Assembly (NCBI GenBank): GCA_947090755.1
Contig: CAMUPF010000009.1
Location: 1-64,000 of the forward strand
Direction: 5' to 3'
Source: an uncultured Candidatus Melainabacteria bacterium
GTDB taxonomy: Bacteria; Cyanobacteriota; Vampirovibrionia; Gastranaerophilales; Gastranaerophilaceae
Length of the DNA: 64,000 nucleotides
In this document: piece by piece, positions 1-64,000 of the stretch
Position numbering within the stretch: position 1 is the first letter of the stretch
Layout of the letters: each line of letters starts with the position of its first letter
The notes under the pieces: generated by a model
Databases searched by the model: none
What the model was told of the DNA's origin: nothing
Seen by the model: only the letters and a program-made list of their open reading frames with translations
Translations under genes and position numbers: made by a program

Positions 1-85
1 CGCAAGCTCGGAACCCGTATATAGAACCGGCTCAGCCGGCCCCCCCCCCCCCTGCGCAAATTGATACATTCTTACGTTTTTTCAT
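1..85 (-). CDS. Truncated pilin-like gene: 5' leader only
   Basis: Only the 5' end of this minus-strand gene lies in the window. It starts with ATG at 85-83, preceded by AAAGGCAGG. The first codons (MKKRKNVSICA) resemble the leader of the pilin gene at 21639-22677 (MNQKNVLICA), and a 13-G run follows. After the run comes the palindrome CCGGCTGAGCCGG, also found just after the G run of the pilin locus at 24838-26086. In the sequenced state the ATG frame reaches TGA soon after the tract; a 12-G tract would keep it open to the window edge. The pilin body is outside the window, so identity rests on leader and promoter homology. Confidence 0.6.
40..52 (-). repeat. Homopolymeric G tract, 13 nt (minus strand)
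   Basis: Thirteen C on the plus strand, read as G in the leader of the truncated pilin gene. It lies between the ATG and the expected prepilin cleavage site, like the other five tracts in the window. Confidence 0.9.
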
Positions 86-109
86 TTTTTAACCTGCCTT
101 TCTAAAATT

Positions 110-138
110 ATTATGTATCATGTTTCAAAATTCGTCAA
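110..138 (-). promoter_or_regulatory. Pilin-family promoter, TTGACG-17-CATAAT
   Basis: The minus strand reads TTGACG, 17 nt, then CATAAT, 24 nt before the ATG at 85. The same geometry and -10 box precede the pilin genes at 16.8, 21.6 and 24.8 kb. It begins just after the stop codon of the wecA-like gene. Confidence 0.7.
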
Positions 139-141
139 GCC

Positions 142-1173
142 TTATTTACGCGGGTTAAAATAATACTTTAACAAATTCATCACAACCATTATCGACACGA
201 TAATCACAATCGCAATGATAAAATATTTTATAGTCTGATTGCCCAGAATCAGTGCTGCTACAGAACTAAACACTATCGCAACTGACGCAAGAATCCCAAC
301 AGTTGATTTTTGTGAAAATCCTGCGTGGATAAGTTTATGGTGAATATGTTCGGAATCCGCAACAAACGGTGATTTTCCCTTTGCGATACGTCGAAGGCTG
401 GAGAAAGTAATATCCAGAATCGGCACAGCCAGAACCAGCGGCGCGATTACAAAAATTGTCAAAGTCGCAGTCTTCATAATTCCGACAATAGAAATCGCAG
501 CGAGCAAAAAGCCTGAAAACAGTGCACCGGAATCCCCCATAAAGATTTTGGCAGGGTTATAGTTGTACGTCAAAAACGCAAGCATGGAACCCGCAAGAAT
601 AAAGCCGACAAGTGCTATAATCGGGTTTGCCGGCGGCACGGTAATCGCAATAACAGAAAGCGTAATCGCCGCAAGGGTCGTAATTGTTCCGGCCAAACCA
701 TCCACACCGTCAATAAAGTTCAGGGCGTTACTTACTCCCACAATCCACAAAATCGTTACCGGATAAGAAAAGACACCGATTTCACCGATAAACGGCAAAG
801 TGTGAATACTTATACCCAATAAATACGCCACCGTTGCAATCGCGATTTGCAGAAACAACTTTGTCTTAGCGTCAAGGTTATAAATATCATCCACAAGCCC
901 GAGCAAAAACATCAGGGAACTTCCGAGCAAAACCCCTGAAAGCAAACTTCCGTACGGGTAGTAACTTAGTAAAATCAAACTCAAAAACGTAAGCATTACG
1001 CTTGAGAAAATAGCGACACCACCTATTCGCGATATTGGTTTTGTGTGGATTTTGCGCTCATTCGGAACATCTACAAGCCCCTCTTTGCGCGAAAAATCTA
1101 TAACCATCGGAACAAGAAACATCCCGAAAATATATGCTATCACTGAACCTAATATGTGTGCGCTCATTTTCAT
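142..1173 (-). CDS. Undecaprenyl-phosphate GlcNAc-1-phosphate transferase (WecA/TagO family)
   Basis: A 343-aa polytopic membrane protein of the MraY/WecA family. These enzymes transfer a sugar-1-phosphate from a UDP-sugar to undecaprenyl phosphate at the inner membrane, starting O-antigen, teichoic acid-like or other cell-surface glycans. Visible family motifs are the Mg-binding DD at 95-96 (LVDDIYNLDAKTK), N-x2-N-x2-D-G-x-D-G at 149-159 (NALNFIDGVDG), GDSGA at 213-217 and the HIHHK loop at 276-280, which is typical of the WecA/TagO branch rather than MraY. It lies 18 bp downstream of glyA on the same strand, so it is probably co-transcribed. Start ATG at 1173; an ATG two codons later is possible. 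The exact sugar cannot be read from sequence. Confidence 0.9.
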   Translation of the reverse strand: MKMSAHILGSVIAYIFGMFLVPMVIDFSRKEGLVDVPNERKIHTKPISRIGGVAIFSSVMLTFLSLILLSYYPYGSLLSGVLLGSSLMFLLGLVDDIYNLDAKTKLFLQIAIATVAYLLGISIHTLPFIGEIGVFSYPVTILWIVGVSNALNFIDGVDGLAGTITTLAAITLSVIAITVPPANPIIALVGFILAGSMLAFLTYNYNPAKIFMGDSGALFSGFLLAAISIVGIMKTATLTIFVIAPLVLAVPILDITFSSLRRIAKGKSPFVADSEHIHHKLIHAGFSQKSTVGILASVAIVFSSVAALILGNQTIKYFIIAIVIIVSIMVVMNLLKYYFNPRK

Positions 1174-1191
1174 AATAAATTAACCTATCAT

Positions 1192-2433
1192 TTAGCCTTC
1201 ATATAACGGATATTTTTTACATAATGCAAGAGATTTTTTTCTAATTTTTGCAAGTTCTGTATCATTGTCAGAATTTTTGATTGCGCCGGCAATGATTTCA
1301 GCCACCACGCGCAAATCTTCTTCTTTAAACCCGCGTGTAGTCACAGCAGGGGTTCCAAGACGAATTCCGCTTGTAACGAAAGGACTTTGCGGATCGTTCG
1401 GGACTGTATTTTTATTCGCGGTGATTCCGACACGCTCCAGAACATTTGCCATATCTTTACCGGTTTTGCCGGTTTTGCGCAAATCTAAAGTCATAAGGTG
1501 GTTTTCTGTCATTCCGCCGACAATATCCATTCCGTTATCAAGAAGTCCTTGCGCCAAGGCTTTCGCGTTTTTGACGATTTGTTCTGCGTAAGCTTTAAAC
1601 TCGGGTTTACCGGCTTCTTTAAGCGCAACTGCTTTTGCCGCAACAATGTGCTCTAACGGGCCGCCCTGAATTCCGGGGAAAACAGCTTTGTCGATGCCCG
1701 CAGCGTGCTCTTCTTTGCACATAATAATACCGCCGCGAGGGCCACGGAGGGATTTGTGCGTAGTTGTGGTTACGAAATCCGCATAAGGCGCCGGTGACGG
1801 ATGAACACCCGCAACAACCAACCCCGCAATATGCGCAATGTCTGCAAGCAAAAGCGCGCCGACTTCATCAGCGATTTCTCTAAACTTTTTAAAATCAATA
1901 ATTTTTGAATAGTTACTTGCGCCGCAAATGATTAATTTTGGCTTATGTTCAAGCGCCATTTGACGAACATTTTCGTAATCAATGTTGCCGTTTTCGTCAA
2001 CGCCGTAACTTTTCACATTAAAATACAGGCCGGAAAAGTTAACAGGTGAGCCGTGTGAAAGGTGTCCGCCGTTGGATAAATCCATACCCAAAACCGTATC
2101 GCCGATTTTAAGCGCGTAAACAAAAACAGCCATATTAGCCTGCGCGCCTGAATGCGGCTGAACATTGGCATGATCCATGTGAAAAAGTTCACACGCGCGT
2201 TTTTGCGCCAATTCTTCAATAACATCCACGTGTTCGCAGCCGTTGTAAAAACGTTTGTGCGGCTTGCCCTCAGCGTATTTGTTGGTGAGAACGCTTCCTG
2301 CGGCTTCCATCACGGCAAGAGATGTAATATTTTCACTCGCGATTAACTCAATCGTTTCCTGTTGTCTTTTAAGTTCTAATTCAATCTGTTCAGCGACCTG
2401 CGGGTCGACTTTTTTAATATGCTCAATATTCAT
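1192..2433 (-). CDS. glyA: Serine hydroxymethyltransferase
   Basis: A 413-aa PLP enzyme that interconverts serine and glycine while charging tetrahydrofolate with one carbon. The family length is about 415 residues. The PLP-binding lysine is K227 in [14 protein letters not shown], and the N-terminal block [11 protein letters not shown] and the [11 protein letters not shown] strand that holds the cofactor Asp are intact. It has a GAGAGG ribosome site and a promoter with a consensus -10 upstream, and it probably heads a two-gene transcript with the wecA/tagO-like gene. Confidence 0.97.
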
Positions 2434-2459
2434 AATACACCTCTCCCTATTTCATTCAA

Positions 2460-2488
2460 ATTATAGGTTAAAGTTGAATATAAAGCAA
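2460..2488 (-). promoter_or_regulatory. glyA promoter, TTGCTT-17-TATAAT
   Basis: The minus strand carries TTGCTT, 17 nt, then a consensus TATAAT, 26 nt before the glyA ATG. Confidence 0.55.
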
Positions 2489-2538
2489 GAAAATTAATAA
2501 AAGTCTATTTGTTCTCTTTTAGAGTGAAAAAACAGGTA

Positions 2539-4005
2539 CTAAATCTCGCCCTGAAATGCCAGTTCTTTCTCTATTTTTTCTTTAACTTTAAATTCTTTGT
2601 CCTCTCTTAAGATTCTTGTCGCAACCATAATTGCCGGTGTTAGGACTCCGAGCGCGAATATACAAGAACCCATGTTCTTCCATACTGACGCCCGTTTTAA
2701 TTTCTTTACGCCGCCAAGGAATTTTTCCAGACTTTCGCCGGATTGCTCGTACTGACCGTGAAGTTTTTCAAGCTTCTTTGCAATCCCCTTGAACTCATCA
2801 ATATCAATATACGCTCTTGTGTCCACAACATCTGCGTTATCAAGTTTACCCATCACGCCGATTCTTCTTGCAAGTTTTACAAACATGTTTTCGTTTGAAC
2901 CCTTTGTTTTTACAACGTCAGATTTTTTTGCCATTTTTACGATAAAATTGTCAGAGTTTTTGTTGATAAACTCATAAACTTCAACATCGGTTTTGCAGTT
3001 GGCAAAAGCGTCAATGCTTCTTTTCAACGAATTGTCGTGGAACGCTTTTTTCAACTCATCACATTCAATAACCCGCGCGTCAAGGTCGATTGACTTTTTG
3101 TGTTTAGATTCTGAGGCTTTTTCGAGATGTTCCTGAATCTTCTGGCCTGCAAAGTACATAAATATCCAGAAACTTCCTTCTTTAATACCATAGCCGAGGA
3201 AATCCTGCATATTTCTTGATGTAGCAAGTCTTTCTCCGGAAATAGCACCGTCAAGAATCATCAAGTTTTTAACAGGGCTGAACATGAAGTCTGATAACCC
3301 TTTAAATGACAGTTGCGGTGATTGTCTATTGTCGCAGGTGTGAGAGAGGCCTTTAAATGCGAGTGGCGATGATTGTCTATCGTCGCAGGTGTGAGAAAGG
3401 CCTTTAAATGCGAGTTGCTCTCTGTCTTGCTCATTTTTCACGGAAACGCCCTTAAACGCCTCAGGTTTAGGCGCTTGCGGTTTGAAGGTAGTATTCGCTT
3501 TCTTTTCTTGTTGTTCTGCAATAATCTTTTTCTTAATACTTTCCTCGGTAAATTTATGTCTGTAATGCGTTAAAGCGCCATAAGTTCCGATAGTCATAAG
3601 CGTTGAGGCAACAAATTTGGCAAACGTCAAACCTTTAAAGGTTTTTGAATTTTTGCCAACTTTATCAAACGCGGCTTTAACAGAATCGTTATACGCGAAT
3701 TCTTTTGCTTTTTCAAAAATATCCTTATTTTTTAATACTCTTACGTCAATTTTCGGGTCATAGCCCATTGTTTTAAACATTGCGTAATCGAGTAACTTTT
3801 TGTAACCCGGAATACCGAAAAGCCATAGGGCCTGTGTTCCGAATTCATCAATAAATCTGTCCTGTCCTTCTTCTTCTTTACCTACAATATAAGAGCCAGC
3901 GGTCAAACCAACGCTGTTAGCGACATCTTTCATGGCGAGCGGTACGAGAGAGTTGTTATTTCCTAGTATAGAGTAAACTTTACTTGCTGTAATTACGGGT
4001 ATCAT
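2539..4005 (-). CDS. Lineage-specific protein with FKG repeats and membrane segments
   Basis: A 488-aa protein of no family I recognise. It has a hydrophobic stretch near residues 135-148, a proline/lysine linker, then repeats of LAFKGLSHTCDDRQS-type sequence around residues 195-240. A further hydrophobic segment (SFWIFMYFAG) and a near-C-terminal helix (GSCIFALGVLTPAIMVA) suggest membrane association. The extreme C-terminus is ELAFQGEI, another copy of the short aromatic-x-Gly motif found in other unknown proteins here. No signal peptide is evident. AAGGAC lies just before the ATG, and the ~170-nt region upstream can fold strongly. Confidence 0.75.
   Translation of the reverse strand: MIPVITASKVYSILGNNNSLVPLAMKDVANSVGLTAGSYIVGKEEEGQDRFIDEFGTQALWLFGIPGYKKLLDYAMFKTMGYDPKIDVRVLKNKDIFEKAKEFAYNDSVKAAFDKVGKNSKTFKGLTFAKFVASTLMTIGTYGALTHYRHKFTEESIKKKIIAEQQEKKANTTFKPQAPKPEAFKGVSVKNEQDREQLAFKGLSHTCDDRQSSPLAFKGLSHTCDNRQSPQLSFKGLSDFMFSPVKNLMILDGAISGERLATSRNMQDFLGYGIKEGSFWIFMYFAGQKIQEHLEKASESKHKKSIDLDARVIECDELKKAFHDNSLKRSIDAFANCKTDVEVYEFINKNSDNFIVKMAKKSDVVKTKGSNENMFVKLARRIGVMGKLDNADVVDTRAYIDIDEFKGIAKKLEKLHGQYEQSGESLEKFLGGVKKLKRASVWKNMGSCIFALGVLTPAIMVATRILREDKEFKVKEKIEKELAFQGEI
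3299..3416 (-). repeat. Tandem 51-bp repeat inside the FKG-repeat gene
   Basis: Two full 51-bp units (3299-3349 and 3350-3400) and a partial third from 3401 encode the 17-aa unit LSHTCDDRQSSPLAFKG. The units differ at several positions, stay in frame and each carry one FKG motif. Confidence 0.9.
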
Positions 4006-4349
4006 TTCTTGTCCTTACACAGCCGACAATTGGCTGCAATTCAATCAGAGTACTACAAGCCCCAGATTAAGTTCATCAATCTCACGCGAGGGGCGTTTGC
4101 TTTAGTGAAATTGACTTCGGTGATTGAATTGTGTCGTCGTTCTTTATATTGCATTACTTACCTTCTTTCTTTTTAAGTGCCGTAAAATTTAAAATTGCTA
4201 AAATTTCGGCCATTATTAACGTTTTTTAACATAAAAAAACATTGTAAAGTTATATTGTTACAATTTATTACAAAAAGACAATTTTTACAACGCAAATTTC
4301 TTTATATATGTAACACGGGAAATATTAATTTTAATTTGGGATATTGGAA
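4006..4349. promoter_or_regulatory. Divergent intergenic region with folded 5' leader
   Basis: This 344-bp non-coding region separates two divergent unknown genes. Toward the minus-strand gene it can form an outer 10-bp stem (4038-4047 with 4121-4130) enclosing two stacked stems (4059-4063 with 4090-4094; 4064-4068 with 4078-4082), plus a small CAGCC/GGCTG hairpin near the ATG. Toward the plus-strand gene, TTTACA (4284-4289), 17 nt and TATGTA (4307-4312) is a plausible promoter. I do not recognise a known riboswitch class. Confidence 0.45.
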
Positions 4350-6077
4350 ATGGGATACGAAAAAGTTGATTTAAAACGTACAGTTATACAAAACAACAAC
4401 CAGCTTAACGGTTTGAATGCAGACGGTTCAAAGCCGGAAGTTGGGCTTATGGACAGCACCCTTGAAAAAGGAGTATTTGCCGCAGGTTGTGCAATGCCGG
4501 TCTGGCAGCATAAAGCAAAAGTCGGTCAAGCTTGGGCTAACCGTTCATGGCAAAATGTTGGTAATGCTTATGCTCAAGGTTGGCAAAATAGTATGACGAC
4601 ACTTCGCAGCCCGATGAATTATTATGACCTTGAGTTTCTCAACAGCAAAACCACAAAAATCGAAAGTATTTTAAATAAAAACACACCTAAAATGCCTAAA
4701 GCAGCAAAATTCGACGGGGCAACACAAGAGTTATTCAAAAAACTCTGCGAAGCTAAAAACCCTGAAGAGTTTAAAAAACTAATAGGTAAAAAAGGTTCTG
4801 ACACATATAAACAATTCCAAAAATTGGTAAAACATTTACCATCTCAAGAAGCGGCTAAATTAAAAAATATTGCAAAATATAATGAATTATACGGCGGACT
4901 TTTAAACGATTTCAAAGCCGCACAAACTCAGGCGCAAGCAGGCAGACTCGGCAAAGGCCGTATTGATGTGCTTCACAAAAATTTTGCACAGGCAAGACAG
5001 GCGGAAAGCCAATTCATTAAAGCAAGCAAGACTGCTGGTAGGGCAGCGAAAACCGGTGCCAAAGTATCAAAAGGCGTTAAAAATGCAATGGCTGCTTCTA
5101 AAACTTTACGCACTTTCAACAGAGGCGTAGGTAAAGCAGGCGGATATCTTTGCGCAGGCTTGAGTGCCGTTACAGCGGGCCTTGATATTTACAGTGCAGT
5201 TGCAGCTTCACCGGATGGCGAAGGCTTGAAAAACGGTTTAAAGCAAGCAGGAAAATCCGGAGTAAGATTAGGATGTGAACTCGGCGCAATGGCAGCAGGT
5301 CAATGGATTGGCGCAGCAGTAGGCCAAGCTTTAATCCCGATTCCGGGCGTAGGCGCAGCCATAGGTGGTTTTGTCGGCTCATTTATCGGTATGTGGGTCG
5401 GTTCAAAAGTAGCTGATAAAATTCCTTATACTCAAAAAACTGTGGCCGAAGAAATAATGGAAGAACAAACAGATTCACAAAACAAACAAATCTGTCAGGC
5501 TATTGAAGATGATGATATCCAAACAGTTAACGAATATACAGCCCAATTCAAAGAACAGGCCGTTGATGAACAGGGTAACGCTCTGGCAGACGCTGAGGGC
5601 AATCCGCTTGTTACATACAAAAAAGTTTACGACGACGAACAACAACAAAAAGAATTTGAACAACGTCTTGCAAGCTTAGATAACTATGTTGAAACAGAAG
5701 CTGTTAAAAAGCAAAAAGCAGCACAACTTAAACAGGAAGCGGCTGCCGCTGAACAACAACGACTTTATGCTCAACAACAAACACCATCCTACGGCTCAAC
5801 ACCTTCACTCGGTTATGGTTCAACAGCTTCAACAGGATACAGCTTCGGCTCAGCAACAAACTCTAACTTCTACGATTTCAGTTTCTTAGGAATCAAACCA
5901 CCGGCAGCGCAAACATCATCATATAACATCGCTTCCTGGCAAAACCCCGCATGGCAGCAAAGCCTCGGTCAAAGATTCGACAGTCAAAACATCTTCGCAT
6001 TTGATATGAACAACTATTCACCTATGATGCCTATGTTCAATCAAAATATGTACAACTCTGGTAAAAGTGCAGCCTAA
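4350..6077 (+). CDS. Lineage-specific protein with glycine-zipper segment
   Basis: A 575-aa protein without a recognised family. The N-terminal half is helical and lysine/alanine-rich. Residues ~255-355 hold a long Gly/Ala-rich region with alternating small residues (AAGQWIGAAVGQA, GVGAAIGGFVGSFIGMWVG), typical of glycine-zipper membrane insertion. After it come an acidic Gln-rich coiled segment (~395-460) and a Ser/Tyr/Gln/Asn-rich low-complexity tail. I chose ATG at 4350; a TTG two codons earlier is also open. No classical signal peptide is visible. Its stop lies 5 bp from the convergent recG stop, with no obvious terminator between them. A pore-forming or secreted role would be speculation. 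Confidence 0.75.
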   Translation: MGYEKVDLKRTVIQNNNQLNGLNADGSKPEVGLMDSTLEKGVFAAGCAMPVWQHKAKVGQAWANRSWQNVGNAYAQGWQNSMTTLRSPMNYYDLEFLNSKTTKIESILNKNTPKMPKAAKFDGATQELFKKLCEAKNPEEFKKLIGKKGSDTYKQFQKLVKHLPSQEAAKLKNIAKYNELYGGLLNDFKAAQTQAQAGRLGKGRIDVLHKNFAQARQAESQFIKASKTAGRAAKTGAKVSKGVKNAMAASKTLRTFNRGVGKAGGYLCAGLSAVTAGLDIYSAVAASPDGEGLKNGLKQAGKSGVRLGCELGAMAAGQWIGAAVGQALIPIPGVGAAIGGFVGSFIGMWVGSKVADKIPYTQKTVAEEIMEEQTDSQNKQICQAIEDDDIQTVNEYTAQFKEQAVDEQGNALADAEGNPLVTYKKVYDDEQQQKEFEQRLASLDNYVETEAVKKQKAAQLKQEAAAAEQQRLYAQQQTPSYGSTPSLGYGSTASTGYSFGSATNSNFYDFSFLGIKPPAAQTSSYNIASWQNPAWQQSLGQRFDSQNIFAFDMNNYSPMMPMFNQNMYNSGKSAA

Positions 6078-6082
6078 AAGGT

Positions 6083-8482
6083 TTAACTACTCAAAAAATC
6101 ATTGTAAATTCTAAAACTCGTTACATTTTTAAGTAACGGATAATTCTCGAACATTTGTGTGTTGACAAATGTCACAGCTTCATTCATCGCAATTTCTAAA
6201 ATCTTGGCATCTCTTACAATATCTGAAATAATCAAGTCAGGGATGCCACTTTGCCTTGTACCGAGAAACTCTCCGGGTCCTCTCAGTTCAAGGTCTTTTT
6301 CTGCGATTACAAAGCCGTCGTTTGTTTCGGTCATAATATTAAGCCGCGCGCGGGTTTCCTGACTGTTTGTGTTGGAATATAAAATACAGTAGGATTGAAG
6401 GTCACTCCGGCCGACGCGCCCGCGAAGCTGGTGTAATTGCGACAGGCCGAAACGTTCCGCATTTTCGATTAGAATTACCGTAGCGTTTGGAACATCAACG
6501 CCGACTTCCACAACCGTTGTACACACCAGAATGTCATATTTTTTCGCCTTGAAGTCCGCCATAACCTGTTCTTTTTCAGCGTTTTTGAGTTTACCGTGAA
6601 GCAGACCTATACGCAAATCAGGGAACACTTCTGCCTGTAAGCGCTCTGCCTCGATTGTTGCGGCTTTCGCGGATAAAGTTTCACTCTCTTCAATTAGAGG
6701 ATAAACGATGTAAGCCTGACGTCCGGCTTCAATTTCCTCGCGTATAAGTTTATAGGTAAGTTTGTGTGAGGACACGAAACTTGTTTTAATCGGCTTTCTG
6801 CCCTTCGGAAGTTCGTCGATAATTGTCAAATCCAAATCGCCGTGAACGGTGAGTGCCAGTGTTCTCGGGATAGGCGTTGCAGTCATTGTTAACACCTGCG
6901 GATTTTGCGATTTGCGTTTTAAAACATTACGCTGTTTCACGCCGAAACGGTGTTGTTCATCGACAACAATCGCGCCGAGATTCGCAAATTCCACATTTTC
7001 CTGAATAAGTGCGTGCGTTCCGACCGCAATATGGGTTTGACCGTTGCGCAAATCTGTTTCAAAAGCTGTGCGAACTTTTTTACCGTGGCTTCCAAGGAAA
7101 AGCCCCACATTGATTCCCATAGGCGTAAGCCACTGTACAAGGTTGTTATAATGCTGTTGTGCAAGGATTTCGGTCGGAGCCATAATCGCACCCTGATAAC
7201 CATTTTCAACTCCGGCAAGAAGCATAATCGTCGCAACAACAGTTTTACCGCTTCCGACATCCCCCTGTAAAAGCCGCGCCATAGGTTTTTCACTGTTTAA
7301 GTCGTTAAGGATTTCATTAACAGCTTTTTTCTGACCGTTTGTCAATTCAAAGGGTAAACCTTTTATAAATTGTTGAACCAGACCGTCAGTGCCGACTTTC
7401 AATGCAGGGCAGGTATTGTTTGCCAAATTTTCCTGACGCGCTTTTGCGAGCCGCAGTTGAATAAGGAAAAGTTCCTCAAACACAAGCGAAAACCGTGCCC
7501 GTTCCATCAACTCCATCGTTTCAGGGAAGTGAATCTGTTTTACAGAAATTTTTTTCGCCAAAATCCCGTGTTTTTCGCGGATATAATCGGGCAAAACATC
7601 CACGATATAATCATTATACATTTCTATTGCGTTAAAAATCGCACGGCGGAGTGTTTTAATATTCAACCCTTCGCAAACCGCATAAATCGGAACAATCCGC
7701 CCTAAGTTCAGGTTAGAATCCTTGCTTTCCAAAAATTCGCCTGTCATAATCGAATAAGACGGCTTGTCAATAGTCAACTGCCCCGAATAATTATTCCGTT
7801 TGACCACACCGGACACCATAATTCCCGCGTTTACAGGAAACTGCGACTTAATACGCTCCTGCATTACGCGTGTCGCTTTTGCCTGAAAAAACGACAATTC
7901 AAGGCTTCCGCTCTCATCCTGAATCTTAACCCGTACAACAGAAAGATTATTCTTAGTATTGAACGCCGAAACCGATTTCACATACCCGAAAACCGTTGTG
8001 CTTTCGCCCTCTTTGAGTTTTTTAATAAGTGTACGCGAAGAATAATCAATGTGTTTGCGCGGGAAATAGGTAATCAAATCCAATGCCGTATAAATCCCGA
8101 GTTTATTAAGATAATAAGCGATTTTCGGCCCGACGCCTTTAACATAAGTAACATCAACCTTATCAGGCGCTTCAAGTTTTCTCTCAACCGGTGCGCCGTC
8201 GTCAACAGGTGCCCTAAGCGCTTTTTCCTCGTCCAGCGTAAGTTTTATAACTTTCACCAATCGCTCAATCGCTTTTCGACGGTCGTTCACATCAAAACAG
8301 CGATACCCGTCAAAAGTTTCCATTATCACGCCCCAGCGCGGATTTTTGCCGGAGGTTTTATAAATTTTGCGTGCCTCAGCCTTGATAAACTGCGAAAAAG
8401 TCTGGCTTTGCCCGCGGATATCAATATAACGGTGCTTAACTTCGACTTCTATTGCTTTTTTGATTTTTTCTAAGTTTTCCAT
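6083..8482 (-). CDS. recG: ATP-dependent DNA helicase RecG
   Basis: RecG is a superfamily 2 helicase that remodels stalled forks and Holliday junctions. The 800-aa product carries an N-terminal extension of about 110 residues before the wedge domain, as in cyanobacterial RecG. The helix-hairpin-helix-like GVGPKIAYYLNKLGI precedes the OB-fold wedge. Helicase motifs are Walker A GDVGSGKT, DEQHRFG and TATPIPRT, then motif VI LHQLRGRVGRS. The frame stays open to 8530, but I place the start at ATG 8482, which follows AAAGGA; upstream of that the frame runs through a dispersed hairpin repeat. Confidence 0.95.
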   Translation of the reverse strand: MENLEKIKKAIEVEVKHRYIDIRGQSQTFSQFIKAEARKIYKTSGKNPRWGVIMETFDGYRCFDVNDRRKAIERLVKVIKLTLDEEKALRAPVDDGAPVERKLEAPDKVDVTYVKGVGPKIAYYLNKLGIYTALDLITYFPRKHIDYSSRTLIKKLKEGESTTVFGYVKSVSAFNTKNNLSVVRVKIQDESGSLELSFFQAKATRVMQERIKSQFPVNAGIMVSGVVKRNNYSGQLTIDKPSYSIMTGEFLESKDSNLNLGRIVPIYAVCEGLNIKTLRRAIFNAIEMYNDYIVDVLPDYIREKHGILAKKISVKQIHFPETMELMERARFSLVFEELFLIQLRLAKARQENLANNTCPALKVGTDGLVQQFIKGLPFELTNGQKKAVNEILNDLNSEKPMARLLQGDVGSGKTVVATIMLLAGVENGYQGAIMAPTEILAQQHYNNLVQWLTPMGINVGLFLGSHGKKVRTAFETDLRNGQTHIAVGTHALIQENVEFANLGAIVVDEQHRFGVKQRNVLKRKSQNPQVLTMTATPIPRTLALTVHGDLDLTIIDELPKGRKPIKTSFVSSHKLTYKLIREEIEAGRQAYIVYPLIEESETLSAKAATIEAERLQAEVFPDLRIGLLHGKLKNAEKEQVMADFKAKKYDILVCTTVVEVGVDVPNATVILIENAERFGLSQLHQLRGRVGRSDLQSYCILYSNTNSQETRARLNIMTETNDGFVIAEKDLELRGPGEFLGTRQSGIPDLIISDIVRDAKILEIAMNEAVTFVNTQMFENYPLLKNVTSFRIYNDFLSS

Positions 8483-8491
8483 TTTTTCCTT

Positions 8492-8578
8492 TGTCATCCC
8501 GAACTTGTTTCGGGATCTGTCAAACGACACCGGTAGAACTCAACGCTGGCCAGGTGCTGAAACGAGTTCAGCATGACA
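8492..8578. repeat. REPIN-like dispersed repeat, copy 1
   Basis: An 87-bp element bounded by TGTCAT and ATGACA. It holds two hairpins (TCCCGAA/TTCGGGA and TGCTGAA/TTCAGCA) around a core including CAACGCTGGCCAG. A second copy with the same ends, core and two-hairpin architecture lies at 46444-46531. It fills the gap between recG and the cyclase gene. Confidence 0.75.
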
Positions 8579-8584
8579 TAAGAG

Positions 8585-10558
8585 TCATTCACTTGCATTA
8601 TTTACCCTTAAAATCTCGTAAATATCCATTTTCTTTTGTTTGCCGCGAATTGTTACACCGCCAATTTTGATTACATCAACACGATTTTTTACAAATTCAT
8701 AAGTCGTTGAACCGATAAGAAATTTTGTTTTATAAACCTTGTTATAACTTTCAATTCGGCTTGCAATGTTTACAGTATCGCCGATAACCGTGTATTCAAG
8801 ACGTTTTTCGGAACCGATGTTACCCACAAAAACTTCGCCGGTGTTTATACCGATACCGATTTCAATGTCAGGTTTGTTTTCATCCATCCATTTATAGCGA
8901 AGTTTACGAACGCATTTTAACATTTCGTTTGCACAAAGAACCGCTTTCATCGGATGAAGTTCGTCCTCAATAGGGTCGCCGAAAATGGCCATTACAGCGT
9001 CACCGATAAATTTATTAATAACACCGTTGTATTTAGTGATAATCGGCTCAATCGCTGAAAAATATTCGTTCAGAATAACTGAAACCTCTTCCGCGCTCAT
9101 ACGCTCGCTCATTGATGTAAATCCGCGGATATCCGCAAACAAAACCGTTACAGTGGCTTTTTTACCGCCAAGCCGGATGTCATCAATATTTTTAACGACA
9201 TTTTGCATTACGTCCTGCGATAAGTATCTTCCCATCGCCATTTTAACTTTTTCTTTGTTTTTGTTCTCAAGAATAAACCTGAACGCATAGCCAAAAATCA
9301 AAGTCGCAAGGATTACGACAATCGGGGTAACCGCGTCAGGCGCGATGTTGTTCGGGTAAAGCAAAAGCGCACTAACAAGTATATATCCTGCGATAATTCC
9401 CATTACAACCGAAAGCGAAACGCCAAAACTCAACTGCATTACAAGTATAAATGTAATAATAGAAAGTATCAGCGCAAACAAAATTTCTACAGAAAGGTGC
9501 GGACGGTGAATAATTTGACCGTTCACAAGGTTGTCGTAAATACTTGCCTGAATATCCACCCCCGGATGGTTTATACCGACGGGCGTCATGCCTGAATCCT
9601 CAAGCCCGACGACATCCCCGCGTGCGTTCATGCCGAAAAATACCGTTTTACCTTTGAACTCTGACGGTGCGATTAAAGGTTTTTTGCCCAATTTTATCGC
9701 GTCGTAAGAATTTATAATATCAATCGCGGAATACTGCTTGTGTGAATAAATCGTATTCGGGCGGTATTTATAAAAATGAATATTGCTTGTAAATGTCTGG
9801 CGGTCAGTAACCGGAATCACCAGCCCCGTTTTGTCCACAAGAATTTTGTCCTCAAAAAGCGTAATTTTATCTGTATTGTTTGCAAGTAAATATGTTCTCA
9901 AAGCCAATGAAGGATAAAGTTCACCGTTAATATTTACGAGTGAGTAGGTTTTGATAAAGGTTTTATTAACCCCGTGCATACCGTTTGCAGAGGAACCGGC
10001 ATTTTTTAATGCAAAAAAGTATTCCTGCGGAAACACTGCCATGGATTTATAAATCCCTTCGGGTTTGCGTACACGTTTATCCTCAATATTTATTTTAAAC
10101 CGGTCGTTAAAATACGCTTCGTAAATAACACCGTCAACATCCTCCGGATAATCCTGTATTGTCGGTACAAAAGCCCCCACGAGTCTATCGGAGAGTTTTG
10201 CCACGGCACCATAAAACGCCCTATCGGATTCAGGGTTTTGCAAATCCGAACCCTTAACAACAGTATCCAGCGCAATCACATCAATATCAGTATATTCAGA
10301 AAAGTAATTCAAAATCTTTGAATACATTTCGCGTTTCCACGGCCAGCGAACCGCGTCAATAGATTTGTCGTCAATCGCAACGACCACCGTTTGCTCATTG
10401 CCGTTAGTCGTCGCTGAAAACGCTTTTATCATAAAGTTATAAATATTCGGGAATAAAAACGTATAAGAAACAAACCACACAATTAAAAATATGATTAAAT
10501 AGACAACAGACGAATAAAAATAAAACGCTCCTGTCTTAAATTTTTCAAAAAATTTCAT
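8585..10558 (-). CDS. CHASE2-domain class III adenylate/guanylate cyclase
   Basis: A 657-aa membrane sensor cyclase. After an N-terminal transmembrane helix comes an extracytoplasmic CHASE2 domain (VVVAIDDKSIDAVRWPWKR, ALDTVVKGSD). Next are about three transmembrane helices (residues ~355-430) and a C-terminal class III cyclase domain that makes cAMP or cGMP. Metal-binding motifs FADIRGFTS and FIGDAVMAIFGDP and the transition-state region TVIGDTVNIASRIES are intact, so it should be active. This architecture is common in Cyanobacteria. The ligand is unknown. It starts at ATG 10558 after GGGAG, divergent from eda. Confidence 0.93.
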   Translation of the reverse strand: MKFFEKFKTGAFYFYSSVVYLIIFLIVWFVSYTFLFPNIYNFMIKAFSATTNGNEQTVVVAIDDKSIDAVRWPWKREMYSKILNYFSEYTDIDVIALDTVVKGSDLQNPESDRAFYGAVAKLSDRLVGAFVPTIQDYPEDVDGVIYEAYFNDRFKINIEDKRVRKPEGIYKSMAVFPQEYFFALKNAGSSANGMHGVNKTFIKTYSLVNINGELYPSLALRTYLLANNTDKITLFEDKILVDKTGLVIPVTDRQTFTSNIHFYKYRPNTIYSHKQYSAIDIINSYDAIKLGKKPLIAPSEFKGKTVFFGMNARGDVVGLEDSGMTPVGINHPGVDIQASIYDNLVNGQIIHRPHLSVEILFALILSIITFILVMQLSFGVSLSVVMGIIAGYILVSALLLYPNNIAPDAVTPIVVILATLIFGYAFRFILENKNKEKVKMAMGRYLSQDVMQNVVKNIDDIRLGGKKATVTVLFADIRGFTSMSERMSAEEVSVILNEYFSAIEPIITKYNGVINKFIGDAVMAIFGDPIEDELHPMKAVLCANEMLKCVRKLRYKWMDENKPDIEIGIGINTGEVFVGNIGSEKRLEYTVIGDTVNIASRIESYNKVYKTKFLIGSTTYEFVKNRVDVIKIGGVTIRGKQKKMDIYEILRVNNASE

Positions 10559-10637
10559 CCGATACTCCCTTAATCGTAAACTAATTTATTCATTTACCTT
10601 TTTATGATATAATAAATTAAGAAAAAAAGGTAGAGGT

Positions 10638-11261
10638 ATGAAAAAATATATTTATAACGACACATTAATTGAAATAATGAAAGACCAGAAAATATTTCCG
10701 GTATTGCGCGGAAAAGACAAAAACCGAATGGTTCAAACCGCAAGAGCACTGGCAAAAGCAGGCATCGAAATCGTCGAAATCAATGTCGACGCACCGGAAA
10801 TCTTTGAAGCAATCGAAGAAGTTTCCAACGAAATTATAGTTTGCGCAGGCGGAATTATCACTTCCCTGCAGGCTGAAACCGCTTTTCAGGCAGGTGCAAA
10901 AGTATTTTCATCACCAATTTTTCAAACAAATCTTTTAAAGATTTCTAAAAGCCGCAAAATCCCGTATATTGCGGGCACAACAACCGCAAATGAGGCTTAC
11001 ACGGCGTGGAAAGCAAGAATTCCGCTGATTAAATTGTACCCGATTACAGCAATGGGCGGCACCATGTACCTTGAAGATATATTAAGACCTATGCCGTTCT
11101 TGAACATCATGCCTGCCGGAAACGTAAAACTTTCACAGGTGAAAGACTATATCAATGCAGGGGCAATCTCAGTCGGTGTCGGCCGTGATATTTATGAAGC
11201 CTATACTCCGGAACAGATTACGGCAAGAATGCACAATTTCTTAAAAGAATTAAACGGTTAG
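10638..11261 (+). CDS. eda: KDPG/KHG aldolase family protein
   Basis: A 207-aa class I aldolase that cleaves 2-keto-3-deoxy-6-phosphogluconate (or a related 2-keto acid) to pyruvate plus an aldehyde. The Schiff-base lysine is K132 in LIKLYPI, and the general acid/base glutamate is E47 in IEIVEIN. The phosphate-binding glycine stretch near AGNVKLSQV is present. It is preceded by AAAGGTAGAGGT and a TATAAT at 10608-10613, and csaB follows 4 bp later. No Entner-Doudoroff dehydratase is nearby, so substrate is uncertain. Confidence 0.88.
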   Translation: MKKYIYNDTLIEIMKDQKIFPVLRGKDKNRMVQTARALAKAGIEIVEINVDAPEIFEAIEEVSNEIIVCAGGIITSLQAETAFQAGAKVFSSPIFQTNLLKISKSRKIPYIAGTTTANEAYTAWKARIPLIKLYPITAMGGTMYLEDILRPMPFLNIMPAGNVKLSQVKDYINAGAISVGVGRDIYEAYTPEQITARMHNFLKELNG

Positions 11262-11265
11262 AATT

Positions 11266-12216
11266 ATGGCTAAAAAGGTCGCGATTTCAGGCTATTACGG
11301 GTTCAAAAACTTTGGCGACGAATTAATTCTGTCGATTTTGACAGAACATTTAAAACGTGACGGCACTGATATAACCGTTTTCACCGTTAACCCTGAATTT
11401 ACCGCACAAACCTACGGCGTTAAAACCGCACGAACCTTTAACCCGCTTGATGTTATAAAAACCATCGCGGCAACAGATGTTTTAATTTCCGGCGGCGGAA
11501 GCCTTTTTCAGGACGCGACGAGTTTAAAAAGTGTAATTTATTACGCCTTTGTGCTCGGGCTTGCACAACTTTCAGGTAAAAAAACAATAATTTTCTCACA
11601 GGGGGTCGGCCCGCTTAATCACCCGATTTCGCGTTTTCTTGTAAAAAATCTTTTTCGCAGGTGTAATTATGTTTCCGTTCGCGACGAAAAAAGCCTTGAT
11701 TTACTAAAAAACTGGGGCATTGATGCAGAACTCGTTCCTGACCCCGCGTATTCTCTGGAAATCTCACCCTGCACAAAAGAACCTGTAACAGGCGTTCAAC
11801 TGCGCCAATTCGAGGGTGTTGACGATAAATTTCTGACAAACCTCGCTGCCGCAATTCAAACAAAGCCCAAAATCTTTTCGCTCCAAAAATCGCTTGACCT
11901 TGAGGTTTGCAAAAATTTTGCGAACAAAACCGACGGCAAAATCATTGAAGAAAACCTTATCGAAGAACTCAGCCGCGTAGAAATTTTAGTTTCAATGCGC
12001 TTTCACTCGCTGATAGCAGCTCTCAAAGCGGGCGTCAAATGCGCCGTCATCAACTACGACCCTAAAGTCAAAACTTTAGCCGAAAACTACTCGCTTCCGC
12101 TAATCGAATTTACCGACAGCGCTGATGTAATTAAGCAAAAAATTAACAACGCCGCATCCGCACAATTGCCGGAACAAACTTTCCCGTGGGAAAAGATATT
12201 AAAGTTCATAAGCTGA
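11266..12216 (+). CDS. csaB: Polysaccharide pyruvyl transferase (CsaB family)
   Basis: A 316-aa member of the CsaB/polysaccharide pyruvyl transferase family, which ketalises sugars in secondary cell-wall polymers with pyruvate so that S-layer-homology proteins can bind. The N-terminal GYYGFKNFGDELIL, SGGGSLFQDATS and FSQGVGPL, and the C-terminal SMRFHSLIAALKAGV, are diagnostic. Only 4 bp separate it from eda. Its 3' end overlaps the convergent Stealth gene by 18 bp. Pyruvylation of a cell-surface glycan is the likely role. Confidence 0.9.
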   Translation: MAKKVAISGYYGFKNFGDELILSILTEHLKRDGTDITVFTVNPEFTAQTYGVKTARTFNPLDVIKTIAATDVLISGGGSLFQDATSLKSVIYYAFVLGLAQLSGKKTIIFSQGVGPLNHPISRFLVKNLFRRCNYVSVRDEKSLDLLKNWGIDAELVPDPAYSLEISPCTKEPVTGVQLRQFEGVDDKFLTNLAAAIQTKPKIFSLQKSLDLEVCKNFANKTDGKIIEENLIEELSRVEILVSMRFHSLIAALKAGVKCAVINYDPKVKTLAENYSLPLIEFTDSADVIKQKINNAASAQLPEQTFPWEKILKFIS

Positions 12217-13152
12217 TTTTTCAGGGAACTTTTCTTCAAGCATTGTCTTCATATAAAGTCGGTCTTTATCAGTTGTTTTAGCGCCGTCATTTATACAGAA
12301 AAGTTTAAAATCTTTACCTCTGAATCGTTTCATCTTTTTAATAGTGCAGCTTGAATAACAGGTTTCATGTATAGTCGGAAAAACACCTTCAAACCATCTG
12401 CGTGGATATTCCTTTATAACAGCGCCTTTTTCCGCAACAGCATAGTAACTTACAATCATTCTCTGGACATCCGTAAACTCTCTGAAAGTATGCTGTGCGG
12501 TAAGTTCATATTGCTCTTTAAAACTTTTAATACATTCAAGATAATCAGATTTTCTGTAACTATCAATACCATGATGTGACCAGTAAGGAACATCTTTACC
12601 GAATTTATCCAGCACCATTTTACGCGCATTACGAACTATTGTACCAAACAAAGATTTTCCGGCCTTATTTTTCTTGCCCATCCTTTTGCTGGTTCTGACA
12701 ATCGGAGCCCCATCAGGTGTAAAGAAAAAGTCTTTTTCAACATTACCCCAGAAAAACATATCATCATTTGCATATAAAAAATGTTCGCTCAAGCCTTCGA
12801 TATTTGGAAGGAAAATTTCGATGGCAGAAGAATTAAACATCGGAAGATATTTCGCGGGAATAATATCCTTATGGTCAATAATATTTATTTTCGGGTGATT
12901 AACATTAAGCCACTGCGGAACCTGCGCATTAGTAATAATATAAATATTACGCACCCACGGTGCGAATTTTTCTGCAGAACGCAAGGAATACTTCAATTCA
13001 TCCATTTCAATAAAACGATAATCAGAAGAACTATCCTTATCTAATTCTACACCATGATAACTTGCGAGCGCTTCAAGTCGCTTACGTTTAAATTCCGGCT
13101 CGTTTCCATCGCACCATAAATAAACTAAATCAATATCAAATCTTAATTCCAT
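12199..13152 (-). CDS. Stealth-family sugar-phosphate transferase
   Basis: A 317-aa protein of the Stealth family, which transfers hexose-1-phosphates in capsular or cell-wall polysaccharides. It starts with the conserved block region DLVYLWCDGNEPE, followed by DELKYSLRSAEKFAPWVRNI and IITNAQVPQWL. LYANDDMFFWG carries the catalytic DD pair, and WSHHGIDSYRKS follows. The gene stands alone, with glycan-modifying csaB converging on it. Substrate cannot be assigned. Confidence 0.9.
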   Translation of the reverse strand: MELRFDIDLVYLWCDGNEPEFKRKRLEALASYHGVELDKDSSSDYRFIEMDELKYSLRSAEKFAPWVRNIYIITNAQVPQWLNVNHPKINIIDHKDIIPAKYLPMFNSSAIEIFLPNIEGLSEHFLYANDDMFFWGNVEKDFFFTPDGAPIVRTSKRMGKKNKAGKSLFGTIVRNARKMVLDKFGKDVPYWSHHGIDSYRKSDYLECIKSFKEQYELTAQHTFREFTDVQRMIVSYYAVAEKGAVIKEYPRRWFEGVFPTIHETCYSSCTIKKMKRFRGKDFKLFCINDGAKTTDKDRLYMKTMLEEKFPEKSAYEL

Positions 13153-13246
13153 AATTTAGTTATACATAAACAATGTTAGGAAATTATTAGCAAAATTAAA
13201 TCCAGGCCTCAATTTTTTAACTTATGTCAAGAAAGTTTACAAAATC

Positions 13247-13275
13247 TTTACAACTTGACTTTACTCTGTTATGAT
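13247..13275 (+). promoter_or_regulatory. Promoter of the S1-domain gene, TTTACA-17-TATGAT
   Basis: TTTACA at 13247-13252, 17 nt, then TATGAT at 13270-13275, 33 nt before the ATG at 13309. Confidence 0.55.
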
Positions 13276-13308
13276 GTAGTAGTTAATAGGGTAATCCATG
13301 GAGTAAAA

Positions 13309-14415
13309 ATGACATCAAAAGAATTAAGTTTTGAAGAACTGTTAGCGAAATATGACTACAGTTTTCAAAAAGGAAGTTTAGTAAAAGGTACCGTTTGCGG
13401 CTACGACAATTCAGGCGTACTCGTTGATATCGGTGCAAAAACAACTGCGGTTGTTCCTAACCGCGAAGCCGTAGACAAAGGCGAAAACGTTGAAGAAAAA
13501 TTAGTTAAAGGCGCAGAATACGAATTCCTAATCATCAGAGAAGAAGATGAAGACGGTAAATTCCTTCTTTCTTACAAACGAGTCCAAAGCGCTTATGCAT
13601 GGCAAGAACTTGAAAAAGCAAAAGCTGCAGGAGATGTTATCCTCGCAACTGTTACAGGAATCGTTAAAGGCGGACTTCTCGTTGAAGTTTCAGGCGTTAA
13701 AGGTTTTGTTCCATCTTCACAATTGCGCTCTAAAGACGCAGGCGTTGAAGTCGGTGCTAAAATTGAATTAAAAATTCTTACACTTGACGCTCAACAAAAT
13801 TCATTCATTCTTTCAAACAAAAAAGTTTACGACGACAGCGTTGTTGAAAGCCGCAAAAATCTTTTCTCACAAATCGAACCGGGTCAGGTTGTTAAAGGCG
13901 ATGTTGTTAGAATCACAGATTTCGGCGCATTCGTTGATTTGGGCGGAATCGATGGTTTGTTACCGCTTTCACAACTTTCATGGCGCTGGATTGACCATCC
14001 GACTGATATCTTGAAAGTCGGCGAAAAAATCGACGTTGAAGTTATTGCAGTTGACCATGAAAAACAACGTGTTTCATTGAGTTTGAAAAACCTTGAACCG
14101 GATCCGTGGATTGAAGCAGAAAAAAATATCAAAACCGGCGACAAAGTTGAAGGCGTAATTTCCAGAATCAAACATTTCGGCGCATTCGTAGAAGTTTGCC
14201 CGGGTGTTGAAGCATTATTGCCTCACGCAGAAGTTGTTGAATTACAAAACAAAATCGGCTCTGTTCTAAAAGTAGGCGATAAAGTTTTGACTTACATCTT
14301 GAAATTCAACCCTACAGATAAGAGAATCGCTCTAACGGTTGATGAATCAAAATTCGACACCGACGCAGAAGTTGACTTTGTAGAACCACCGGTTCCGGAA
14401 GCTCCGGAAGCGTAA
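13309..14415 (+). CDS. rpsA: 30S ribosomal protein S1 / S1-domain RNA-binding protein
   Basis: A 368-aa protein with four S1 (OB-fold) RNA-binding repeats: near residues 18-80 (VKGTVCGYDNSGVLVDIG), 100-165 (VTGIVKGGLLVEVSG), 185-255 (GDVVRITDFGAFVDLG) and 270-345 (GVISRIKHFGAFVEVCPG). It then has an acidic tail. The size fits the shorter S1 proteins of Cyanobacteria, which lack the six-domain proteobacterial layout. ATG 13309 follows GGAGT; the frame is open farther upstream but into the promoter. It helps recruit mRNA to the ribosome. Confidence 0.88.
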   Translation: MTSKELSFEELLAKYDYSFQKGSLVKGTVCGYDNSGVLVDIGAKTTAVVPNREAVDKGENVEEKLVKGAEYEFLIIREEDEDGKFLLSYKRVQSAYAWQELEKAKAAGDVILATVTGIVKGGLLVEVSGVKGFVPSSQLRSKDAGVEVGAKIELKILTLDAQQNSFILSNKKVYDDSVVESRKNLFSQIEPGQVVKGDVVRITDFGAFVDLGGIDGLLPLSQLSWRWIDHPTDILKVGEKIDVEVIAVDHEKQRVSLSLKNLEPDPWIEAEKNIKTGDKVEGVISRIKHFGAFVEVCPGVEALLPHAEVVELQNKIGSVLKVGDKVLTYILKFNPTDKRIALTVDESKFDTDAEVDFVEPPVPEAPEA

Positions 14416-14426
14416 CGCACAGATTT

Positions 14427-14456
14427 AAAAAAGCCACCTTTTCAGGTGGCTTTTTT
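14427..14456. terminator. Bidirectional terminator between rpsA and tsaD
   Basis: The 13-bp stem AAAAAAGCCACCT/AGGTGGCTTTTTT with a TTTC loop has A/T runs on both sides, so it serves both convergent genes. Confidence 0.9.
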
Positions 14457-14457
14457 A

Positions 14458-15489
14458 TTATTTAACTCTTGAAAAAACTTCTACATTTATATCGTCAAAA
14501 GTGTTTGTATTGAAGTAAGCACAGCTTGCAACCATTGCCGCGTTGTCTGTGCAGTATTTCATCGGCGGCGCAAAAACTTTATAGCCTTCTTCCTCAAGTG
14601 AGAAAACTTTTCTGCGGATTTCGGAGTTTGCCGCAACACCGCCTGCAAGTACAACTTGCTTGTAGCCGCGTTCTTCTAATGCTTTTTTTAACTTTTTATA
14701 AAGCGTTTTTGAAACACATTCCTGAAAACTTGCGCACAAATCTGCCGTCGGAAGCTCCTGACCATCAAAGGATTTCACGAGTTTTAGCATTGCGGTTTTA
14801 AGCCCGCTGAAACTAAAATTATATCCGTCAACTTTTGCCTGCGGCAATATAAACGCTTTCGGGTTGCCTTCATGTGCCATTTTGTCAAGCTTCGGCCCTC
14901 CGGGGTATGGAAGCCCGATTAGACGCGCGACTTTATCATAAGCTTCACCCACAGCGTCGTCAATTGTTTCGCCTAAAATTGTTTGTTCAGAATAAGATTT
15001 CACATCAATAATCTGCGTGTGACCGCCGCTCACAAGTAAAGCCAAAAACGGAGGCTTCAAATCCGTATCAAGATAGTTTGCGCAAAGGTGCGCATTTAAG
15101 TGGTTTACGCCGATAAACGGTTTGTCGTTGACAAGCGCTAATGTTTTCGCTGCGTTCAACCCGACAAGTAAACACCCCACAAGCCCGGGGCCGACAGTCG
15201 CGGCAAAAGCAGTAATGTCGGAACCTTTAACCCCTGCCTGTTTATAAGCCTCATCAATTACGACATTTATCGCCTCTAAGTGTTCACGTGCCGCGATTTC
15301 AGGAAAAACTCCACCGTATTTTTCGTGGATTTTAACCTGCGATGCAACAACATTGGCAACTACTTCACGTCCACCTTTCACAATTGCACAGGCGGTTTCG
15401 TCACAGCTTGATTCAATCGCCATAATTAGCGAATTTTCATTTAGTTCTATCTGTTTATTGGAAAACGATGTAAATTTTGTATTGTTCAT
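14458..15489 (-). CDS. tsaD: tRNA N6-adenosine threonylcarbamoyltransferase
   Basis: TsaD makes t6A37 in ANN-decoding tRNAs, using the threonylcarbamoyl-AMP produced by TsaC, also encoded here (52703-53308). The ASKHA fold shows as MAIESSCDETACAIV. The iron-binding pair is in NHLNAHL, and LLVSGGHTQII and LAGGVAANSEIR are also present. I start at ATG 15489 (343 aa): a TATGAT -10 box with a TG extension lies exactly 6 nt upstream, so the mRNA is probably leaderless. It diverges from obgE with 30 bp between starts. Confidence 0.95.
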   Translation of the reverse strand: MNNTKFTSFSNKQIELNENSLIMAIESSCDETACAIVKGGREVVANVVASQVKIHEKYGGVFPEIAAREHLEAINVVIDEAYKQAGVKGSDITAFAATVGPGLVGCLLVGLNAAKTLALVNDKPFIGVNHLNAHLCANYLDTDLKPPFLALLVSGGHTQIIDVKSYSEQTILGETIDDAVGEAYDKVARLIGLPYPGGPKLDKMAHEGNPKAFILPQAKVDGYNFSFSGLKTAMLKLVKSFDGQELPTADLCASFQECVSKTLYKKLKKALEERGYKQVVLAGGVAANSEIRRKVFSLEEEGYKVFAPPMKYCTDNAAMVASCAYFNTNTFDDINVEVFSRVK

Positions 15490-15519
15490 GTTATTATCAT
15501 AGCACAAAGGAATAAAATT

Positions 15520-16803
15520 ATGCAGTTTATAGATAAAAGTAAAATCAGAATAGTTTCAGGCCGCGGCGGCAACGGAATGGTTGCGTGGCGCCGTGAAAAA
15601 TATGTAGACAAAGGCGGACCGGCCGGCGGCGACGGCGGACGCGGCGGTGACGTTTATTTAGTCGCAGATGAAGGAATGTCTACACTGATGGATTTTAAAT
15701 ATAAATCTGTTTATAAAGCACAGGGCGGCGAAAACGGCGGAATTAAAAACTGCCACGGAGCCTGCGCAAAAGATTTGTACATAAAAGTTCCGGTCGGAAC
15801 GTTAGTGCGCGACATCAAAACCGGAAACGTTATTGCGGACTTAACAAAAAACGAACAAACCGTAATGGTTGCCAAAGGCGGACGCGGCGGACGCGGAAAC
15901 GCACGTTTTGCAACAGCGCAAAAACGCGCGCCGCAATTTTGCGAACCGGGCGAACCGGGGATTGAACGCGAACTATTTTTAGAATTGAAATTAATCGCTG
16001 ACGTCGGACTTCTCGGTATGCCGAACGCCGGTAAATCAACTTTGATAAGCAGGATTTCGTCTGCACGCCCGAAAATCGCGGATTATCCGTTCACGACTCT
16101 TGTTCCGAATCTTGGTGTCGTCAAAAAACGCAACGGCGACGGCTATGTGGTCGCGGACATTCCGGGGTTAATTGAGGGCGCAAGCGAGGGCGTCGGGCTT
16201 GGTTATGAATTTTTACGCCACGTTGAGCGCTGCCGTTTCCTTGTTCACCTGATAGACGTTACGGCCGAAAACCCGTACAAAAATTACGAAATTATCAATA
16301 ACGAACTCAAAAAACATTCAGAAGCACTCTATGAGCGCTATCAAATCGTTGTTTTAAATAAAATTGACGCAATCGACGAAGAACGACTTGCCGAGATTCG
16401 TGCAGAATTCAAGCCGCACGTGAAAGAACTCTATGAAATTTCAGCGGTTACAGGCGAAGGCTTAGAGAAATTGCTTGACGTTATGAGTCAAAAAGTCGAC
16501 GAGATTCCGCACCCGCCATCAGAAGTTAACGTCGAAGAAGATTTAGGCGCGTTCGACAATGATGACAGCAGTTTTGAAGTCTTTAAAGCCGACAAAAACA
16601 CCTTCATCATTCAGGGCGGAAAAATCGAACGACTTGCTCAGGTTACAAGCGACCGCAACCCTGAACAAGTAATCCGTTTACAAAACATTATGAAAGGTAT
16701 GGGAATCTTTGATGAACTTGCCAAACGCGGAATAAAAGACGAAGACACCATAATCGTCGGCCATCTGGAATTTGTTTACTTCAAAGATGAAATTTATGGT
16801 TAA
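15520..16803 (+). CDS. obgE: GTPase ObgE/CgtA
   Basis: A 427-aa Obg GTPase involved in large ribosomal subunit maturation and the stringent response. The glycine-rich Obg fold covers residues 1-158 (GRGGNGMVAWRREKYVDKGG). The G domain shows G1 GMPNAGKST, G3 DIPGLIEGA and G4 NKID. A C-terminal OCT domain (~residues 345-425) ends with the usual FVYF region. AAAGGA precedes the ATG. It shares a very short divergent intergenic region with tsaD. Confidence 0.97.
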   Translation: MQFIDKSKIRIVSGRGGNGMVAWRREKYVDKGGPAGGDGGRGGDVYLVADEGMSTLMDFKYKSVYKAQGGENGGIKNCHGACAKDLYIKVPVGTLVRDIKTGNVIADLTKNEQTVMVAKGGRGGRGNARFATAQKRAPQFCEPGEPGIERELFLELKLIADVGLLGMPNAGKSTLISRISSARPKIADYPFTTLVPNLGVVKKRNGDGYVVADIPGLIEGASEGVGLGYEFLRHVERCRFLVHLIDVTAENPYKNYEIINNELKKHSEALYERYQIVVLNKIDAIDEERLAEIRAEFKPHVKELYEISAVTGEGLEKLLDVMSQKVDEIPHPPSEVNVEEDLGAFDNDDSSFEVFKADKNTFIIQGGKIERLAQVTSDRNPEQVIRLQNIMKGMGIFDELAKRGIKDEDTIIVGHLEFVYFKDEIYG

Positions 16804-16806
16804 CGG

Positions 16807-17815
16807 TTAACGCTTGACGCAGCGCACAAAGCTTCTGTCATTGCGTGCATAAGGATAATGCCGCCCTGTTGTCATATATTGAAGCCACGCTTTATCAGTT
16901 GAAGAAAGTGTGCTTGACCAATAGTGTGTAGTACAGTTTCCAATAAGTTCTCTATTGTAAAACATTGCGGCCAACTCATCCCTATTTGGTAATCTGCTTT
17001 CGCTGTCTATTTTCAGACATAATGCGCCTGCATCATATTGATTCGGAGAGGTAGACAAATCATGCACAAGAGGCATAGGAGCAACGACAACAGGGTCACT
17101 CGGGTACATTACCGTCATAAAACCTATGTCTTTTCCGACTGTATTTGGTCCTTTATTACCGTTTAAATCATATATAAAATTGGCACACATTTTGGGTTGC
17201 GCGAAAAACCCTTCGGTTTCAGCCATACTTCCTGAACAATTAGGATTATAAAATATTGCAATGCTTTCACCGTTCTGGGTTTCAAATGCCGCTGCTTTTG
17301 TATCAAGCTGTGAATATTTCCAGCTTCCATCCGGCCCACCTTCTGCATATCCGCTTGTTGATACACTTGAATTAAACATACTGTTCAATTTAACCAGTGT
17401 GGTTGGGAAAGAAGCAATCAAACTGCCAGCCATATTGGTAAATTGATTAGGAATTCCGCAATCGGCGAGGTGATCGGCGTCGCAAATGTTGTTAATTTTT
17501 AAAACTTTTGAAAGTCCTTCAGTAACAAAGGTTTCGGCGGCCGTATCCACTGCGGAGGTTGAATCGTTGCCCTCAGTCAGGGTTCCGTAACCGTTCAACG
17601 CCGGCATTAAAGCGATTGCCTGCGACATTCGGGCATAAAGCGCTTTTCTTTGTGTGTTCCATGTCCGTTCGTTAATGTTGCCGGTCAGCGACGGCAAGGT
17701 TATCGCCGCAACCACACCAATAATCGTCAATGACAGAAGTATTTCTGCCATCGTAAAACCTTTAGTCAGGCGGCTAAGACCCCCCCCCTGTCCATGTTAA
17801 TAGTCTAGTTTTCAT
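16807..17815 (-). CDS. Pilin-like adhesin A, G-tract leader (frame broken as sequenced)
   Basis: A type IV pilin-like gene. ATG at 17815 begins a leader (MKTRLLTWT) followed by nine G. The pilin frame then reads LSRLTKG|FTMAEILLSLT, with the prepilin peptidase site G|F and Glu at +5 of the mature protein. With 9 G the ATG frame hits TAG after the tract; 8 or 11 G would join ATG to pilin. From the internal MAEILL (17751) the frame is open for 314 aa. Shared family blocks are GNINERTWNTQRKALYARMS, a Cys pair NICDADHLADCG, FETQNGES and CANFIYDLNGNKGPNTVGKD. The C-terminal domain has SESRLPNRDEL, YWSST and RCVKR, resembling DUF1566/Lcl_C. It stands alone between obgE and glgC. Confidence 0.85.
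17780..17788 (-). repeat. Homopolymeric G tract, 9 nt (minus strand)
   Basis: Nine G in the leader of pilin A. The pilin frame is joined to the ATG when the length is 8 or 11. Confidence 0.95.
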
Positions 17816-17836
17816 AAATACATCCTTTCTGAATAT

Positions 17837-17865
17837 ATTATGTACTATTTTTTCTAAAAAGTAAA
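17837..17865 (-). promoter_or_regulatory. Pilin A promoter, TTTACT-17-CATAAT
   Basis: TTTACT, 17 nt, CATAAT on the minus strand, 21 nt before the ATG. The -35 box abuts and slightly overlaps the end of the glgC terminator hairpin. AGAAAGGATG upstream of the ATG is the ribosome site. Confidence 0.7.
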
Positions 17866-17886
17866 GCCCCTTTTCAGGGGCTTTTT
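17863..17886 (-). terminator. glgC terminator
   Basis: Stem AAAGCCCC/GGGGCTTT with a 6-nt loop directly after glgC. On the minus strand it is followed by ACTTTTT, which overlaps the pilin A -35 box. Confidence 0.75.
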
Positions 17887-17890
17887 ATTA

Positions 17891-19126
17891 TTATAATATA
17901 GCGCCTTTTGGTACAACAGTTACGCCGCCCGGTGACACATGGAAACCACGTTTTTCATCCTCTGCGCGGTCGTAACCGATTCTTGTATTCGGCGGAATTT
18001 TTACGTTTTTGTCAATAATCGCTTTTTTAATCTTTGAATATCTGCCGACTTCAACATTTTCCATCAAAATACTTTCTTCGACCTGCGAATAACTGTTGAT
18101 TCTGACTTTCGGTGAAAGCACACAGCGTGAAAGTCCGCCGCCTGAAACAATACAGCCTTCGGAAACCATTGAATTAGTCGCCATACCGACTCTATCGCCT
18201 TCCTGCCAGATAAATTTTGCAGGCGGATAGTTGTAATTAAATGTTCTAATCGGCCATTCTTGCGAATACAGGTTCAATTCAGGGTTGGAATCCAGCAAAT
18301 CCATATTAGCCTGCCAGTAAGCGTCAATACTTCCAACATCCATCCAGTAACCCTTTTCAGCCGGTGACATGCCGGCAAAAGAATTTTGGGCAAAGTTATA
18401 AACATAAATATTTTTGCCTTCGTTCAAAAGCATTGGAATAACGTTTTTACCGAAATCGTGACTTGAAGTTTCAATTTTCTGGTCTTTTTCCAGCGCGTCA
18501 AGAAGAATTTGTTTATCAAAAATATAATTTCCCATAGACGCAAGGCAATAATTAGGGTTGCCCGGAATAGATTTCGGCTTATCTTTAGGTTTTTCAACAA
18601 AATTGGTTAATCGCCAGTTTTCATCAACCTCCATAATACCAAACTCGGACGCTTCTTCAATCGGAATAGGGATTGCAGAAATCGTCAAATCTGACTTATT
18701 ACATTTATGGAAATCAAGCATTTGAGAAACATCCATTTTATAAATATGGTCACCGCCAAAAACGCAGACATAATTAGGGTTTTCATCCGTAATGTGGAAA
18801 ATGTTTTGATAAATAGCGTCAGCAGTGCCGCGATACCAATCGTTTCCGGTTCTCATTTGCGCAGGACACAAATCGACAAACTGATTCAAAAACGGTGACA
18901 GCGCCCAGCCGCGTGTAATATGTTTATTAAGCGAATCCGACTTGTATTGAGTCAAAACCTTTATCTTATAAAAGCCTGAATTAATAAAATTGTTCAAAAC
19001 AAAGTCAATAATCCTGTAACGTCCGCCAAACGGAACAGCAGGTTTCGCTCTGTCTTTGGTCAACGGATGGAGCCTTCTGCCTTCCCCTCCGGCCATAATC
19101 ATAACCAATGCGTCATCTATTGCCAT
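17891..19126 (-). CDS. glgC: Glucose-1-phosphate adenylyltransferase
   Basis: A 411-aa enzyme making ADP-glucose from ATP and glucose-1-phosphate, the committed step of glycogen synthesis. The nucleotide-binding loop MAGGEGRRLHPLTKDRAKPA, the GGRYRIIDFVLNN strand and the glucose-1-P region FGIMEVDE...FVEKP are present. A C-terminal left-handed beta helix is seen from ~residue 300. Its length matches the family. A single gene with its own terminator; no other glg genes are in the window. Confidence 0.96.
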   Translation of the reverse strand: MAIDDALVMIMAGGEGRRLHPLTKDRAKPAVPFGGRYRIIDFVLNNFINSGFYKIKVLTQYKSDSLNKHITRGWALSPFLNQFVDLCPAQMRTGNDWYRGTADAIYQNIFHITDENPNYVCVFGGDHIYKMDVSQMLDFHKCNKSDLTISAIPIPIEEASEFGIMEVDENWRLTNFVEKPKDKPKSIPGNPNYCLASMGNYIFDKQILLDALEKDQKIETSSHDFGKNVIPMLLNEGKNIYVYNFAQNSFAGMSPAEKGYWMDVGSIDAYWQANMDLLDSNPELNLYSQEWPIRTFNYNYPPAKFIWQEGDRVGMATNSMVSEGCIVSGGGLSRCVLSPKVRINSYSQVEESILMENVEVGRYSKIKKAIIDKNVKIPPNTRIGYDRAEDEKRGFHVSPGGVTVVPKGAIL

Positions 19127-19226
19127 TATAACCCCCTCTTACTGATATATAAGTTTTATTATACACCTAAGTTTAAAAAAAAGCACTCACCCTTAATAAT
19201 TATTTTTTTCATGTTACAATAAAAAT

Positions 19227-20507
19227 ATGGAAAATGACAAGAAAATTAAAATCGGACTTATCGGCCTTGGAACAGTAGGTTCAGGCGTATTTAAAACATT
19301 ACGGAATTTCGATAATGTTGAAATTGTGAAAATCGCGGTAAAAAACAAAAATAAAAAACGTAACATTGAAGGGCTTGATGAAACTATTATCACGGACAAC
19401 CCGTATGAAATCGTTAACGACCCTCAAATTGATATCGTTGCAGAACTCATAGGCGGTATTGAACCGGCCTTTGACCTTATTAAAACCGCTATAACCAACG
19501 GCAAACACATCGTAACGGCAAACAAAGAACTTCTTGCCAAACACGGCGAAGAACTCTTCCGCCACGCAGAAGCAAACAATCGTGTGGTTTTATATGAAGC
19601 GGCGGTTGCAGGCGGGATTCCAATTATCATGCCTGTAAAAACAATCCTTGCCGGAAACAATATTTCAAAAGTCGAAGCTATACTTAACGGCACGACAAAT
19701 TACATTTTAACCAAAATGGATATAGACGGAGCATCTTACGAAGATGTTCTTAAAGAAGCGCAAAAACTGGGTTACGCCGAAGCAGACCCGACCAGCGATG
19801 TCGAAGGCTACGACTCCGCATACAAAATCGCCATTCTTTCATCAATTTCATTCAAGAAACGAATTAATATTGAAAATGTTTACAAAGAAGGAATCTCAAA
19901 AATCAAATCGCAGGACATCAAAGCCGCAAACGATTTAGGTTACAAAATCAAACTCGTGGCACTTGCACAACTTAACCCTGACGGAAGAGTAGATGTTCGC
20001 GTTCACCCGATGTTAGTGTCAAAAGATTCAATTCTTGCCCACATCGACTACGTTAAAAACGCAATTAAACTCGAAGGCTATCCTGTCGGAAGTATTGCGC
20101 TGTCAGGCGCGGGCGCAGGAGAATTCCCAACCGCAAGCTCCGTTATCGGCGACATCCTGTCTATCGCGGATGAGTACGGCAAAACAGATTACCTCCTGCC
20201 GATGATGCGCTGCAAGCACACCGAATCCGCACAAATGATTGATATTTCAGAAACAGTCAACAAATATTATCTTTCAATAAACGCCAAAAACGAAAAAGGG
20301 GTTATCGGTAAAATCGGCCAAATATGCGCGGATAATAACATAAGCCTCGCAAGCATTGTCCAGCGCGGCGTCGAAGAAAACAACACCGCCGATATTTCCG
20401 TTATTACTGAAATGGCGCTTGAGCGCGATATCAAAAAAACAATAGAAAAACTTGAAGCCGACGATACAATAAACGCAGTAACAAGCTTTATACGGGTTCA
20501 AGCATAG
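19227..20507 (+). CDS. hom: Homoserine dehydrogenase
   Basis: A 426-aa monofunctional enzyme that reduces aspartate semialdehyde to homoserine for Thr and Met synthesis. N-terminal NAD(P)-binding GLIGLGTVGSGVF, the TANKELLAKHG and YEAAVAGGIPI catalytic blocks and EADPTSDVEGYD are present. A C-terminal ACT domain (~residues 345-425) suggests threonine feedback. A TACAAT -10 box lies exactly 6 nt before the ATG, with no Shine-Dalgarno site, so the mRNA is probably leaderless. Threonine synthase is at 35.6 kb in this window; homoserine kinase is not seen. Confidence 0.96.
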   Translation: MENDKKIKIGLIGLGTVGSGVFKTLRNFDNVEIVKIAVKNKNKKRNIEGLDETIITDNPYEIVNDPQIDIVAELIGGIEPAFDLIKTAITNGKHIVTANKELLAKHGEELFRHAEANNRVVLYEAAVAGGIPIIMPVKTILAGNNISKVEAILNGTTNYILTKMDIDGASYEDVLKEAQKLGYAEADPTSDVEGYDSAYKIAILSSISFKKRINIENVYKEGISKIKSQDIKAANDLGYKIKLVALAQLNPDGRVDVRVHPMLVSKDSILAHIDYVKNAIKLEGYPVGSIALSGAGAGEFPTASSVIGDILSIADEYGKTDYLLPMMRCKHTESAQMIDISETVNKYYLSINAKNEKGVIGKIGQICADNNISLASIVQRGVEENNTADISVITEMALERDIKKTIEKLEADDTINAVTSFIRVQA

Positions 20508-20512
20508 GTCTT

Positions 20513-20543
20513 AAAATGGCGGCTTTAAAAAAGCCGCCATTTT
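20513..20543. terminator. Bidirectional terminator between hom and dnaJ
   Basis: A 14-bp perfect stem AAAATGGCGGCTTT/AAAGCCGCCATTTT with an AAA loop. Confidence 0.92.
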
Positions 20544-20544
20544 A

Positions 20545-21570
20545 CTATTTTTCTAATTCTGCAAGTTTTTTGTATAATTCAATTTGCTCATCAGAGAGAA
20601 CTTTTGGAACAACAATCCTTATTTTGGCACTCAGAAAGCCGAAACCTCCGTCTTTTTTCGGAAGCCCCAGGTCTTTCAGACGCAAAGACTGACCGCACGA
20701 GGTTCGCGGCGGAATCGTAATCGTAATTTTACCGTGCGGTGTCGTAATCTCTTTTTTACACCCTAAAACCGCATCACTGGGGGAAACATCAATTTCTTTT
20801 GTCAGATTAAACCCGTCAACGGTATATTCCGGATCTTTTACGTTTACGATAAAGTACAAATCTCCTTTGTGTCCGTATTCGTCTGCTTTTCCTTCGCCGC
20901 GGACACGGATTTTTTGTCCTTCTTTAACGTCTTTAGGTAATTTAACTTTTATAGTTTTAGGTTCGCTGACAATCCCTGTACCGCCACAGTTAGGACAATA
21001 TCCGCCGCCGTTGCAATGTTTGCACTTCGACATATCTGTATATGTAACAGAAATTGACTTGCCCTCAAGAATATCTTTAACGGTTACATTAAGATTTTTT
21101 GTAACATCCAAATCCTCAGGTTTTGCCTGCTGGGTACGTTTGCGTGAAGTTGAGCGCTCAAAACCGCCCATTCCGCCCATATTGGAATAAGCACCGGCTC
21201 CGCCCATCATATCGCCAAAAAGCGAACTAAAGAAGTCAGAAAATCCACCCTGACCGCCCATAGAACCGAAATCAAACTGTTGAAATCCGCCCTGTCCGCC
21301 GCCAAAATTAAAATGTTCAAACCCTGGTGGCGGTGTATAATCAGCACCGCCCTGCCAGTTTGAACCCAAACTGTCATAACGCTGACGTTTTTGTTTGTCG
21401 CCCAAAACCTCATAGGCCTCGTTGATATCTTTAAACTTGGCCTCTGCCTCTTTGGTTTTATTAACGTCAGGGTGATATTTGCGGGCAAGCTTTCTATAAG
21501 CAGATTTAATCTCGGAATCGCTTGCCTCACGTTTAACACCTAATATATCGTAATAGTCTTTGTATTTCAT
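20545..21570 (-). CDS. dnaJ: DnaJ-family chaperone with half-sized zinc finger
   Basis: A 341-aa Hsp40. The J domain (1-70) has the HPD motif in [11 protein letters not shown] Gly/Phe-rich linker runs from ~75 to 145, followed by the two C-terminal beta domains ([31 protein letters not shown]). Between them are only two CxxCxGxG-type repeats (CKHCNGGG and CPNCGGTG) instead of the four of classical DnaJ, which would bind at most one zinc. This makes it intermediate between DnaJ and CbpA types. It stimulates DnaK; no grpE or dnaK is nearby. Confidence 0.9.
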
Positions 21571-21638
21571 AATAATCTCCTAATTTAATGATAATACAAA
21601 AAACCGGCGACTTTATGAAAATTAATTATTTTTTAACG

Positions 21639-22677
21639 TTATCGTTTAACACACCAGAGAGGTTTGTTTTCCGCATAAGAAAGGTCATCAATTTCACCTT
21701 TATGCATCATAACACTTATCGCAACACGTATTCCGTTGGGCGCAACTGTAAGATGTGATGTCCAATATATGTCATCGGTCAATCCTTTTGGTTTCAACAA
21801 ATTTTTATTAACAAACATTGAATATCCTTCTTCAAGATTCGGCATACGGTATTCAGAATCAAAATTATTACATGCTTTCGAAGCCGCCGCAAATTTTGAT
21901 GCCGGCAATGTGCTTAATGCCGGATACGGAGCGACGACAACGGGGTCGCTGGGATACATCACCGTCATTACGCCAATATCTTTGCCAATGGTATTAGGAC
22001 CTTTATTACCATTTAAGTCATAAACAAAGTTTGCACAAACTGTTCGCTGATACAAATCACCAACATAAATCCCAGAAGAGGCTCCACCAAAATGGAGAGT
22101 CTGCAAATCTCCTATACAGTACGGGTTAACATAGGCAACGAAGCTTTCACCATTCTTAGTTTCAAAAGCAGCGGCCTTGGTGTTTGGTATATAAAACGAC
22201 TGATAAATATTACTTAATGAGCCCACCATCAATGGGTTCAAATCCTTCATTGTTTTTGGCAAATCTAGTTGTGTTCCATCAAGTGTTGTTAACTTAGATG
22301 ACAAACCACAATCCTCTAGATGACCTGAATCACAAATATTGTTTATCTGCAAAACTTTACTCAACCCCTCCGTGATAAAGGTTTCAGCGGCAGTGTCCTC
22401 AACTGTACTACCGTTTTCATCTTCAGAAACAGTTCCGTAGCCATTCAATGCCGGCATTAATGCGATTGCCTGACTCATTCGTGCATAAAGCGCTTTTCTC
22501 TGCGTATTCCACGTGCGTTCGTTAATATTTCCGGTCAGTGACGGTAATGTTATCGCCGCTACCACGCCGATGATGGTTAACGACAGAAGTATTTCTGCCA
22601 TCGTAAAACCTTTAGTCAGGTGGCTAAGAAAACTCCCCCCCCCCCCCTGCACAAATTAATACATTCTTTTGGTTCAT
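21639..22677 (-). CDS. Pilin-like adhesin B, G-tract leader (frame broken as sequenced)
   Basis: The same family as pilin A. ATG at 22677 (MNQKNVLICA) is followed by 13 G, and the pilin frame then reads SFLSHLTKG|FTMAEILLSLT, a canonical prepilin site. With 13 G the ATG frame ends at TAG; 12 or 15 G would restore it. An in-frame GTG at 22652 just before the tract has no ribosome site and is unlikely. The N-terminal ~70 mature residues match the other copies. The C-terminal part is divergent (SEYRMPNLEEGYSMF, IYWTSHL, WCVKR) and looks like a weaker version of the DUF1566-like domain. Located between dnaJ and a small hypothetical gene. Confidence 0.85.
22635..22647 (-). repeat. Homopolymeric G tract, 13 nt (minus strand)
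   Basis: Thirteen G in the leader of pilin B; lengths 12 or 15 would place ATG and pilin in one frame. Confidence 0.95.
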
Positions 22678-22699
22678 AATATTTTTCCTTTCTATCACT

Positions 22700-22728
22700 A
22701 TTATGTAACATGTTTTTTGTTTAGTCAA
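22700..22728 (-). promoter_or_regulatory. Pilin B promoter, TTGACT-17-CATAAT
   Basis: The minus strand reads TTGACT, a 17-nt spacer, CATAAT. GAAAGGAAAA precedes the ATG. Confidence 0.75.
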
Positions 22729-22732
22729 GGGC

Positions 22733-22761
22733 TTGCCAGAATGTGAAAAATATTATAAAAT
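22733..22761 (+). promoter_or_regulatory. Putative promoter of the 121-aa gene, TTGCCA-17-TAAAAT
   Basis: TTGCCA, 17 nt, TAAAAT, 29 nt before the ATG at 22791. It is back-to-back with the pilin B promoter. Confidence 0.4.
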
Positions 22762-22790
22762 AATCTCAAATATATAATAGGAGTTTAAAT

Positions 22791-23156
22791 ATGAAAGAAG
22801 TTTACAGTAACGAACAACGCCGCTGGTATGACAAAGACCCGATTCTTTCAAACGCGGTTAAAACACTTGAAAATTCAGACGACGAAACTCAAATCAGAAT
22901 CGCGCTGAACCTAATTAAAATCATAATCGAACACAATATTGAAGACGGCGAATGCGAAACCGTAGAAGACATCATCAACGCCGTAGGTTCCGGTCTTGAA
23001 GACACCAGAAAAGGCCGCTGGTACGATATAGATTCAACCTTGCGCACAGCAATGAACATGCTTCAAAACTGCCCTGCAAACACTCAAAGAATAATTGCGC
23101 AGGAGATGGCTCAAATGGTCGTAAAGTCCATAAAATCCGACGGTGCAGATGAATAA
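22791..23156 (+). CDS. Small hypothetical protein with internal duplication
   Basis: A 121-aa acidic soluble protein that I cannot assign. It consists of two related halves: residues ~10-50 (RRWYDKDPILSNAVKTLEN) and ~77-118 (GRWYDIDSTLRTAMNMLQN). Each starts with a WYD-x-D motif followed by two amphipathic helices, suggesting a duplicated helical hairpin. AGGAG precedes the ATG. A diverged copy of its 3' end lies directly downstream at 23161-23208, so the locus once held a tandem paralogue. Confidence 0.75.
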   Translation: MKEVYSNEQRRWYDKDPILSNAVKTLENSDDETQIRIALNLIKIIIEHNIEDGECETVEDIINAVGSGLEDTRKGRWYDIDSTLRTAMNMLQNCPANTQRIIAQEMAQMVVKSIKSDGADE

Positions 23157-23160
23157 AAAG

Positions 23161-23208
23161 GCACAAATGGTTGTGAAATCAATCAAGTCCGACGGAACGG
23201 ATGAATAA
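23161..23208 (+). pseudogene. 3' remnant of a tandem paralogue of the 121-aa gene
   Basis: Sixteen codons including the stop encode AQMVVKSIKSDGTDE, matching the last 15 residues of the preceding gene (AQMVVKSIKSDGADE). Most differences at DNA level are synonymous. No start or upstream body remains. Confidence 0.7.
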
Positions 23209-23239
23209 CCGTTTTTTACACACTTAAAATTTCACACAG

Positions 23240-23277
23240 CAACCTTATTGGCGAAATTCGCGATAAGGTTGTTTTTT
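23240..23277 (+). terminator. Terminator after the 121-aa gene
   Basis: Stem CAACCTTAT/ATAAGGTTG enclosing a GCGAA/TTCGC hairpin, followed by six T. Confidence 0.8.
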
Positions 23278-23279
23278 AC

Positions 23280-23375
23280 CTAGTGTTCTGTCGTCAATTC
23301 TTCCCAGATACTAGGAACAACGACAAGCGCGGTGTACACGATAAAACCAAATAGGATTAGGTTGATAGCCTCCAT
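23280..23375 (-). CDS. 31-aa single-pass membrane peptide
   Basis: A short ORF beginning MEAINLILFGFIVYTALVVV and ending in a charged tail (SIWEELTTEH). It has a near-perfect AAGGAGG ribosome site 6 nt before the ATG. Residues 4-22 form one hydrophobic helix followed by an acidic C-terminus. The layout resembles small single-helix subunits of membrane complexes, but I cannot match it to a named one. It stands alone between a terminator and mnmE, divergent from mnmE. The strong ribosome site in AT-rich DNA is the best evidence that it is translated. Confidence 0.6.
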   Translation of the reverse strand: MEAINLILFGFIVYTALVVVPSIWEELTTEH

Positions 23376-23456
23376 AATAACCTCCTTATGTAGTCTACAC
23401 TATTATTATTCCCAGTTTCAAAATTTTAATAACAATATGAAAAAAATATCCATCGA

Positions 23457-23485
23457 TTGATGTATTAAAATGTTTATGCCATAAT
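23457..23485 (+). promoter_or_regulatory. mnmE promoter, TTGATG-17-CATAAT, leaderless
   Basis: TTGATG, 17 nt, CATAAT, then 6 nt to the ATG at 23492, so transcription should start at or next to the start codon. Confidence 0.65.
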
Positions 23486-23491
23486 TTGCGT

Positions 23492-24826
23492 ATGAATATT
23501 TTACAGGAATTTGACACAATAACAGCGATAGCCACCCCGATAGGAACTGGCGGAGTCGGAGTAATACGGATTTCGGGCGAAAAAACGTATGAAATACTAA
23601 ACGCAATTTACAACAAAACCCCTGAAACCGGCAAAATTTCGCACGGATGGATTCTTGACGGCGATAAGAAAATCGACGAAGTTATCATTCTTCCGTTCAA
23701 AAAACCGCATAGTTATACAGGTGAAGATGTTGTCGAAATCCACTGCCACGGCGGGATTAACGTGGTAAAAAATATTTTGGATTTAGTAATAAAAAACGGC
23801 GCACGGATTGCCGAAAAAGGCGAATTTACCAAACGCGCGTTCCTTAATAAAAAAATGGATTTATCGCAAGCAGAAGCAGTCGCAGATTTAATTCATTCCA
23901 AAACAAAAAATTTCGCAAAACATTCTGCGAAAAATCTTTCGGGCGTCTTAGCCGAAAAAATCAAAGAAATCCGCGCTGATATCTTCAAAATTTTATCGCG
24001 TATTATTGCGGGAATTGATTTTCCGGAAGATGTCGCAGAGCCTGAATATTCATATTTAATCGAAAATTTTGAGCGCATAATTGCCGAAATTGACCGGATT
24101 CTTGAAGGAGCAAGAAGTTCCAATATTATGCGTCAGGGCTTAAAAATCGCTATAGTTGGCCGGCCGAATGTCGGGAAATCGTCGCTTTTCAATACGTTAC
24201 TGAACCTTGAACGCGCGATTGTGACGGATATTGCGGGAACAACGCGTGATGTTTTGCGCGAAAACCTTGACTGGGATGTTCCGATTACGCTTATAGACAC
24301 GGCCGGAATCCGCGACACGCAAGACGTTGACAAAGTTGAAGAAATCGGAATTGAATACTCCAAACAGGCCGTTGAAGAAGCGGATTTTGTAATCTTCCTC
24401 TACGACGCACATGCCGGTTATACAAAAGACGACGACGAAATTTTCCAACTTCTTAACGGCAAAGAATACATAATCGCTGCGAACAAAACAGATTTAGGCA
24501 CAAAAGAGTTAATCGACGGTGCGCTTGCGATTTCGACCTATACAAAGGCAGGTCTTGACGAATTAAAAGAACGAATAAAAAAATACAGTTATAATTTTTC
24601 CAACGACGATATTGAATTCACGACGAACACCCGTCAGCAAAATTGCCTTGAAAACTGTCGAGAATCTTTAATGAACGCTTTAGTATCTGCAAGAAACCAC
24701 GAATTACAGGACTTAATATCCATAGATCTCAAGTCATCATTGCTTTTTCTGGATGAAATCACCGGTGAAGTTATCACCGATGAAATCTTAAATAATATCT
24801 TTGAACACTTCTGTATAGGCAAATAA
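23492..24826 (+). CDS. mnmE: tRNA modification GTPase MnmE (TrmE)
   Basis: A 444-aa GTPase that, with MnmG, modifies U34 of certain tRNAs (cmnm5U). The N-terminal folate-binding domain contains TPIGTGGVGVIRISG and GEDVVEIHCHGG. The inserted G domain has GRPNVGKSSL, DTAGIRDT and NKTD. The C-terminus ends in the FCIGK motif needed for catalysis. ATG 23492 is favoured by its promoter; a TTG two codons earlier lies too close to the -10 box. mnmG is not in the window. Confidence 0.97.
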   Translation: MNILQEFDTITAIATPIGTGGVGVIRISGEKTYEILNAIYNKTPETGKISHGWILDGDKKIDEVIILPFKKPHSYTGEDVVEIHCHGGINVVKNILDLVIKNGARIAEKGEFTKRAFLNKKMDLSQAEAVADLIHSKTKNFAKHSAKNLSGVLAEKIKEIRADIFKILSRIIAGIDFPEDVAEPEYSYLIENFERIIAEIDRILEGARSSNIMRQGLKIAIVGRPNVGKSSLFNTLLNLERAIVTDIAGTTRDVLRENLDWDVPITLIDTAGIRDTQDVDKVEEIGIEYSKQAVEEADFVIFLYDAHAGYTKDDDEIFQLLNGKEYIIAANKTDLGTKELIDGALAISTYTKAGLDELKERIKKYSYNFSNDDIEFTTNTRQQNCLENCRESLMNALVSARNHELQDLISIDLKSSLLFLDEITGEVITDEILNNIFEHFCIGK

Positions 24827-24837
24827 AACATCTTAAA

Positions 24838-26086
24838 TCAACGCTTTACACACAGAATGTTCCAGGCAGCGCCGGGCAAAGGTATTCTATAATGTCCCCA
24901 AGCAAATCCCAATACAATATTGGTTATAACACTTCCATTCAAAGCTTTCGTGGATGAAAACATATGTCCGTCACCCATATTAATGCCATGAATATTGGTG
25001 TTTATAAATAAAGCCCCTAACTCATCCTTTGTTGGGATTCTATAATCAGCGCCGGTTTGCTGTGTACAGACTTTTGAAGCATCATTTGAACTAACATTTG
25101 TAAAAATTTGCCGATATGGTTCCGGAGCAACCACAGCGCTATCGGTAGAATATAACACTGTCATAAACCCGATATCTTTTCCAACCGTGTTAGGTCCTTT
25201 CGTGCCATTCAAATCATAAACAAAATTCGCGCAAATTTTAGGCTGTACGTAATAATAATAAACTTCTCCGGAACTTCCTGCACAGAAAGGATTATAATAA
25301 ACTATAATGCTTTCACCATTTTGTGTTTCAAACGCAGCGGCTTTTGTATTTAGCATAGAATGAGAGCCATATTGTGATGCTGCCGGTTGAAAAGCGTATA
25401 ACATCAGGGAATTCAAGCTTTGCATGTTAGTCGGTAAGTTTTTAGTATTACCCAACATATCTGTATATTTTGTGGACAAACCGCAATCCTGCAGATGCTC
25501 TGCGTCACAAATGTTGTTAATTTTTAAAACTTTTGAAAGTCCTTCAGTGACGAAGGTTTCGGCGGCTGTGTCGATTGCTTCTTTTGCAGAGGTTTCTCCG
25601 CTGGCAGAAACTGCTTCTTGCAATGTTCCATAACCGTTTAAAGCAGGCATTAAAGCTATCGCCTGACTCATACGAGCATAAAGAGCTTTGCGCTGGGTAT
25701 TCCAAGTACGCTCGTTAATGTTGCCGGTCAGCGACGGCAAAGTTATCGCAGCCACTACGCCAATTATTGTCAATGACAATAAAATTTCAGCCATGGTAAA
25801 CGCACGACCCGCCGGCTCTCCGCCCTTCGCGTTAAACGCCAACGCTCGCGCCGCCTCTCGCAAAACAATACTCAATTGTTTTGCTCGGCAGAGTGCGAAA
25901 GAGCGCGGTCTTCCGCGTCGCGCGCTCGACTCTTCGTAGTTTCCGCTCAATTGACGCGCGGAAACTACTTCGTGGCTCTGTTTTCTTACATCCTTCGTTG
26001 TCCATTCGCAAGGGGCGTAATGTATAGATGCCGGCTCAGCCGGACTCCCCCCCCCCCCCTGTCCATGTTAATAGTCTATTTTTCAT
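24838..26086 (-). CDS. Pilin-like adhesin C, long GC-rich leader (frame broken as sequenced)
   Basis: ATG at 26086 (MKNRLLTWT) precedes 13 G, then an open leader of about 75 codons joins the pilin at GRA|FTMAEILLSLT. The residue before the cut site is Ala rather than Gly, so processing may differ. With 13 G the ATG frame stops at TGA; 12 or 15 G would open the whole gene. The leader is Arg/Ala-rich and its DNA contains perfect hairpins of 11 bp (25936-25946/25958-25968) and 9 bp (25861-25869/25875-25883). The pilin body matches the family, with a C-terminal domain containing YRIPTKDELGALF, FSST and LCVKR. Convergent with mnmE. Confidence 0.8.
26047..26059 (-). repeat. Homopolymeric G tract, 13 nt (minus strand)
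   Basis: Thirteen G in the leader of pilin C, followed by a CCGGCTGAGCCGG palindrome. In-frame lengths are 12 or 15. Confidence 0.95.
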
Positions 26087-26111
26087 ACGTACATCCTTTC
26101 TTTATATAACC

Positions 26112-26140
26112 ATTATGCAGCATGTTTCTCGTTTAGTCAA
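26112..26140 (-). promoter_or_regulatory. Pilin C promoter, TTGACT-17-CATAAT
   Basis: TTGACT, 17 nt, CATAAT on the minus strand, followed by GAAAGGATG before the ATG. It starts 6 bp after the hairpin at the end of plsC. Confidence 0.75.
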
Positions 26141-26146
26141 GTCGTT

Positions 26147-26177
26147 GAGGCGGAAAAAGTTATACTTTTTCCGCCTC
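26147..26177 (-). terminator. Hairpin at the 3' end of plsC
   Basis: A 13-bp perfect stem GAGGCGGAAAAAG/CTTTTTCCGCCTC; one arm is the last codons of plsC. There is no T run beyond the stem on the minus strand, so termination strength is uncertain. Confidence 0.5.
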
Positions 26178-26873
26178 TTTTGCAGGCTCCGGCATAATCT
26201 CCGTGTACTCTGCATGTTCTGAGATTTCTTTACTCCACTGATATAAAATCTCTTCGGTCGAAAGTTCATAAGAAATTGGTTTACAAATGTGGATTGATAC
26301 ATTTTTCTTCGGAACCGGATTTTTCTTGTCAGGATATCCATCCCATTTGCCGATTGCAACAGGTACGATGTCCGCTTTTGCTTTTTTAGCGATTACGACA
26401 AATCCGCGTTTCAAATCGTCAAGTTTGCCATAAGGTCTGGTGCCACCTTGCGGGAACACGCCAAGTGACCAACTTGTACTCAAAATATCTTTTACTGTTT
26501 TAAATGTTGCGATTTCCGGTTTTTCTCTATCGACGGCAAAAGCCCCTAGCCTTTTAATAAGCCAGTGTCTTTTATCTGTTTCTTCAAAAAGTTCTTTTTT
26601 AGCCATATAAGCAATCGGACGCATTACAGCCATAGACAAAAACGGCGGATCAAGTTCTGAAACATGGTTTCCGGCATAGAGGAGTTTATTCGCCTTTTTA
26701 TGACGCGGAAGATTTTCACGGCCTGTAATCGTAAAATTATAATACTTTTTCATAAAAGGTATTACCATAAACTGTATTACGCCATAGTAGAATATTGTTC
26801 TGAAAATATTGTATTCTTTAGCATATCTTCTGTTAAAATTTCTGGGCTGTTTTTTCACTACATTATTCCTCAT
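26160..26873 (-). CDS. plsC: 1-acyl-glycerol-3-phosphate acyltransferase, paralogue 1
   Basis: A 237-aa PlsC-type acyltransferase that acylates lysophosphatidate to phosphatidate. The acyl-transfer motif is NHVSELDPP (NH-x4-D) and motif III is FPQGGTR, with a Gln replacing the usual Glu and one extra Gly. KRLGAFAVDRE is the substrate-binding block. A hydrophobic helix near residues 25-42 anchors it to the membrane. It overlaps the end of its upstream paralogue by 11 bp; a GTG five codons in, with GAGGA before it, is an alternative start. Later steps of the pathway use plsY, also in this window. Confidence 0.88.
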   Translation of the reverse strand: MRNNVVKKQPRNFNRRYAKEYNIFRTIFYYGVIQFMVIPFMKKYYNFTITGRENLPRHKKANKLLYAGNHVSELDPPFLSMAVMRPIAYMAKKELFEETDKRHWLIKRLGAFAVDREKPEIATFKTVKDILSTSWSLGVFPQGGTRPYGKLDDLKRGFVVIAKKAKADIVPVAIGKWDGYPDKKNPVPKKNVSIHICKPISYELSTEEILYQWSKEISEHAEYTEIMPEPAKEAEKV

Positions 26874-27510
26874 ACTTAAAACCGGTCAACTTTTCGACAG
26901 CTGCAATCCAGCTTTGAACCATTTCATCCATATTATCAGTGTAAGGTATCAATTCACCTATATTAACAACAATTTTGCCTGTGAACGGCCATTTTTTCTT
27001 TTCCTGCGTGCCGGTAATTCCTATTGGCAAAATCCCGCATTTAGTGACTTTAGCCAGACTTGCAAAGCCTTTAGAAACATTTTTTATCACGCCGAATTCC
27101 CCGCGCGTACCCTGAGGAAACAGGCCAAGGACCCAGTCGGTTTTTTTGATAGACATAGCGGTTTTAATAGTTGAAGCGCCAAGTTTTTCACGGTTAACGG
27201 CAAATGCTCCGAGCCAGTCCATCCACCAGCGCAAAAGCGGCTTATCAAAAAGTTCTTTCTTTGCCATAAAACTTACGCGGCGCGGCATAATTCCGCACAA
27301 AAGGGGCGGATCAAGATTAGAAAGGTGATTTGCGCAGACAATATATTCGTTATCTTGCGGAATATTTTCTTTTCCGTGAACCTCAAGTCTGTATATTAGT
27401 TTGTACCAGACCATATAAATCCAGCCGCAAACCAGTATTTGCCAGAAGGTTCTAAAACGGTTAAATTCTGATGCATCACGTTTTGAATAATTTCTTATTT
27501 CTTTTCCCAT
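26863..27510 (-). CDS. plsC: 1-acyl-glycerol-3-phosphate acyltransferase, paralogue 2
   Basis: A 215-aa PlsC-type enzyme with NHLSNLDPP and FPQGTR, GAFAVNRE, and an N-terminal membrane helix. It shares layout and motifs with the next gene, indicating tandem duplication. ATG 27510 is chosen because a TATAAT -10 box lies exactly 6 nt upstream, implying a leaderless transcript; the open frame extends 5 codons into the promoter. Whether the two paralogues differ in acyl chain or acceptor cannot be read from sequence. Confidence 0.88.
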   Translation of the reverse strand: MGKEIRNYSKRDASEFNRFRTFWQILVCGWIYMVWYKLIYRLEVHGKENIPQDNEYIVCANHLSNLDPPLLCGIMPRRVSFMAKKELFDKPLLRWWMDWLGAFAVNREKLGASTIKTAMSIKKTDWVLGLFPQGTRGEFGVIKNVSKGFASLAKVTKCGILPIGITGTQEKKKWPFTGKIVVNIGELIPYTDNMDEMVQSWIAAVEKLTGFKYEE

Positions 27511-27516
27511 ACGAAC

Positions 27517-27545
27517 ATTATACACAAAACTTTGTTTTTTGTCAT
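27517..27545 (-). promoter_or_regulatory. plsC operon promoter, ATGACA-17-TATAAT
   Basis: ATGACA, 17 nt, TATAAT, then 6 nt to the ATG at 27510. Confidence 0.6.
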
Positions 27546-27591
27546 TATTGTGGTATGATTTTTACGTCTAAGAAAAAGGGAGATGTGACGA

Positions 27592-29862
27592 ATGAATGTA
27601 GCAAGCTGTCCGCTAGAAAACGAATTATTTAAAAGTGTTTATGCTAAAACGCCTGATTATATCAGAGAATTAAACCTTATTGATTTTAATGAAAAGGGTG
27701 AATTTACATTTTTGTTAAAAAAAGAACACCTTGAACCTTATGATGAAGAAAAAAATCCGACAGGTTTAGGCTTAAAAGAATGGTTTGCCAACTACGCAAA
27801 AGAAGCGAAAGTTTCTACAGCTGGAATCCGCGGGCCGCAGAATATTCTTTTCCCTCAGGACACACGATTCCCTATTAACCTCGTGGGAATTGTGCTTGCA
27901 ACACTGGCTAAAGCCCTTGTTGCCAGAGAAAAATACGGGGATAAAAAAATAGTTAAAATCGCCGGCCGCGAAGTAAGGTACAATTCTGCAATGTATCTGG
28001 AAGCTATCGCAAGGATTCAAGCCGCAAACGATATTACAACACTTCTGCCCGAAGGTAAAAAATCTATTCCAATCTGGCTTGCGTCATTCTTAGCGTTCAA
28101 ACTTGACCTGCTCGGCGGCGAATACATCACCTCCAGCCACGGAATTTCTGTCAAAAATGCGACAAAAGACCTGAATAGTCAAGGTAGTCAATATCTGCCT
28201 GAAGAATCACTCGAATTTGTTAATAAAATTCAGGAAATCTTTGACGAAACCGAAAAAGCCGGCTACTATGCAATAAATTTTGCACCGGCATACGACGACC
28301 AAATCGACCAGAGCGTTATGAAAAAACTCAACGACGGCATAGATTTATACGTTGAATACCTTAAATCAGGAGTCGCAAAAGACAGCACAATAGATTTAAT
28401 CAAAAACCTCAAGGGTAAACTCGTTATCGATAACGTCGGAGGCTCCGCTTACAGAACTTTAAGCCGTGTTCTTGAAAAACTAGGGCTTTCTGAAAAATTT
28501 GACTGGTTAAATATCGACGAAGATCCGTTCTTCCACTCAATCGGCAAATACAACAAGACTCCAAAAGGCGAAAATGCTTTCTATGACTACTCGGTAGACG
28601 CAACAGTTATCGCATCAAAACCGGATGGACAAAAATTCTTCCCTGTAATCGACACTCTCGATTACGAAAATAAAATCAGAAACTATCCTATGGGAACAGT
28701 TGCATTGATTACCGACCCTGACCACGACAGGCTAACAATCGTTCAAAAAGAACGCGTTAAAAATATTGAATACTTTGAAAAACATGGCATTGACTATGTT
28801 CAGGTTGACCCGCGCACAGTTATTTCAATCTTTACCGCAAACCAATCCTTCCTGATGTTAATGGATTTCCGCGCAAAACAACTTAAAGCACAAAAACTCT
28901 GGAAAAAGCACCCGCGCTTTATGATTAAAACAACTGCGTCCGCAAAATCCTGGGATGAATGGGCCGCAAAAAACGGCGTTAATGTCGTAAATGTTCCGGT
29001 AGGTTTCAAAGAAATCGCCAACATTATGAAAAAAGTTGAGTTAAAAATCAAAACCGCACCGGACAAAGATGTTATTATCGACGACGTTCTCGGAAACTCC
29101 ATAAACCTTGGAGTCAATCCGCGTCTACTTTTCGGCGGCGAAGAATCAGGCGGAATGATTATGGGCACAGAAGACTTGATCAAATCAATGCATGGCAGAG
29201 AAGCGATTGCAATGCGTGAAAAAAGCGCAACAGAAGCTATTATCGTTGCTGCAGCACTCGTTGCAGAACTTAACGGCAAAAAGACTCTGGCCGAACATTT
29301 CGTAAGCATTATTGAAGAAAACAAAATCACCGCGAAATACGACACCCGCGTCGACATCGCTTACTACAACGAATCAGAACCTGACATTGAAAAACTTAAA
29401 GCCGACAAACTTTTAGGCGAAGAAAAACGTACAAAAAATGATTTGTTCTACCTCTCAATGGCAATCGCTGTTAAAAAAGGATTGATGACGCTTGAAAATG
29501 TCAGAGAAGTTCTGGCTGACACCTTCAAAGAACTTGATTTTTCAAACCTGACTTCAATAAAATTTGTGGGTGACGGCACATATTTAGACTTCACCGACAA
29601 ATATATTGAAATCCGCCCATCCGGCACCGACGCAAAAACAAAAGCATACGGCGGCGGTTCCGACCGTGAAAATATTGAAACTTTTGCAGGAATTCTGGGT
29701 TACTATTCCGGTGAGAGAACTGAACTCCATGAAAAATTTATTCCGCAAGACTTCTACGCAAACGCAAAAGAAACTGCGATGGAATATTATTTAGATTTCG
29801 TAAATAAAGACGCTAATAATGAAGTTTTTGAAATACCTGATTACAGTGAATTATTCAATTAA
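27592..29862 (+). CDS. Phosphoglucomutase/phosphomannomutase family protein (large)
   Basis: A 756-aa alpha-D-phosphohexomutase, much longer than the usual 450-600 residues. The active-site serine loop appears as ITSSHGIS (canonical TASHNP), the metal loop as ITDPDHDRL, the sugar-binding loop as FGGEESGGM and the phosphate-binding loop as RPSGTDAKTKAYGGG. It interconverts hexose-1- and hexose-6-phosphates, probably feeding GlgC and surface polysaccharides. GGGAG precedes the ATG. The next gene follows after 9 bp. Glucose versus mannose specificity is not decided. Confidence 0.9.
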   Translation: MNVASCPLENELFKSVYAKTPDYIRELNLIDFNEKGEFTFLLKKEHLEPYDEEKNPTGLGLKEWFANYAKEAKVSTAGIRGPQNILFPQDTRFPINLVGIVLATLAKALVAREKYGDKKIVKIAGREVRYNSAMYLEAIARIQAANDITTLLPEGKKSIPIWLASFLAFKLDLLGGEYITSSHGISVKNATKDLNSQGSQYLPEESLEFVNKIQEIFDETEKAGYYAINFAPAYDDQIDQSVMKKLNDGIDLYVEYLKSGVAKDSTIDLIKNLKGKLVIDNVGGSAYRTLSRVLEKLGLSEKFDWLNIDEDPFFHSIGKYNKTPKGENAFYDYSVDATVIASKPDGQKFFPVIDTLDYENKIRNYPMGTVALITDPDHDRLTIVQKERVKNIEYFEKHGIDYVQVDPRTVISIFTANQSFLMLMDFRAKQLKAQKLWKKHPRFMIKTTASAKSWDEWAAKNGVNVVNVPVGFKEIANIMKKVELKIKTAPDKDVIIDDVLGNSINLGVNPRLLFGGEESGGMIMGTEDLIKSMHGREAIAMREKSATEAIIVAAALVAELNGKKTLAEHFVSIIEENKITAKYDTRVDIAYYNESEPDIEKLKADKLLGEEKRTKNDLFYLSMAIAVKKGLMTLENVREVLADTFKELDFSNLTSIKFVGDGTYLDFTDKYIEIRPSGTDAKTKAYGGGSDRENIETFAGILGYYSGERTELHEKFIPQDFYANAKETAMEYYLDFVNKDANNEVFEIPDYSELFN

Positions 29863-29871
29863 GGAGCAAAT

Positions 29872-30918
29872 ATGAACTTTAAATGGCTTACCATAAAAAA
29901 CATTGCGTGTGTATTGTTACTGCTGTTAGTAGTATTGTTTTTACCACAAGTTATGGGAATATTTTTACTATTTTATTCCGCATTTGTTGTAACTTCATCG
30001 CTCGAGCCGTTTATCGAACGCCTGCAAAAATTTATGGGGCGTAAACCCGCTGCAACGATTGCAGTTCTGGGATTTATGTTTCTGACATTTATCACGTTCA
30101 TACCGATTCTGGTTGCGTCAGTGAACGAAATTATATCGTTCGGCGAATCGTTGCCTAACAATATTAATGCCGCAACTAACTATATCGCAACAAAATCAGT
30201 TTTCGGCTATAAACTTGCCGATTTGATAGACTTACAGGACATTCTGGCGTCTATGGGCGGAATTGCACAAAATATCGTCAATAAATCTATTGATTTAACA
30301 ATGAACCTTGCGCAAATCTGCGTATTTTTAATCGTATTTACAATGATTGTTTTCTATTTCGCAATCGACAAGGAATATCTGGACAAAAAATTCGTTGAAT
30401 TTTTCCCGCCGGATATGAAAACAACTGCAAAAAATATCCTTGATACAATAGCGTTCAAAGTCGGTGCGTACGTCAGGACACAGGTTTTATCAATGATTTC
30501 TGTAGGCGTCATGGTTATGATAGGTCTTGCCATTTTAAACATTAAATATTCGTTCCTTCTGGGTTTAATCTCAGGGGTTCTGGATATTATTCCGCTTGTC
30601 GGCCCGACAATTGCGCTTCTCGCGATTGTTCTTGTGGCATACGCCGGCGGATGGTTAAAGGTTATTCTTGCAATCGTTGCATTTTTAATCGTACAACAAC
30701 TTTCAAACTATGTTGTCAGACCGTTTTTATTCGGCAAATTTATGTCGCTTCATCCGCTGACACTATTTTTAGCATTATTTATCGCACAGCAATTCTTCGG
30801 GGTTATCGGTGTAATCCTTTCGCCTGCAATAGCTTCCACCATCTGCGTACTTGTGGATGAATTGTATTTGAAAAAAATTAATGATGAAACGCCGGAGTTA
30901 ACCGCGGATGGAAACTAA
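29872..30918 (+). CDS. AI-2E family transporter (TqsA/YdiK-like)
   Basis: A 348-aa membrane protein with seven to eight predicted helices in the family layout: an N-terminal pair, a soluble middle segment (~residues 75-140) and a C-terminal helix bundle. The family motif GVLDIIPLVGPTIA lies in the C-terminal half. Members export diverse small molecules or ions; the substrate is unknown here. AAGGAG precedes the ATG. It overlaps the following radical SAM gene by 11 bp. Confidence 0.88.
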   Translation: MNFKWLTIKNIACVLLLLLVVLFLPQVMGIFLLFYSAFVVTSSLEPFIERLQKFMGRKPAATIAVLGFMFLTFITFIPILVASVNEIISFGESLPNNINAATNYIATKSVFGYKLADLIDLQDILASMGGIAQNIVNKSIDLTMNLAQICVFLIVFTMIVFYFAIDKEYLDKKFVEFFPPDMKTTAKNILDTIAFKVGAYVRTQVLSMISVGVMVMIGLAILNIKYSFLLGLISGVLDIIPLVGPTIALLAIVLVAYAGGWLKVILAIVAFLIVQQLSNYVVRPFLFGKFMSLHPLTLFLALFIAQQFFGVIGVILSPAIASTICVLVDELYLKKINDETPELTADGN

Positions 30919-32431
30919 GCTTTACACCCCGCCGCAGAACAAATCTTGTAACCTTGTTTTCTGGTTCTGCTATCCGGCGATAAATTCCTTTGCGCTATCG
31001 TCACTCGGGTATTTATGGCTTTTAAAAGAAGTGGAAATGCTTGAAGATGTATGCGTTGAGAAAGTTGCAACCGACACGGCAAAGACAAAATTTATGCCGT
31101 CAGAAGTCGATTTAATGGCATTTTCGTTCTCATTTGACCTGGATTTTTTGAATATTCTTGCGATGTTGGACAAATATGGAATCCCTTTACGCGCTTCAGA
31201 ACGCAGCGAAAACCATCCGCTTGTTTTTGCCGGCGGCCCTGTTGTAAGCGCAAACCCTGAACCTTATCGCGATTTTTTCGATTTTTTCATAATCGGCGAC
31301 GGCGAAAGCGTTAATATTGAAGCAATCGAATTAATCAAGAATAATAAAAACCTCCCACGCAGAGAAATTCTAAAACTTCTGGCTCAGGTTGAGGGGGTTT
31401 ATGTTCCGACACTACCCGCAGTAGTCAAGAAATCAACAAAGAAACTTGAGCAATGTATTTATTCAACTATACTAAGTGACGAAGCGTTCTTCAAAGACAC
31501 ATTTGTTATAGAAGTTGAACGCGGCTGTGCAAACTGCTGCCGGTTTTGTCTGGCCTGCTTTTTAAACCTTCCCATCCGTTTTGTTCCAATTGAAGAATTA
31601 AAACGCGTAATAGATTTAGGACTTTCGCACACAAACAAAATCGCGCTTCTCGGGGCACAAATCAGCGCACACCCGAAATTTCACGAACTATGCAAATATA
31701 TTTACGACAAAGCGCTTGAAAATCCTGAAATCGAAATGAATTTTTCGTCGCTGCGTGTAGACGCGATTACGCCGGATGTAATTAAAACGCTTGTGCAGAC
31801 CGGTTCCCACCATACAACGCTTGCGATTGAGGCCGGAAGCGAACGTTTGCGAAAAGTTATCAACAAAAATATCACTGAAGATCAAATATTTTCAGCTGTA
31901 CGAATTGCAAAAGAAAACGGGCTTAAAGGCATAAAATTCTACGCAATGATTGGACACCCGACCGAAACACAGGAAGATATTGAAAAATTAGTTTCATTAG
32001 CAAAACGTTTAAAATCAAATTTCGGCGGTTTTGATATTTCCTTCGGGATTTCAACATTCGTGCCTAAAGCGCATACGCCTTTCCAATGGTGCGGCCGCGA
32101 CAGCGTTAAAAGCCTTGAAAAGAAAACGAATTATCTTAAAAAAGAATTTCATAAACTTGGTATAAACGCAGGGATTTCAAGCGCGAAATGGGATTACTGG
32201 CAAGCAGTACTTTCCCGCGGCGATGGAAGTTTCACCCAATTTCTTATCGACACCTACAAACTTGGCGGAAAAACCGGTGCGTTCAAACAGGCCGCAAAAC
32301 AAAACCATATTGACGCCGACTATTTTGCCGAAAGCAACCGGGATTTAGAAACACCGCTTCCGTGGGATTTCATTGAACTCACAGCGCCGCCGAAAAAATT
32401 CTTAAAGTCTGAATACTCAAAAATTTTGTAG
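30908..32431 (+). CDS. B12-binding-type radical SAM protein
   Basis: A 507-aa protein. The N-terminal ~170 residues resemble a B12-binding Rossmann domain (FVFAGGPVVSANPEP-like region, IIGDGE). The radical SAM core starts with EVERGCANCCRFCLAC, whose C-x3-C-x2-C set binds the [4Fe-4S] cluster. AIEAGSERLRKVINKNI and MIGHPTETQEDIEKL are typical of this MiaB/BchE-like branch. It belongs to the group of uncharacterised radical SAM proteins often next to transporters. The reaction is not known. Translationally coupled to the AI-2E gene. Confidence 0.85.
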   Translation: METKLYTPPQNKSCNLVFWFCYPAINSFALSSLGYLWLLKEVEMLEDVCVEKVATDTAKTKFMPSEVDLMAFSFSFDLDFLNILAMLDKYGIPLRASERSENHPLVFAGGPVVSANPEPYRDFFDFFIIGDGESVNIEAIELIKNNKNLPRREILKLLAQVEGVYVPTLPAVVKKSTKKLEQCIYSTILSDEAFFKDTFVIEVERGCANCCRFCLACFLNLPIRFVPIEELKRVIDLGLSHTNKIALLGAQISAHPKFHELCKYIYDKALENPEIEMNFSSLRVDAITPDVIKTLVQTGSHHTTLAIEAGSERLRKVINKNITEDQIFSAVRIAKENGLKGIKFYAMIGHPTETQEDIEKLVSLAKRLKSNFGGFDISFGISTFVPKAHTPFQWCGRDSVKSLEKKTNYLKKEFHKLGINAGISSAKWDYWQAVLSRGDGSFTQFLIDTYKLGGKTGAFKQAAKQNHIDADYFAESNRDLETPLPWDFIELTAPPKKFLKSEYSKIL

Positions 32432-32455
32432 TATAATATTGCTCAGGAGAGCAAA

Positions 32456-33031
32456 ATGCACGAAATTTTTTCTATGATGAACGGCTGGTTTGAAGAATGG
32501 GGGCTTTTAGGGCTTGCGATAAACTCCTGCGTAGAAAGCTTTTTCCTTCTTCCGCCTCCTGATATTTTGCTTATAACCATGGATTTAAAAGCACCCGCCT
32601 CTTCGCTATGGTACGCACTTATTTGTACCCTTGCTTCCGCAGTTGGCGGCGTAATAGGTTACGCAGTCGGACGTTTTGGCGGAAGACCCGCGTTCAATTT
32701 TCTGTTCAAAAAATATCAAAAACAATTTGACAACGTTGAAAAACTATACAATCAGTACGGAATGCTTGCAGTCTTCTTCTCTGCGTTCACACCGATTCCG
32801 TATAAAATTTTCACCATCACCAGCGGAATCCTTCGCATGAACTTCTGGCAATTTTTTATAGCAAGTTTTGTCGGCCGCGGCGCACGTTTCTTCCTCGTAA
32901 GCCTCGTCCTCATGTTTTTCGGGGAAACAATTAAACAGTATATAGAACTTGTTATACTCGCCGTCACTCTCATTATCATAATTTTTTTCATAGTCCTGTA
33001 CAAAAACAGAAAAGTTTTTAACGCAAAATAA
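32456..33031 (+). CDS. DedA/VTT-family membrane protein (YqaA-like)
   Basis: A 191-aa membrane protein with the VTT domain. It contains ESFFLLPPPDILL, GGVIGYAVGRFGG and FTPIPYKIFTITSGILRMNFWQF, which mark the YqaA branch. DedA proteins recycle or flip lipid carriers such as undecaprenyl phosphate and help envelope homeostasis. AGGAGAG precedes the ATG. Last gene of a four-gene same-strand run starting at the phosphohexomutase gene. Confidence 0.88.
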   Translation: MHEIFSMMNGWFEEWGLLGLAINSCVESFFLLPPPDILLITMDLKAPASSLWYALICTLASAVGGVIGYAVGRFGGRPAFNFLFKKYQKQFDNVEKLYNQYGMLAVFFSAFTPIPYKIFTITSGILRMNFWQFFIASFVGRGARFFLVSLVLMFFGETIKQYIELVILAVTLIIIIFFIVLYKNRKVFNAK

Positions 33032-33133
33032 TCATTCGTTTACATTAGTCAAAAACTTGCAAACTATTGTATAATATGATTAAATTGATTTATAAAAAAA
33101 TTTTATTAAAATATTCTCAAAGAGGTTGTTAAA

Positions 33134-34177
33134 ATGAAAAACATGAAAAAAATATTGTTATTAGCGATGTGTACCGTAATCTGCGGGTTTTCAAATGCCG
33201 CATATTCAGCCGAAGACTTCTCTTTTGACCTTGATTCTGCCATTAACGACGCAGATAACTCCGCCGGAACAACAACAGACGACGCAGCTCCGGCAGGTTC
33301 AAGCTCAAAAGCAATTTACCCTACTGTCGACGCGCAAAGCTATCTTACAGCCTCACCAAACACATACTATGACAATGCTTTAATCGAAAGCCTTATCAAT
33401 AAATATAAAGAAAAGAATTACGTTGGATGTATTCAAGAAGCACAGGCAAAAATGCAGCAAGACAACCCTAACCCTGTTGCAATGTACTATATGGCGCTTT
33501 CTTACACCCAAATCGGTGATGTCAAAGCCGCTCTTGATATTTATGATGCAATACTTAAACTTAAACCGGGTGACACGCTTACAGAATGTGCAATCCGCGG
33601 AAGAGATTGCCTGATAGGCGGCCCTTCCTGCCCTAACACCGGTATTGAAGGCGCTGAAATCGACGCTCAGGTTCAAGAATACAAAAATTCTACACTTCTT
33701 AACGACAGCACAACAGATTTGACCGAAGAGCCTATCGCTCAAATCCTTGATGAACAAGAATTAAAAACGCTTCCGGATATGCTCGTGGATACTTCAAAAA
33801 AAAAATCTCCTGAGCCTGTCGTAGAAGAAACACCCGTTCCGGAACCGGAAATAGCAGCGGCTGAAACATCAGCGCCAAACAATGATGACGTTGCCAAAGC
33901 CCTGAAAACACTTCAAGATGCCGGCATTGCCGTAACACTCCAGCCGACCGGTATGCCTGTTACCGCGCAAAACTACAATTCCGAAATGGCACAAATGAGC
34001 ATGCTCCTTGGCGGAAACAACGGTTACCAGAACCGTTCATTTGATATGCTTCCATATATGATGATGCAATCACAAAACAATCCTTCCCAATATAATCCGC
34101 AAATGGTTCAAGCTATGATGATGAACTATATGATGCCATCTATGGATTTTAACTCAAATAACAACAATAATTATTAA
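33134..34177 (+). CDS. Secreted TPR-like protein with Met/Asn-rich tail
   Basis: A 347-aa protein with a clear Sec signal peptide (MKNMKKILLLAMCTVICGF, cleavage near AYSA|ED). Residues ~80-160 form a TPR-like helical pair (YYMALSYTQIGDVKAALDIYD). A proline/glutamate-rich linker follows (~230-255), and the last ~90 residues are rich in Met, Asn, Gln and Tyr, ending in poly-Asn. I recognise no enzyme motif. AGAGG lies upstream of the ATG. The next gene starts 1 bp after its stop, so the two are probably one functional unit. Confidence 0.8.
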   Translation: MKNMKKILLLAMCTVICGFSNAAYSAEDFSFDLDSAINDADNSAGTTTDDAAPAGSSSKAIYPTVDAQSYLTASPNTYYDNALIESLINKYKEKNYVGCIQEAQAKMQQDNPNPVAMYYMALSYTQIGDVKAALDIYDAILKLKPGDTLTECAIRGRDCLIGGPSCPNTGIEGAEIDAQVQEYKNSTLLNDSTTDLTEEPIAQILDEQELKTLPDMLVDTSKKKSPEPVVEETPVPEPEIAAAETSAPNNDDVAKALKTLQDAGIAVTLQPTGMPVTAQNYNSEMAQMSMLLGGNNGYQNRSFDMLPYMMMQSQNNPSQYNPQMVQAMMMNYMMPSMDFNSNNNNNY

Positions 34178-34178
34178 T

Positions 34179-34799
34179 ATGCAAGAAGATAAATACCTTT
34201 TAAACAAAGAAAAACTCTTTAACGGCAACCTCAAACAGGCCAAAACTTTCTTTGCGAAAAACGGTTTTACACTCGAATACGCGTACTGCAAACTTCTTGA
34301 AGACGACTTAAAGGGCGCAAAACAACTCTTTTCTAAAACGAAAGACAACGACACCCGCGCACTATGGGGCTATAAACTCGCAACAATCCTTCAGAGAAAA
34401 TTCACAACAGAAGAAATTAACTACGATGAAATGCCGACATTCTTCCAACTGCGCAACTTTCTTGAAGTAGATTTGAGTCTTTTAATGACCTATAACAAAG
34501 GCAACTACGTAGAAATTCTTTGTGCCTACGCGGATGTTTTTGCAAGTATTAACGCTGAAAGTTACAAATTTTTTGCGCGTGCGTTCCATTTCAACCACTA
34601 TAGTGAATTTGCGAACTTTTTTGCACAAAAAGCAAAAGACTTCTTCTACAACGATCCGGAACTACATTACCATATTGCAGTAATGAAATACGACGCAGGC
34701 GAAAAAGATGAGGCAAAAAAATACTGCCTTTCCTGCCTGCACATTCTGAACGAATACTTCCCTGCAAAAAACATGTTAAACAAACTGTCGTTTGCATAA
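34179..34799 (+). CDS. TPR-like helical protein
   Basis: A 206-aa soluble, all-helical protein with TPR-like spacing (LFNGNLKQAKTFFAKNG, ALWGYKLATIL, YHIAVMKYDAGEKDEAKKYC). No signal peptide or membrane segment is seen. It is coupled to the secreted TPR-like protein upstream and may be its cytoplasmic partner. Function unknown. Confidence 0.75.
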   Translation: MQEDKYLLNKEKLFNGNLKQAKTFFAKNGFTLEYAYCKLLEDDLKGAKQLFSKTKDNDTRALWGYKLATILQRKFTTEEINYDEMPTFFQLRNFLEVDLSLLMTYNKGNYVEILCAYADVFASINAESYKFFARAFHFNHYSEFANFFAQKAKDFFYNDPELHYHIAVMKYDAGEKDEAKKYCLSCLHILNEYFPAKNMLNKLSFA

Positions 34800-34820
34800 A
34801 AAAAAGACCATTAACTGGTC
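34798..34820 (-). terminator. Terminator of the glycine-rich gene
   Basis: The minus strand has hairpin GACCA/TGGTC followed by eight T, 36 bp after the stop at 34856. Confidence 0.75.
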
Positions 34821-34855
34821 ATTTAACTCGATATTCAAATACAAAATAAAACTTT

Positions 34856-35371
34856 TTATGCTCTGTCCTGTGTGAATGCGTTATACAGAACGCCTGCAAT
34901 GACTCCGACAGCCGCGCCAACCCCGACGAATTGAGCGTTCGGACGCATACATTTCAAGAATTTATGGTATGCGCCGGTATACTGTTTTGCAACAGCACTG
35001 GAATCCTTATCCGCAATTTTTATAATCTTTTTGAACTCTCTTGCAGCATCCGGTTTAGTTTTCTCTAAATCTTTAACGATTTCGGCGCTGTTCTTGAAGT
35101 TCTTTTCTTTAATCATTTTAACGAAAGTATCCTGCGCAACGGTACGTTGAGAAAGCGCAGAGTAATTTGTAACCATTTGTTTGTTAGTTTCTTTGCGTGC
35201 TACGTTAATTATAGAACGGTAAGGTATATTAGCGCGCTCGTTTGAATCCAGAGGAACAATATGTTTTGCGGCATAACCGCCGGCAACACCTAATACACCG
35301 CCTGCGATAACATTTGACAGCGTTCCACGTCTTGAAGTTATATTGTAGTTTTGTACACCATCTACCGGCAT
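34856..35371 (-). CDS. Hypothetical protein with two glycine-rich hydrophobic segments
   Basis: A 171-aa protein without a recognised family. Hydrophobic Gly/Ala segments lie at residues ~20-37 (NVIAGGVLGVAGGYAA) and ~146-164 (FVGVGAAVGVIAGVLYNAF), flanking a Lys-rich helical middle. This hairpin-like arrangement resembles membrane-associated glycine-zipper proteins, like the protein at 4350-6077. It has its own strong promoter and a ~180-nt structured 5' leader, unusual for so small a gene. Confidence 0.7.
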   Translation of the reverse strand: MPVDGVQNYNITSRRGTLSNVIAGGVLGVAGGYAAKHIVPLDSNERANIPYRSIINVARKETNKQMVTNYSALSQRTVAQDTFVKMIKEKNFKNSAEIVKDLEKTKPDAAREFKKIIKIADKDSSAVAKQYTGAYHKFLKCMRPNAQFVGVGAAVGVIAGVLYNAFTQDRA

Positions 35372-35550
35372 AGTCCTAACCTCTTGCTAACTAACACACT
35401 ACTTTTGATCCGTCTTGGACCAGTTTTGCTATGAGCAGGATTTACACTTAAATATTCTTCGCTACCTTCCAAAGCACCAGGCAAACTTCAAAAGCTTACT
35501 CCGGTTTTGCCCCTTGTATAGGCACCCAGAACTGAGTAATTAAATCCTTT
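35372..35550 (-). promoter_or_regulatory. Structured 5' leader with possible pseudoknot (riboswitch-like)
   Basis: The predicted transcript begins near 35550. Segments 35541-35547 and 35438-35444 (GGATTTA/TAAATCC on the plus strand) can close a ~110-nt domain. Inside, 35480-35485 pairs with 35506-35511 (GGCAAA/TTTGCC), while 35497-35502 pairs with 35534-35539 (TTACTC/GAGTAA). The two inner helices interleave, as in a pseudoknot. I cannot match it to a known riboswitch class. Confidence 0.45.
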
Positions 35551-35556
35551 TTTGAC

Positions 35557-35585
35557 ATACTACCACAATAACAATAATTTGTCAA
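35557..35585 (-). promoter_or_regulatory. Promoter of the structured leader, TTGACA-17-TAGTAT
   Basis: The minus strand reads TTGACA, 17 nt, TAGTAT. It overlaps the region likely to hold the thrC promoter on the other strand. Confidence 0.65.
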
Positions 35586-35635
35586 GTGGGTAAATAAAAA
35601 TTTTTGTGCTAGAATTAATAAAAAAGGAGAATGCT

Positions 35636-36688
35636 ATGTACTATCAGGGCTTAATTAATAAATATCGCGAATACCTGCCGGTTAGCGAAAATACACCTGT
35701 TATCACACTTAACGAAGGCAATACACCATTAATTAAATGCGCAAACCTCGCCAATAAAATCGGTGTGAACGCTGAAATTTATCTTAAATTTGAAGGCTGC
35801 AACCCGACCGGAAGCTTTAAAGACCGCGGCATGACGATGGCTGTTTCGAAAGCAAAAGAAGCAGGCTCTGAAGCCATTATTTGCGCGTCAACCGGTAACA
35901 CCAGCGCATCTGCCGCAGCTTACGGCGCAAAAGGAGGCCTGAAAACTTTTGTTTTAATCCCTGACGGCTATATTGCGCTTGGAAAACTTTCTCAAGCAAT
36001 GATGTATGGCGCTGAAATCATTGCAATCAACGGCAACTTCGATGTAGCACTGGAAATGGTTAGAAAAATTTCTGATGAATACCCGATTACACTTGTAAAC
36101 TCTGTCAACCCGTACAGAATAGAGGGACAAAAAACCGGCGCGTTTGAAATCATTGAAGCGCTGGGGCAGGCTCCGGATTATCACTTCATCCCTGTCGGAA
36201 ACGCAGGAAACATCACTGCTTACTGGAAAGGTTACAAAGAATTCCACGCTCTTGGCAAAATCAAAGAACTGCCGAAAATGATGGGATTTGAAGCGGAAGG
36301 CTCTGCGGCCATCGTTCGCGGCGAGAGAATATTAAAACCTGAAACTCTTGCAACTGCTATACGTATCGGCAACCCTGCAAGCTGGAAGCAAGCGGAAGCC
36401 GCACGCGACGAAAGCAACGGTATGATTAATTGCGTGACAGATGAAGAAATCGTAAAAGCTTACAAACTTCTGGCTTCTTGCGAGGGCGTTCTTGCCGAAC
36501 CTGCAAGCGCGGCGTCAGTTGCAGGCTTAATTAAAGTCAAAGACCAAATCAAAGCGGGTTCAAAAATCGTTTGTATCCTGACCGGAAACGGCTTGAAAGA
36601 CCCTGACAACGCGATTAAATATTCAAACGCAGACGTCAAAAAGACCTCAAGCGAAATGACAGACATTCTAAAAGCGATGAACATATAA
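35636..36688 (+). CDS. thrC: Threonine synthase
   Basis: A 350-aa PLP enzyme that converts O-phosphohomoserine to threonine. The PLP lysine lies in [13 protein letters not shown], with the [13 protein letters not shown] and [15 protein letters not shown] phosphate-binding loops. It is the short form (about 350 aa) common in Gram-positive bacteria and Cyanobacteria. ATG 35636 follows AAAGGAG; the frame is open 10 codons upstream but without a ribosome site. The hom gene at 19.2 kb supplies the pathway. Confidence 0.95.
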
Positions 36689-36715
36689 AAAGGCGGGAGT
36701 AAATCCCGCCTTTTT
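36687..36715. terminator. Bidirectional terminator between thrC and the M16 gene
   Basis: A 12-bp stem AAAAAGGCGGGA/TCCCGCCTTTTT with a 5-nt loop. Confidence 0.92.
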
Positions 36716-39531
36716 TATGCTTCAAGTGATTTGAAATACTCTTTGTTATAATCAAGAGTGTTTTGGGTCGCTAGGACTGAGTATATCGGTTTGCCTGCAA
36801 ATACGTATCGCGCTGCATTCCGGATGTCTTCGGCCGTAATTTTATCTATCAAGTCAAATTTTTGATTTGAATAAGTCAAGCCATAGTAACTATCCAAGCT
36901 ATCACTCAACAAATCGCTTTTGCCGACATGGTGTTCGGTTGCGTTAAGCATTGCGTTTTTCATCGCAAGTTTGACGCTTTCAAGTTCTTCGTCAGTTACT
37001 TTTTCGTTCACCATGCGCTCTACATTTTCGTTGAAACCGGCAATCGCCTTTTGAACATTATGATAACTAATTTCGCCTGTGTCGACGTTTTCCGTGGTTG
37101 TTCCGATTGAAAGCTTTATCATGCCTGTGTTACCGACGTTATCAAGACCGGCACGGACAGAATACGCAAGTTTGCGGGTTTCGCGCAAATCATTGAAAAG
37201 TCTTGATGAAGAACCGTCGCCCAGAATCATTGTCATAAGCTTGATTGTCAATTCATCTTTCATATTACCGGAATTTTTGAATGTAAACGCTTCAATAATT
37301 TTTGCCTGATTGCGTGCGTCGGTGTCGGTTACAACCACCGCTTTTTCAAGAGGTTTGAAATTATCACGCATTGAATGGCTGAACTTCTTGAAATTAGGGG
37401 AATCATTCATTTTTGAGAACAAGATATTTTGAAGTTCAGGTTTATTTTCAAAAGGGGCAGACATGACAATACTTGCCTGTGCACGCGAAATTATATCTTT
37501 ATAGAGTTCCTGAACATCTTCAAGTGTTGCTTCTTCAACTGCTTTTAGCATTTCCTCCTTGCTCATGCCGGCAGGTTCATCAGGGAAAAGCGTTTCTAAT
37601 AACTTATCATTTGCAGATTTGTTTGAAATTGAAAGCGCGTCGATTACAAACGCTTTGGCATGGCGGAATTCTTCTTCGGTAAAGCGCGGATTGTTGATAA
37701 CTTCTTTCATCAAATCAAGAGCTTTTTCGCTGTCTTCTGAAGCAAATTCCATGTTCGCGCCGATTCCGCGCAAAGAGGCATGAAAACTACCGTTAATACC
37801 TAACTTTTCAAGTTCTCTGGCCAATTCATTTTTATTTTTCGACATTGTACCCTGATTGAGCATATAATCCAAAATCGCTCCCGCACCGCGCTTTTCAGAA
37901 ACTTTTTCGCTATGAGGTATGAACACATCAAAAATTAAATTAGCCTGATTCGTTTTAATATTGTTGGTTACGACCTGCATATTATTTGGTAAAACGTAAG
38001 ATTTTACATCATCTTCGTTGAAAACCCTTCTGGCTGCGCCGAACGAAATCTTTTTCGCGTTATCGTAGTTATTTTTTATCTTGTCTGCGCTTGCGGTTTT
38101 AGGGTGAACCACAGTGATAGACGCTTTATTCAGGTCATAATATTTTTTCGCTGTTTCTGCCAAATCCTCTGCCGTTAAACCATCAACAAGTTTTTCAAAA
38201 TTGGTAATTTCGTCAAAATTGCTGTCTAAAAGCACTTCACCGATTAAACTGTTTGTAGAGGCTGAAGTTTCAAAAACGGAGGAGAAAATTTTGTGCATTT
38301 GTTTTTTGGCAATTTCAAGTTCTTCCTCTGTCGGCGGATTAACTTTTATATTTTCCACCTCTTGATAGAACATTTTCAGTACTTTTTCAGAATTTTCTTC
38401 TGTTGTTTGCGCCGCCGCAATCATTGCACGCGGTGCGCCTTTTTTCGTTGAAATCTTCTCATCATCAATAAATAAAGAGGTGTTCAAATCCTTCAATTTG
38501 TCTTCAAGTCGTGAACTTCCAAGATTTGAAAGCACCATATTGAGTGCAATCATTTTAACTTTGTCTTCGATGTTGTCAGATTCCGGCCCGCTAAAACCTA
38601 CAATAACCGTTGTCGCTTTAGCTTTATCAGAAATTATATCCTCACGAACAGGATTTTGAATAGGCGTAAGAGTTTCAAAATAGCGTTGTTCCGACGGTTG
38701 TTTGTCAGAAGTAAAGTATTTAGAAACGATTTCAATTGCTTCTTCCGGCTTGACGTCACCTGTTATAACGGTTGTCATATTTGCAGGATAATAGTTTTGG
38801 TTATAATAATTCACAACATCATCGCGGGTAATGTTATTGATATTATCTGTTGTTCCGCCAATCAAATCCATAGATTTTGTTTCGATGTTGTATAGATTTT
38901 TAAGCATTTTATTCAGCCCAATGTTGACAGGGTCGGACGTAATCATATTGATTTCAGAATTTACAATGTCTTTTTCTTTTTCAAGCATTTCGAGCGCAAA
39001 CTTCGGCGATTGAAGCATAGATGCGTGAATTTTCATCTGTTCTTCAAAATCCGTATCTTTCAATAGGTTAGACTTGATAAAATAGTTTGTTTCGGCCATG
39101 CCTGTTGCGGCGTTGGTATAAGCCCCCATTTTATCGACGGTTTTGAAGAATTCGCCTTTTTCGAGCCCATCAGAACCGTTGAAGAAATTGTGTTCAAGAT
39201 AGTGAGAGATTCCGCGGATATTGTCGGTTTCGTTCATAGAACCCGTGTTAACGTAGGTTTTCAAAACAGTTGCGCCTTCTTTTGGCACAATCACAACCTT
39301 TTGTCCGTTTGCAAGTTTATAATAATGCGCCTTTAAGTCAAACGGCAAATCCGCCTCATAAATTTTATTATATGCCATCGGTTTTTTGACATTATAATCA
39401 GGTGTTACAGCCGCCGGAGCCTGTATATCTTCTGCTTGTTTAGACTCATTTACACCGCCGCGGAAAACCGGTGCCGTTACGTATTTAATCTGATTATTCG
39501 GGTTAAAATTAATACTATTTATTCGCAACAT
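36715..39531 (-). CDS. M16-family zinc peptidase (two-domain, pitrilysin-like)
   Basis: A 938-aa protein built from two M16 repeats. The first is catalytic: HYLEH at residues 110-114 gives the inverted zinc motif HxxEH, with the distal Glu probably in NSEINM near residue 193. The second repeat (from ~residue 500) lacks HxxEH and should be structural. Unlike periplasmic M16 enzymes it has no signal peptide. Its first ~45 residues are low-complexity and include APVFRGG, the xFxG motif seen in other unknown proteins here. It should degrade peptides in a closed chamber. Location is uncertain. Confidence 0.9.
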   Translation of the reverse strand: MLRINSINFNPNNQIKYVTAPVFRGGVNESKQAEDIQAPAAVTPDYNVKKPMAYNKIYEADLPFDLKAHYYKLANGQKVVIVPKEGATVLKTYVNTGSMNETDNIRGISHYLEHNFFNGSDGLEKGEFFKTVDKMGAYTNAATGMAETNYFIKSNLLKDTDFEEQMKIHASMLQSPKFALEMLEKEKDIVNSEINMITSDPVNIGLNKMLKNLYNIETKSMDLIGGTTDNINNITRDDVVNYYNQNYYPANMTTVITGDVKPEEAIEIVSKYFTSDKQPSEQRYFETLTPIQNPVREDIISDKAKATTVIVGFSGPESDNIEDKVKMIALNMVLSNLGSSRLEDKLKDLNTSLFIDDEKISTKKGAPRAMIAAAQTTEENSEKVLKMFYQEVENIKVNPPTEEELEIAKKQMHKIFSSVFETSASTNSLIGEVLLDSNFDEITNFEKLVDGLTAEDLAETAKKYYDLNKASITVVHPKTASADKIKNNYDNAKKISFGAARRVFNEDDVKSYVLPNNMQVVTNNIKTNQANLIFDVFIPHSEKVSEKRGAGAILDYMLNQGTMSKNKNELARELEKLGINGSFHASLRGIGANMEFASEDSEKALDLMKEVINNPRFTEEEFRHAKAFVIDALSISNKSANDKLLETLFPDEPAGMSKEEMLKAVEEATLEDVQELYKDIISRAQASIVMSAPFENKPELQNILFSKMNDSPNFKKFSHSMRDNFKPLEKAVVVTDTDARNQAKIIEAFTFKNSGNMKDELTIKLMTMILGDGSSSRLFNDLRETRKLAYSVRAGLDNVGNTGMIKLSIGTTTENVDTGEISYHNVQKAIAGFNENVERMVNEKVTDEELESVKLAMKNAMLNATEHHVGKSDLLSDSLDSYYGLTYSNQKFDLIDKITAEDIRNAARYVFAGKPIYSVLATQNTLDYNKEYFKSLEA

Positions 39532-39608
39532 GAAAAAACACTACCTTTTATAATATTAATAACGGGCCGGCAAGGAAAAAATTGCGCACAAAACGCGGGT
39601 TTGTAAAC

Positions 39609-40322
39609 TTAGATTACGAGAAGAAGTTTGACAATTCCGAGCGTCAAAAGACTCAACGCCGCAAGCGCACCCCACAACCCGATTTTAATTTTACGGTTAA
39701 GAGTGAAAAACGGCGTAGGACTGGATTTTGCAACTGTCGGATATTTGTCAAATTTTGACTTCGAAGATTTACGTTTTTTAGGCGTTTCTTTAACCTTTCT
39801 GCGCCGCTCCATTTCATCTTCTTTTGCCTGCATTTGTAAATATTTTTCTTTTAAAGTGTTTTTATCCTTGCTGCGCTTGCCTGTAACCAGAAGTTCTTCG
39901 TCAAAAAGAAGCTTTGCCACAGCGCTATCCTGCCCGTTTTTCGCAGAATAAAACATTACGGCGACCTCAAACGCGCGCTGCAAACATTCCAGAGCCTTAA
40001 TCCCGTCTTTAGCAACCGCGCGCGTGTGCACAGACTGGTTTCCGGCTTTTTTCAGAAAATACAAATCACTGATAAGTTCACGTTTCTCCGTACAATTAAT
40101 CAAATAATCATCAAGATTTGCAAGCATCGTATCAAACGTATCGTTCGGTTGATGGTTTCCGTTTAAAAGTTCGCGGCATACATTTTCGGCAAAACATCTT
40201 GTCTGAGTCATACACTGCTGAAAATATTCGTCACGATAAAGTGCCTCAGACTCCCGCGCCAGCTTAAAAATATTCCGATTTATTTCTTTTAAAAAATAGA
40301 AGTTGCTCTCTGTTTTTACCAT
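39609..40322 (-). CDS. DUF4145-like protein with C-terminal membrane anchor
   Basis: A 237-aa protein. The N-terminal ~120 residues resemble the helical DUF4145-type domain, often found at the start of restriction or signalling proteins (ENVCRELLNG, LYFLKKAGNQSVHT). A Lys/Arg-rich charged segment (~155-200) follows, and a single C-terminal hydrophobic helix (IGLWGALAALSLLTLGIV) suggests a tail anchor. No restriction genes are nearby. Function unknown. Confidence 0.6.
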   Translation of the reverse strand: MVKTESNFYFLKEINRNIFKLARESEALYRDEYFQQCMTQTRCFAENVCRELLNGNHQPNDTFDTMLANLDDYLINCTEKRELISDLYFLKKAGNQSVHTRAVAKDGIKALECLQRAFEVAVMFYSAKNGQDSAVAKLLFDEELLVTGKRSKDKNTLKEKYLQMQAKEDEMERRRKVKETPKKRKSSKSKFDKYPTVAKSSPTPFFTLNRKIKIGLWGALAALSLLTLGIVKLLLVI

Positions 40323-40479
40323 TAATTTGCTCCTGACAATTTTCTGCCGAGATTATCAATCTCGTTGAAAATTGAAACGTCGCTGATATTATGCTCGCCT
40401 GCTCGTTTCGCTCTCGCGAACCGACACCGCGAGCATCGGCTCACACAATTTGTAACAATTTCTTAACATATTTGCCAAT

Positions 40480-40508
40480 TTGTGTCATGATTTTAAATCT
40501 TGTAGTAT
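40480..40508 (+). promoter_or_regulatory. Promoter of the candidate small RNA, TTGTGT-17-TAGTAT
   Basis: TTGTGT, 17 nt, TAGTAT. No convincing ORF follows, but a hairpin and a terminator do. Confidence 0.45.
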
Positions 40509-40514
40509 CATGCA

Positions 40515-40592
40515 TGTACAACTATTCCAAAATCTCCTCCCAAGATTTTATGTATGAGTCCTTAAGTTTATATAACTAAGGACTTTTCTTTT
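40515..40592 (+). ncRNA. Candidate small RNA with C-rich loop
   Basis: A ~78-nt transcript is predicted between a promoter and an intrinsic terminator in an otherwise empty gap. Its first hairpin (40529-40535/40543-40549, AAAATCT/AGATTTT) shows a loop CCTCCCA, complementary to GGAGG ribosome sites and, with one G-U pair, to runs of G. The 3' hairpin AGTCCTTA/TAAGGACT (40557-40564/40577-40584) is followed by a T-rich tail. The flanking genes are on the other strand, and the hairpin has no T tail in that direction. The rest of the 292-bp gap (40323-40479) holds only GC-rich inverted repeats. Confidence 0.45.
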
Positions 40593-40614
40593 GACTTATA
40601 TTGGCTGACGCGGT

Positions 40615-41226
40615 TTAAAACTCGGTCTTATTCTCCACGCCCTTAACCAAGCGTTGAACGTTTTCCCGATGGAGATAAGTAATATAAATTGCACCGACAA
40701 CAGCGTATGCAACGTACGCAATTGGTGAGCCCAGCAAGAACATTGTTACAGGCGTTGACCAGATTGCAATTATTGAACCGAGTGAAACATATTTACTTGT
40801 TTTAGTAATCGCAACCCAGGCGATACCGAAAACTACGGCTGCAACCCAGTTAAGAGCAAGGATAGTTCCAACGCCTGAGGCAACTGATTTTCCGCCGGTG
40901 AACCCTAAGAAAATTGATTTGCTGTGTCCGAGTAACACTGCGACCGCCGCAAGCACAGGAAGCAGCCCCAGTCCCGCAAAAGCGCTGGTAAAGTGCTGCG
41001 CAAGAAGCACAGGCAGCATTCCCTTGAACATATCTAAAAACAGTGTAATAAAAAACCATTTTTTGCCCATTACGCGTTTTACGTTCGTTGCGCCCGTCGA
41101 ACCGGAACCGATTTTTCTGATGTCTTCGCCTTTGAAATGTTTAACAATAAGATATCCGGTCGGAATTGAACCAATTACGTATGCAACTGCAACCGTTAAA
41201 ATTGTCTGAATTATTGCTGATACCAT
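40615..41226 (-). CDS. plsY: Acyl phosphate:glycerol-3-phosphate acyltransferase
   Basis: A 203-aa membrane enzyme that makes lysophosphatidate from acyl phosphate and glycerol-3-phosphate, the substrate for the PlsC proteins at 26-27.5 kb. Motif 1 is GSIPTGYL, motif 2 GSGSTGATNVKRVMG and motif 3 GFTGGKSVASGVGT. About five helices. It begins 1 bp after the waaA stop, so it is the last gene of a bioD-like/waaA/plsY operon. Confidence 0.95.
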   Translation of the reverse strand: MVSAIIQTILTVAVAYVIGSIPTGYLIVKHFKGEDIRKIGSGSTGATNVKRVMGKKWFFITLFLDMFKGMLPVLLAQHFTSAFAGLGLLPVLAAVAVLLGHSKSIFLGFTGGKSVASGVGTILALNWVAAVVFGIAWVAITKTSKYVSLGSIIAIWSTPVTMFLLGSPIAYVAYAVVGAIYITYLHRENVQRLVKGVENKTEF

Positions 41227-41227
41227 T

Positions 41228-42472
41228 TTATACTCCTATTTCTTCTTTAATCCTATCAATTACAAAATCCAACGCGCCCTGCTGCTGCGCAAAAACTGTC
41301 TTGCAATCCTCGCAGGCTTTCTCATAAAACGCTTTATCGCCAAGAAGTTTTTCCATATAATTTGTCAATTCTTCGCCGTTTTGGACAATTTTACCCGCGG
41401 AAGTTTGGCTCAAAAGCCAGTAAATGTCGCGGAAATTATGTATTGACGGCCCCGTAATTGCCGGTTTGTCATAAACAACAGCTTCAAGCGGGTTATGACC
41501 GCCGGTTTTATTAAAGCTTCCGCCGATAAACGCAAAATCACATATCGCATACATTTTGCCCAACTCACCCAGAGTGTCAAGGATTACGATTTCATTGTCC
41601 TTAAAAGTATCATCTTTAGAGCGGAAACCAAACTTCATGCCGGTTTTCCGAACAAGTTCCGTGACCTGAGGAACCCTTTGCGGATGACGCGGTGCAAGTA
41701 AAAGTTTTGAGTCTGCAAATTTTTCTTTAATCTTGCCAAATGCCTCAAGAACGATTTCGTCCTCTCCGGCGTGTGTGCTTCCGGCGATAATCACACGTCC
41801 TGCGTCCTGTCCGATTTCAATATCCGAATCTTTACGCTTCACGTCAAACTTCAAATTCTTCATAACCCTTGTAGTTTCAGGGTTTGCGCCGAGGCTCAAC
41901 ATTTTTCCGTTGTCAATCTCGCTTTGAGTATAAACCCCTTTGTAATTCTTCAACATACCGGCAAAAAAGAATCTAAACATTTTATATGAATTATATGTCG
42001 CGTCAGAAATCCGCCCGTTAATAATAAACAAAGGAATATTGCATTTTTTACAATAATATGAAAACGCCGGCCACAACTCTGTTTCAGCAATAAAAACCAT
42101 CGACGGCTTAACTTTTTTCAAAAAACTTCTCACAAAAATCGGCACATCATACGGGAAATAAGTTATAAAACTTGCGACATCTTTGTACTTTTTCTGCGCA
42201 ATTTCCTGACCGGTTTTAGTGCCTGTAGTCACAATAATTTCATAATCAGGAAAAGTTTCTTTTGTTTTTTTGATAAGGTTCTCAAGCGCAATAACCTCGC
42301 CTACAGAAACCCCGTGAAACATAATCCTTTTCTCGTCCATCACAGGCGGGTTCAAAATCCCGAATTTTTCGCGCCAACCGTACATATATTTGCCCTTAGC
42401 GGCCCTGACCACATAAATAAACGGTAATGCTATGAAAAATAATATTGTAACAGCTATCTCATAAATTAACAT
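41228..42472 (-). CDS. waaA: 3-deoxy-D-manno-octulosonic acid (Kdo) transferase
   Basis: A 414-aa GT30 glycosyltransferase with an N-terminal membrane anchor. It adds Kdo to lipid A precursors, so the cell probably has a Gram-negative outer membrane. Diagnostic blocks are WREKFGI, HGVSVGEVIAL, TTGTKTGQEIA, ETELWPAF, INGRISD and the C-terminal GGSFNKTGGHNPLEA. It has a 15-bp gap to the upstream bioD-like gene. Confidence 0.95.
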   Translation of the reverse strand: MLIYEIAVTILFFIALPFIYVVRAAKGKYMYGWREKFGILNPPVMDEKRIMFHGVSVGEVIALENLIKKTKETFPDYEIIVTTGTKTGQEIAQKKYKDVASFITYFPYDVPIFVRSFLKKVKPSMVFIAETELWPAFSYYCKKCNIPLFIINGRISDATYNSYKMFRFFFAGMLKNYKGVYTQSEIDNGKMLSLGANPETTRVMKNLKFDVKRKDSDIEIGQDAGRVIIAGSTHAGEDEIVLEAFGKIKEKFADSKLLLAPRHPQRVPQVTELVRKTGMKFGFRSKDDTFKDNEIVILDTLGELGKMYAICDFAFIGGSFNKTGGHNPLEAVVYDKPAITGPSIHNFRDIYWLLSQTSAGKIVQNGEELTNYMEKLLGDKAFYEKACEDCKTVFAQQQGALDFVIDRIKEEIGV

Positions 42473-42487
42473 GAATTAATTATACTC

Positions 42488-43204
42488 CTAAAATTTCAAC
42501 TTAGCAATCGGCACCTTGAAAAGTTCCTGAATATCAACGTCGGTAATAATATTTGCGATAATATCGTTAGGATTAACCTCAAATTCGTCTTTCAATTTAT
42601 TAAAAATGCCCTTAACGTTAGCGCCAGTGTATTCCTGAATAAGTTTAATCGTCGCGGATTCTTCCGCCACAAGCCCGACAGAAGATGAAAGAACCACCCC
42701 GCGCAGTTCAACGCCGCTGTTTTGCGCCTGTTGAATCGCCATAATCGTATTATTAATCGAAGAAGTTTCCGCCGGTGCAGCCAGAACAACAGGAAGCGAC
42801 AGGTTTTTGACAAGATCCGCTTCAAGAAATTTGCGTGTAATAGGTGTAGAAAGCCCGAGCATCCCGTCAGTCACAATGCATTCAAAATTCTTAGAAAACG
42901 TCATATAATCCTGATAAATCAAATCAACATCGATTTCAACTCCCTCGAGCGCAGCCGCAATGACAGGACTGGTGTCAGACTTGAACATATAAGTCGAAAA
43001 AGTTTCCATATACGAATCAACATATTTCATAAACTCTAAATCACGGGATTTTAGAATATTTCCATCGCCTGTAAGCGCACCGGTCTGTACGGGTTTATAT
43101 AACGTCGTATAATACCCCAGCGCCTGCATAGTTCCGGCAAGACCTGCAGAAAAAACAATCTTGCCCGTATTCTTTTCAGTTTCCGTCACATATAGTTCTA
43201 GCAT
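42488..43204 (-). CDS. bioD: Dethiobiotin synthetase-like ATPase
   Basis: A 238-aa protein of the BioD/AAA_26 type. YKPVQTGA and the central TDGMLGLSTPI correspond to BioD substrate and ATP blocks, and PAETSSINNTIMAI to the GxLGxINHT helix. The P-loop reads ETEKNTGKIVFS instead of the usual TxTxVGKT, so the Thr after Lys is an Ile. ATP binding may be altered. No other biotin genes are nearby; it leads an operon with waaA and plsY. BioD is the best guess, but a diverged role is possible. Confidence 0.7.
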   Translation of the reverse strand: MLELYVTETEKNTGKIVFSAGLAGTMQALGYYTTLYKPVQTGALTGDGNILKSRDLEFMKYVDSYMETFSTYMFKSDTSPVIAAALEGVEIDVDLIYQDYMTFSKNFECIVTDGMLGLSTPITRKFLEADLVKNLSLPVVLAAPAETSSINNTIMAIQQAQNSGVELRGVVLSSSVGLVAEESATIKLIQEYTGANVKGIFNKLKDEFEVNPNDIIANIITDVDIQELFKVPIAKLKF

Positions 43205-43231
43205 TGCATTACAATAATAGCACGAAAACGA

Positions 43232-43260
43232 TTGACAGTATATAAAATATAGTTTAAAAT
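43232..43260 (+). promoter_or_regulatory. Pilin D promoter, TTGACA-17-TAAAAT
   Basis: TTGACA, 17 nt, TAAAAT, followed by GGAGG before the ATG. The pilin E promoter at 60161-60189 has the same spacing and -10 box. Confidence 0.75.
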
Positions 43261-43285
43261 AAAAATATAAAAATTTGGAGGTATT

Positions 43286-44435
43286 ATGAAAAATAGAAAC
43301 CTGAAAAGCCGTGATTTATGGGCGTTTCCGCTGAGGGGGGGGGGGCAAGGCGAGCAGAGCCGCGAAACTTGCGTTAGCAAGTGAAGAGTCGAGCGCGCGA
43401 CGGCGAAACCACGCTTTCGACGCAAGCGCGAGCGTCGGCGTTTTACGCGAGCCGCAGTCGTGCCGTGCTGGCTTTACTATGGCTGAGATTTTGCTATCAT
43501 TAACTATCATCGGCGTAGTTGCGGCGATTACATTGCCTAGTTTGACAGGCAACATTAACGAACGAACTTGGAACACACAACGAAAAGCTTTATACGCCAG
43601 AATCTCTCAGGCGGTATCACTCATGCCCGCTCTTAACGGTTACGGAACAGTAAAAGAAGCATCTTCCGAGGGCGCAAATGACGCTGTAGACACAGCAGCC
43701 GAAACATTCTTAACCTCAGGTCTTTCTAAAGTTCTTAAAATTAACAATATTTGTGATAATTCCCACCTTGCTGATTGCGGCATAGTATCTGCAATAACCA
43801 ATATGGGCGGGGTTTCTACAACAATGCCGACAACGTTGTATACATTACACGACGCATTCAGCAGTGTTGCTTGGTCAGGAAGTTCGTTCTCTACACTTGA
43901 TACAAAAGCCGCAGCGTTCGAAACCCAGAACGGTGAAAGCATTCTTGCGTTCTATAACCCTTTTTGCAGGACGGATTATCTTAACGAGGCAAGTTTAACC
44001 AACGGGGGGAATGTATTCGGATTTCCGGAATCGAATATGTGTGTGAATCTTATTTACGACTTAAACGGCAGCAAAGGCCCAAACACCGCGGGAAAAGATA
44101 TAGGAATAATAACCGTATTTAATGCGACTGATTCAGTTACAGTTGCACCTATGCCATCAGCAGCCGTAAGCGCTAACAACAATTCAACAGTAGCATGGAT
44201 AGATTCATCAAGGGCCTGCACCGCGCAGGATTCTGAGAGCCGACTCCCCAATATTGATGAATTAGCTGCGATGATAATTAATAAAGACATTTTTAATATA
44301 ACAAATACACCTCATGCTACATACTGGTCAAGCACTGTATTAAATTCAGAAAGAGCATTAACCGCAGGAATAAGCGGTTATCGGTTTTCAGACATAAAAA
44401 CTCTGGAATTGGGTGCACGTTGCGTTAAAAGATAA
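43286..44435 (+). CDS. Pilin-like adhesin D, long GC-rich leader (frame broken as sequenced)
   Basis: ATG 43286 follows GGAGG. The leader (MKNRNLKSRDLWAFPLR) contains 11 G, then an open ~48-codon Arg/Ala-rich stretch leads to CRAG|FTMAEILLSLT with a canonical cut site and Glu at +5. As sequenced the ATG frame ends at TGA; 10 or 13 G would join it to the pilin, and in the present pilin frame a TGA lies directly before the tract. From MAEILL (43479) the frame is open for 318 aa. The C-terminal domain shows SESRLPNIDELAAM, YWSST and RCVKR. The leader DNA is almost identical to that of pilin E. Confidence 0.85.
43335..43345 (+). repeat. Homopolymeric G tract, 11 nt
   Basis: Eleven G in the leader of pilin D. 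In-frame lengths are 10 or 13. Confidence 0.95.
43346..43482 (+). repeat. GC-rich leader cassette, copy in pilin D
   Basis: From the end of the G tract to ATGGC this segment is identical to 60275-60411 in pilin E. It contains ACTTGC/GCAAGT (43367-43382) and CGACGC/GCGTCG (43418-43437) hairpins. The pilin C leader shares two blocks with it, including a 20-bp identity. Confidence 0.85.
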
Positions 44436-44438
44436 AAT

Positions 44439-44470
44439 ATAGGCGCTTGTTGAAACAAGCGCCTATTTAT
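44439..44470. terminator. Bidirectional terminator between pilin D and xerC/D
   Basis: A 12-bp perfect stem ATAGGCGCTTGT/ACAAGCGCCTAT with a TGAA loop; it overlaps the xerC/D stop codon. Confidence 0.85.
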
Positions 44471-45311
44471 TAATATCAAAATAAACTTCTTTCAAACGTT
44501 TTTTGCTAATATGCGTATAAAGCTGGGTTGTTGCAACGTTACTGTGGCCTAAAAGTTCCTGAACAACACGCAAATCTGCACCGTTCTCCAGTAAATGCGT
44601 CGCAAAACTATGACGCAATGTGTGCGGAGAAACAGATTTATTAATTTTTTGCCCTAAATGCCTGATAAAATACCAGATATCCTGCCGGTTAACCTCGCGC
44701 CCGTCCTCCAAAACCAATAATCGACGGGTTTGCAGCCCATTTTTATTGAGAAAATATTCCCGCTGCGGATAATAAGTTTCTAACGCCTTGATAGCATTTT
44801 TATTCAACGGAACAAGCCGCTCCTTCGAGCCCTTTCCGAAACACCGCAGATATTTTGCGCGAATATCTATATTATTCACGTTTAACTCCGCAAGTTCCGA
44901 AACTCTAAGCCCGCAGCCATATAAAAGTTCCAGAATAACCGTCTGCACCTCGTTCAAATCTTCCGCAAGCAGTGCATTCATTTCTTCGACAGTCAGGACT
45001 TTTGGTAATTTTTTGGGAAGTTTTTGCTGTTCCAAAAATTCCGCCGGATTGGATTTTAAATACCCGTTTGCGCACAGCCAGCGAAAAAACCCCTTAATCG
45101 ACGCGATTTTACGCGCAATACTCGTTGCCTTGTAGTTACCGGTTTTCAGGGAATAAATATAAGAACTGACCTTCTGCCGCTCAACCTGCTTCAAAGATAC
45201 GGCACAAAACATAAAAAAAGCCTTAATATCACGTTCATAAGCGTCAACTGTGTTTTGCGCAAGCCCTTTTTCAAGCGACAGGTATTCAAGATAAAGTTTC
45301 AATTCTTTCAT
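44463..45311 (-). CDS. xerD: Tyrosine recombinase XerC/XerD
   Basis: A 282-aa site-specific recombinase that resolves chromosome dimers at dif. The N-terminal SAM-like core-binding domain covers 1-90. Catalytic residues are Arg in GLRVSEL, Lys in [11 protein letters not shown], His/Arg in [15 protein letters not shown], His in [10 protein letters not shown] and Tyr in LYTHIS. Its start overlaps the prfB stop (ATGA). XerC versus XerD cannot be decided here. The housekeeping context argues against a mobile-element integrase. Confidence 0.93.
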
Positions 45312-46394
45312 AACAACACGTTTTGTTTAAGATACGCTTCTACAAATCCGTCAAGTTCGCCATCCATGACAGCGTCGACATTGCCGACCTCAAAGCCTGT
45401 GCGGTGGTCTTTAACCATTTTATACGGGTGGAATACGTACGAACGGATTTGTGAACCAAAATTAACATCAACATTCTGGCCCTTGAGTTCAGCGAGTTTT
45501 TTCTCGTGTTCTTCTTGACGCATGGCAAGAAGCTTAGATACCAGCATTTGCATAGCATTCTCGCGATTTTGAAGTTGTGAGCGCTCCTGCTGACATTTCA
45601 CGACAATACCGGTCGGCTTGTGAAGAATTCTTACTGCCGTTTCCACCTTGTTAACATTCTGACCGCCTGCGCCGCCCGAGCGCATTGTGTCGATTTCCAA
45701 ATCATCCGGCGGAATAACGATATTTCTCTCAAAGTTTTCAATAATCGGCGAAACCTCTAAGGACGCAAAACTTGTCTGACGCTTGCCGTTTGCGTTGAAC
45801 GGTGAAATCCTGACCAATCTGTGAACTCCGCGTTCTGCCTTTGTGTAGCCAAACGCAAATTTACCCGAAATTTTGACTGTTGCGGATTTTATACCTGCTT
45901 CCTCGCCGTCAAGTTTGTCAAGAAGTTCTGTTTTCCAGCCTCTAATTTCAGCCCAGCGAAGATACATACGTAAAAGCATGCTTGCCCAGTCCTGCGCGTC
46001 TGTTCCGCCAGCCCCGGCGATTACTGTAATAATTGCGTCCGCGTCGTCGTATTCACCGTTAAGCATTTGCCGAATCTCAAATTTTTCGATTTCGTTTTGA
46101 GCGGTCAAAAGTGCTTTTTCGCTTTCTGCCAGAAGTTCAGCGTCGTCGATTTCAAGCGCCACCTGAGTATCGTCAATCACACCGGCCCACGAGTCTAAAA
46201 GCCCCAAAACCTCTTTCAAATCCTTAATTTTAGCGCCAAGCTGCGAAGATTTGTCTTTGTCCGACCAGACATCAGGCGACTGCATTTCTTCTTCAAGCTT
46301 CGCTAAATCCACACGCAATTTATCAGGGTCAAAGACACTCCTTTATTGCCAGAAAACGCTTATTTATATCGTTTAAAAGTTGTTTGATTTCCAT
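45308..46394 (-). CDS. prfB: Peptide chain release factor 2, with programmed +1 frameshift
   Basis: RF2 reads UAA and UGA. The main frame (45308-46318) has the recognition motif SPF and the catalytic GGQ in [11 protein letters not shown]. The real start is ATG 46394 in another frame: a 21-codon segment ([20 protein letters not shown]...) ends at CTT TGA C, whose TGA is at 46329-46331. An internal AGGAG sits 3 nt before CTT, the classic autoregulated +1 frameshift signal. The ribosome slips to continue as [15 protein letters not shown]. It overlaps xerC/D by 4 bp. Confidence 0.96.
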
Positions 46395-46443
46395 AAAATA
46401 ATAATATACAAAAAATCTAACCAACGCAACCCATCACCCATAT

Positions 46444-46531
46444 TGTCATTCCGGCCCCCGAGCCGGAATCTATCCGACGTTACCGATAGGATTCAACGCT
46501 GGCCAGATCCTGAATCAAGTTCAGGATGACA
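46444..46531. repeat. REPIN-like dispersed repeat, copy 2
   Basis: An 88-bp element with TGTCAT...ATGACA ends and hairpins TTCCGG/CCGGAA and ATCCTGA/TTCAGGAT. It shares the core CAACGCTGGCCAG with the copy at 8492-8578. It lies between prfB and a HELGH protein gene. Confidence 0.75.
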
Positions 46532-46550
46532 GTTGTTAAAAATATAGGCT

Positions 46551-47369
46551 TTAATCCTTAGTTATAGCGAGTTTCGCGGCGATACCTGCACCGACACCGG
46601 CTAGAACGTAGGTCGCCCAAGCTAATAAATAATTTTTCTTTAATACATTCAAGTTTGCGCCTTTGCCCAAAGTTTTCTTCGCCGCGTTAATTCCGCGGAT
46701 TGATGCCGCCGCTTCTTCAATAATCGTCGGCAGGAATGCGCAAAAACCAATCTTACCGGCATTGCGTTCCCAGAAATTTTTCTTGCCGTCAGAGCGCTCA
46801 CCCGACGCACGGTTTAAATACGCAATCGCCATCGGCGCAAACGCACCGACTACACGCATTTTTTGCAATCCTTTCATAACAAAACTTTTTTCAAAGTTTG
46901 TCGCGTGGCCAAGTTCGTGCAAAATCAATGATGGTTTAGATTTCGGCGCACAGGCAAAATTACCTTTATCAGTATAAAACGCGTTACCTCCGCGCGCCAC
47001 AACATCTAAGCTGTTCGCAAGCTGCGGGAATCGTTGCTTAAACGCGCTGACGTTATTTTTATCAAAATAGTGAATTTCAGCGCTCAATCCTTTTTCGTTT
47101 TTCATAGCATTTGCAACTTTTTTCACATCATCTGCAGGCGCGAACTCTTTACCGGCCATTAAAGCGGTCGCGCAAATTTGTGAAACTTTTTCTAATCCCC
47201 ACTGTGCAAGACGGAGTAAACCCGCGGCACCGACTGCCGTTGTCGCAGTCGAAAATTCATCCTGCTGCGGTTGTGCCTGAATGTGCATTACCGGTCGCGG
47301 CGCACTCTGCGCCGGCACAAAACGATAATCACGATTGAAAGCATTTGAATTTAACGTTAAATTATTCAT
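46551..47369 (-). CDS. Hypothetical membrane protein with HExxH motif
   Basis: A 272-aa protein. The N-terminal ~40 residues are low-complexity (Pro/Gln/Ala). The central LILHELGHATNFEKS at residues ~150-164 contains HELGH, a zinc metallopeptidase signature. A following helix (GAFAPMAIAYL), an Ala-rich stretch (IEEAAASIRGINAAKK) and a C-terminal hydrophobic helix (ATYVLAGVGAGIAAKL) suggest membrane contact. I do not recognise the family. A proteolytic role is plausible but unproven. Confidence 0.7.
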   Translation of the reverse strand: MNNLTLNSNAFNRDYRFVPAQSAPRPVMHIQAQPQQDEFSTATTAVGAAGLLRLAQWGLEKVSQICATALMAGKEFAPADDVKKVANAMKNEKGLSAEIHYFDKNNVSAFKQRFPQLANSLDVVARGGNAFYTDKGNFACAPKSKPSLILHELGHATNFEKSFVMKGLQKMRVVGAFAPMAIAYLNRASGERSDGKKNFWERNAGKIGFCAFLPTIIEEAAASIRGINAAKKTLGKGANLNVLKKNYLLAWATYVLAGVGAGIAAKLAITKD

Positions 47370-47423
47370 TGCACACTACCACATTGATATAAACAAAATT
47401 TGTGGCCAAAAATTGCGCAGTTA

Positions 47424-48410
47424 TTACAATCTTTTAAGCGTTTCTTTATCAAAATAATGTAAATCGCCTTGTGCGATACCAATTTCAACGGTTTTACCAA
47501 CCTCACGTGACGCTTCTATTTTAGCGCAGCACTTACGTTCACCGATTGAAAAATAAATAATCTTTTCAGAGCCTAAAAGTTCAACAGAATCAACGTCAAG
47601 GGTCAGGAGGATGTCATTTCCGCAGAACATCTTTTCAGGCCGCACACCCAGAATCACATCCTCGCGGCCGATTACGGAACCGTCAATGAAGTTCATTGGC
47701 AGCGACCCGATAAAGCCCGCGACAAAAGTATTTGCAGGTTTGTTGTAGACATTTTCCGGTGTATCAAATTGCTGAATTTTACCTTTATCAAGCACACAAA
47801 TTCTGTCGCCCATCGTGAGCGCTTCGGTCTGGTCATGGGTTACATAGATAAAAGTCGCCTGCAATTTTTCGTGTAATTTTTTGATTTCAGAGCGCATTTG
47901 AACGCGTAATTTAGCATCAAGGTTTGACAAAGGTTCATCCATCAAGAAAACTTTCGGATTTCTGACGATTGCGCGGCCAAGTGCAACACGCTGGCGCTGC
48001 CCGCCTGAAAGTTCTTTTGGTCTGCGGTCCAAGTATTCCGTCAAATCCAAAATTTCAGCGGCTTCCAGAACTTTTTGCTCAATAACATCTTTTTTCACAC
48101 CGCGCATTTTCAGCCCGAACGCAATATTTTCGCGTACAGTCATGTGCGGATAGAGGGCGTAACTTTGAAAAACAAACGCAATGTCGCGATCCTTTGGCGA
48201 AACGTTATTGACCACGCGGCCATCGATTGAGATTTCACCCGACGTGATGTCTTCCAGTCCTGCAATCATGCGTAAAATAGTTGATTTTCCACACCCTGAC
48301 GCACCGACAAGCACCACAAACTCGCGGTCTTTAACCTCTAAGCTTACCTCATCAATAACACGTTTTTTGTCGTAAATTTTAATGATATTGTCTAAAACGA
48401 CATTTCCCAT
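47424..48410 (-). CDS. ABC transporter ATP-binding protein (MalK/UgpC type)
   Basis: A 328-aa importer ATPase of the carbohydrate/polyol subfamily. Walker A GASGCGKST, Q-loop FVFQSYALYPHMTV, signature LSGGQRQRVALGRA, Walker B VFLMDEPLSNLDAKLR and the H-loop YVTHDQTEALTM are all present. A C-terminal OB/TOBE regulatory domain (~240-325) follows. I start at ATG 48410, after GGAG; the longer frame overlaps the kinase-like gene upstream. No permease or binding protein is adjacent, as is typical for a shared MsmK-like ATPase. Confidence 0.92.
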   Translation of the reverse strand: MGNVVLDNIIKIYDKKRVIDEVSLEVKDREFVVLVGASGCGKSTILRMIAGLEDITSGEISIDGRVVNNVSPKDRDIAFVFQSYALYPHMTVRENIAFGLKMRGVKKDVIEQKVLEAAEILDLTEYLDRRPKELSGGQRQRVALGRAIVRNPKVFLMDEPLSNLDAKLRVQMRSEIKKLHEKLQATFIYVTHDQTEALTMGDRICVLDKGKIQQFDTPENVYNKPANTFVAGFIGSLPMNFIDGSVIGREDVILGVRPEKMFCGNDILLTLDVDSVELLGSEKIIYFSIGERKCCAKIEASREVGKTVEIGIAQGDLHYFDKETLKRL

Positions 48411-48453
48411 AAAAAACCGTTCTCCGCAATTTCCGTCCCGCTTATTGCACGGA

Positions 48454-49569
48454 CTATTCTTTTTCAATCGGTAAAATTATTGTAATTACGCAGCCCTGCA
48501 TAACTTCAGAACGGACGTTCCATGCGCCGTTAAGCGCTTTTACAGCGTTGTTTACAGAACCTAAGCCAAAAGTTCTGACCAGATTTTTACGATTTGAACG
48601 GTTCATGTGAACATAAGGTTCAGACAAATCTTCAAGATCCGATTCGGTATATCCAACCCCGGTGTCAATAACAGAAATCTTCAAGAAAGAAGTTTCGCTC
48701 TGTCCGTCACGAATCTTCAGGCCGCTTTTTCTAACCTCTACAAGGTCCGGATAAGTTAATTTTATATCCAGAAGGCCTAAATCCGTAAGTTTTACAGAAG
48801 CTTCAATGATATTTTGCAAAATTATTTTCAACAAATTTTCGTCAGAATAAATCGCGCGTTTAGTAATTTCTTCAGCGTCAAAATTAACCTTAATATTTTT
48901 CATCAGGAACAAGTCGTCATTTGCCTTAATAATATTTTGGATAAAGTTTACAACGTCAAAGATTTGTAAATTCAGCGGTACACACATAGATTCAGTCTGT
49001 GCGAATTCAATAAATTTATCTAAGAAATACAGATAATCCACGGCATTTTTGCTTATAATTCCGGCATATTTAGCCTGCTTATCGTTCAGTTCACCGCCCA
49101 AACCGTCGAGTAACGCCTTTGAAAACCCTTGAATTGATTGCACCGGAGATTTTAACTCGGTTGCAATTTTATAAATCATCTGGTTCTTATCTTTATTTAA
49201 CTTGCCGGATTTTTCAGCCGTAGAAAGGAAATTCGTAATCGCAGTAGTATCACTTATAGTAATATAGTACTTATCATCGCTTTCAACCGCGCTGACTTCA
49301 ACAAAAAATTCCTGTTCTGTAAACGAAACCGCTGCCGTTGCGACAGGAGCCTCTTTAACAACAGCACTTCTTACTGATTCAAGCCCGTTAACAATTAATT
49401 CATCAAGCGTATGTTTTCTGACAGCACTCTTGGTACTTTCAAACAATGCCGCCGTAACCTCGTTCAGCCATAAAATATTACCGTTTAAATCAGTAACAAT
49501 TATCGCAATCGGAAGGTTTTTTAAAATTATGTTCGGGTTAAGTTTAGCCAGAAAATTAAAATTGTTCAT
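48454..49569 (-). CDS. Histidine kinase-like protein lacking the phosphoacceptor His
   Basis: A 371-aa cytoplasmic protein. A PAS domain covers ~1-105 (PIAIIVTDLNGNILWLNEVTAALF). The dimerisation helix reads IYKIATELKSPVQSIQGFSKALL, where the usual H-E-L-x-[ST]-P has T136 in place of His. The HATPase domain (~220-370) retains DTGVGY and TFGLGSVNNAVKAL, while its N-box (IILQNIIEASVKL) is a fair match. It may bind ATP but should not autophosphorylate on the normal residue. No response regulator is adjacent. Confidence 0.85.
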   Translation of the reverse strand: MNNFNFLAKLNPNIILKNLPIAIIVTDLNGNILWLNEVTAALFESTKSAVRKHTLDELIVNGLESVRSAVVKEAPVATAAVSFTEQEFFVEVSAVESDDKYYITISDTTAITNFLSTAEKSGKLNKDKNQMIYKIATELKSPVQSIQGFSKALLDGLGGELNDKQAKYAGIISKNAVDYLYFLDKFIEFAQTESMCVPLNLQIFDVVNFIQNIIKANDDLFLMKNIKVNFDAEEITKRAIYSDENLLKIILQNIIEASVKLTDLGLLDIKLTYPDLVEVRKSGLKIRDGQSETSFLKISVIDTGVGYTESDLEDLSEPYVHMNRSNRKNLVRTFGLGSVNNAVKALNGAWNVRSEVMQGCVITIILPIEKE

Positions 49570-49772
49570 AAGGTTGCATTACTTTCTTGTTTACTGTATT
49601 ATTTCATTCAAATAATACCATGAAAAATGACAAATAAGAATGAGATTATAAAATTTTTGTAATTTTTTCTTAACAAAGTAGCAAAAAAAAATTGTTTTGG
49701 GTTTTATATAAACGATGCACGCTAAATTTGGATAAATTTGTCGTGCGAGTAGCAGAGGATGAGGATAGAACG

Positions 49773-50117
49773 ATGACAGAAATCAATCCAAACTTAAATC
49801 CGGTACAACCGCTAAAAGCGACGAATGAGCCTGTGCCAGCGCCGCCTGCGCCAACCGACGTGAAGGTTTCCGAACAGCAAATGAACGAATACAGCCTTGC
49901 TAATATGCCGCAAGCTGCAATCGGCCAATCTCAGGTTAGATTTGCAGGAAATATTAACGCTGATGTTCAAGAGTTTATGAAAAACCCTGAACTTTGCGCT
50001 CAAGCAATGGAAATCGGTGATTTGGCTGAAAGCAGATACGAAGCTCAAGGCGATAGCGAAGCCGCTCTTAAAGCGCTCAATGTTTCAAAAGCTTTTACAG
50101 ACGAATTCGCAAAATAA
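49773..50117 (+). CDS. Small hypothetical protein with xFxG motif
   Basis: A 114-aa acidic protein without a recognised family. The N-terminal ~40 residues are Pro/Asn-rich and disordered, followed by QVRFAGNINADVQEF and helices (NPELCAQAMEIGDLAESRYEA). The VRFAG stretch matches the xFxG motif found in four proteins here. ATG 49773 follows GAGGAT; the frame is open farther upstream without a ribosome site. A hairpin at ~49716-49745 (GCACG...CGTGC around AAATTT-GGAT-AAATTT) lies in the 5' region. Confidence 0.65.
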   Translation: MTEINPNLNPVQPLKATNEPVPAPPAPTDVKVSEQQMNEYSLANMPQAAIGQSQVRFAGNINADVQEFMKNPELCAQAMEIGDLAESRYEAQGDSEAALKALNVSKAFTDEFAK

Positions 50118-50192
50118 AGTTTGCTTATGCTAATATTCACAGGTGCCCGAACGGCATCAGGTTTTGTAATCCCTAAATAAGAGAGAGAAAAT

Positions 50193-50630
50193 ATGAAAAT
50201 TCTTGTGATAAACGGAGTTAATTTAAATTTACTTGGAGTCAGAGAACCCGAAAAATATGGAACAAAATCACTTCAAGATTTAGAAAATTGTTTGCACACT
50301 TATGCAAATGATTCAGGTGTAGAACTTGAAACCTTTCAGAGTAATTTTGAGGGTGAAATTGTCGAAAAAATACATTCTGCACGGAACGATTTTGACGGAC
50401 TCGTAATCAATGCCGGCGCTTACACCCACACAAGCGTTGCTATCCGCGACGCAATCGCAGGCGTTGGAATCCCGACCGTCGAAGTTCACCTTACAAATAT
50501 TTATAAACGCGAAGAGTTTCGCCACCATTCTTACATAGCGCCTGTCGCAATCGGTCAAATTTCAGGCCTAGGATTTGACGGATACAAATTTGCTATTTCT
50601 GCACTAAAAAATTATATTGAGAGGAAATAA
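50193..50630 (+). CDS. aroQ: 3-dehydroquinate dehydratase, type II
   Basis: A 145-aa dodecameric shikimate-pathway enzyme. The N-terminal [18 protein letters not shown], the catalytic tyrosine region within it, [15 protein letters not shown] and the His block [18 protein letters not shown] are diagnostic. The stop TAA overlaps the deoB start by one base (TAATG), so the two are translationally coupled, though pathway-unrelated. Confidence 0.96.
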
Positions 50631-51805
50631 TGAAAAGAGCTGTTGTTATCGTAATTGACTCAATGGGAATCGGCGCAATGCCAGATTGCCGCGACTTTAA
50701 AGATGTTCCTGAATGCAATACGCTTAAACACGTTTGCGAATTCAACAATGGTCTGCGTGTTCCAAACCTCGAAAAGATGGGGCTGGGAAACATTCAGGAT
50801 TTTAAAGGGATTTCACCTGTTGCAAACCCTATTGCACAATACGGCACAATGAAAGAAAATGCCAGAGGCAAAGACACAACAACAGGCCACTGGGAAATCG
50901 CAGGTTACACGATTCCGTCGCCGTTCGCGACATTCCCGAACGGATTTCCGCAAGAACTCGTTGAAGAATTTGTCACAAAAACCAACTGCGGCGGCATCTT
51001 AGCAAACCGTCCCGCAAGCGGAACCGCAATCATTGAAGAACTCAACGACGAGCACCACAAAACCGGTTTTCCAATAGTTTACACCAGTGCAGACAGCGTT
51101 TTTCAAATCGCAGTGGACACCGATTTTATTCCGCTTGAAACCCTTTATGCATGGTGTGACACCGCAAGAAAAATCCTTGACGAGGGCAACTGGAATGTTT
51201 CGCGCGTAATTGCAAGACCATACAAAATTATCGACGGCAAGCCAACCAGAATCTCCAAAGACCGCCGCGATTACTCAATGATTCCGAAAAACACTATTCT
51301 TAACGAAATCAAAGAAAAAGGCGGACAGGTTATCGGAATCGGCAAAATCGAAGATATTTTTGCAAAAGCCGGCATAACCCACGCGATTCACACCGGCTCA
51401 AATAAAGAAGGGCTTGAACTGACGCTTCAGGCAGTCCGCAATGAACTTCCGCTTGAACCTCTGGCTTACCCCGATTACAAAAGCGAAAAACCTTTTACCA
51501 GCCTGATTTTCACAAACCTTGTTGATACGGACATGCTTTACGGCCACCGCAATGACGCGAAAGGTTACGGTAAGGCAATCGAGGAAATCGACACCTATCT
51601 TACTCCGATAATGGACGCGATGAACGAGGAGGATTTGTTGATAATCACGGCCGACCACGGCTGTGACCCGTGCGTAGAGGGAACCGACCACACCAGAGAA
51701 TACGTTCCTGTTCTTGTTTACCACAAGAACATTGAACCGAAAAACCTCGGAATGCTTGTGGGGTTTGACAATGTTGCGAAAATTATAAAAGAGTGGATAA
51801 ATTAA
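50630..51805 (+). CDS. deoB: Phosphopentomutase
   Basis: A 391-aa alkaline phosphatase-superfamily enzyme interconverting ribose-1-P and ribose-5-P (and deoxyribose forms). The N-terminal metal site VIVIDSMGIGAMPD, the active Thr region GKDTTTGHWEI and the C-terminal ITADHGCDPCVEGTDHTRE with paired Asp/His ligands are intact. Its length matches the family. It salvages nucleosides; no phosphorylase is nearby. Confidence 0.97.
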   Translation: MKRAVVIVIDSMGIGAMPDCRDFKDVPECNTLKHVCEFNNGLRVPNLEKMGLGNIQDFKGISPVANPIAQYGTMKENARGKDTTTGHWEIAGYTIPSPFATFPNGFPQELVEEFVTKTNCGGILANRPASGTAIIEELNDEHHKTGFPIVYTSADSVFQIAVDTDFIPLETLYAWCDTARKILDEGNWNVSRVIARPYKIIDGKPTRISKDRRDYSMIPKNTILNEIKEKGGQVIGIGKIEDIFAKAGITHAIHTGSNKEGLELTLQAVRNELPLEPLAYPDYKSEKPFTSLIFTNLVDTDMLYGHRNDAKGYGKAIEEIDTYLTPIMDAMNEEDLLIITADHGCDPCVEGTDHTREYVPVLVYHKNIEPKNLGMLVGFDNVAKIIKEWIN

Positions 51806-51866
51806 CTTTTTTATTATATAATAATTTTGCGGTTAAACCCGCAGGATAAATAAAAGGAGAAAAAAC

Positions 51867-52043
51867 ATGTCAGTAAGAATTAACGAAAATTGCATAGGCT
51901 GCGGCGCTTGCGAATCAATCTGCGAAGCAGTATTTTCAGTAGATGGCGTTGCGTCTGTAAAAGAAGCAGAAGTAGCAGCAAACATGGATTGCGTAAAAGA
52001 AGCAGCAGAAGCTTGCCCTGTTGGCGCAATCGAAGTAGCGTAG
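51867..52043 (+). CDS. Small ferredoxin, one [4Fe-4S] cluster
   Basis: A 58-aa protein starting MSVRINENCIGCGACESIC. The cluster ligands are C9, C12, C15 in CIGCGAC and the distal Cys in EACPVGAIEV. The second cysteine set is incomplete (one extra Cys in MDCVKEA), so it carries a single cluster like short clostridial-type or Thermotoga ferredoxins. AAAAGGAG precedes the ATG, and a strong terminator follows. It is a low-potential electron carrier; its partners are not in the window, but the radical SAM protein at 30.9 kb needs such donors. Confidence 0.92.
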   Translation: MSVRINENCIGCGACESICEAVFSVDGVASVKEAEVAANMDCVKEAAEACPVGAIEVA

Positions 52044-52060
52044 TTAAAACTAACATAGTT

Positions 52061-52091
52061 AAAAGCCCCGTTTTTCCACGGGGCTTTTTTA
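52061..52091. terminator. Bidirectional terminator between ferredoxin and XRE genes
   Basis: A 10-bp stem AAAAGCCCCG/CGGGGCTTTT with T/A runs on both sides. Confidence 0.9.
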
Positions 52092-52295
52092 TTGAAATAA
52101 ATCTTTTGGTTCGATTTCAAGAGCCTTTACAATCTTAAAAATCATTGATAAATTCGGATATTTTTCGCCGCGTTCAATTTTACCGGTATATGAAACATCA
52201 CAACCAACTAGAGTTGCAAGAGCCGTTTTGTTTAACTTCTTTGCAATTCTATACTTTTTGACATTATCAGAAAATATTTTGAACCAAATATCCAT
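52089..52295 (-). CDS. XRE-family HTH regulator
   Basis: A 68-aa Cro/CI-type DNA-binding protein that is almost only the helix-turn-helix domain (KKLNKTALATLVGCDVSYTGKIERGEKYPN). ATG 52295 is favoured; a TTG 5 codons upstream is possible. It diverges from a HAD-like gene, and a perfect inverted repeat TAGAC-TTATA-GTCTA sits between them. It probably represses both genes. Confidence 0.85.
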   Translation of the reverse strand: MDIWFKIFSDNVKKYRIAKKLNKTALATLVGCDVSYTGKIERGEKYPNLSMIFKIVKALEIEPKDLFQ

Positions 52296-52316
52296 TCTAA
52301 TATTTTCCAATACATC

Positions 52317-52346
52317 TTGACAAACCGTATAGACTTATAGTCTAAT
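52317..52346 (+). promoter_or_regulatory. Promoter and operator of the XRE/HAD pair
   Basis: TTGACA (52317-52322) and TCTAAT (52341-52346), 18 nt apart, read toward the HAD-like gene. The inverted repeat at 52330-52344 fills the spacer and touches the -10 box, the expected place for an XRE repressor. A half-site AGTCTAGA recurs downstream at ~52367. Confidence 0.55.
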
Positions 52347-52386
52347 AATAAGAAATCGTTACTCACAGTCTAGATGGGGAATATAA

Positions 52387-52722
52387 ATGTACAAAAAAAC
52401 ACTACTAATCGACCTTGATGGGGTATTAAACCAATATGTTGGCAGCTTTGACGCAAAACTAATACCCGCAGTTAAAGATGGGGCAAAAGAATTTTTAGAA
52501 AACTTTTATCAACAAGATTATGACATCAAAATCTTCACTACACGCAACAAACTTCTCACCGCTAAATGGTTGATAGAAAATGATCTTGACCAATTTGTTT
52601 TAGACATTACAAACGTAAAAGAACCTGCATATCTTACTATTGACGACAGATGTCTTTGCTTCAACGGCAATTTCAAAAAAACAACGGAACAAATTAATAA
52701 CTTTAAAGCCCACTGGAAATAG
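52387..52722 (+). CDS. HAD-like phosphatase (5'-nucleotidase-like)
   Basis: A 111-aa HAD-superfamily protein. Motif I is LLIDLDGVLNQ, motif II the Thr in IFTTRN, and motif III/IV the K...YLTIDDR block (EPAYLTIDDR). It lacks a large cap domain and is shorter than typical nucleotidases. Its promoter holds the inverted repeat next to the XRE gene. The 3' end overlaps the convergent tsaC by 20 bp. Substrate unknown. Confidence 0.8.
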   Translation: MYKKTLLIDLDGVLNQYVGSFDAKLIPAVKDGAKEFLENFYQQDYDIKIFTTRNKLLTAKWLIENDLDQFVLDITNVKEPAYLTIDDRCLCFNGNFKKTTEQINNFKAHWK

Positions 52723-53308
52723 CTTGCTCGCTCAACGACCCAAGACGGAAGATTTTGTAGTTTTCATCATCCATAATTCCGACAACGGTGGATTCCAGTC
52801 CCTTACACGTATGACCGTAATCTTCAATCACCAAATCCGCAAAGCCCGACATATTTTCAAGTGCCTGTTCATAACTCTTTGCGCTCGGCTGGTGCGATAA
52901 ATTTGCACTCGTTGTCGCTAAAACATGCCCCGGTATAATTTCACAAATCTCACGAAAAACCGCGTTATCAGGCACTCTTATCCCAACGGTTTCCATGCCG
53001 GAAGTAATATAGTCAGGCGTTGAAGCCGCGTGTTTTTTCGTCACAACGGTCAGCGCGCCCGGAAAATGTTTTTTGATAAGTTTCTGGCCCACTTTCGGCA
53101 CAACTTCAACGTAGCGCAAAAGGTTATAAACCTCGTTTGACATCAAAATCAAAGGTTTTTGTGCTTCGCGTTTTTTTATTTCATAAATTTTCTTCACAGC
53201 TTTTTCGCTCTCCGGCAGGCAGCCAAGCCCCCAGACTGTGTCTGTCACGAACGCAATCACACCATCGTTTTTTAAAACTTCAATAATTTCGTCCTTATTT
53301 TTTAGCAT
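52703..53308 (-). CDS. tsaC: L-threonylcarbamoyladenylate synthase
   Basis: A 201-aa YrdC/Sua5-fold enzyme that makes threonylcarbamoyl-AMP for the TsaD step of tRNA t6A. FVTDTVWGLGC, KKREAQKPLILM, FPGALTVV, VGIRVPDN, TTSANLSHQPS and STVVGI form the YrdC pocket. It lacks the Sua5 C-terminal domain. The start overlaps the murJ end by 14 bp, making it the last gene of a four-gene operon. Confidence 0.94.
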   Translation of the reverse strand: MLKNKDEIIEVLKNDGVIAFVTDTVWGLGCLPESEKAVKKIYEIKKREAQKPLILMSNEVYNLLRYVEVVPKVGQKLIKKHFPGALTVVTKKHAASTPDYITSGMETVGIRVPDNAVFREICEIIPGHVLATTSANLSHQPSAKSYEQALENMSGFADLVIEDYGHTCKGLESTVVGIMDDENYKIFRLGSLSEQAISSGL

Positions 53309-54881
53309 AGAGTTTTCCTTTCAAGCGGTCGAATAAAATTTCGCAGTATTCCATTTTCAACATCAGGTTTGCACCGACATAAGTCACAAGGCACACAACC
53401 GAAACAGCCAGAACTTTCAGTGCAAGAATTAATTTTGTATCTCCTTTGAAAAGCATTACAACGCCTGCGCACAACACGAACGAAATCACGCCGGACAGAA
53501 TCATTTTCCACGAATTTTTCCACATGCGGCCAAATTGCAAATCAATTTTATCTTTAATCAACCATCCCAGAAGTATTGCGTTGAAACAGGTTACAACCGC
53601 GTGTGACAGTGTAATCCCGCTGATTTGCATGCCCAGAATATTGATAAAGAGAAAATTCGCCGCATATTTTAATACAATCGACGAAAACGCAACCACAAAC
53701 GGAGTTTTCGAGTCATTAAATGCGTAATAAACACGCGTGATTGAATCCCTGAAAACATACGGAACGATTACGAGCGACAGAAAAATCAAGGCTTCTGTAA
53801 CCATTTTTGTAGATTCAGCGTCGAAAGTTCCGCGCTCAAACACAAGTCTTATGCAGTCCTCGCCAACAGTCAGAATCCCGATGATTATTGGAATTGAACA
53901 GAAAAACAGAACGCCGACGCCTTTATTAAAATAATTTCTTATTCCGTCAAAATCTTTTTCCGCAACGAGTCTTGAAAAAATCGGGAAAAGCGGCACCAGA
54001 AACGCCGTCACAAGGATTCCCACAGGGAACTGGAAAATTCTGTTTGCGTAACCAATTGCCGTCCACGCGCCCGCCATTAAACAAGAGGCAAAAAACATAT
54101 CAACATAAACGTGAAGCTGTCCGACAGTTGAACTTAACGCCGCAGGAAAAAGAAGTTCCATAAGGTTTTTAAATTCAGCATTGCCCTTAATGACCAGATT
54201 AGGTTTAAATTTAAACCCGAGTTTTCTAATCTGCGGAAACTGGAGCAAAAACTGCGCAACCGCACCGATTGTTGTAGCCCATGCCAGAACGATTCCGGAC
54301 GAATCGTTTTTGACAAGCGTAATCATTATGATTATGGCCAAACTCATCAAAATCGGTGAAAAATTCGGAAGCATAAACTTTTTATAGGTAATCAAAATAC
54401 CGTAATAAATCCCGATTATCCCGCCAATTATAAAGACAGGCGTCATAATCCGTAAATGTTCAGACGCAAGCGCTATTAACTCAGGGTTTGCCTCTGATAC
54501 AATCAGCGCCATAATCTTATCGGCAAAAACAAAAAACAAAACGCCTAAAAGGGTGAACACTAAAAGGCTTGCTGTAATAAATGTACTGTATAATTTATTT
54601 ACCCCTTCGGAAGGTTTTTCGTTCAGGTTTGGAATGATTTTTGAAAAAACTGCAACAGTAGCGCTATGAAACGGCCCGCCAACGCCGCCCAGAAGGATTA
54701 TCGCCAGTGCCGGAATCTGGTACGCATAAAAATAAGCATCAGAAACAAGCGAGGTTCCATAGTGATTCGCAATAACAATATCGCGAATAAACCCGATTAA
54801 TTTACTGAAAATAGTAACAAGAGCGATTAGCCACGCGGCCTTTAGCACCCCTGTTGAAAAATCCTTCTTAGTTTCTTCCAT
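53295..54881 (-). CDS. murJ: Lipid II flippase MurJ (MviN)
   Basis: A 528-aa MOP-superfamily protein with about 14 membrane helices that flips lipid II across the inner membrane for peptidoglycan. IFSKLIGFIRDIVIANHYG and DAYFYAYQIPALAIILLGGVGG mark the N-terminus, and VFERGTFDAESTKMVTEAL is the MurJ family loop. ATG 54881 overlaps the end of the spoIID-domain gene by 14 bp. The coupling to a SpoIID amidase-activator-like protein suggests a cell-wall operon. Confidence 0.95.
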   Translation of the reverse strand: MEETKKDFSTGVLKAAWLIALVTIFSKLIGFIRDIVIANHYGTSLVSDAYFYAYQIPALAIILLGGVGGPFHSATVAVFSKIIPNLNEKPSEGVNKLYSTFITASLLVFTLLGVLFFVFADKIMALIVSEANPELIALASEHLRIMTPVFIIGGIIGIYYGILITYKKFMLPNFSPILMSLAIIIMITLVKNDSSGIVLAWATTIGAVAQFLLQFPQIRKLGFKFKPNLVIKGNAEFKNLMELLFPAALSSTVGQLHVYVDMFFASCLMAGAWTAIGYANRIFQFPVGILVTAFLVPLFPIFSRLVAEKDFDGIRNYFNKGVGVLFFCSIPIIIGILTVGEDCIRLVFERGTFDAESTKMVTEALIFLSLVIVPYVFRDSITRVYYAFNDSKTPFVVAFSSIVLKYAANFLFINILGMQISGITLSHAVVTCFNAILLGWLIKDKIDLQFGRMWKNSWKMILSGVISFVLCAGVVMLFKGDTKLILALKVLAVSVVCLVTYVGANLMLKMEYCEILFDRLKGKLYAKK

Positions 54882-56595
54882 CGCTGTTTGCCACCTCAAT
54901 ATACAATCTTAATTCCTTGCGTTTTTCCCTGCTATCCTCGTCAGAAAAAATATAAATAACCTTGTTATGGCCTTCTTTTATGTGTTTTGTTATATCAATA
55001 CGGTTGATTGATTCCCCGATAATATGGCTCTGCAACGGGAAAATCCTGTCTTTTCCGTTAATATTCAAGATGATATTAGCGACCTTTTCTCGATTATCCA
55101 CGACAAGAAATACTTTATCTTTATCGGCATAAAAGCTTTGTGCAACAAAATTATTGTCTTTTGAAAGTATAATCGGTTTTGTTGCAAGAACAATGCCGGT
55201 ATAATAATGGAAAAGTATGTCTTTATAAGATTTTTTCAATTCCTGTGCCATAAATCCGGCGCCAAACTGGCTCATACCGACACCGTGACCGTAGCCGCCA
55301 CCGTAAGCTTTTATTGAAAGCAGTTTGCCGTTATCATCATACGTCGGAACAAATACAACATTTGCAGAAGGCAGTGCTTTTCCGTCTTTTATAAAAGAGC
55401 GGCGAATTACAAGTTCTTTAAACAGATGATAATTCTTTTTATTTGTTTGAACGACAAGTTCGATAATTTTTCCGGATTTACCGCGACGCTTAACAACGAT
55501 ATTTTCAATTTCACCGAGTTTTTCGCCTTTTGCAAACTCCGGTGTCACGAAACTTGTAAGGCTTTGTGCAGGTAAAGTCGTTTCAAGATTGGCTCTGAGT
55601 TCGTCGGCTGTCCATTCACGCGTCCATCGGTAATAAGGGGATTTCAGGTCAAATGAGTCCGGAACCGTACTGTAAAACTTCAGTGCGTCCTCTTCATTTT
55701 CCAGCGACGGCTGATCCGGAATATCCGGTTTTGCGACCAGATACGGTTTCACAATTGAAGGGAACGCCTTTGTTTTCGGGTCAGAAAAAACATACGCAAA
55801 ATCCTCGGTATACCCGCCTGCAGTTGAACTATACTGCGCCAGTATCAAATCCCAGCCGTAAAGTGCCACAAGCCCTTCGGTTTCTTTCACCGCCTGCGTT
55901 GCAATTTCTTTTTCTGTATTTGCGCCATAGTAAACCTGACTTGCCACAGAATCCACCACATCATAATTCGGCGACGCCTTCACCCGCGGCGAAAGAACAT
56001 AATTCCGCGCCGTAACACTCTGTGCCTTCAAGGCTTCCAGCCCGAAACGCACAGGCATTTCGTTAGGAACGACACCTTTCAAATATTCTTCAACTTCAAC
56101 CATATTAACAAGGTTGAAAAATCCGTTTGTCGTACTTTTAACAATTTCAAACGCGCCGTGATAAAGCGCAGGTTTTCCCGCACGTTTCAAATTTCCGACG
56201 CCCAGAAGTCCGTTATCGCAAACAAAATGCACGGGGCCGGAAACTTCCTCAAGAAGTTTTGAACCCGAATAAATTTCAAACATTCCTCTTGAAGTCAATT
56301 TGACGTTAATCAAAGAATTTGCGCCAACGGTTGTAATGAACTTATTCCCGTCATAAATCCCGACAGAATCCGTACCATATACGGTAATTTCTTTGTAATT
56401 ATACGAATTAAAAGCCTGATTTCCGATACCTACACGAATAACCTCTGAGGACGGGGCGCGATGTTCCACAGCCTGAACCATCCTTTCGCGCGCAATCTGC
56501 AAAGTTTTTTCCGGAATCTGGTACGCATTAGCACTCAACCCCAGAACCACGACAAGCAGCGACGCTGTCAGAATTGTACTTATTTTACTTCCCAA
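54868..56595 (-). CDS. SpoIID/LytB-domain protein
   Basis: A 575-aa exported protein with an N-terminal signal/anchor helix (ILTASLLVVVLGLSANA). The SpoIID domain (~170-480) includes VEEYLKGVVPNEMP, LEALKAQSVTARNYV, YSSTAGGYTED and GGGYGHGVGMSQFGA. SpoIID proteins are lytic transglycosylases on denuded glycan strands; in cyanobacteria-like lineages they occur outside sporulation. It starts with TTG at 56595 (AAGGAT upstream), 16 bp inside cysS, and overlaps murJ at its end. Confidence 0.9.
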   Translation of the reverse strand: MGSKISTILTASLLVVVLGLSANAYQIPEKTLQIARERMVQAVEHRAPSSEVIRVGIGNQAFNSYNYKEITVYGTDSVGIYDGNKFITTVGANSLINVKLTSRGMFEIYSGSKLLEEVSGPVHFVCDNGLLGVGNLKRAGKPALYHGAFEIVKSTTNGFFNLVNMVEVEEYLKGVVPNEMPVRFGLEALKAQSVTARNYVLSPRVKASPNYDVVDSVASQVYYGANTEKEIATQAVKETEGLVALYGWDLILAQYSSTAGGYTEDFAYVFSDPKTKAFPSIVKPYLVAKPDIPDQPSLENEEDALKFYSTVPDSFDLKSPYYRWTREWTADELRANLETTLPAQSLTSFVTPEFAKGEKLGEIENIVVKRRGKSGKIIELVVQTNKKNYHLFKELVIRRSFIKDGKALPSANVVFVPTYDDNGKLLSIKAYGGGYGHGVGMSQFGAGFMAQELKKSYKDILFHYYTGIVLATKPIILSKDNNFVAQSFYADKDKVFLVVDNREKVANIILNINGKDRIFPLQSHIIGESINRIDITKHIKEGHNKVIYIFSDEDSREKRKELRLYIEVANSDGRN

Positions 56596-57953
56596 ACTGT
56601 ACCATCCTTGGAGTCTTTTAATACAATATTCACCTCATCAAGCGCAAGCCTTATTGCGTCAGCCACAGGCCAATTTTTAGCGTCACGTGCTTCTTTACGG
56701 TATCCAATCAAGTCGTCCATTGAAGCGAATTCCCTGCCGAGTTTTTCGCCAACAACTTTCAGCGCCGCCGCAACTTCATCGTCTGATAATTTTGCTTTTT
56801 CAAAGCTGAAACCTAAAACAGTTGCGAGTTTAAACAGGATTGTAAACGCGTTTTCTTCGTCTTTGTTCGCGCGCGTTGCAAGGTCAAAAAGTACCGCAAG
56901 CGCTTTTGATGTGTTCAAATCCTCATCCATCGCTTCAACAAAGGCTTTGTATTCCGGTGTTTCTTCAAGCTTAAGGTCGTCATTAATCTTAGTTTGCTTT
57001 GCGTTAAGCATTCTTTTCACACCGCTTTGCGCCGCTGACAAGGCTTCATCTGAAAACTCAACCGGCATACGATAGTGATTTGTTAAAATAAAGAAACGAA
57101 TTGTATTCGCGTCATAATTTTTCAACATATCGTCAATAGTGAGGAAGTTGCCCAGCGATTTTGACATTTTTTCTTTGTTAATCGTCACAAACCCGTTGTG
57201 AAGCCAGTAATTTACGAACTTACAGCCGTTTGCGCACTCAGATTGCGCGATTTCGTTCTCATGGTGAGGGAAAATCAAATCCGCACCGCCTGCGTGAATA
57301 TCAATGGTTTTGCCCAAATATTTACGGCTCATGGCAGAGCATTCAATGTGCCAGCCCGGACGGCCCACACCCCACGGAGATTTGTAGCCGAATTTCTCGT
57401 CCTTTTTCCACAGCGCGAAGTCAAGTGCGTCCTCTTTAACATCACCTACTTCAACTCTTGCACCGCTTTCTAACTGGTCAATCGGCTGCTTGGAAAGCAT
57501 TCCGTATTGAGGAAATTTTTTCACGCGGAAATAAACATCGCCGTTAACTTCATAGGCATAACCTTTATTAATCAAATCCTTAACGATAGAAATCATTTCG
57601 CCCAGCGTTTTAGTCGCAAACGGTTCGATATCGGGTTTAAGCGTATTGAGTTTCTTCATACTTTCGGCAAAAGCTTTGTACCAGTAAGTAGAAACCTCTT
57701 CCGGAGTCTTGCCTTCTTTTTCCGCTTTTTTAAGAATTTTATCATCCACATCCGTCACGTTACGGCAATATGTCACATCATAGCCCTTGAACTTCAAATA
57801 TCTATAAAGCACATCCCACGTAATATAACAGCGTGCATGTCCAAGATGCGCAAAATCATAAACAGTCGGCCCGCAAACATACATCTTAACTTTATTTTCT
57901 TCAATAGGTTTAAACTCTTCAATCTGATTTGTGAATGAATTAAATAATCTCAT
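56580..57953 (-). CDS. cysS: Cysteinyl-tRNA synthetase
   Basis: A 457-aa class I synthetase. The zinc/HIGH region is VCGPTVYDFAHLGHARCY (HLGH), with KMSKS in KEKMSKSLGNF and zinc ligands in GWHIECSAMS and HHENE. Its length fits the family. It heads an overlapping operon with spoIID-domain, murJ and tsaC genes. Its Shine-Dalgarno (TGAGGA) lies in the 3' arm of a 12-bp hairpin just before the ATG, so translation may be controlled by RNA folding. Confidence 0.97.
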   Translation of the reverse strand: MRLFNSFTNQIEEFKPIEENKVKMYVCGPTVYDFAHLGHARCYITWDVLYRYLKFKGYDVTYCRNVTDVDDKILKKAEKEGKTPEEVSTYWYKAFAESMKKLNTLKPDIEPFATKTLGEMISIVKDLINKGYAYEVNGDVYFRVKKFPQYGMLSKQPIDQLESGARVEVGDVKEDALDFALWKKDEKFGYKSPWGVGRPGWHIECSAMSRKYLGKTIDIHAGGADLIFPHHENEIAQSECANGCKFVNYWLHNGFVTINKEKMSKSLGNFLTIDDMLKNYDANTIRFFILTNHYRMPVEFSDEALSAAQSGVKRMLNAKQTKINDDLKLEETPEYKAFVEAMDEDLNTSKALAVLFDLATRANKDEENAFTILFKLATVLGFSFEKAKLSDDEVAAALKVVGEKLGREFASMDDLIGYRKEARDAKNWPVADAIRLALDEVNIVLKDSKDGTVWEVK

Positions 57954-57954
57954 A

Positions 57955-57983
57955 AAAATATCCTCATAATCTGAGGATATTTT
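57955..57983 (-). promoter_or_regulatory. Hairpin that buries the cysS ribosome site
   Basis: The perfect 12-bp stem AAAATATCCTCA/TGAGGATATTTT with a 5-nt loop ends 1 nt before the cysS ATG. The Shine-Dalgarno TGAGGA is fully paired in it. It could instead or additionally act as a terminator for the pilin fossil side, since its 3' arm ends in five T. Confidence 0.6.
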
Positions 57984-58007
57984 ATCACAAAAAAGACAAA
58001 ATTTAAT

Positions 58008-58091
58008 CTATCGTTTTACACACCGCACATATATATCGTTACGATTCTCAGGTGTTGCATACGCCGAGCCCTGCATTATTGTGAAAAAGCC
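58008..58091 (-). pseudogene. Fossil of a pilin-like adhesin C-terminus
   Basis: The minus strand encodes 27 codons plus stop ending ENRNDIYVRCVKR*. Other family members end in RNDRSFVRCVKR and ANSFNIRCIKR, and the distance from the aromatic start of this block to RCVKR is the same 27 residues as in pilins A and E. No pilin helix, leader, G tract or promoter precedes it; instead the block runs directly into the terminator of the upstream gene. It is the 3' relic of a deleted seventh copy. Confidence 0.65.
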
Positions 58092-58117
58092 GATATTCAC
58101 GTTCAATACCGGCTTTT
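58084..58117 (-). terminator. Terminator of the 180-aa gene
   Basis: Minus-strand hairpin AAAAGCCG/CGGCTTTT with a 17-nt loop and a short T tail, 61 bp after the stop. It overlaps the pilin fossil. Confidence 0.65.
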
Positions 58118-58177
58118 CTATATATAAAATTACACATTTAAAATAAATAAATCAAATTTATCAAAGGGTACAGTCTA

Positions 58178-58720
58178 CTAGCAAAGAGCCATTAACGCTT
58201 TTACTGAACGAGCGTTATCTCTTATCATTTCGATTTCAGAGTTTGCTACTGCGTCTTCAAGAACCTGCATTGCAACTTCTTTGTTTTGAAGTGTCAACAA
58301 CTCGTTGATTGTACTCATTGCAACGCTTGTTGAAAGATCGTTTATACCTTTGCCTTCGTTCATTATAACGATGCTCAAAGATTCAACAACATTTTTTCTA
58401 ACAAGTGCTCTTGCTGTCATCTCTCTGATTGTATCGACAGAAGAATTTGTACCGATTTCGTTCAAAACATTAATTGATTCCATATCTTCGTGCATTGCCA
58501 AACCGTTGATAATGTTTGCGATATGTTTCATATTTTTTTCTGAACTATTTTTGCTGTAATCAATTTTGTTTTGAATTTCAGCACTGATTGAGTTTTGAGA
58601 AGAAGATTCAAAAGTATCTCTTTCCAAAACTGCTGTAGCGCCTGTTGTTTCAGTTTTAGAAGTGTTTCCGAAACTGAAATTCCATTTGCTCATAGTGTTT
58701 TCTTTTTTATTATTTTCCAT
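58178..58720 (-). CDS. Hypothetical helical protein (HEAT-like)
   Basis: A 180-aa soluble protein. A Ser/Thr/Asn-rich N-terminal ~45 residues precedes a helical region with HEAT-like pairs (SINVLNEIGTNSSVDTIREMTARALV, and a C-terminal pair NSEIEMIRDNARSVKALM). AGGAGG before the ATG is strong. It is 29 bp downstream of another unknown gene on the same strand, so they are likely one operon. Function unknown. Confidence 0.75.
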   Translation of the reverse strand: MENNKKENTMSKWNFSFGNTSKTETTGATAVLERDTFESSSQNSISAEIQNKIDYSKNSSEKNMKHIANIINGLAMHEDMESINVLNEIGTNSSVDTIREMTARALVRKNVVESLSIVIMNEGKGINDLSTSVAMSTINELLTLQNKEVAMQVLEDAVANSEIEMIRDNARSVKALMALC

Positions 58721-58749
58721 TAAAATTTCCTCCTGATAGCAGTGTTAAA

Positions 58750-59220
58750 TTAACCCTGCATTCTGCTGCTTTCTAATGCTTCCAGAGCTGCAAATGTTTG
58801 TTTTGTGCTGCTAATTGGAGCAGTTGCATAATATTTTTGTGATGGTGTTCTGTCGATCATTGCCATAATAAGATCTTCAGCGGTTGTTTCGTTTAACCAT
58901 TTTCCAACGGTTTTGAAACCTTCTTTAATTCTGTTGCCAAAAGCTGCAGCAGATTCAGTCCATGCTTTGAACTTTTCGCCAATGTTTGATAAAGAGCCTA
59001 CCTGTGCTGCTTTTTTCAACTTTTCAATTCTTCCTGAAAATCCGATTTTTTCAGCGTTGTTTGTTGTTGAAGACACGTAAACATCAGCATTCAACAAGTT
59101 TCCGTTCATATTTGCAAACGGATTGTGAGATGCTGAGTTGTTTGGTCTCGCAACATTGTTTTCGTGTTTTGACGTATTGAAAATACGTTCACGAATACTT
59201 GCTACTGATAAATTTGCCAT
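58750..59220 (-). CDS. Hypothetical protein with xFxG motif
   Basis: A 156-aa protein of unknown family. The N-terminal ~60 residues are Asn/Ser-rich. EKIGFSGRIEKLKKAAQ contains the xFxG motif and starts an amphipathic helical region (EKFKAWTESAAAFGNRIKEGF). The C-terminus is flexible. No signal peptide. AAAGGATG precedes the ATG. Together with the downstream HEAT-like gene it appears to form a two-gene unit. Confidence 0.7.
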   Translation of the reverse strand: MANLSVASIRERIFNTSKHENNVARPNNSASHNPFANMNGNLLNADVYVSSTTNNAEKIGFSGRIEKLKKAAQVGSLSNIGEKFKAWTESAAAFGNRIKEGFKTVGKWLNETTAEDLIMAMIDRTPSQKYYATAPISSTKQTFAALEALESSRMQG

Positions 59221-59376
59221 TACTTACATCCTTTCGTTAGTATAATGTCTATTCTCGATTAGTCTATTCTACACAGTTTAGAATACCATAGCACCCGTAA
59301 TTGTTAATCGACTAAATGATGTATTATTTTTTAATATTTTATACTTTAGTTGTAGATTTTATGATAAAGTTAAATT

Positions 59377-60138
59377 ATGGAATACAAGAATTTAGAACGA
59401 CTAATAGAAATTATAGAAATCCTTCGCTCGCCCGAAGGCTGCCAGTGGGATAGAGAACAAACCCACAGAACGTTACGTCCGCACATGCTGGAAGAAGCCT
59501 ATGAAGCAGTAGACGCAATGGAAAGCGGCGATTTAAAACACTTACGCGAAGAACTGGGCGATGTTTTGCTTCAAGTCGTTTTGCATTCTCAAATCGCAAA
59601 AGAAGAAGGCGCTTTCTCAATAGAGGACGTGGCACAAACACTTAACGAAAAACTTATCCACCGTCACCCGCATGTTTTTGGTGATACAAAAGTAACTTCA
59701 ACACAAAACATACTTGACAACTGGGATAAATTAAAACAGGAAGAAAAACAGCACCGCAAATCAGCAATGGACGGGATTTCCAAATCCCAATCCGCCCTAA
59801 TGTCCGCGCAAAAAATCAGCAAAAAGGCAGTTAAAACAGGCTTTGAATGGGAATGCGAGGAGGACTTATACCAATGTATTTTCTCAGAGTTTGACGAATT
59901 CAAAGAAGCTTGCCGCGAAGGCGATGAAGAACACAAAGAAGAAGAATTCGGCGACATTCTTTTTGCAGTTGTAAACCTTGCACGCTGGAACAAAATCGAC
60001 GCGGAACAGGCGCTCTTAAAATCAAATAAAAAATTTATAACACGCTTCCGTAAAATGGAAGAATTAGCGACCAAACCGCTTAACGATTACACTCCTGCGG
60101 AATTTGAAGCGCTCTGGCAAACGGTTAAAAAGCAGTAA
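59377..60138 (+). CDS. mazG: Nucleoside triphosphate pyrophosphohydrolase MazG
   Basis: A 253-aa protein with two MazG repeats. The first shows CQWDREQTHRTLRPHMLEEAYE and EELGDVLLQVVLHSQIA with the metal-binding Glu/Asp set. The second has DEFKEACREGDEEHKEEEFGDILFAV. It hydrolyses NTPs to NMPs and PPi, limiting aberrant or signalling nucleotides. A TATGAT box lies 11 nt before the ATG, and no Shine-Dalgarno is visible. Confidence 0.95.
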   Translation: MEYKNLERLIEIIEILRSPEGCQWDREQTHRTLRPHMLEEAYEAVDAMESGDLKHLREELGDVLLQVVLHSQIAKEEGAFSIEDVAQTLNEKLIHRHPHVFGDTKVTSTQNILDNWDKLKQEEKQHRKSAMDGISKSQSALMSAQKISKKAVKTGFEWECEEDLYQCIFSEFDEFKEACREGDEEHKEEEFGDILFAVVNLARWNKIDAEQALLKSNKKFITRFRKMEELATKPLNDYTPAEFEALWQTVKKQ

Positions 60139-60160
60139 AAGCATTCCGCCCGTGCCACTC

Positions 60161-60189
60161 TTGACGAATCTGAAGACATCGTTTAAAAT
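60161..60189 (+). promoter_or_regulatory. Pilin E promoter, TTGACG-17-TAAAAT
   Basis: TTGACG, 17 nt, TAAAAT, followed by GGAGG before the ATG, closely matching the pilin D upstream region. Confidence 0.75.
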
Positions 60190-60214
60190 AAATATATAAA
60201 TTTTTGGAGGTATT

Positions 60215-61361
60215 ATGAAAAATAGAAACCTGAAAAGCCGTGATTTATGGCCTTTTCCGCTAAGGGGGGGGGGGCAAGGCGAGCAGAGCCGCGAAACTTG
60301 CGTTAGCAAGTGAAGAGTCGAGCGCGCGACGGCGAAACCACGCTTTCGACGCAAGCGCGAGCGTCGGCGTTTTACGCGAGCCGCAGTCGTGCCGTGCTGG
60401 CTTTACTATGGCGGAGATTTTGCTGTCATTGACGATTATTGGTGTAGTTGCCGCGATTACGCTGCCATCATTAACGGGTAACATTAACGAACGCACATGG
60501 AACACACAACGAAAGGCACTTTACGCAAGATTTTCGCAGGCAATCGCACTTATGCCATCCTTAAACGGTTACGGGAATTACAACGGAACAAACACCGACG
60601 GAATTGTTTCAGTTACTGAAGATACCGCAGCCGAAACTTTTCTTACAGAAGGATTATCCAAAGTTCTTAAAATCAACAATATCTGCGACGCCGACCATCT
60701 GTCTGACTGCGGTATCGTTGCTTCTTATACAAATATGGCCGGAAGCATAAAGAACTGGCCCAAAAAACTTTCCGAAATGAATAGTATGTTTACAAACACT
60801 TCATATAAAGAAAGTGCAGGAAACGGAGTAACAAATTCATATATTAACCCACAAAAAGATATCGACACAAAAGCCGCAGCGTTTGAAACACAAAACGGCG
60901 AATCTATTGCGGTTTATTACAATCCCAACTGTCAGGGAAGTTTAGCTGAAACAAGCTGGCACTATACACAACCCAAAATGTGCGCTAATTTTATTTATGA
61001 CTTAAACGGGAACAAAGGCCCAAATACAGTTGGTAAAGATATCGGATTTATAACCGCGATTTATCCTGCAGATTCAGTTGTTGTTGCGCCGGTTCCGCTA
61101 ACACGTAATCTCTCGGGCGGCAAAAAACAAATAGAAGCGGGAAAAGCGTGTCATGAAATGGATTCGGAATCAAGATTACCAAATATTGAAGAACTTATGG
61201 CAATGTTCTACAATCGTGATATGCTCGGGATTAATGCCGGACTTTACTGGTCAAGCACTGTAATATCCCCGACAGTTGCATGGCACTTAAACTTTGGTTC
61301 TGCGGACAGCGGGCCACACCCGCGGGCTAATAGTTTTAATATTCGCTGCATTAAACGATAA
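60215..61361 (+). CDS. Pilin-like adhesin E, long GC-rich leader (frame broken as sequenced)
   Basis: This has the same layout as pilin D: ATG 60215 after GGAGG, an MKNRNLKSRDLW leader, 11 G, a ~48-codon GC-rich stretch and CRAG|FTMAEILLSLT. The ATG frame ends at TGA as sequenced; 10 or 13 G would join it, and in the present pilin frame a TAA lies directly before the tract. From MAEILL (60408) the frame is open for 317 aa. The leader is nearly identical to D, while the mature part shows many synonymous changes. The C-terminal domain has SESRLPNIEELMAMF, LYWSST and RCIKR. Confidence 0.85.
60264..60274 (+). repeat. Homopolymeric G tract, 11 nt
   Basis: Eleven G in the leader of pilin E. In-frame lengths are 10 or 13. 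Confidence 0.95.
60275..60411 (+). repeat. GC-rich leader cassette, copy in pilin E
   Basis: Identical to 43346-43482 in pilin D from the G tract to ATGGC. The identity ends as the mature pilin coding region begins. Confidence 0.85.
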
Positions 61362-61366
61362 AATTA

Positions 61367-61392
61367 AGCGGGAAGCCAACGTGTTTCCCGCT
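61367..61392 (+). terminator. Hairpin after pilin E
   Basis: Stem AGCGGGAA/TTCCCGCT 5 bp after the pilin stop. No T run follows; instead the folK promoter starts 2 bp later, so its terminator activity is uncertain. Confidence 0.45.
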
Positions 61393-61393
61393 C

Positions 61394-61423
61394 TTGACAA
61401 CTCGCCTCAAAAACAGGTAAAAT
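61394..61423 (+). promoter_or_regulatory. folK promoter, TTGACA-18-TAAAAT, leaderless
   Basis: TTGACA, 18 nt, TAAAAT, then 6 nt to the folK ATG; there is no room for a ribosome site. Confidence 0.65.
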
Positions 61424-61429
61424 AAGTCT

Positions 61430-61933
61430 ATGGCGATAGTTTATTTAAGTTTAGGTTCAAATAAAGACGACAGAATCGGCTATATTCAACAGGCGAGTTT
61501 ACAACTCGGCGCAATTGAAGGCGTGGAAATCATACGCACTTCGGCCTTCTATGAAACTGAACCGTGGAACATGAAATCTGATAACTGGTTTGTAAACGCT
61601 GTTGTCGAACTTAAAACGACCCTGACGCCGCAAAAACTTTTAGAAGAATGCCGGCGGATTGAAAAACAACTTGGCCGCAAACCTGCAACACCAGGGGTTT
61701 ATGAAGACCGAACCATTGATATTGACATTCTTTTCTACAAAAAAGAAATTATTAACAGCCCGGAATTGACTATTCCGCATAAATACTTACACCTGCGCGC
61801 ATTTACACTTGTTCCGCTTCTTGAACTTATTCCTGATTTTGAACACCCGCTTTTGCATAAAACTATCAGTGAACTTCACGAAGATTTAGAAAACCCCGAA
61901 ATGGTATTTCTCTATGGCACAAGAATCTCATAA
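61430..61933 (+). CDS. folK: 6-hydroxymethyl-7,8-dihydropterin pyrophosphokinase
   Basis: A 167-aa folate pathway kinase that pyrophosphorylates hydroxymethyl-dihydropterin. VYLSLGSNKDDR at the start, FYETEPW, the FVNAVVEL block and DRTIDIDILFY with metal-binding Asp pair are diagnostic. It is probably leaderless. It overlaps the HI0933 flavoprotein gene by 20 bp. Confidence 0.96.
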   Translation: MAIVYLSLGSNKDDRIGYIQQASLQLGAIEGVEIIRTSAFYETEPWNMKSDNWFVNAVVELKTTLTPQKLLEECRRIEKQLGRKPATPGVYEDRTIDIDILFYKKEIINSPELTIPHKYLHLRAFTLVPLLELIPDFEHPLLHKTISELHEDLENPEMVFLYGTRIS

Positions 61934-63071
61934 ACCACGGGTCGGAATCATCGGTGGCGGGCCTGCTGGCTGCTTTTGCGCTTACCAATTGCAAAAAGAT
62001 TTTGATGTTACGATTTTTGAGATTACGTCACCGTTGAAAACGCTCCTCGTCACAGGCGGCGGGAGGTGTAACCTTGCACACGCGGAATATGATTTTCGTG
62101 AACTTGCAAAATTTTATCCGCGCGGCGAAAAATTTTTGTATTCCGTATTTTCGAAATTCGGCACTGCGGACACGCTGGAATTTTTCCGCGCTATTGGCGT
62201 TGAAACTTACACTCAGGAAGACAACAGGATTTTCCCAGCCTCAAACAGTGCGGCCGATGTGAGAGAAAAATTCCTCAACGCGCTGAAAGTCAACATTAAA
62301 AAAGAAAAAGCCCTGCGTATAAACCAACTTGAAAATACGCTTGAAATCGTAACCGACGCCGGTTCACACAGATTTGACGCCGTTGTGGTCGCGGTCGGCG
62401 GTCATTCGAGCTACAATATTACCAAATACTTAGGCCACAACATAATTGAGCCAAAACCCGCGCTTATCGGACTAAAAACCGACAAAACCTTTCCTGCCGG
62501 CGTGGTGCTCAAAAACGTCAAGACAAAAATCGGTAAAAAAGTTTTACAAGACGACCTACTTTTCACCCACAACGGAATCTCCGGCCCGCTGGCGTTCAAA
62601 ATTTCATCAATCAATGCGCGCGAAAACTTTCCTTACACAATATCGCTTGATTTAACCGGTGAAATAGATTTGCAAAAAATGTTTGACGCAAACCCGCACA
62701 AAAGTTTGAAAAACCTTATAGGAGAACACCTTCCAAAATCCTTTGCCGCAGCAATTTGTCCAGCGGAGGAGATAAAATGCTGTCAGGTCAGCGCAAAAAT
62801 CCGCGATTCAATAATTAAAAATCTTCGCGCACTTGATTTAAAAGTTCTGGCCCATTCGGGTGCAGGTGAAGTTGTCACCTGTGGAGGCGTTGATTTAAAA
62901 GAAGTCAACCCTAAAACCATGGAGTCAAAACTCGTTCCAAACCTTTACTTTTGCGGCGAAGTTCTGGATATAGACGGTTTCTGCGGCGGGTTTAACCTGC
63001 AAAACTGCTGGTCAACCGCCTACATCGCAGCGCAATCTATACTTGCTGACGCATACCGCAACATTTTTTAA
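61914..63071 (+). CDS. HI0933-family flavoprotein (YhiN-like)
   Basis: A 385-aa FAD-binding protein of the BaiN/HI0933 family. The N-terminal dinucleotide fold is [16 protein letters not shown], followed by [11 protein letters not shown] and, near the end, [27 protein letters not shown]. Family members reduce unsaturated substrates in some bacteria, but the physiological substrate here is unknown. The start lies within folK (20-bp overlap). Its 3' end overlaps the convergent SEC-C gene by 35 bp. Confidence 0.9.
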
Positions 63072-64000
63072 ACTTTTTCCCGCTGCCGCAAGGGCATAAA
63101 TCGTTTCGGCCAACGTTTGAAAAATCAATACCTTCAGGAACCTCTGGCATTTCCTCTTCTTCTTCAATAATTCCAAGGGTATTTGAAAACGCCTTCGACT
63201 TATACAAAACAGAAGTCGGTGAGAAAATTTTCTTTTCCAAATACTGCGGCTTATACTGCTGCAACAACCCCTCAAGCGTAAAGCCGGATTTCATAATCTC
63301 GTTTACTCTATCCATAAAATTAGGATATTTCGCAGCAACACGACGGACTAAATTTGCAGGCAATTTATCGTTTTCAAGGAAATACTTAACACAAGCCTCA
63401 TAGCCTTCAATAGTCTTGTAATCCTCAACCTCAAAAATTTTGTTGAAAGTTTTATAAAACGGAACCGCATAAAGGCCCAGTTCTCTATCATAAATTACGC
63501 CAACGTCATAAACCTCTTCGTGAGAAGAAAAACCGCCCAATGAATTTTCCAAAAAATCGTTGTAAGAGTTGTTAAATTCACTTACATTAAAGAATTTGAA
63601 TGTTTCGGGCTCTTGAATTTTGTCCTGAACATCAATCTTATTACCCAACTCCGCAAACTCATTATAAGCCCCGATTACATCATCGGCAAACTTACTCGTC
63701 GTGATAACCTCATCTGTATTGAAAAATTCAACAAACTTTTGATAAAGGCTCTCAATTTCCGCCTCAAGTTCAGCCTGCTTTTCAGGGTTATCCTGATAAG
63801 CCAGCTCCGGCGTTTCGACAAGTTTAGCAACAGAGTACCTGAGCGCATCTTCACGTCTTGTTGATGGCAAAATACCGGAAATTTCAAGAAGACAAACTTC
63901 ATCTCTAAATTTCGCAATTCTTGCCACAACATACTGCCCGACACCAACGCCGCGGAACGCTGTCATTTTGACAAGCGAAACAGCGTCATAGGTTTTCTCG
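63037..64000 (-). CDS. SEC-C motif protein (partial, start beyond window)
   Basis: Over 309 aa of a largely helical protein ending in the SEC-C zinc motif [18 protein letters not shown] (CxCx8CC). SEC-C domains bind zinc and mediate contact with SecB or ribosomal partners. An ATG at 63966 is internal-looking: the frame upstream stays open to the window edge with sensible residues ([11 protein letters not shown]), so I treat the gene as truncated at its 5' end. Its body matches no family I know. Confidence 0.75.

Follow-up and report, generated by a model that had tools for sequence, protein, structure and literature searches.

In the 64,000-nucleotide stretch of an uncultured Candidatus Melainabacteria bacterium analysed here (the window), the space that separates a gene of 237 aa (39609-40322, minus strand) from plsY (40615-41226, minus strand) holds a copy of sRNA-A, which on comparison of genomes is a genuine, previously undescribed small RNA family extending over the order Gastranaerophilales. 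In the reading that we consider likely, this is a gene in its own right, encoding a trans-acting RNA of about 75 nt, which would pair with ribosome sites of mRNAs and would be activated by RpaB. Comparison across the order brings out a conserved promoter, a C-rich segment that hardly varies and a terminator conserved in structure, and shows that the locus is inherited without fixed neighbours; transcription of the RNA and translational repression by it are predicted.

The elements of the locus are compiled in Table 1. The promoter, the 7-bp hairpin with the loop CCUCCCA and the T-tailed terminator on the plus strand, all of them described in an earlier note on this DNA, can be read directly in the sequence. 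The non-coding stretch of about 78 nt given there does contain a candidate RNA, whose length is here re-estimated at about 75 nt, its start at ~40518 being an estimate from the position of the -10 hexamer. The terminator is missing from a terminator scan because its loop exceeds 8 nt. Folding of 40516-40594 yields -15.1 kcal/mol, against a mean of -8.2 for shuffled sequences, and beats 199 of 200 shuffles (z -2.8); in the predicted ensemble the CCUCCCA loop is ~100% unpaired. The sequence CTCCTCCC occurs a single time in the window, which alone is unremarkable since 0.39 occurrences are expected.

Table 1. Features of the sRNA-A locus, possible targets in the window and loci of the related sRNA-B
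Feature	Position	Strand	Remarks
HLR1-like direct repeat TTTGTAACAATTTCTTAACA, predicted RpaB/OmpR-type site	40449..40468	+	half-sites 11 bp apart; about -69 to -50
Weak -35 hexamer GTGTCA	40482..40487	+	spacing 18 to -10
-10 hexamer TATCAT	40506..40511	+	read directly
sRNA-A, predicted ~75-nt transcript	40518..40592	+	covariance model R1, 78.8 bits, E 5e-15 (copy was in the training alignment); order-wide conservation
Conserved segment for pairing, in the window ATTCCAAAATCTCCTCCCAAG or close to it	40524..40544	+	ATCCCCAAATCTCCTCCCAAG in most relatives
7-bp hairpin, loop CCTCCCA 40536-40542	40529..40549	+	AAAATCT 40529-40535 with AGATTTT 40543-40549
Intrinsic terminator	40557..40592	+	stem AGTCCTTA 40557-40564 with TAAGGACT 40577-40584; tail TTTTCTTTT to 40592
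Pilin D ribosome site and start (TTTGGAGGTATTATG), possible target	43274..43288	+	GGAGG within
Pilin E ribosome site and start, possible target	60203..60217	+	GGAGG within; predicted duplex -20.0 kcal/mol
Poly-G tracts of 9-13 near pilin starts	17780-17788, 22635-22647, 26047-26059, 43335-43345, 60264-60274
Further sRNA-B loci	L119-L130, L138, L145, L150, L152, L155, L157, L164, L165, L169, L170

A covariance model of sRNA-A (R1), built from 19 copies, finds the RNA at E <= 0.01 in 241 of the 286 genomes of the order and in all 7 of its 7 families, usually as one copy per genome. At the window the match to R1 is full-length, with the C-rich core AAAUCUCCUCCCAA followed by the terminator, which places the locus in the family. 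A nucleotide search of 38 relatives recovered sRNA-A in the same genus, in the same family and in other families, the -10 element and the C-rich core being the strongest parts. Absences are concentrated in certain genera (g38, g39 and g43 among them), and one genome from the genus of the window lacks the RNA as well. Sampling of the class beyond the order brought no convincing match, one reaching E 0.0088. An exact-pattern scan of contigs returned, among the matches listed, only records of Gastranaerophilales, Melainabacteria or Cyanobacteria, bins without names and apparently mislabelled metagenome-assembled genomes; the titles Fusobacterium and Brachyspira that appear there look like mislabelled metagenome bins.

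Conservation of the loop in relatives had been named in advance as a test that could refute a small RNA at this place, and the loop is kept order-wide. The segment AAAUCUCCUCCCAA is nearly invariant across the order. In 46 divergent copies the AAAUCU-CCUCCC-AA columns are 96-100% identical, AAATCT is present in 46 of 46 and the flanking C in 96-98%, so that the conserved segment can be written CCMAAAUCUCCUCCCAA. A C-G pair of the loop stem is lost in 11 of the 46, including all copies from family f3, while the C-rich segment stays, which argues that what is conserved is the pairing sequence and not the hairpin. The terminator stem varies freely in sequence and yet 94% of its cells are paired, with compensatory change in 8 of the 8 modelled pairs (46 sequences). 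Over the whole structure, two-sided changes affect 101 cells against 29 expected from shuffles, in an alignment that was fitted to the structure and whose rows are related by descent; the result agrees with that of a smaller alignment made with MAFFT. Since the segment is kept without a strict stem and the terminator pairs are kept as pairs, selection, as read from these alignments, acts on the exposed C-rich sequence and on a functional terminator.

The most natural use of such a segment would be pairing with ribosome sites of the GGAGG type. The core of sRNA-A is complementary to UUGGGAGGAGAUUU, which resembles a ribosome site, and the predicted pairing of its unpaired anti-Shine-Dalgarno segment with UUGGGAGGAGAU ribosome sites amounts to -22 kcal/mol. 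In the mechanism that we propose, the unpaired UCUCCUCCCAA would imitate the anti-Shine-Dalgarno end of 16S rRNA, pair with purine-rich UUGGGAGGAGA-like ribosome-binding sites of several mRNAs and thereby block their translation.

The search for targets was made in about half of the genome (834 kb). Enrichment at ribosome sites is weak there: an uninterrupted match of at least 8 complementary bases is present at the ribosome site of 23 of the 769 predicted genes, while permuted seeds that keep the CCUCC core gave 12.7 +/- 5.3 matches and reached 23 in 4 of 100 cases; at 9 or more bases there was no significant excess at the ribosome sites of these same genes. The top predicted target in the 834 kb is a PilT-type ATPase (L386:7359-8489, minus strand; -21.7 kcal/mol). 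Around its ribosome site and start codon, two blocks, GAGGAGA and UUUGGAA, could pair with sRNA-A. In two near-identical relatives a PilT-type gene has a 9-base match. The PilT-type candidates, chosen after the fact, are a lead only. Across genomes, a search of 21 genomes with the full complement TTGGGAGGAGATTTGGG, at most 3 mismatches being allowed, gave only scattered matches besides sRNA-A and its paralogues. Two further scans, of 29 and of 97 genomes, looked for GGGAGGAG or TTGGGAGGA just ahead of an ATG; among the sites read (in the second scan, 30 of ~90 places read gene by gene), no gene recurs beyond one genus. Within a genus, a gene for a 78-aa protein recurred three times in g33, and flgB twice in g24. 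Many matches of the first of these scans proved to be the related RNA sRNA-B read antisense and were discarded.

The surface pilus is where plausible targets of sRNA-A would lie, both pilins and PilT-type ATPases. The proposal that the loop can pair with the GGAGG of pilins D and E agrees with the presence of that motif at both ribosome sites, and in one relative (G015) a pilin mRNA offers 12 perfect pairs across the ribosome site, a best match that is biased because it came from a complementarity search. As a group, pilin ribosome sites did not match sRNA-A significantly better than those of other genes (n = 10, P = 0.12).

A different and rather unlikely role is that of a RepG-like regulator, in which the C-rich loop pairs with phase-variable poly-G in pilin mRNAs and the length of the tract sets the degree of control. 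Helicobacter pylori RepG binds a G-repeat in the 5' untranslated region of tlpB through its terminator loop, with an effect graded by repeat length (PMC8295292). The two RNAs are alike in pairing a C/U-rich loop with G-rich mRNA, and in both genomes there are poly-G phase-variable genes. Poly-G runs of at least 8 are common in the sampled loci of the bacterial family, and many precede pilin-like proteins (FTLAE/FTMAE). Such runs shortly after the start of pilin-like genes recur across genera (L042, L055, L058, L227, L255, L293, L294, L305, L345, L346), which suggests that phase variation of pilins is a general trait of the family. Pairing of the loop with poly-G, as the earlier note had foreseen, is predicted to be favourable, about -17 kcal/mol for G9 or longer against -9 for an ordinary AAGGAGGU ribosome site. 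However, the predicted seed duplex strengthens only up to 9 G and is flat beyond, so that little difference is expected over the 9-13 G of the tracts in the window. These tracts lie ~45 nt inside the pilin reading frames, after the start codon, and not in a leader as in tlpB; the loop of sRNA-A belongs to a separate hairpin and not to the terminator. Moreover, binding of poly-G would not need a segment as long and as specific as the one conserved here, and pilin ribosome sites are not significantly enriched. The length-dependent control of pilins that had been suggested by analogy with RepG thus finds no support; the poly-G runs common before pilin-like genes and the 12 pairs of the G015 pilin mRNA keep it from being refuted.

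About equally improbable, in our estimate, is that the C-rich segment is a protein-binding site, by which the RNA would sequester or guide an RNA-binding protein, pairing with mRNA being secondary. If its partners were mRNA targets that shift, the segment would not have to vary as little as it does, and no conserved target was found when looked for across genomes. On the other hand, a segment that matches ribosome sites and is exposed in a loop or a linker is the usual design of pairing small RNAs, and no protein of this phylum is known to us as a candidate for binding CUCCUCCC.

That the locus codes for a short peptide, or serves a neighbouring gene in cis as its attenuator, leader or 3' UTR, is contradicted by comparison and retains very little probability. 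Its intergenic position upstream of the 237-aa gene and downstream of plsY, and a 62-aa frame that overlaps it, would fit such readings, but the flanking genes lie on the opposite strand, and from genus to genus the locus has different neighbours in different orientations. Upstream there may be aroQ, a glycosyltransferase, a RelA-like protein or others, and downstream others again (neighbour gene names rest on reading of their sequences). sRNA-A is therefore an independent gene, neither leader nor 3' UTR. Terminator lengths change and no start codon is common to the aligned copies, so no conserved peptide is encoded. Both the short-ORF and the leader readings were consequently rejected, on the alignment and on the changing neighbourhoods. 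A chance hairpin and terminator without function, conceivable given how frequently promoter and terminator consensus matches arise by chance, is practically dismissed by the order-wide conservation and the compensatory changes.

In sRNA-A promoters, TATCAT is the -10 hexamer in 83 of the 129 distinct ones in which a hexamer could be placed (150 examined). Upstream of the weak -35, the pattern TGTAAM-N6-[TG]TAA is present in 113 of 150 distinct promoters, against a background of ~1%. In the most frequent arrangement, seen in 76 promoters, it starts 56 bp ahead of the -10 hexamer, which puts it at about -68 to -50. Many of the remaining promoters carry variant repeats, some of them with the 10-bp spacing of HLR1. 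The half-sites of HLR1, KTTACAWW-N2-KTTACAWW, recur on the reverse strand, mostly with 11-bp spacing, and two TGTAAM at 10 bp were found in 11 of 150. A matrix scan placed the repeat of Table 1 among 16 sites in 834 kb of the genome. In Synechocystis and Synechococcus, HLR1 located upstream at about -45 to -66 corresponds to activation by RpaB (PMC13421787), and RpaB is kept in Melainabacteria, throughout these non-photosynthetic lineages (PMC4040986, PMC5877343). The genome encodes four OmpR-type regulators, one of which passes the RpaB equivalog cutoff (NF045944, 356 bits, cutoff 330). From motif, position and gene content, we reason that sRNA-A transcription is probably activated by RpaB, which would switch it on from the HLR1-like repeat ~60 bp upstream of the start; with a repeat spacing of 11 bp rather than 10 bp, another OmpR-type regulator could bind instead. 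Under RpaB activation the RNA would carry the signal of RpaB, redox in cyanobacteria, to translation.

Further HLR1-like repeats stand upstream of genes in this genome, at 49656-49675 of the window, at L380:6405 and L377:5007, on the minus strand of L368 and on both strands of L372; one of them precedes a 141-aa gene ahead of aroQ and another an OmpR-type regulator (L354). They possibly delineate a small RpaB-type regulon.

Weak matches of the sRNA-A model first led to a second RNA, sRNA-B, with the core CCMAAACCUCCUCCCCAAGUCUAGUAGCCGC, also given as AACCUCCUCCCCAAGUCU, which has CCMAAAYCUCCUCCC-AAG in common with sRNA-A. It is present in 283 of the 286 genomes of the order, the copy of this genome being at G000:C4:75571-75645 (L116, L344), and some genomes have several copies, in some of them in tandem. 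Beyond the order, a search of the wider phylum with the sRNA-B model (R2) gave only marginal matches. R2 aligns over its full length with sRNA-A copies (E 3e-10 to 1e-3 in relatives, 0.03 for the window copy), and hence the two RNAs are most likely paralogues. Both are of similar length, are single genes and end in a terminator, whereas the core of sRNA-B is single-stranded, forming part of the linker that joins a 5' hairpin to the terminator. The promoter of sRNA-B is of the sigma28 type: of 31 sampled copies, 30 have a sequence like TAAAGTTT-N11-GCCGATAA, and in 26 the spacing is the canonical 11 bases. Many gut members of the order are reported without complete flagella, and sRNA-B is kept nonetheless. 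In two genomes of family f7 (L173, L174), 10 bases of the sRNA-B core have their exact complement in GGGAGGAGGU, the ribosome site of flgB; flgB is a possible flagellar target of sRNA-B. Genera g2 and g10 (L132, L133, L135, around 1520-1600) contain a third candidate RNA, also C/U-rich, with AGAGAGAG stretches, CAUUCCUAUUCCUACCUUCCUAAAACAAAUUUAAGCCCC and a terminator. We tentatively propose, at odds that we consider to be against it, that sRNA-A and sRNA-B form a two-input pair, in which RpaB would switch on the former and a sigma28-type motility factor the latter, one anti-Shine-Dalgarno core being directed to shared surface and motility mRNAs.

A scan with Rfam 15 (Yfr1, 6S and others) returned no family at its gathering threshold anywhere in the window. 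The only match on the locus at E <= 5 was mmgR/suhB (RF00519), which scored 16 bits where the gathering threshold is 41 (E 0.52), and membership of sRNA-A in a family of Rfam was accordingly rejected. The alphaproteobacterial mmgR and 'cuckoo' RNAs such as CcsR1-4 likewise expose a C-rich CUCCUCCC-type loop before a terminator, but CcsR1-4 have a fixed partner gene, ccaF1, sRNA-A has none, and the phyla differ; the likeness is probably convergent. Campylobacter CJnc230 (FlmE), with a link to flagellar genes, has an unpaired anti-Shine-Dalgarno stretch as sRNA-A does, and CjNC1/CjNC4 are sigma28-dependent paralogues linked to flagellar genes, in this respect comparable with sRNA-B. These belong, however, to another lineage with no known sequence relation, and the sRNA-A promoter is of the sigma70 type, only that of sRNA-B being sigma28-like. 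Within the phylum, Synechocystis PsrR1 is a small RNA of the RpaB regulon, as sRNA-A would be. Acting in high light, it keeps mRNAs of photosystem I and of the phycobilisome from being translated, mRNAs which are absent in Gastranaerophilales, whereas the site position at sRNA-A predicts activation by RpaB. No described regulatory RNA was found for Gastranaerophilales in the literature or in Rfam. RNAs of this kind, pairing through an anti-Shine-Dalgarno segment, are already known; what is new is the members of the family and the probable link to RpaB.

Gastranaerophilales are abundant, mostly uncultured gut relatives of cyanobacteria. An RNA as conserved as sRNA-A, together with its near-universal sigma28-type paralogue, can serve directly as a marker in metatranscriptomes and offers a first entry to post-transcriptional control in these bacteria. 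Through the HLR1-like element of its promoter, the role of RpaB in non-photosynthetic lineages becomes testable and, if the two-input pair holds true, RpaB would gain a role in bacteria without photosynthesis.
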